DNA of 11,731 nt, from assembly GCA_913009675.1 (NCBI GenBank), contig CAJVXD010000015.1, forward strand, positions 1 to 11,731, written 5' to 3'. Below, piece by piece: positions 1 through 11,731 of the stretch. Every line of letters begins with the position of its first letter. Within the stretch, counting starts at the first letter, position 1. A program made the translations under genes and the position numbers. The stretch comes from an uncultured bacterium (lineage in GTDB: Bacteria; Omnitrophota; Gorgyraeia; Gorgyraeales; Gorgyraeaceae). The notes beneath the pieces are model-generated. The model was not told where the DNA came from, made no database searches, and saw only the letters and a program-made list of their open reading frames with translations.

Positions 1-724
1 TCCTTATGATAAAACATGGTATTATAGGCGTTCCTGCCAAAAGATTCAGGACTGCCGGCCCAGTCGGCGTATAAGCAGGCCTTCCGAAAAAATCAACAAA
101 GACACCTGATACGCTATCCATATCCTGGTCAGGCATAATGCCGAGCAATTCGTTCCTTTTAAGGACTGCTATTACCTCCTTTGCCGAGGTGTCCCTGTAT
201 AAAACAGAGAGCCCATGGCGCTTCCTGAGAGCCGATAAAAAACTCTCGAACTGCTCCATCCTGATACGCCTCGCAATGACATTTATTAAATATCCTTTTA
301 TGGCAAGATAGTGTGCCAAAAGCTCCCAGTTCCCAAAATGGGCTGACAGTATTATACCGCCTTTGCCCTCCCGGATAACCCTGTCTATTACCTCGAGCCC
401 CCTGCAGGTTATATAGCTATCTATATTCCCCTTATTAAACTTGGGTAGAGATATCATCTCTGCAAGGTTTTTCCCCAGATTTTCAAAGACCCCCTTTGCC
501 AGAATCCTTCTTTCTCCAAAGGAACTAGAATTACCAAATGCCCTCTCTAAATTACCCAATGCCAATCCCTGTTCTCTTCTCAGGATATAAAAAGTCCACC
601 TACCCAGCTGGGCCCCTATCCTGACTGCTAACCTGAGAGGTAATATATATATTAGAAAGGCTATGCATCTAAAGAGCAGGAATATTACAATCCTTCTCGG
701 CTTTTTCTTAGCCATAACCGCCAT
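1..724 (-). CDS. LpxL/HtrB-type lysophospholipid (lipid A) acyltransferase, C-terminus missing
   Basis: Partial gene running off the left edge; about 240 residues are visible and no stop is reached. Members of this family transfer an acyl chain to a lipid A precursor or another lysophospholipid at the cytoplasmic face of the inner membrane. Counting from the ATG at 715, a basic N-terminus (AKKKPRR) is followed by a membrane-associated helix at about residues 9-30. The catalytic HX4E motif is HFGNWE (H126, E131). The family block MPDQD...GVFVDFFGRPAYTPTGP lies at 194-220. In-frame ATGs at 724 and 715 are both possible, neither has a clear Shine-Dalgarno sequence, and an in-frame TAA just upstream of 724 excludes longer starts. 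It lies 61 bases downstream of the PilP-like gene on the same strand, so it may be co-transcribed. It implies an outer membrane with LPS-like lipid. The family is secure, but the exact substrate is not. Confidence 0.93.
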   Translation of the reverse strand, partial: MAVMAKKKPRRIVIFLLFRCIAFLIYILPLRLAVRIGAQLGRWTFYILRREQGLALGNLERAFGNSSSFGERRILAKGVFENLGKNLAEMISLPKFNKGNIDSYITCRGLEVIDRVIREGKGGIILSAHFGNWELLAHYLAIKGYLINVIARRIRMEQFESFLSALRKRHGLSVLYRDTSAKEVIAVLKRNELLGIMPDQDMDSVSGVFVDFFGRPAYTPTGPAVLNLLAGTPIIPCFIIR

Positions 725-785
725 ATATTATCATATAGAAGAGATATAAGTCAATAAAATTAAGGAGGGAAAGTTTTAATCTTTC

Positions 786-1229
786 TTAAAAGACATTGAG
801 CTTCAGGATGTGACGCTCGCCGTTTTCTTCAAGGATCACACTATTTTCAGTAATCTTAATCACTGTCATATTGCCTAGTTTATCTCCGACTTTTACAACG
901 TCTGTATTTATAATAGCGTATGGGTTCTTTTCGTCCCACACAATACCATTTACAATCAAGTCTCCCAGTTCAGTGTTCCCTGCGTTAGCTGTGGCCAAGA
1001 AAAACGGGTCCCGCCCCCATCCTTTTTCTATCTTAGATCTTTCCACTTCAGCTCTTTTAAAAGAAACAGGCTCCGACATAGAAGAGGTAACAGCCTTGCC
1101 CGTTTTATTCATAGAGTTCTTCTTTACCTGAATCCTCTGTGCGCCCCGGATAACCAGAAATATCAAAAATATAACACCGATACAGGTTATTGTAAGCTCG
1201 ATTCGTTCTTTCTTGTGTAGGTTCTTCAT
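786..1229 (-). CDS. PilP/GspC-like inner-membrane pilus assembly protein
   Basis: A 147-residue bitopic protein with a short basic cytoplasmic N-terminus, one transmembrane helix at about 11-27, a polar linker, and a small periplasmic beta domain at about 88-145 (LIVNGIVWDEKNPYAIINTDVVKVGDKLGN...). The W-G-R-D-P-F sequence at 71-76 before this domain is typical of PilP and GspC homology-region proteins, which connect the inner-membrane PilN/PilO (or GspL/GspM) ring to the secretin. Classical PilP is a lipoprotein, but there is no lipobox cysteine here. The protein is anchored by a helix like GspC, yet has no room for a PDZ domain. It starts 3 bases after the PilO-like stop and is the last pilus gene of the cluster. 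The PilP/GspC superfamily is well supported; choosing one name over the other is arbitrary. Confidence 0.85.
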   Translation of the reverse strand: MKNLHKKERIELTITCIGVIFLIFLVIRGAQRIQVKKNSMNKTGKAVTSSMSEPVSFKRAEVERSKIEKGWGRDPFFLATANAGNTELGDLIVNGIVWDEKNPYAIINTDVVKVGDKLGNMTVIKITENSVILEENGERHILKLNVF

Positions 1230-1232
1230 AAG

Positions 1233-1817
1233 TTATTTTCCCAGCATAAAGGCATTTAAGTCTATCTCTGCCTTTACCATTGGCGCTATTCCCGTATCCT
1301 TTTTTATATCCACCTTTTCTATGGTAACCATGGGATTTCTATTCAGCTCAAGACTTAAAAGAAATTCCCCCATTGCCTGATATCTCGCCTCAACGTTCAG
1401 GACCAGGGGCATGCATTTACAAAACCCCTCGAAAACCTTAACCTCCTTCCCCTGCAGGTCTTTATATGTAAAAATGTCCTTTGGCTTTACTAAAACCACG
1501 TCTATCTTAAAACGCTGTGCCTCCTTATTTAATTGCTTGATTATGTTAGATACCTCCTTCTCAGGAGGAAAGGCATCTTCAAACAAGGCCAATTCCTTGC
1601 GTATCCTTATGATATTTTCTTTAAGATCCTTCCTGCCGCCTATAAAACTGTAAAGATCGTTTATCTCTCCTGCTACATCCTTGAATTGAGCCTCTAATTT
1701 TTTGACCTCTCTATATTTCGGGAGATACACAAATTGAAATAATAATATTACGACAAATATAAGGATGCTTATTGTTATCATATCTTTCTTATTTTTAAAA
1801 CCGGGCATTATCTTCAT
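1233..1817 (-). CDS. pilO: PilO/GspM-like inner-membrane assembly protein
   Basis: A 194-residue protein with a short positively charged N-terminus, a single transmembrane helix at about 13-31, a coiled-coil-prone stretch at about 36-80 (rich in K/E/L, including REVKKLEAQFKDVAGEINDL), and a C-terminal ferredoxin-like periplasmic domain. The segments FPPEKEVSNIIKQLNKEAQRFKID and VEARYQAMGEFLLSLELNRNPMVTIEKVDI are typical of PilO. PilO dimerises with PilN and helps form the alignment ring between platform and secretin. It starts 8 bases after the PilM-N fusion stop, with a weak AGAG Shine-Dalgarno about 6-7 bases upstream of the ATG, and ends 3 bases before the PilP-like gene. An internal ATG at codon 4 is an alternative start. 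The order M-N, O, P matches the canonical pilMNOP order, which strengthens the assignment. Confidence 0.88.
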   Translation of the reverse strand: MKIMPGFKNKKDMITISILIFVVILLFQFVYLPKYREVKKLEAQFKDVAGEINDLYSFIGGRKDLKENIIRIRKELALFEDAFPPEKEVSNIIKQLNKEAQRFKIDVVLVKPKDIFTYKDLQGKEVKVFEGFCKCMPLVLNVEARYQAMGEFLLSLELNRNPMVTIEKVDIKKDTGIAPMVKAEIDLNAFMLGK

Positions 1818-1825
1818 AATAAACT

Positions 1826-3361
1826 CTACTTCGTCAAGTTACAGATTATCTCGAAATCCAATGCACCCGATGAGTAATCCTCGTCTTTTTCACTAAATAC
1901 CAACTGCACCTTTTCAAACATAGGGGAGCTTTCAAGGAGAGACATAAACTTGCTTAGCTGCCCTTCTTTCAAAACAATCCCCGAAAGCCTCAGATTAGGT
2001 TCTGTATTCTTCATAACCAGGGCATCCAGGGTCATAGAGGAAACCACGATATTGCTAAACTCCTTCATTATCTTTCCTGCCTCTATGCCTCCGGAAGAGA
2101 CAGTCTTCAAAGTAGAACTGAGCATAACCATCTTATCCCTGACAGTCCTTATATCCTGCACTGTCTCTAAATGCGCCCTGTATATTTCAAGCTCTTTTTT
2201 TAAATTAGCTGATTTGACCAGCAGGAATCCATAGGAAAACAGGGATATAAGGGCAAATGCAATAGAAACCATCCTCAGGGAAATCCTTTTCAACTCTCTG
2301 CCTTTTTCTTCTTTGAAGCTTTCCGGGAGCATATTTATATCGCTCCCCGTGCCTAAGACCAGGCCAACAGCCTCTGCAATTTCAGGAAGCACATCTAACA
2401 CCTCGGCCTCCATTTCTTTGGATATATAATCCCTTAAACCCTTTAATCTCGCAGCATTGCCTGCCAGGATAATCTTTTTGACAGGCTGAGAGGCGAACTC
2501 ATGCTCATAGTATTCCGTGGACCTCCTTATCTGCGTAATCAGCCTCTCCAGGACCGGCCTCATCACGGATAATATCCTGATATCCTCTGAAATGCCCTGT
2601 TCGATCTTTATCTTCTCGGCCTTTTCTCTCGAAAGCTCTATCCTGCCTTTGTCCGACATAAGAGTGCCTGTCATTGACGCGGTAATGGTGTCACCGCCTA
2701 TGGGGACCTTCCTTGTAAAAGACATTCTTTTATTTTCGACGATTGTTATTAGTGTTGAGCTGTTCCCTATATCTACAATGGCTACTGTCTCTTCCGGAGA
2801 AACCAGATTTAAATGATTTACATAATTAACGAGTGCGAACTCAGTAGGGATAACGGCCTGCACATTTAGGCCAAAACCCCTTAATTCCTTCAGCCTTGCT
2901 TCAATATCGCTCTCATTATAAACTATTGCTATTAACTCTATTTTCTTAGAGCCGTCCTCTATCTGTTTCTCTCCCAGGATACTGAATTTTATCCTGGATC
3001 TGTCAATATCAATATTATGAAGCTGGCCTTTTAGCTCCCATCTCAGGGCCTCTTCAATTTCCCCAACAGGCATAAAGGGCAATCCTACCCGCTTTATCGC
3101 TATCTCACCTCCCCTAAGATTAACAGATATCTTATCATCAGAGGATATATGCATATGGCCTGCCAAATCTTTAAGATAGGATACCTCTTTTACCATGGTA
3201 TCCTTGAGAGGGATTTCCCTGATATCTTCCTTAAGCCTTGCGGCCCTGAAATATTTTGCCCCTATATCAAGGCCTATCACGTTCCCGGATTTTGGTATCA
3301 AGCCTAAATCTGAAAGGATGGCCTTGCTTTCTTTTTTGAGTTGATCTAAAATGGATTTCAT
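1826..3361 (-). CDS. PilM-PilN fusion (GspL-like) assembly platform protein
   Basis: A 511-residue protein in one uninterrupted frame. Residues 28-337 form a PilM/FtsA-type actin-like ATPase: phosphate-1 loop GLDIGAKYFRA (30-40), phosphate-2 loop VDIGNSSTLI (196-205) and the late glycine motif ILAGNAARLKGL (298-309). After a linker of about four residues comes DINMLPESFK (341-350), which matches the conserved N-terminal peptide of PilN that docks into PilM. A transmembrane helix at about 360-381, a coiled-coil region at about 385-425 and a PilN periplasmic ferredoxin-like domain to the C-terminus follow. In most T4P systems PilM and PilN are separate, whereas GspL of T2SS has this same cytoplasmic-TM-periplasmic layout. 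The protein should join the cytoplasmic ring and ATPase to the periplasmic PilO/PilP. It begins 21 bases after the PilX-like stop with only a weak Shine-Dalgarno (AAAAAGAC). Confidence 0.92.
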   Translation of the reverse strand: MKSILDQLKKESKAILSDLGLIPKSGNVIGLDIGAKYFRAARLKEDIREIPLKDTMVKEVSYLKDLAGHMHISSDDKISVNLRGGEIAIKRVGLPFMPVGEIEEALRWELKGQLHNIDIDRSRIKFSILGEKQIEDGSKKIELIAIVYNESDIEARLKELRGFGLNVQAVIPTEFALVNYVNHLNLVSPEETVAIVDIGNSSTLITIVENKRMSFTRKVPIGGDTITASMTGTLMSDKGRIELSREKAEKIKIEQGISEDIRILSVMRPVLERLITQIRRSTEYYEHEFASQPVKKIILAGNAARLKGLRDYISKEMEAEVLDVLPEIAEAVGLVLGTGSDINMLPESFKEEKGRELKRISLRMVSIAFALISLFSYGFLLVKSANLKKELEIYRAHLETVQDIRTVRDKMVMLSSTLKTVSSGGIEAGKIMKEFSNIVVSSMTLDALVMKNTEPNLRLSGIVLKEGQLSKFMSLLESSPMFEKVQLVFSEKDEDYSSGALDFEIICNLTK

Positions 3362-3382
3362 GTCTTTTTAATTATACCACAA

Positions 3383-4642
3383 CTACAGTGGTTCATGCCA
3401 AGAAGAAATTGTCATGGTCGTCTCCGCACCGCTATCGAATCCTTGTATAGAACCGACATCTACCTTTGCGCTGTCTTTGGTTATAACTGCACCCTTATCC
3501 AATTCAGTGAGGGTGCCCCCGCACAGATTGCCTGTAAGTGTCAGATTTTGTTTATCAATATCTACTTCATCTGCCCCAAAAATAAGACCGGTTATTGTAA
3601 TATTCTTTTTCAAAATAACCTTTTGAGGCGACAGGAGAACCACCCCTTCTCCTGTGTCAGCGCCACTCCCCAAAACAACCCCGTTGTCTACCTGCACCCG
3701 CGAGGAAGAATAAAAAGTAACATCTTTCCCCACATTGCCATTTTTTTTCATCTTTAAAGTACTGCTGGAGATAAGCGCAATATTATCCCCTATATCCGTG
3801 TTTCTATTTATAGTAATCCTGCCCGTGGCGACTATGGTGCCGGAACCATCCACATAATCCTTTATCGTTACATTCCCGTTTACATATTCAGTCCCTGAAA
3901 GTGTTTCACCATTAAAGGTCCTGTTGCTATGCGATTCTTCTGAGGCGGTTGTAATCAAATTATCATAATATGTAGTGTCCAGTGTAGGCTGATTAGCCGG
4001 TGCGCTTGAGTGGTCAAGGGTATCGCCTGAAATTTCGGTACCACTGCCAACGCTAATCGTACCCGTAGCTAAAACATCTCCATTAATGGTGCAGTTTTTC
4101 CCTATCACCAGATCGTCATACACAAAGGTATCGCCCGTTATAGTCTGGTTCTTATTTATAGTGGTCGTACCTGTCCCGTCTCCGCCGCCGAAAAATATTG
4201 CAAAGTCTGCAAAGGTATCACCGCCGGTTGTCTTCTCTATATGCTGGGTTATAACCCGCTGTACATCATTGCCGTCCCAACCAGCAACCTTGCCTGTGGC
4301 TGTTACGTCTATTGAATCTTCTGCTTGATTGGCATAACTCACGCTAAATGTTCCTGCACCAAAGGATTGATCCGTCTTAACTGTCGGGGGGGTTGACCAA
4401 TCGCTGTCATTCCCGAGTTCTTCCATGTACCACTCCAGCCCTGCCTGAGCGAGATAAAATGCCTGCTGTGCCTGTATATCAGTCACGGAAGATATACTGC
4501 CGGTGGACATAGTAGACGCTATTATCAACGCCAGCGTCGACACTACCAGCATCACGATAGTGACTGCGATGAGAGAAATCCCACTGCTCCTCTTGAGAAG
4601 GTCAAAAATTCCTCGGGACGCTTTCCGACTCCAAATAAACAT
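3383..4642 (-). CDS. PilX/GspK-like minor pilin with a repetitive beta-solenoid-like region
   Basis: The N-terminus is a PilX_N-type segment: basic residues, then G-I-S-L-I-A and a hydrophobic helix at about 22-43, then AQQAFYLAQAGLEWYMEEL, the typical PilX signature after the helix. As in many PilX/GspK proteins, the glutamate at +5 of the mature pilin is absent (alanine here). The rest, from about residue 140 to 400, is rich in G, N, T, V and I with regularly alternating short strands (for example NGDVLATGTISVGSGTEISGD), suggesting a parallel beta-helix or related polymer-like fold. The start at 4642 is preferred: AAGGA (4651-4655) is 8 bases upstream, whereas the ATG at 4651 directly abuts it. 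Either start overlaps the 3' end of the PilW-like gene (41 bases with 4642). Total length is 419 residues. It probably sits at the filament tip. The PilX N-terminus is secure; the fold of the rest is inferred from composition. Confidence 0.85.
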   Translation of the reverse strand: MFIWSRKASRGIFDLLKRSSGISLIAVTIVMLVVSTLALIIASTMSTGSISSVTDIQAQQAFYLAQAGLEWYMEELGNDSDWSTPPTVKTDQSFGAGTFSVSYANQAEDSIDVTATGKVAGWDGNDVQRVITQHIEKTTGGDTFADFAIFFGGGDGTGTTTINKNQTITGDTFVYDDLVIGKNCTINGDVLATGTISVGSGTEISGDTLDHSSAPANQPTLDTTYYDNLITTASEESHSNRTFNGETLSGTEYVNGNVTIKDYVDGSGTIVATGRITINRNTDIGDNIALISSSTLKMKKNGNVGKDVTFYSSSRVQVDNGVVLGSGADTGEGVVLLSPQKVILKKNITITGLIFGADEVDIDKQNLTLTGNLCGGTLTELDKGAVITKDSAKVDVGSIQGFDSGAETTMTISSWHEPL

Positions 4643-5099
4643 CTTCGCCATCCTTTGTAAGGGTCAAATCTATCAGGACCCTTCTTATATCAGTTGCGCT
4701 AGGGCTAACGGCAGGTGTAGAAATCGTACTACCATTGGAATCATAATAAGTAAATGAGAGACTTGAAACATTTTCTGCCAGCGTATTAGCCGTCCCGTCT
4801 TCTGTCCGCTCAAGGTCAGAACCGTTTAAACTGTAAGTTATATCCGTATCATCCGTGTCTATAAATCTAAACTGCGAGCTGCTTGCTGCTATAACGCTTG
4901 TCAAATCCTTTACCTCTCTTACCTCCCTTACTATCCTGTTTATGGCAAGCCTTCCGTCTGATAAAAGACCGGCTCGCTTCAATCTAAAGGTCCACGCGTC
5001 AACTGCGCCAAACAAGATAAACCCCACCACGCCTGCTATAATACCGATTATTGTTATAACGACTACAAGCTCGATTAAGGTAAACCCGCGCTTTTTCAT
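4602..5099 (-). CDS. PilW/GspJ-like prepilin-type minor pilin
   Basis: A 165-residue protein with a textbook class III signal: MKKRG, then FTLIELVVVITIIGIIAGVVG, so a prepilin peptidase would cut after G5 and E10 is the +5 glutamate. The segment after the helix (AWTFRLKRAGLLSDGRLAINRIVREVREVKDL) and the later mixture of beta strands (FRFIDTDDTDITYSLNGSDLERTEDG) match GspJ/PilW proteins, which bind I and K partners to form the pseudopilus tip. It follows the PilV/GspI-like gene after a 49-base gap filled by a REP-like palindrome, and there is no Shine-Dalgarno before its ATG. Its last 41 bases overlap the start of the PilX-like gene, suggesting coupled translation. The J/W assignment rests on gene order and the N-terminal pattern. 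Confidence 0.85.
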   Translation of the reverse strand: MKKRGFTLIELVVVITIIGIIAGVVGFILFGAVDAWTFRLKRAGLLSDGRLAINRIVREVREVKDLTSVIAASSSQFRFIDTDDTDITYSLNGSDLERTEDGTANTLAENVSSLSFTYYDSNGSTISTPAVSPSATDIRRVLIDLTLTKDGEDVYLESESVPRNF

Positions 5100-5104
5100 A
5101 TATC

Positions 5105-5141
5105 GTTCGAGTGAGTCCGCCGAAGCGGGCGTGTCGAGAAC
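5105..5141. repeat. REP-like palindrome in the gap between the PilV-like and PilW-like genes
   Basis: The inner stem GTCCGC (5115-5120) pairs with GCGGGC (5125-5130) around a CGAA loop, with one G-T pair. Outer flanks GTTCGAG and TCGAGAAC are roughly complementary. The element fills most of the 49-base gap and occupies the place where a ribosome binding site for the PilW-like gene would be expected. In RNA it could act as a hairpin between the two genes. Confidence 0.6.
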
Positions 5142-5148
5142 AATCCCT

Positions 5149-5514
5149 CTAATAGTTTGTCACAATCGTCTTTAAACTAACGCTCCCTATCATCGTATTC
5201 GTCACTACCACTTCGACCTGTTTATAATCAGTCATACTCGGGTCGACTGCGATATCCATAGGCACTGCGCTTACTATAACCTGCCAGGAATAATTGCTAA
5301 AATTGCCGCTATAAGTCCCGCTGTCGGAAGTCACAGAAAAACCTTCACCAACCACCTTCTCCATCTCTCCCTTTGCTAAGCCTGCAGCAACGGTCATTAC
5401 CTCATCACGGGTTGCATTTGTAAATACACCCGTTAACACAGCCACTAGCCCTAAAAAGGCAATGCCGATAATTACTATTGATATGACTGTTTCGATTAAA
5501 GTAAAGCCGCGCAT
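5149..5514 (-). CDS. PilV/GspI-like prepilin-type minor pilin
   Basis: A 121-residue protein from the preferred ATG at 5514: MRG then FTLIETVISIVIIGIAFLGLVAVLTG, with cleavage expected after G3 and E8 as the +5 glutamate. The following AAGLAKGEMEKVVGEGF resembles the GspI/PilV pattern (A..LA..EME..). The 5514 start gives a short, normal prepilin leader and has AAGGGG (5522-5527) 7 bases upstream. A second in-frame ATG at 5547 overlaps the FimT-like stop as ATGA and would add the unusual peptide MSCCCGPRGQT, so translational coupling from there cannot be excluded. The position between the H-like and J-like genes fits the usual H-I-J-K order of T2SS minor pseudopilins. Confidence 0.85.
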   Translation of the reverse strand: MRGFTLIETVISIVIIGIAFLGLVAVLTGVFTNATRDEVMTVAAGLAKGEMEKVVGEGFSVTSDSGTYSGNFSNYSWQVIVSAVPMDIAVDPSMTDYKQVEVVVTNTMIGSVSLKTIVTNY

Positions 5515-5543
5515 TGTTTGACCCCTTGGTCCGCAGCAACAAC

Positions 5544-6032
5544 TCATTGTATCTTAACCTTCCCCGTTACTGCCTCGATCCTTACTGTCCTGGAATTACT
5601 TCCATCTGTCAGGGTCACTATACCCTCGTTCGACAAGGCCGTGCCGTTTCCATCATACGGTTTTCCTGTGGAATCAAATTCTATAGCGTCGCTAAAATTA
5701 GTGCTTACTATTTCTATCTCCTTAAACTCGTCCGTCCCACCAAAGTCAACCTCTAAATCTCCCTGTGTCTGGGGGTTTTTTGCCTTGGTCCCGGTGTTTA
5801 TCCTATATCCAAAATAAGATTCATCGCCTGTATCAAATGAGATACCGAACCTCACCTGTTCAGCCATAGCCATCTGCTGGCAATAACGTAAATCCATGGC
5901 AAGCTTTTGACAGGCCGCCTCAAGCCTGACAGGGCCCTTTGCCCTGCCGTTTATAAGCACCGCAACAGCCAGAATACCAACGATAGTAATCACTACTACC
6001 AGTTCGATCAACGTAAAACCGGTCCTATGCAT
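5544..6032 (-). CDS. FimT/GspH-like prepilin-type minor pilin
   Basis: A 162-residue protein: MHRTG then FTLIELVVVITIVGILAVAVL, giving cleavage after G5 and a +5 glutamate at E10. The helix extension (ACQKLAMDLRYCQQMAMAEQVRFGISFDTG) and the C-terminal strand ending in RTVRIEAVTGKVKIQ are typical of the GspH/FimT domain. A Shine-Dalgarno AGGGA (6039-6043) stands 6 bases before the ATG. It follows the glycosyltransferase by 37 bases and opens the block of four minor pilin genes. GspH/FimT proteins take part in the initiating complex of the pseudopilus, and in some competence pili FimT binds DNA. Which applies here cannot be told from sequence alone. Confidence 0.88.
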   Translation of the reverse strand: MHRTGFTLIELVVVITIVGILAVAVLINGRAKGPVRLEAACQKLAMDLRYCQQMAMAEQVRFGISFDTGDESYFGYRINTGTKAKNPQTQGDLEVDFGGTDEFKEIEIVSTNFSDAIEFDSTGKPYDGNGTALSNEGIVTLTDGSNSRTVRIEAVTGKVKIQ

Positions 6033-6069
6033 ATTATATCCCTATCCTGCTGCCGGGTAAAAAAACCCT

Positions 6070-6768
6070 TCACCGTCTACAATACTTTGCCAATTCCCAT
6101 AATATACCTAAACCATACCTTACACCTGCAAAAAAGTCAACCTGTGAGGCCTCTTTAAAGTATCTTGTTTCAATAGGGATTTCGGCTATCTTAAATCCGG
6201 CCCCGGCCGCCTTAATCAAGATCTGGGCATCGAATAAAAAATCATCTGAATTGGCTTGCCAGTCCACATTTTTTAAAAATCCCCTGCTGAATGCCCTGAA
6301 CCCTGTATGAAATTCGGAAAGGTTCAGATCCAGGACCTTATTTTCACAATATGTAAGAAATCTATTGGCCGCATACTTCCATAAAGGCATATTACCCTTC
6401 AATGCGCCTCCGCCCAGAATCCTGGAACCCAGAACAATGTCTACCTTATCCTCGATTATTGGCTGTATTAATCCAGGGATCTTACTTGCGTCGTACTGAT
6501 AATCGGGATGAAGCATTACTATAACATCAGCACCTTTATCCAGGGCCTCACGGTATAATGTCTTTTGATTCCCTCCATAGCCCTTATTCTTCTCGTGAAC
6601 CAATACACTAATTCCTAACCCCCTCGCCACATCAACAGTCCTGTCTTTACTCCCGTCATCACAGAGTATAACCTCATCAACAATACCTTTAGGTATGTCC
6701 CTGTAAGTATTCTCGAGGGTCAACTCTGCATTATATGCCGGCATCACGATTATGATCTTCTTATCCAT
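6070..6768 (-). CDS. Family 2 glycosyltransferase, polyprenyl-phosphate sugar synthase type
   Basis: A 232-residue GT-A fold enzyme of the DPM1/GtrB-like branch of GT2. Visible motifs are the N-terminal strand IIIVMPAYNAELTLE, nucleotide-binding DDGS (37-40), NKGYGGNQKTLYREAL (61-76), the metal-binding region HPDYQYDA (87-94, matching the DADLQH-type motif of the family), VLGSRILGGG (112-121) and the acceptor region EFHTGFRAFSR (152-161). Such enzymes usually move a sugar from a nucleotide donor to a polyprenyl phosphate on the cytoplasmic face. There is no C-terminal transmembrane pair of the GtrB kind, so the enzyme is probably soluble or peripheral. It has no clear Shine-Dalgarno and follows the YfhO-like gene after a 104-base repeat-bearing gap. 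The neighbouring YfhO-type protein is a plausible partner using its lipid-linked sugar. The donor sugar cannot be predicted. Confidence 0.9.
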   Translation of the reverse strand: MDKKIIIVMPAYNAELTLENTYRDIPKGIVDEVILCDDGSKDRTVDVARGLGISVLVHEKNKGYGGNQKTLYREALDKGADVIVMLHPDYQYDASKIPGLIQPIIEDKVDIVLGSRILGGGALKGNMPLWKYAANRFLTYCENKVLDLNLSEFHTGFRAFSRGFLKNVDWQANSDDFLFDAQILIKAAGAGFKIAEIPIETRYFKEASQVDFFAGVRYGLGILWELAKYCRR

Positions 6769-6872
6769 GATATTAAAAAAGGACTTCAGGTATTGGGGAA
6801 ACTCTGCATAAGTATTATGCCCCCTATTGGCTCCCTCTTATTAATTAGTATTGTGTCCCCCTATTTCCCTTA
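6769..6872. other. Gap between YfhO-like and GT2 genes
   Basis: The longest gene-free interval of the cluster (104 bases). It contains one full and one degenerate copy of the 32-bp repeat and a run of six A on the plus strand (T on the transcribed strand, 6775-6780) just before the GT2 start. I see no convincing hairpin terminator, no good promoter and no Shine-Dalgarno for the GT2 gene. Confidence 0.5.
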
Positions 6873-6920
6873 TTAATTAGTATTGTGTCCCCCTATTTCG
6901 GCGGGCCCCCTATTTCGGCG
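6808..6920 (-). repeat. Tandem 32-bp repeat plus partial 17-bp repeats at the 3' end of the YfhO-like gene
   Basis: Two perfect 31-base copies lie at 6837-6867 and 6869-6899 (period 32); read on the plus strand each contains TTAATTAGTATTGTGTCC followed by CCCTATTTC. A degenerate third copy is visible at 6808-6830 (AGTATTATG then CCCCCTATT). The 3' part is repeated again with a 17-base period: CCCCCTATTTCGGCG at 6889-6903 and 6906-6920. The array encodes the last 15 or so residues of the YfhO-like protein and supplies its stop codon. From memory, GGGGACACAATACT-type sequences accompany REP-associated (Y1-type) transposases in several phyla; this is unverified here and no transposase is present in the window. 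Confidence 0.85.
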
Positions 6921-9290
6921 TCTTCGCTTGAAGAATATCGCAATTATTACAGCTGTCAGTAATGTTATTATCGCTCCCATTTTAAATGAAAAGGGGTCGT
7001 ATGTAAATTTTATAATGTGCCTGCCTGGCTTCAGGTGGACGGCACGGAGGATATAGTCAGCCCTGTAAATCTTTGTCCGGCTGCCATCCACATAGGCCTT
7101 CCAGCCAGGATAATAGGAATCGCTTAAAATTAAAAACCTTGGAGCGCTTATATTGGCCCTGATTACTACTTCGCCCGGGGAGTATTTGAGGATATTTACT
7201 GTTTCCCTGCCGTTCGTCGTTCGCCGTTCGCCGTTCGTAAAAGAAAGGTCCTGCTCCAATATAACTTCTTTTGCCGGATTAAAATCCCTGCTTTTTAATC
7301 TCTTTAAAACCTCGCCTTTATCCTTGATGACGACTACCTTGCCTACTAAAAACGCCCTCGGCAAAACATTTTCATTCTCGTAAATATTTGCTCTTTTGCC
7401 CTTCTTTACCATCCTATAGCCTTTTGCTTCAAAGACCCTTGGCGAGATTATATATTTTGCATTCAGGAGATTTAAAAGATTCGTCTCGTCAGGTGAACCT
7501 CCTTCTGCTATAGCCTTGACAAGTTCTTCATGACGTCCATTATAAAGCGAACCGTATCCATAGACGCTATAGATCCCAAAACTCACATTTCTATTCGTAA
7601 CCATCCTTTCCTTAAGCGAGCGCACCCCATCAAAATATCCCCGCTCAGGGACAAATATATTCTGTTTTATTGTCGCAGGCGAATTAAATATCCTGAACAG
7701 TCCTTTGTCACTTTTTAAAAATTCAACACTTGGGCCGGGTTTCAGGTATTCACCTATATCCATGTTCTGATAAACATGCCTATTTGCCGTAAATATGTCC
7801 ATAAATGAGACACAGAGCAAGATTGGAAGTATAAGACTCAACTTCACCCTGGTCTTTGAAGGCAAGAACATCAATAAGGCTAAAAACATAAAATAGCCGA
7901 GCGCCCTCTTCAGGTTATAGAGCCCTGCAAAGACAAATTGTGCCAGTTCAGCCTTTTTATCTGCAAAAGCGGAAAAGACACTCAACGCCTTATTATATAA
8001 AAACCTGTAAAACTCACTAAAGTTCAGGTTTAGTATTAAATAAAGGAATGAAGCTGCGCACGCAATGGCCAAAAGCGCTTTTAGAAATCTTCCAAGTTTC
8101 AAACATTCCTCGAGCGACCCGTCCCGGCGAAGCGTCGAGAACCTAACAAACCTTCTGTAATAATCCAGGCCCATGCCTGCTAAAACAGCCAATGAGAATG
8201 TCACCATAAAAAAGAATTTTACAGGGTATCTTGAAAGCCCGAATCCCGGTATAACCTTGTATAAAAAATAATAAAGAGGCGTATACCTGCCAAAGGAAAG
8301 CACTAAGCCCAGCGCCAGGATATAAAAAAATGCCCTTCTCCGACTGCACCTGTCGAATCTTAAAGAAATAAATGCACATATCATGGAAAATATACCCATA
8401 TAATAAACCAAAAGCCAGCTCTGGCGTGTCCAGTAATCCTTATAAAGATAATCTGTTTCGCTTAGATAAGGTACAAATAGATCCAGAAGCGCATACGGAG
8501 GCAGCGACCACATACTTGCCTCCCTGAACCCCATTGTAGAGCGGGAGGTATGTTGTAATAATTCAAGGAACGGCAGGACCTGAAAACAGGAAAGCCCGGC
8601 TGTAACCAGGAGGCTAACTGATATAATCCTGAACATTGCCTTAAATCTATCTGCGGCGTCAATACCAAGCAGGATCAAAATGAAGATCGTCGCCAAGAGT
8701 ATCGCCGGTTCACCACCTAAAAACATCATGGTCAAAAATATGCCTGTAATAATAGAATTTTTTACCCAATCGCGGGTTAACGCCCTTTTGTAAAACAAGA
8801 TCACAAGCGGAAGCCATATCACTGAAGCAAGGGATGCAGGAAGATTTATTACAGAAATAATGTAACCGCTGAACATAAAAACCGAGCCGGAGAGAAATGC
8901 CGCATATCTCGAATATCTCCATTCTCTCATCAGGATATACGTAAAAAGCCCTGCCAAAAAGACATGCACTATTATGAAATAATTAAAGGCTCGCGCAAAG
9001 GGAAATAATAGATAGATCACACTGAGGGGGTAAAATACACATGTCTGAAGTCCGGCAAGATGCGGACTGCCGCAATGTATATAGGGATCCCATAATGGGA
9101 TCCGGCCGGCCCTGAGGACTCCTACACTGAATTCTCTCAAGGGGTAAAAAAACCTGAGGAGGTCTCTGTGGATAAAGATCCTATTCCCAAATAATGTATC
9201 GGAAAAAAATAGAGAGGGAAGGATTAATAAAATAAAAATGGGGACGGCCTCTTTCAACCATCCCCATTTATCTCTCGTAATCTGTTTCAC
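6873..9290 (-). CDS. YfhO-family multi-pass membrane protein, GT-C-like glycosyltransferase candidate
   Basis: An 805-residue membrane protein of the YfhO family. The start is GTG at 9290; an overlapping ATG at 9292 runs straight into TGA, and no Shine-Dalgarno is evident. A first helix (about 14-30) is followed by an outward loop with HRDLLRFFYPLREF (41-54, D43 being the likely GT-C acidic residue), RIPLWDPYIHCGSPHLAG (63-80) and a YP pair, all typical of the family. About a dozen further helices extend to residue 500, then a soluble domain with DSYYPGWKAYVDGS (724-737) and RADYILRAVHLKPGRHIIKFTYDP (743-766), and a last helix at about 771-787. In Bacillus, YfhO acts with a GT2 partner to glycosylate teichoic acid. 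Three repeat-like insertions interrupt the coding sequence (8106-8142, 7211-7238 and 6873-6920) without breaking the frame. It lies between the major pilin and a GT2 enzyme. The family is well supported; activity is inferred. Confidence 0.87.
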   Translation of the reverse strand: MKQITRDKWGWLKEAVPIFILLILPSLFFSDTLFGNRIFIHRDLLRFFYPLREFSVGVLRAGRIPLWDPYIHCGSPHLAGLQTCVFYPLSVIYLLFPFARAFNYFIIVHVFLAGLFTYILMREWRYSRYAAFLSGSVFMFSGYIISVINLPASLASVIWLPLVILFYKRALTRDWVKNSIITGIFLTMMFLGGEPAILLATIFILILLGIDAADRFKAMFRIISVSLLVTAGLSCFQVLPFLELLQHTSRSTMGFREASMWSLPPYALLDLFVPYLSETDYLYKDYWTRQSWLLVYYMGIFSMICAFISLRFDRCSRRRAFFYILALGLVLSFGRYTPLYYFLYKVIPGFGLSRYPVKFFFMVTFSLAVLAGMGLDYYRRFVRFSTLRRDGSLEECLKLGRFLKALLAIACAASFLYLILNLNFSEFYRFLYNKALSVFSAFADKKAELAQFVFAGLYNLKRALGYFMFLALLMFLPSKTRVKLSLILPILLCVSFMDIFTANRHVYQNMDIGEYLKPGPSVEFLKSDKGLFRIFNSPATIKQNIFVPERGYFDGVRSLKERMVTNRNVSFGIYSVYGYGSLYNGRHEELVKAIAEGGSPDETNLLNLLNAKYIISPRVFEAKGYRMVKKGKRANIYENENVLPRAFLVGKVVVIKDKGEVLKRLKSRDFNPAKEVILEQDLSFTNGERRTTNGRETVNILKYSPGEVVIRANISAPRFLILSDSYYPGWKAYVDGSRTKIYRADYILRAVHLKPGRHIIKFTYDPFSFKMGAIITLLTAVIIAIFFKRRRRNRGPAEIGGHNTN
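7211..7238 (-). repeat. Four-copy 7-bp tandem repeat inside the YfhO-like gene
   Basis: On the plus strand the units are CGTTCGT, CGTTCGC, CGTTCGC and CGTTCGT, back to back. They encode residues of about 685-694 (TNGERRTTNG) in a hydrophilic loop of the C-terminal soluble domain. Seven is not a multiple of three, so a change of one unit would shift the frame. Confidence 0.8.
8106..8142. repeat. REP-like palindromic repeat within the YfhO-like gene
   Basis: A 37-base imperfect palindrome beginning TTCCTCGAGCG and ending CGTCGAGAAC on the plus strand. It encodes residues of about 383-395 (FSTLRRDGSLEE) in a cytosolic-looking loop between helices. It shares its flanks and the CGAAGCG core with the element at 5105-5141, so the two look like members of one dispersed family. 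Confidence 0.6.
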
Positions 9291-9310
9291 ATCTATAGCG
9301 ATCTGTGTAT

Positions 9311-9709
9311 TTACCAGGCGGACGTATCCTCTGTCCTGTCAGAATATGCCCCTACCTTACCGGAAGCAGATATATACCACCATCCATTCGTGGACGTAGC
9401 TGTGCCGCTGGGTGCAGATCCTACCGCTCCTACAGACGTAGAATTATTCAACTTATTTTCCGGGATCCTCTCGTCTGCAAATAGACTGGTTGTAACTGCA
9501 GTCGGGAATGAAGCAGTACCGGATGTAGCGTTCTTCGCATATTGAATGGCAACTACCGAACGTATTGCGCCCAGGCCGCTCTTGGCAGCGCTGACCTTGG
9601 CCTTGCCGGTCAGGTCTACAAATTTAGGGATTGCAATTGCCGAGAGTATACCAAGTATAACAATCACCATTACAAGCTCAATAAGCGTAAAGCCCTTAGC
9701 GTTCCTCAT
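9311..9709 (-). CDS. Type IV pilin / major pseudopilin-like protein
   Basis: A 132-residue prepilin: MRNAKG then FTLIELVMVIVILGILSAIAIPKFVDLTGKAKVSAAKSGLGAIRSVV, with prepilin peptidase cleavage expected after G6 and E11 as the +5 glutamate. The proline and KF after the helix (IPKFVDL) and the alpha-1 extension match major pilins and GspG/MSHA-type pilins. The C-terminal part is rich in S, T, A and G (59-108) and ends with GWWYISASGKVGAYS, a common final beta-hairpin. There are no cysteines, hence no D-loop disulfide. A strong Shine-Dalgarno AGGAGG (9718-9723) lies 8 bases before the ATG, inside the end of the preceding gene. Together these suggest the most abundant subunit. It is followed after 20 bases by the YfhO-like gene. 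Confidence 0.9.
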   Translation of the reverse strand: MRNAKGFTLIELVMVIVILGILSAIAIPKFVDLTGKAKVSAAKSGLGAIRSVVAIQYAKNATSGTASFPTAVTTSLFADERIPENKLNNSTSVGAVGSAPSGTATSTNGWWYISASGKVGAYSDRTEDTSAW

Positions 9710-9711
9710 CT

Positions 9712-10080
9712 TTATCTCCTCCTCACTTTTATGGTTCCGAGCTTATTATTATATATAAACCTGCGGCCATATGGATCCACAGGATAACCTTGTTCGTCCT
9801 GCGACTGAAGTTCCAGATACCTTCTGCCGTATAGACTATCTTCTTTTATTATTGATACCCGGCTGGTATTAAGCTGTCTTAAATCCTCCGGGTATCGGCC
9901 TTCGAACATCCTATACAATTGTAATGAATATCTTAGATTTGTCAACTCGTTTTTCATCGTAACCTTCCTTGCCTCTTCCAGATTTACAATCCAATGCCTC
10001 GCAAATACTGCGTAAAGAATAAATATAATTGTTATAGAAAATATCAACTCTATTAAACCCCTGCCAATATTATTGCGCAT
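9712..10080 (-). CDS. Divergent GspG-like pseudopilin
   Basis: A 122-residue protein from the ATG at 10080 (MRNNIG, then RGLIELIFSITIIFILYAVFARHW). The layout is that of a pseudopilin, with a possible cleavage site after G6 and glutamate at +5 (E11), but the usual F-T at +1/+2 is R-G. The C-terminal half has GspG hallmarks: TNLRYSLQLYRMFEGRYPEDLRQL (47-70) and GYPVDPYGRRFIYNNKLGTIKV (98-119), resembling the DPWG-type end of GspG. The ATG at 10155 would add 25 residues that overlap the upstream small gene out of frame and spoil the leader, so 10080 is preferred; AAGG lies 9 bases upstream of it. It starts 4 bases after the stop of the small membrane protein and ends 2 bases before the pilin. 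It may be a minor or initiating subunit. Confidence 0.8.
   Translation of the reverse strand: MRNNIGRGLIELIFSITIIFILYAVFARHWIVNLEEARKVTMKNELTNLRYSLQLYRMFEGRYPEDLRQLNTSRVSIIKEDSLYGRRYLELQSQDEQGYPVDPYGRRFIYNNKLGTIKVRRR
9718..9723 (-). promoter_or_regulatory. Strong ribosome binding site of the pilin gene
   Basis: AGGAGG on the minus strand, 8 bases before the pilin ATG at 9709. It lies within the last codons of the upstream GspG-like gene, whose C-terminal triple arginine is encoded by this purine run. It is a textbook match, better than most of the other start sites in the cluster and equalled only by that of the small membrane protein. Confidence 0.8.
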
Positions 10081-10084
10081 CGCC

Positions 10085-10300
10085 TCAGGCCTTACATAAA
10101 TAATAAGCGACAAAGAATAGTGTTGCTGCTGAAAGTAAAAGACAGATCCCAACACCCTGCCTATACCTGTAGATTAAATTATCTAAATCGCTCATAAGTC
10201 TATTCGCCTGCATATTCATCTTTCTCAAGCCCTCCGGCGCTAACAATAATAAAACGCCAAAGATCAAAGCAACCACCCCTGAGATTATTAAAAAACCCAT
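10085..10300 (-). CDS. Small two-helix membrane protein of unknown function
   Basis: A 71-residue protein with two hydrophobic segments, at about 2-21 (GFLIISGVVALIFGVLLLLA) and 50-69 (VGICLLLSAATLFFVAYYLC), joined by a polar and basic loop of about 28 residues (PEGLRKMNMQANRLMSDLDNLIYRYRQG). It has a strong ribosome binding site (AAGGAGGAGG region, 10307-10317) with good spacing, and sits tightly between gspF and the GspG-like gene, so it is a real gene and not a shadow frame. I do not recognise a named family. Its position suggests an accessory of the inner-membrane platform, but this is only inference. Confidence 0.75.
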   Translation of the reverse strand: MGFLIISGVVALIFGVLLLLAPEGLRKMNMQANRLMSDLDNLIYRYRQGVGICLLLSAATLFFVAYYLCKA

Positions 10301-10322
10301 TTTCCCCCTCCTCCTTTACTTT

Positions 10323-11540
10323 TTAATGCCCGAATACCGATATCAAACTCCACATCGGTAAAAATATTGCCAACGCGAGTATCAAGACCAGGATCCCCAT
10401 AATGAATATCAGTATTGGCTCTATAAGGACTGTCAGATTCTTAACGGTATAATCTATCTGTGAATCATAATAATCCGATACCCTCATAAGTAAATCATCG
10501 ATCTTGCCTGTCTCCTCTCCGATCTTCACCATCTGCAGTACTATGCCGGGGAAAAGGCCGCTTGCCTTCATCGAGGCCACCATGCCCTCGCCCTCACTGA
10601 CCCCCTCTTTAATGTTTTCTATAGCATTCGCGATAACCTTATTCCCAACAGCCCCTCTAACGATCTCCAATGTATTTATAATAGGCAGGCCGCCTGCGGA
10701 AAGCGTAGCTGTCATCCTGCAAAAACGCGACATTGAAATCTTTAAAGCAAGCGGCCCAAAGATAGGTACTTTTAATTTAATAGTATCCCAGATGCGCCTT
10801 CCGAAAATGGTATTGATAAAATATCTAGCGGCTATGACCAAGGCAACGGCCCCGATAATTATGAAAGGCCAATAATGGACAAGGGCATAATCCATGGCTA
10901 AAAGCATCCTTGTGGGAAGGGGGAGTACGGTATTAAACCTTGCATAAACAGCACTGAACCTAGGTATGATAAACACGACCGCCAGAGGAAAGGCAATACC
11001 AATGCTGGCTATAACCAATGATGGATAGCGGGTTGCCTGTTTTATCTTAATCCGTATCTCCTGTTCATGCTCAAGGAGAGAGGCGAGCCTATCCAGGATA
11101 TTATCGAGAATCCCTGCTGCCTCCCCGGAACTTATCATGTTTATGTAGATATCAGAAAATACATTGGGGAACCTTGCGATTGACTCCGAAAGGCCTTTTC
11201 CTGCTTCTATATCGCGGGATATCTCGTCGATGACCTTCCTGAAATAACGATTGCTGCTTTGCCCGGCGATAGACTCCAGGCTTACAAGGATCGGGACACC
11301 TGCCTGCTGGAGGGCCATGAGCTGGCGTGTAAACACGATCAATTCTTCTAAATTTACCCTGCGGAAAAATCTTTCGAATAGATTAAATCTCTCTAATGCG
11401 GGATTGGTTTTTTCTATTGAGGTAGGGGCGTATCCCATCCTCTTAAAATGACCGGCAACCGTTTCTTTGGAGCTGCCTTCTATCGTGCCGGTAGAGGCCC
11501 GGCCGTATTTGTCGCGAATCTTGTACTTAAAATAAGTCAT
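10323..11540 (-). CDS. gspF: GspF/PilC-type inner-membrane platform protein
   Basis: A 405-residue protein of usual family length. A short N-terminal domain (FKYKIRDKYGRASTGTIEGSSKETVAGHFKRMGYAPTSI) is followed by two T2SSF domains at about 65-190 and 268-391. Each begins with the family pattern (F-TRQLMALQQAGVPILVSLE at 70-89; FCRMTATLSAGGLPIINTLE at 273-292) and contains the GE motif (SSGEAAGILDNIL and KIGEETGKIDDLL). Transmembrane helices are at about 172-192, 222-240 and 370-394. GspF couples the ATPase to pilin extraction from the inner membrane. Its ATG shares one base with the GspE stop (TAATG), showing translational coupling. Confidence 0.96.
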   Translation of the reverse strand: MTYFKYKIRDKYGRASTGTIEGSSKETVAGHFKRMGYAPTSIEKTNPALERFNLFERFFRRVNLEELIVFTRQLMALQQAGVPILVSLESIAGQSSNRYFRKVIDEISRDIEAGKGLSESIARFPNVFSDIYINMISSGEAAGILDNILDRLASLLEHEQEIRIKIKQATRYPSLVIASIGIAFPLAVVFIIPRFSAVYARFNTVLPLPTRMLLAMDYALVHYWPFIIIGAVALVIAARYFINTIFGRRIWDTIKLKVPIFGPLALKISMSRFCRMTATLSAGGLPIINTLEIVRGAVGNKVIANAIENIKEGVSEGEGMVASMKASGLFPGIVLQMVKIGEETGKIDDLLMRVSDYYDSQIDYTVKNLTVLIEPILIFIMGILVLILALAIFLPMWSLISVFGH

Positions 11541-11659
11541 TAGTCTTCCTGAGTGGCTTTGATAATTTCGTCTGCTGTCGTAATGCCTTTGGAGACCTTG
11601 TCTAGTCCGTCGTCCTTCAGCGTCTTCATACCCAACTCGATAGCCTTTTTCTTTATCTC
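11540..11659 (-). CDS. gspE: GspE/PilB-type assembly ATPase, C-terminal 39 residues only
   Basis: Reading the minus strand from 11659 gives EIKKKAIELGMKTLKDDGLDKVSKGITTADEIIKATQED and a stop. The pattern A-IE-GM-TL--DG--KV--GITT-EEI---T-ED is the very conserved C-terminus of GspE/PilB secretion ATPases. The Walker and zinc-binding regions lie beyond the contig end. The gene is cut at 11659/11660 by sequencing adapter, not by a biological break. It overlaps gspF by one base. GspE powers pseudopilus or pilus assembly by ATP hydrolysis in the cytoplasm. Confidence 0.92.
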   Translation of the reverse strand, partial: EIKKKAIELGMKTLKDDGLDKVSKGITTADEIIKATQED

Positions 11660-11731
11660 AGATCGGAAGAGCACACGTCTGAACTCCAGTCACACTGATA
11701 TATCTCGTATGCCGTCTTCTGCTTGAAAAAA
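11660..11731 (+). other. Illumina TruSeq adapter and index, non-genomic
   Basis: From 11660 the plus strand reads AGATCGGAAGAGCACACGTC and onward through the standard TruSeq read-1 adapter. Eight bases at 11694-11701 (ACTGATAT) match the form of TruSeq index 25, followed by ATCTCGTATGCCGTCTTC and the rest to 11725, then six A. This is read-through past an insert end and should be removed. The genomic sequence ends at about 11659. Confidence 0.98.

Follow-up and report, generated by a model that had tools for sequence, protein, structure and literature searches.

To our knowledge, the known glycosyltransferases of pilins belong to few families. In Pseudomonas aeruginosa, the TfpO and TfpW cassettes place a glycosyltransferase gene behind that of the major pilin, and the transferases of different pilin groups are unrelated; the residue modified by TfpO is a C-terminal Ser, and the terminator that follows the pilin gene has been proposed to attenuate the transferase (PMC11841053, PMC11626772). 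A terminator 3′ of the pilin is a common feature of the Pseudomonas pilin-accessory cassettes, and pilin glycosylation shields Pseudomonas from pilus-specific phages (PMC11841053). In Bacillus subtilis, the GT2 enzyme CsbB and the PF09586 protein YfhO are co-encoded, and a two-step transfer across the membrane has been proposed for their action on lipoteichoic acid (PMC5836110). The Pgf system of Streptococcus mutans (PgfS-PgfM1-PgfE-PgfM2) likewise joins a GT-A enzyme with membrane proteins in the modification of surface proteins, and the name YfhO does not appear in the accessible text of the paper that describes it (PMC5856776). YfhO-labelled proteins, termed YfhO-like component 27, have been reported to resemble STT3/PglB, in a description whose accessible part holds no pilin link (PMC10584680). 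For the Omnitrophota, type-4a pili have been discussed and host-dependent traits proposed, the words glycosyltransferase and YfhO being absent from the main text (PMC10066038). A sequence-only reading of the present locus knew of no account of a YfhO-type pilin transferase. This agrees with a literature search covering few subscription journals or preprints, which also found no link between YfhO and pilins or type IV pili.

The window analysed here, a stretch of 11,731 nucleotides, is a contig of a draft omnitrophotan genome (1.31 Mb in 225 contigs, 74% complete). Its minus strand encodes, in order, PilC, GspG-like, pilin, YfhO-type, GT2, FimT-, PilV-, PilW- and PilX-like proteins, PilM-PilN, PilO-/PilP-like proteins and an LpxL-like protein, several of these labels resting on position. 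The features are as follows.

10323..11540, minus strand: PilC/GspF inner-membrane protein (PF00482, 190.8 bits)
9712..10155, minus strand: GspG-like (pseudo)pilin (PF08334, 27.6 bits, cut-off 21)
9311..9709, minus strand: prepilin, taken as the probable major pilin and candidate acceptor (N_methyl PF07963, 35.5 bits, cut-off 21.2)
9314..9328, minus strand: DTSAW codons at the C-terminus of the pilin, Ser/Thr plus terminal aromatic (from the tail comparison)
9236..9269, minus strand: terminator-like hairpin 3′ of the pilin, 14 pairs then TTATTTTATT, overlapping early YfhO codons
6873..9290, minus strand: YfhO-type GT-C membrane protein, proposed pilin glycosyltransferase (PF09586, 98 bits, gathering cut-off 28.5; 805 aa, GTG start)
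9162..9164, minus strand: codon of D43, candidate catalytic acid (invariant, 70/70)
7101..7115, minus strand: YYPGW codons, residues 726-730 (P728, G729 and W730 invariant, 70/70)
6070..6768, minus strand: GT2, proposed polyprenyl-phosphate sugar synthase and optional partner (PF00535, 83.3 bits, cut-off 23.3; 232 aa)
5544..6032, minus strand: FimT/GspH-like minor pilin (PF12019, 22.1 bits, cut-off 21)
5149..5547, minus strand: PilV-like minor pilin (N_methyl; PilV and XpsI models below cut-off)
4602..5099, minus strand: PilW-like minor pilin, labelled by position (N_methyl only)
3383..4651, minus strand: PilX-like protein, labelled by position (ORF, no Pfam match)
1826..3361, minus strand: PilM and PilN within a single ORF (PF11104 and PF05137)
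786..1817, minus strand: PilO-like and PilP-like genes, labelled by position (ORFs, no NCBIfam match)

A GT2 and YfhO pair between the major pilin and the minor pilins, as originally noted, is thus present on the minus strand, flanked by the prepilin and the GspH-like gene. The upstream gene is indeed a prepilin by its N_methyl match; that it is the major one we infer, because a second pilin-like gene, the GspG-like one, precedes it. An operon that joins pilins with PilC and PilMN, together with a secretin (PF00263) on a separate contig of the same genome (G000:C43), marks a type IV pilus or T2SS, and the secretin was found in 19/19 genomes of the order.

Comparison across genomes establishes that the constant unit is pilin-YfhO and not the YfhO-GT2 pair. 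A close YfhO lies within the pilus operon in 31/31 genomes and is directly preceded by a pilin in all 28 readable loci, the window being included in both counts. In the order, YfhO is present in 17 of 19 genomes including the window's, its best pieces sharing 56-81% identity with the protein in the window; it lies in the pilus operon in all 17, and the preceding gene is a pilin in 15/15 readable cases, the contigs of G007 and G013 starting inside YfhO with the upstream side unreadable. No YfhO match was found in G003 (best PilMN 31% identical) or in G018, where the contig ends in the GT2 gene. The window's pilin is itself 73-83% identical to the pilins of 14 genomes in the order. The class survey covered 246 genomes, 52 with any YfhO match; ten from other families have a YfhO at 33-44% identity (E at most 6e-52), which directly follows a pilin in nine (a pilin fragment in G235) and in the tenth, G102, starts the contig and is followed by PilMN. 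In a later draw of 384 genomes of the phylum, largely overlapping the earlier one, all four new YfhO proteins at 38-41% identity were pilin-linked, as forecast beforehand, and so was a fifth at 30%, contrary to the forecast. Among 24 loci with more distant YfhO proteins (23-32% identity, apart from one with 35% across a short segment), the 23 readable ones have no clear same-strand pilin directly before the gene. After removal of fragments, 24 of the 31 proteins linked to pili entered a tree along with G393, 22 others and eight from other named groups; the 24 form one clade (98/93) in which six Saganbacteria/Margulisbacteria proteins are nested, and G393 and the 22 distant proteins fall outside it, the deep part of the tree being unsure because of long branches.

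The GT2 gene is an optional member of this arrangement. It follows YfhO in 10/26 readable loci (8/13 in the order, G001, G005, G006, G008 and G013 being the exceptions; 2/4 in the later set; 0/9 in the class set), and with its absence from the other 16 the GT2-YfhO pair, read earlier as a dedicated module, does not hold as the unit. Two genomes of another family, G369 and G382, have a GT2 64-65% identical directly after YfhO, and G001, G004 and G005 encode GT2 proteins 68-73% identical on other contigs, including 70% and 68% in G001 and G005, which have none after YfhO. These other-contig copies and pilus GT2 proteins from two families make up one clade (98/94). The best other GT2 is 55% identical in G006 and only 35% in G008 and G013. 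In G073, YfhO is followed by an epimerase/dehydratase-family gene, for which PgfE of the Pgf system offers a comparison. The features of a polyprenyl-phosphate sugar synthase ascribed to the GT2 are partly recovered: models of dolichyl/polyprenyl-phosphate synthases match (DPhHxTase_Halo, PpgS and AglJ), all below their cut-offs, and among structures the protein matches 5mlz, a dolichol monophosphate mannose synthase (E 2.6e-10). No membrane segment is predicted in its 232 aa, the best 19-residue hydropathy being 1.21 and none above 1.6. The GT2 enzyme CsbB, by contrast, has C-terminal membrane segments, and the present locus also departs from CsbB-YfhO in its pilin neighbour and in the frequent absence of a GT2. 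The Pgf system differs in that PgfS is a membrane-bound GT-A enzyme, its substrates are other surface proteins and PgfM1 is classed as PMT_2 (PMC5856776).

An accessory gene directly downstream of a pilin, with a terminator-like hairpin after that pilin, is the arrangement of a pilin-accessory cassette, and from sequence comparisons we consider it probable that the locus is a glycosylation cassette of this type, with a YfhO-type transferase, belonging to a type IV pilus or a related T2SS-like machine. Specificity for the slot after the pilin is seen in 66 annotated stretches, where the gene after the pilin encodes YfhO, a GT-C-like protein or a GT2 in 23/52 cases (13/23 families) and the gene after any other core pilus gene in 0/339; since many stretches were picked for holding YfhO, the figure of 23/52 is no prevalence, and the contrast between slots is the result. 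A second, TPR-bearing GT-C family directly follows the pilin in 7/7 readable loci. Compared with TfpO/TfpW, the transferase gene is here of the YfhO or TPR-bearing GT-C type, sits inside a full pilus operon and is sometimes co-encoded with a GT2. The dedicated glycosylation module of the sequence-only reading therefore keeps its tie to the pilin, a tie backed by its conservation, by the specificity of the slot and by the use of a second GT-C family in place of YfhO, and loses the GT2-YfhO pair as its unit. Against a cassette count the pilus operons without such an enzyme, which are common in the class, and the pilins of G021, G146 and G152, which are alike over most of their length and have no such gene directly after them.

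The pilins themselves differ at the C-terminus. That of the window ends ...SDRTEDTSAW, and a tail of this kind (terminal W, F or Y, and Ser/Thr among the three residues before it) is present in 25/27 YfhO-linked pilins, counting two from G142 and leaving out fragments of G005 and G235, and in 7/7 TPR-enzyme pilins, as against 1/23 pilins without GT-C (G191). Fisher's p for the association is 9e-11, a value that ignores relatedness and uses a criterion set after the alignment had been viewed, with 4 of the 7 TPR-type pilins scored later. Two YfhO-linked pilins without the tail (G064, G032) and its absence beside other GT-C-like genes (0/5 pilins) count against a cassette. The C-terminal region of the pilin, said to be rich in Ser/Thr, is so only modestly, with Ser+Thr at 27% against a mean of 20% in the 23 enzyme-less pilins, counted after residue 30 of the mature-like part. 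A second pilin of G021, of the YfhO-linked type and with no GT-C directly after it, ends HINW.

These data bear on whether the chief target of YfhO and GT2 is not the adjoining pilin but a secreted substrate, minor pilins or other proteins that are exported. The S. mutans Pgf system modifies several surface proteins (PMC5856776, PMC11983588), and the GT2 orthologue and GT-C-like TPR proteins also occur outside pilus operons; however, of the core pilus genes only the pilin is followed by the enzyme (0/339 for the others), and the tail accompanies the enzyme, which makes a different main substrate unlikely.

The junction after the pilin shows a further difference, in that stems of at least 11 perfect pairs with a T tract lie 3′ of the pilin at 18/28 YfhO loci (window included) versus 1/19 without GT-C; the 11-pair limit was set afterwards, and tail and stem criteria alike were chosen with most data seen and ignore relatedness. 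The folds of the seven TPR-type junctions, inspected by eye, each contain a long hairpin with a T-rich stretch nearby. At the loci of f3 and f6, hairpins of other sequence lie between the genes, and in f1 the hairpin overlaps early YfhO codons and so lies in coding sequence, which counts against a cassette, as do hairpins found by energy at 4/19 enzyme-less and 5/24 control junctions.

The LPS-type genes that flank several operons also count against a pilin cassette, and the module might instead act on an envelope polymer such as lipid A or LPS and owe its position among the pilus genes to history. Such genes go with the operon and not with YfhO, because the operon of G191, which has no YfhO, also contains an LpxL-type gene; moreover, none is labelled in the stretches around YfhO of G023, G369 and G382. 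We regard an envelope role as quite improbable.

The YfhO-type protein carries the D43 loop and the C-terminal YYPGW motif singled out earlier, and both are conserved: D43 and P728-G729-W730 are invariant in an alignment of 70 sequences, as are H109, R250, D498 and R533, and in a separate alignment every ungapped row has D or E at the D43 position. By analogy with GT-C enzymes, D43 is a candidate catalytic acid, in what would be the first outer loop, on the outside of the membrane. The predicted model has a GT-C fold, and the models of YfhO and of the TPR GT-C both resemble oligosaccharyltransferases. For YfhO, STT3 (25.2) and AftD (24.7) tie, with AftD as the top Foldseek match; this tie, and the fact that a shared fold shows no function, count against a firm functional call. 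AftD, an arabinan enzyme, acts on a polysaccharide, its PDB entry being named arabinofuranosyltransferase. The C-terminal domain of YfhO matches the PgfM2 model over 74 residues (E 1.7e-9), at 36.5 bits far below the NCBIfam equivalog cut-off of 1500, and PgfM1 gives 19.6 bits against 1400.

A non-catalytic pilus assembly factor, as proposed for TfpY, would suit the gene position, since some Pseudomonas carry, behind the pilin gene, a gene for a TfpY-like protein that assists in assembly (PMC11841053). The GT-C fold, the invariant candidate catalytic residues, the GT2 alongside in 10/26 loci and the replacement by another GT-C family all stand against this role, which we hold to be very unlikely. 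Chance insertion or an assembly artefact, for which the fragmented draft state of the window's genome might speak, is scarcely credible given that pilin-YfhO recurs in 15 genomes of the order and in nine further families, with the YfhO proteins of the 24 other loci compared more distant and the 22 such proteins in the tree outside the pilus-linked clade.

If the locus is a pilin glycosylation cassette, its family suggests that the GT2 would act in the cytoplasm and attach a single sugar to polyprenyl phosphate, and another protein would flip the lipid-linked sugar across the membrane. Linkage, fold and conserved residues point to YfhO as the GT-C enzyme that would then move the sugar onto the pilin encoded upstream, at the outer face of the inner membrane. 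The likeliest acceptor would be the Ser/Thr just before the aromatic C-terminus, proposed because TfpO modifies a C-terminal Ser in Pseudomonas, and the terminator-like hairpin may hold enzyme levels below those of the pilin. The GT2 gene does not have to sit at the locus; if it is absent there, the donor may come from another GT2.

The YfhO-type protein behind the pilin gene may thus be a new type of pilus sugar-coating enzyme. More tentatively, it is conceivable that in Omnitrophota, and perhaps in Margulisbacteria and Saganbacteria, YfhO-type and TPR-bearing STT3-like GT-C proteins, two families hitherto not described as pilin transferases, are interchangeable pilin O-glycosyltransferases that recognise the same C-terminal Ser/Thr-aromatic tail, with a terminator behind the pilin gene controlling how much of them is made. 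A cassette of this kind yields a precise, testable acceptor tail. A pilin-locked YfhO-type enzyme would widen the reach of a large, mostly uncharacterised family to pili, and in this uncultured phylum one would expect pili to be glycosylated.

The GT2 encoded in the window, proposed to act as a polyprenyl-phosphate sugar synthase, carries HPD (codons 6502-6510) in place of the DAD of dolichol monophosphate mannose synthase when aligned with that structure (5mlz). At the junction between this gene and that of the YfhO-type protein, two copies of the repeat ATAGGGGGACACAATACT (6847-6896) span the end of YfhO and the gap preceding GT2, and one of them encodes the final YfhO residues. The genome holds six exact copies of ATAGGGGGACACAATACT, spread over three contigs, and the repeat looks like a REP-type element. 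Between 5900 and 10400, 21 promoter-like sites were counted, versus 10.6 (sd 3.0) in shuffles. The same window also contains two pilus domains in a single gene, recognised by domain matches:

1826-3361, minus strand: PilM and PilN domains in one open reading frame

Glycosyltransferase-like genes also lie behind pilins or pilin-like genes in other genomes. Downstream of a pilin in G039 and G069 (L218 5280-11445 and L221 16-6161) come genes for one GT2 and for three GT-C-like proteins. The group found in G068 (L224 4772-16000), comprising a GT2, a PMT_2-like protein, unassigned proteins and a GT-C-like TPR protein, sits between the pilin and HK-RR-PilMN. In G073, YfhO is followed immediately by an NAD-dependent epimerase/dehydratase gene (L125 6749-7735). 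Finally, in G393 (L233 203-11929), a row of several pilin-like genes precedes a distant YfhO, after which come a GT2 of 419 aa and a GT-C-like TPR protein.
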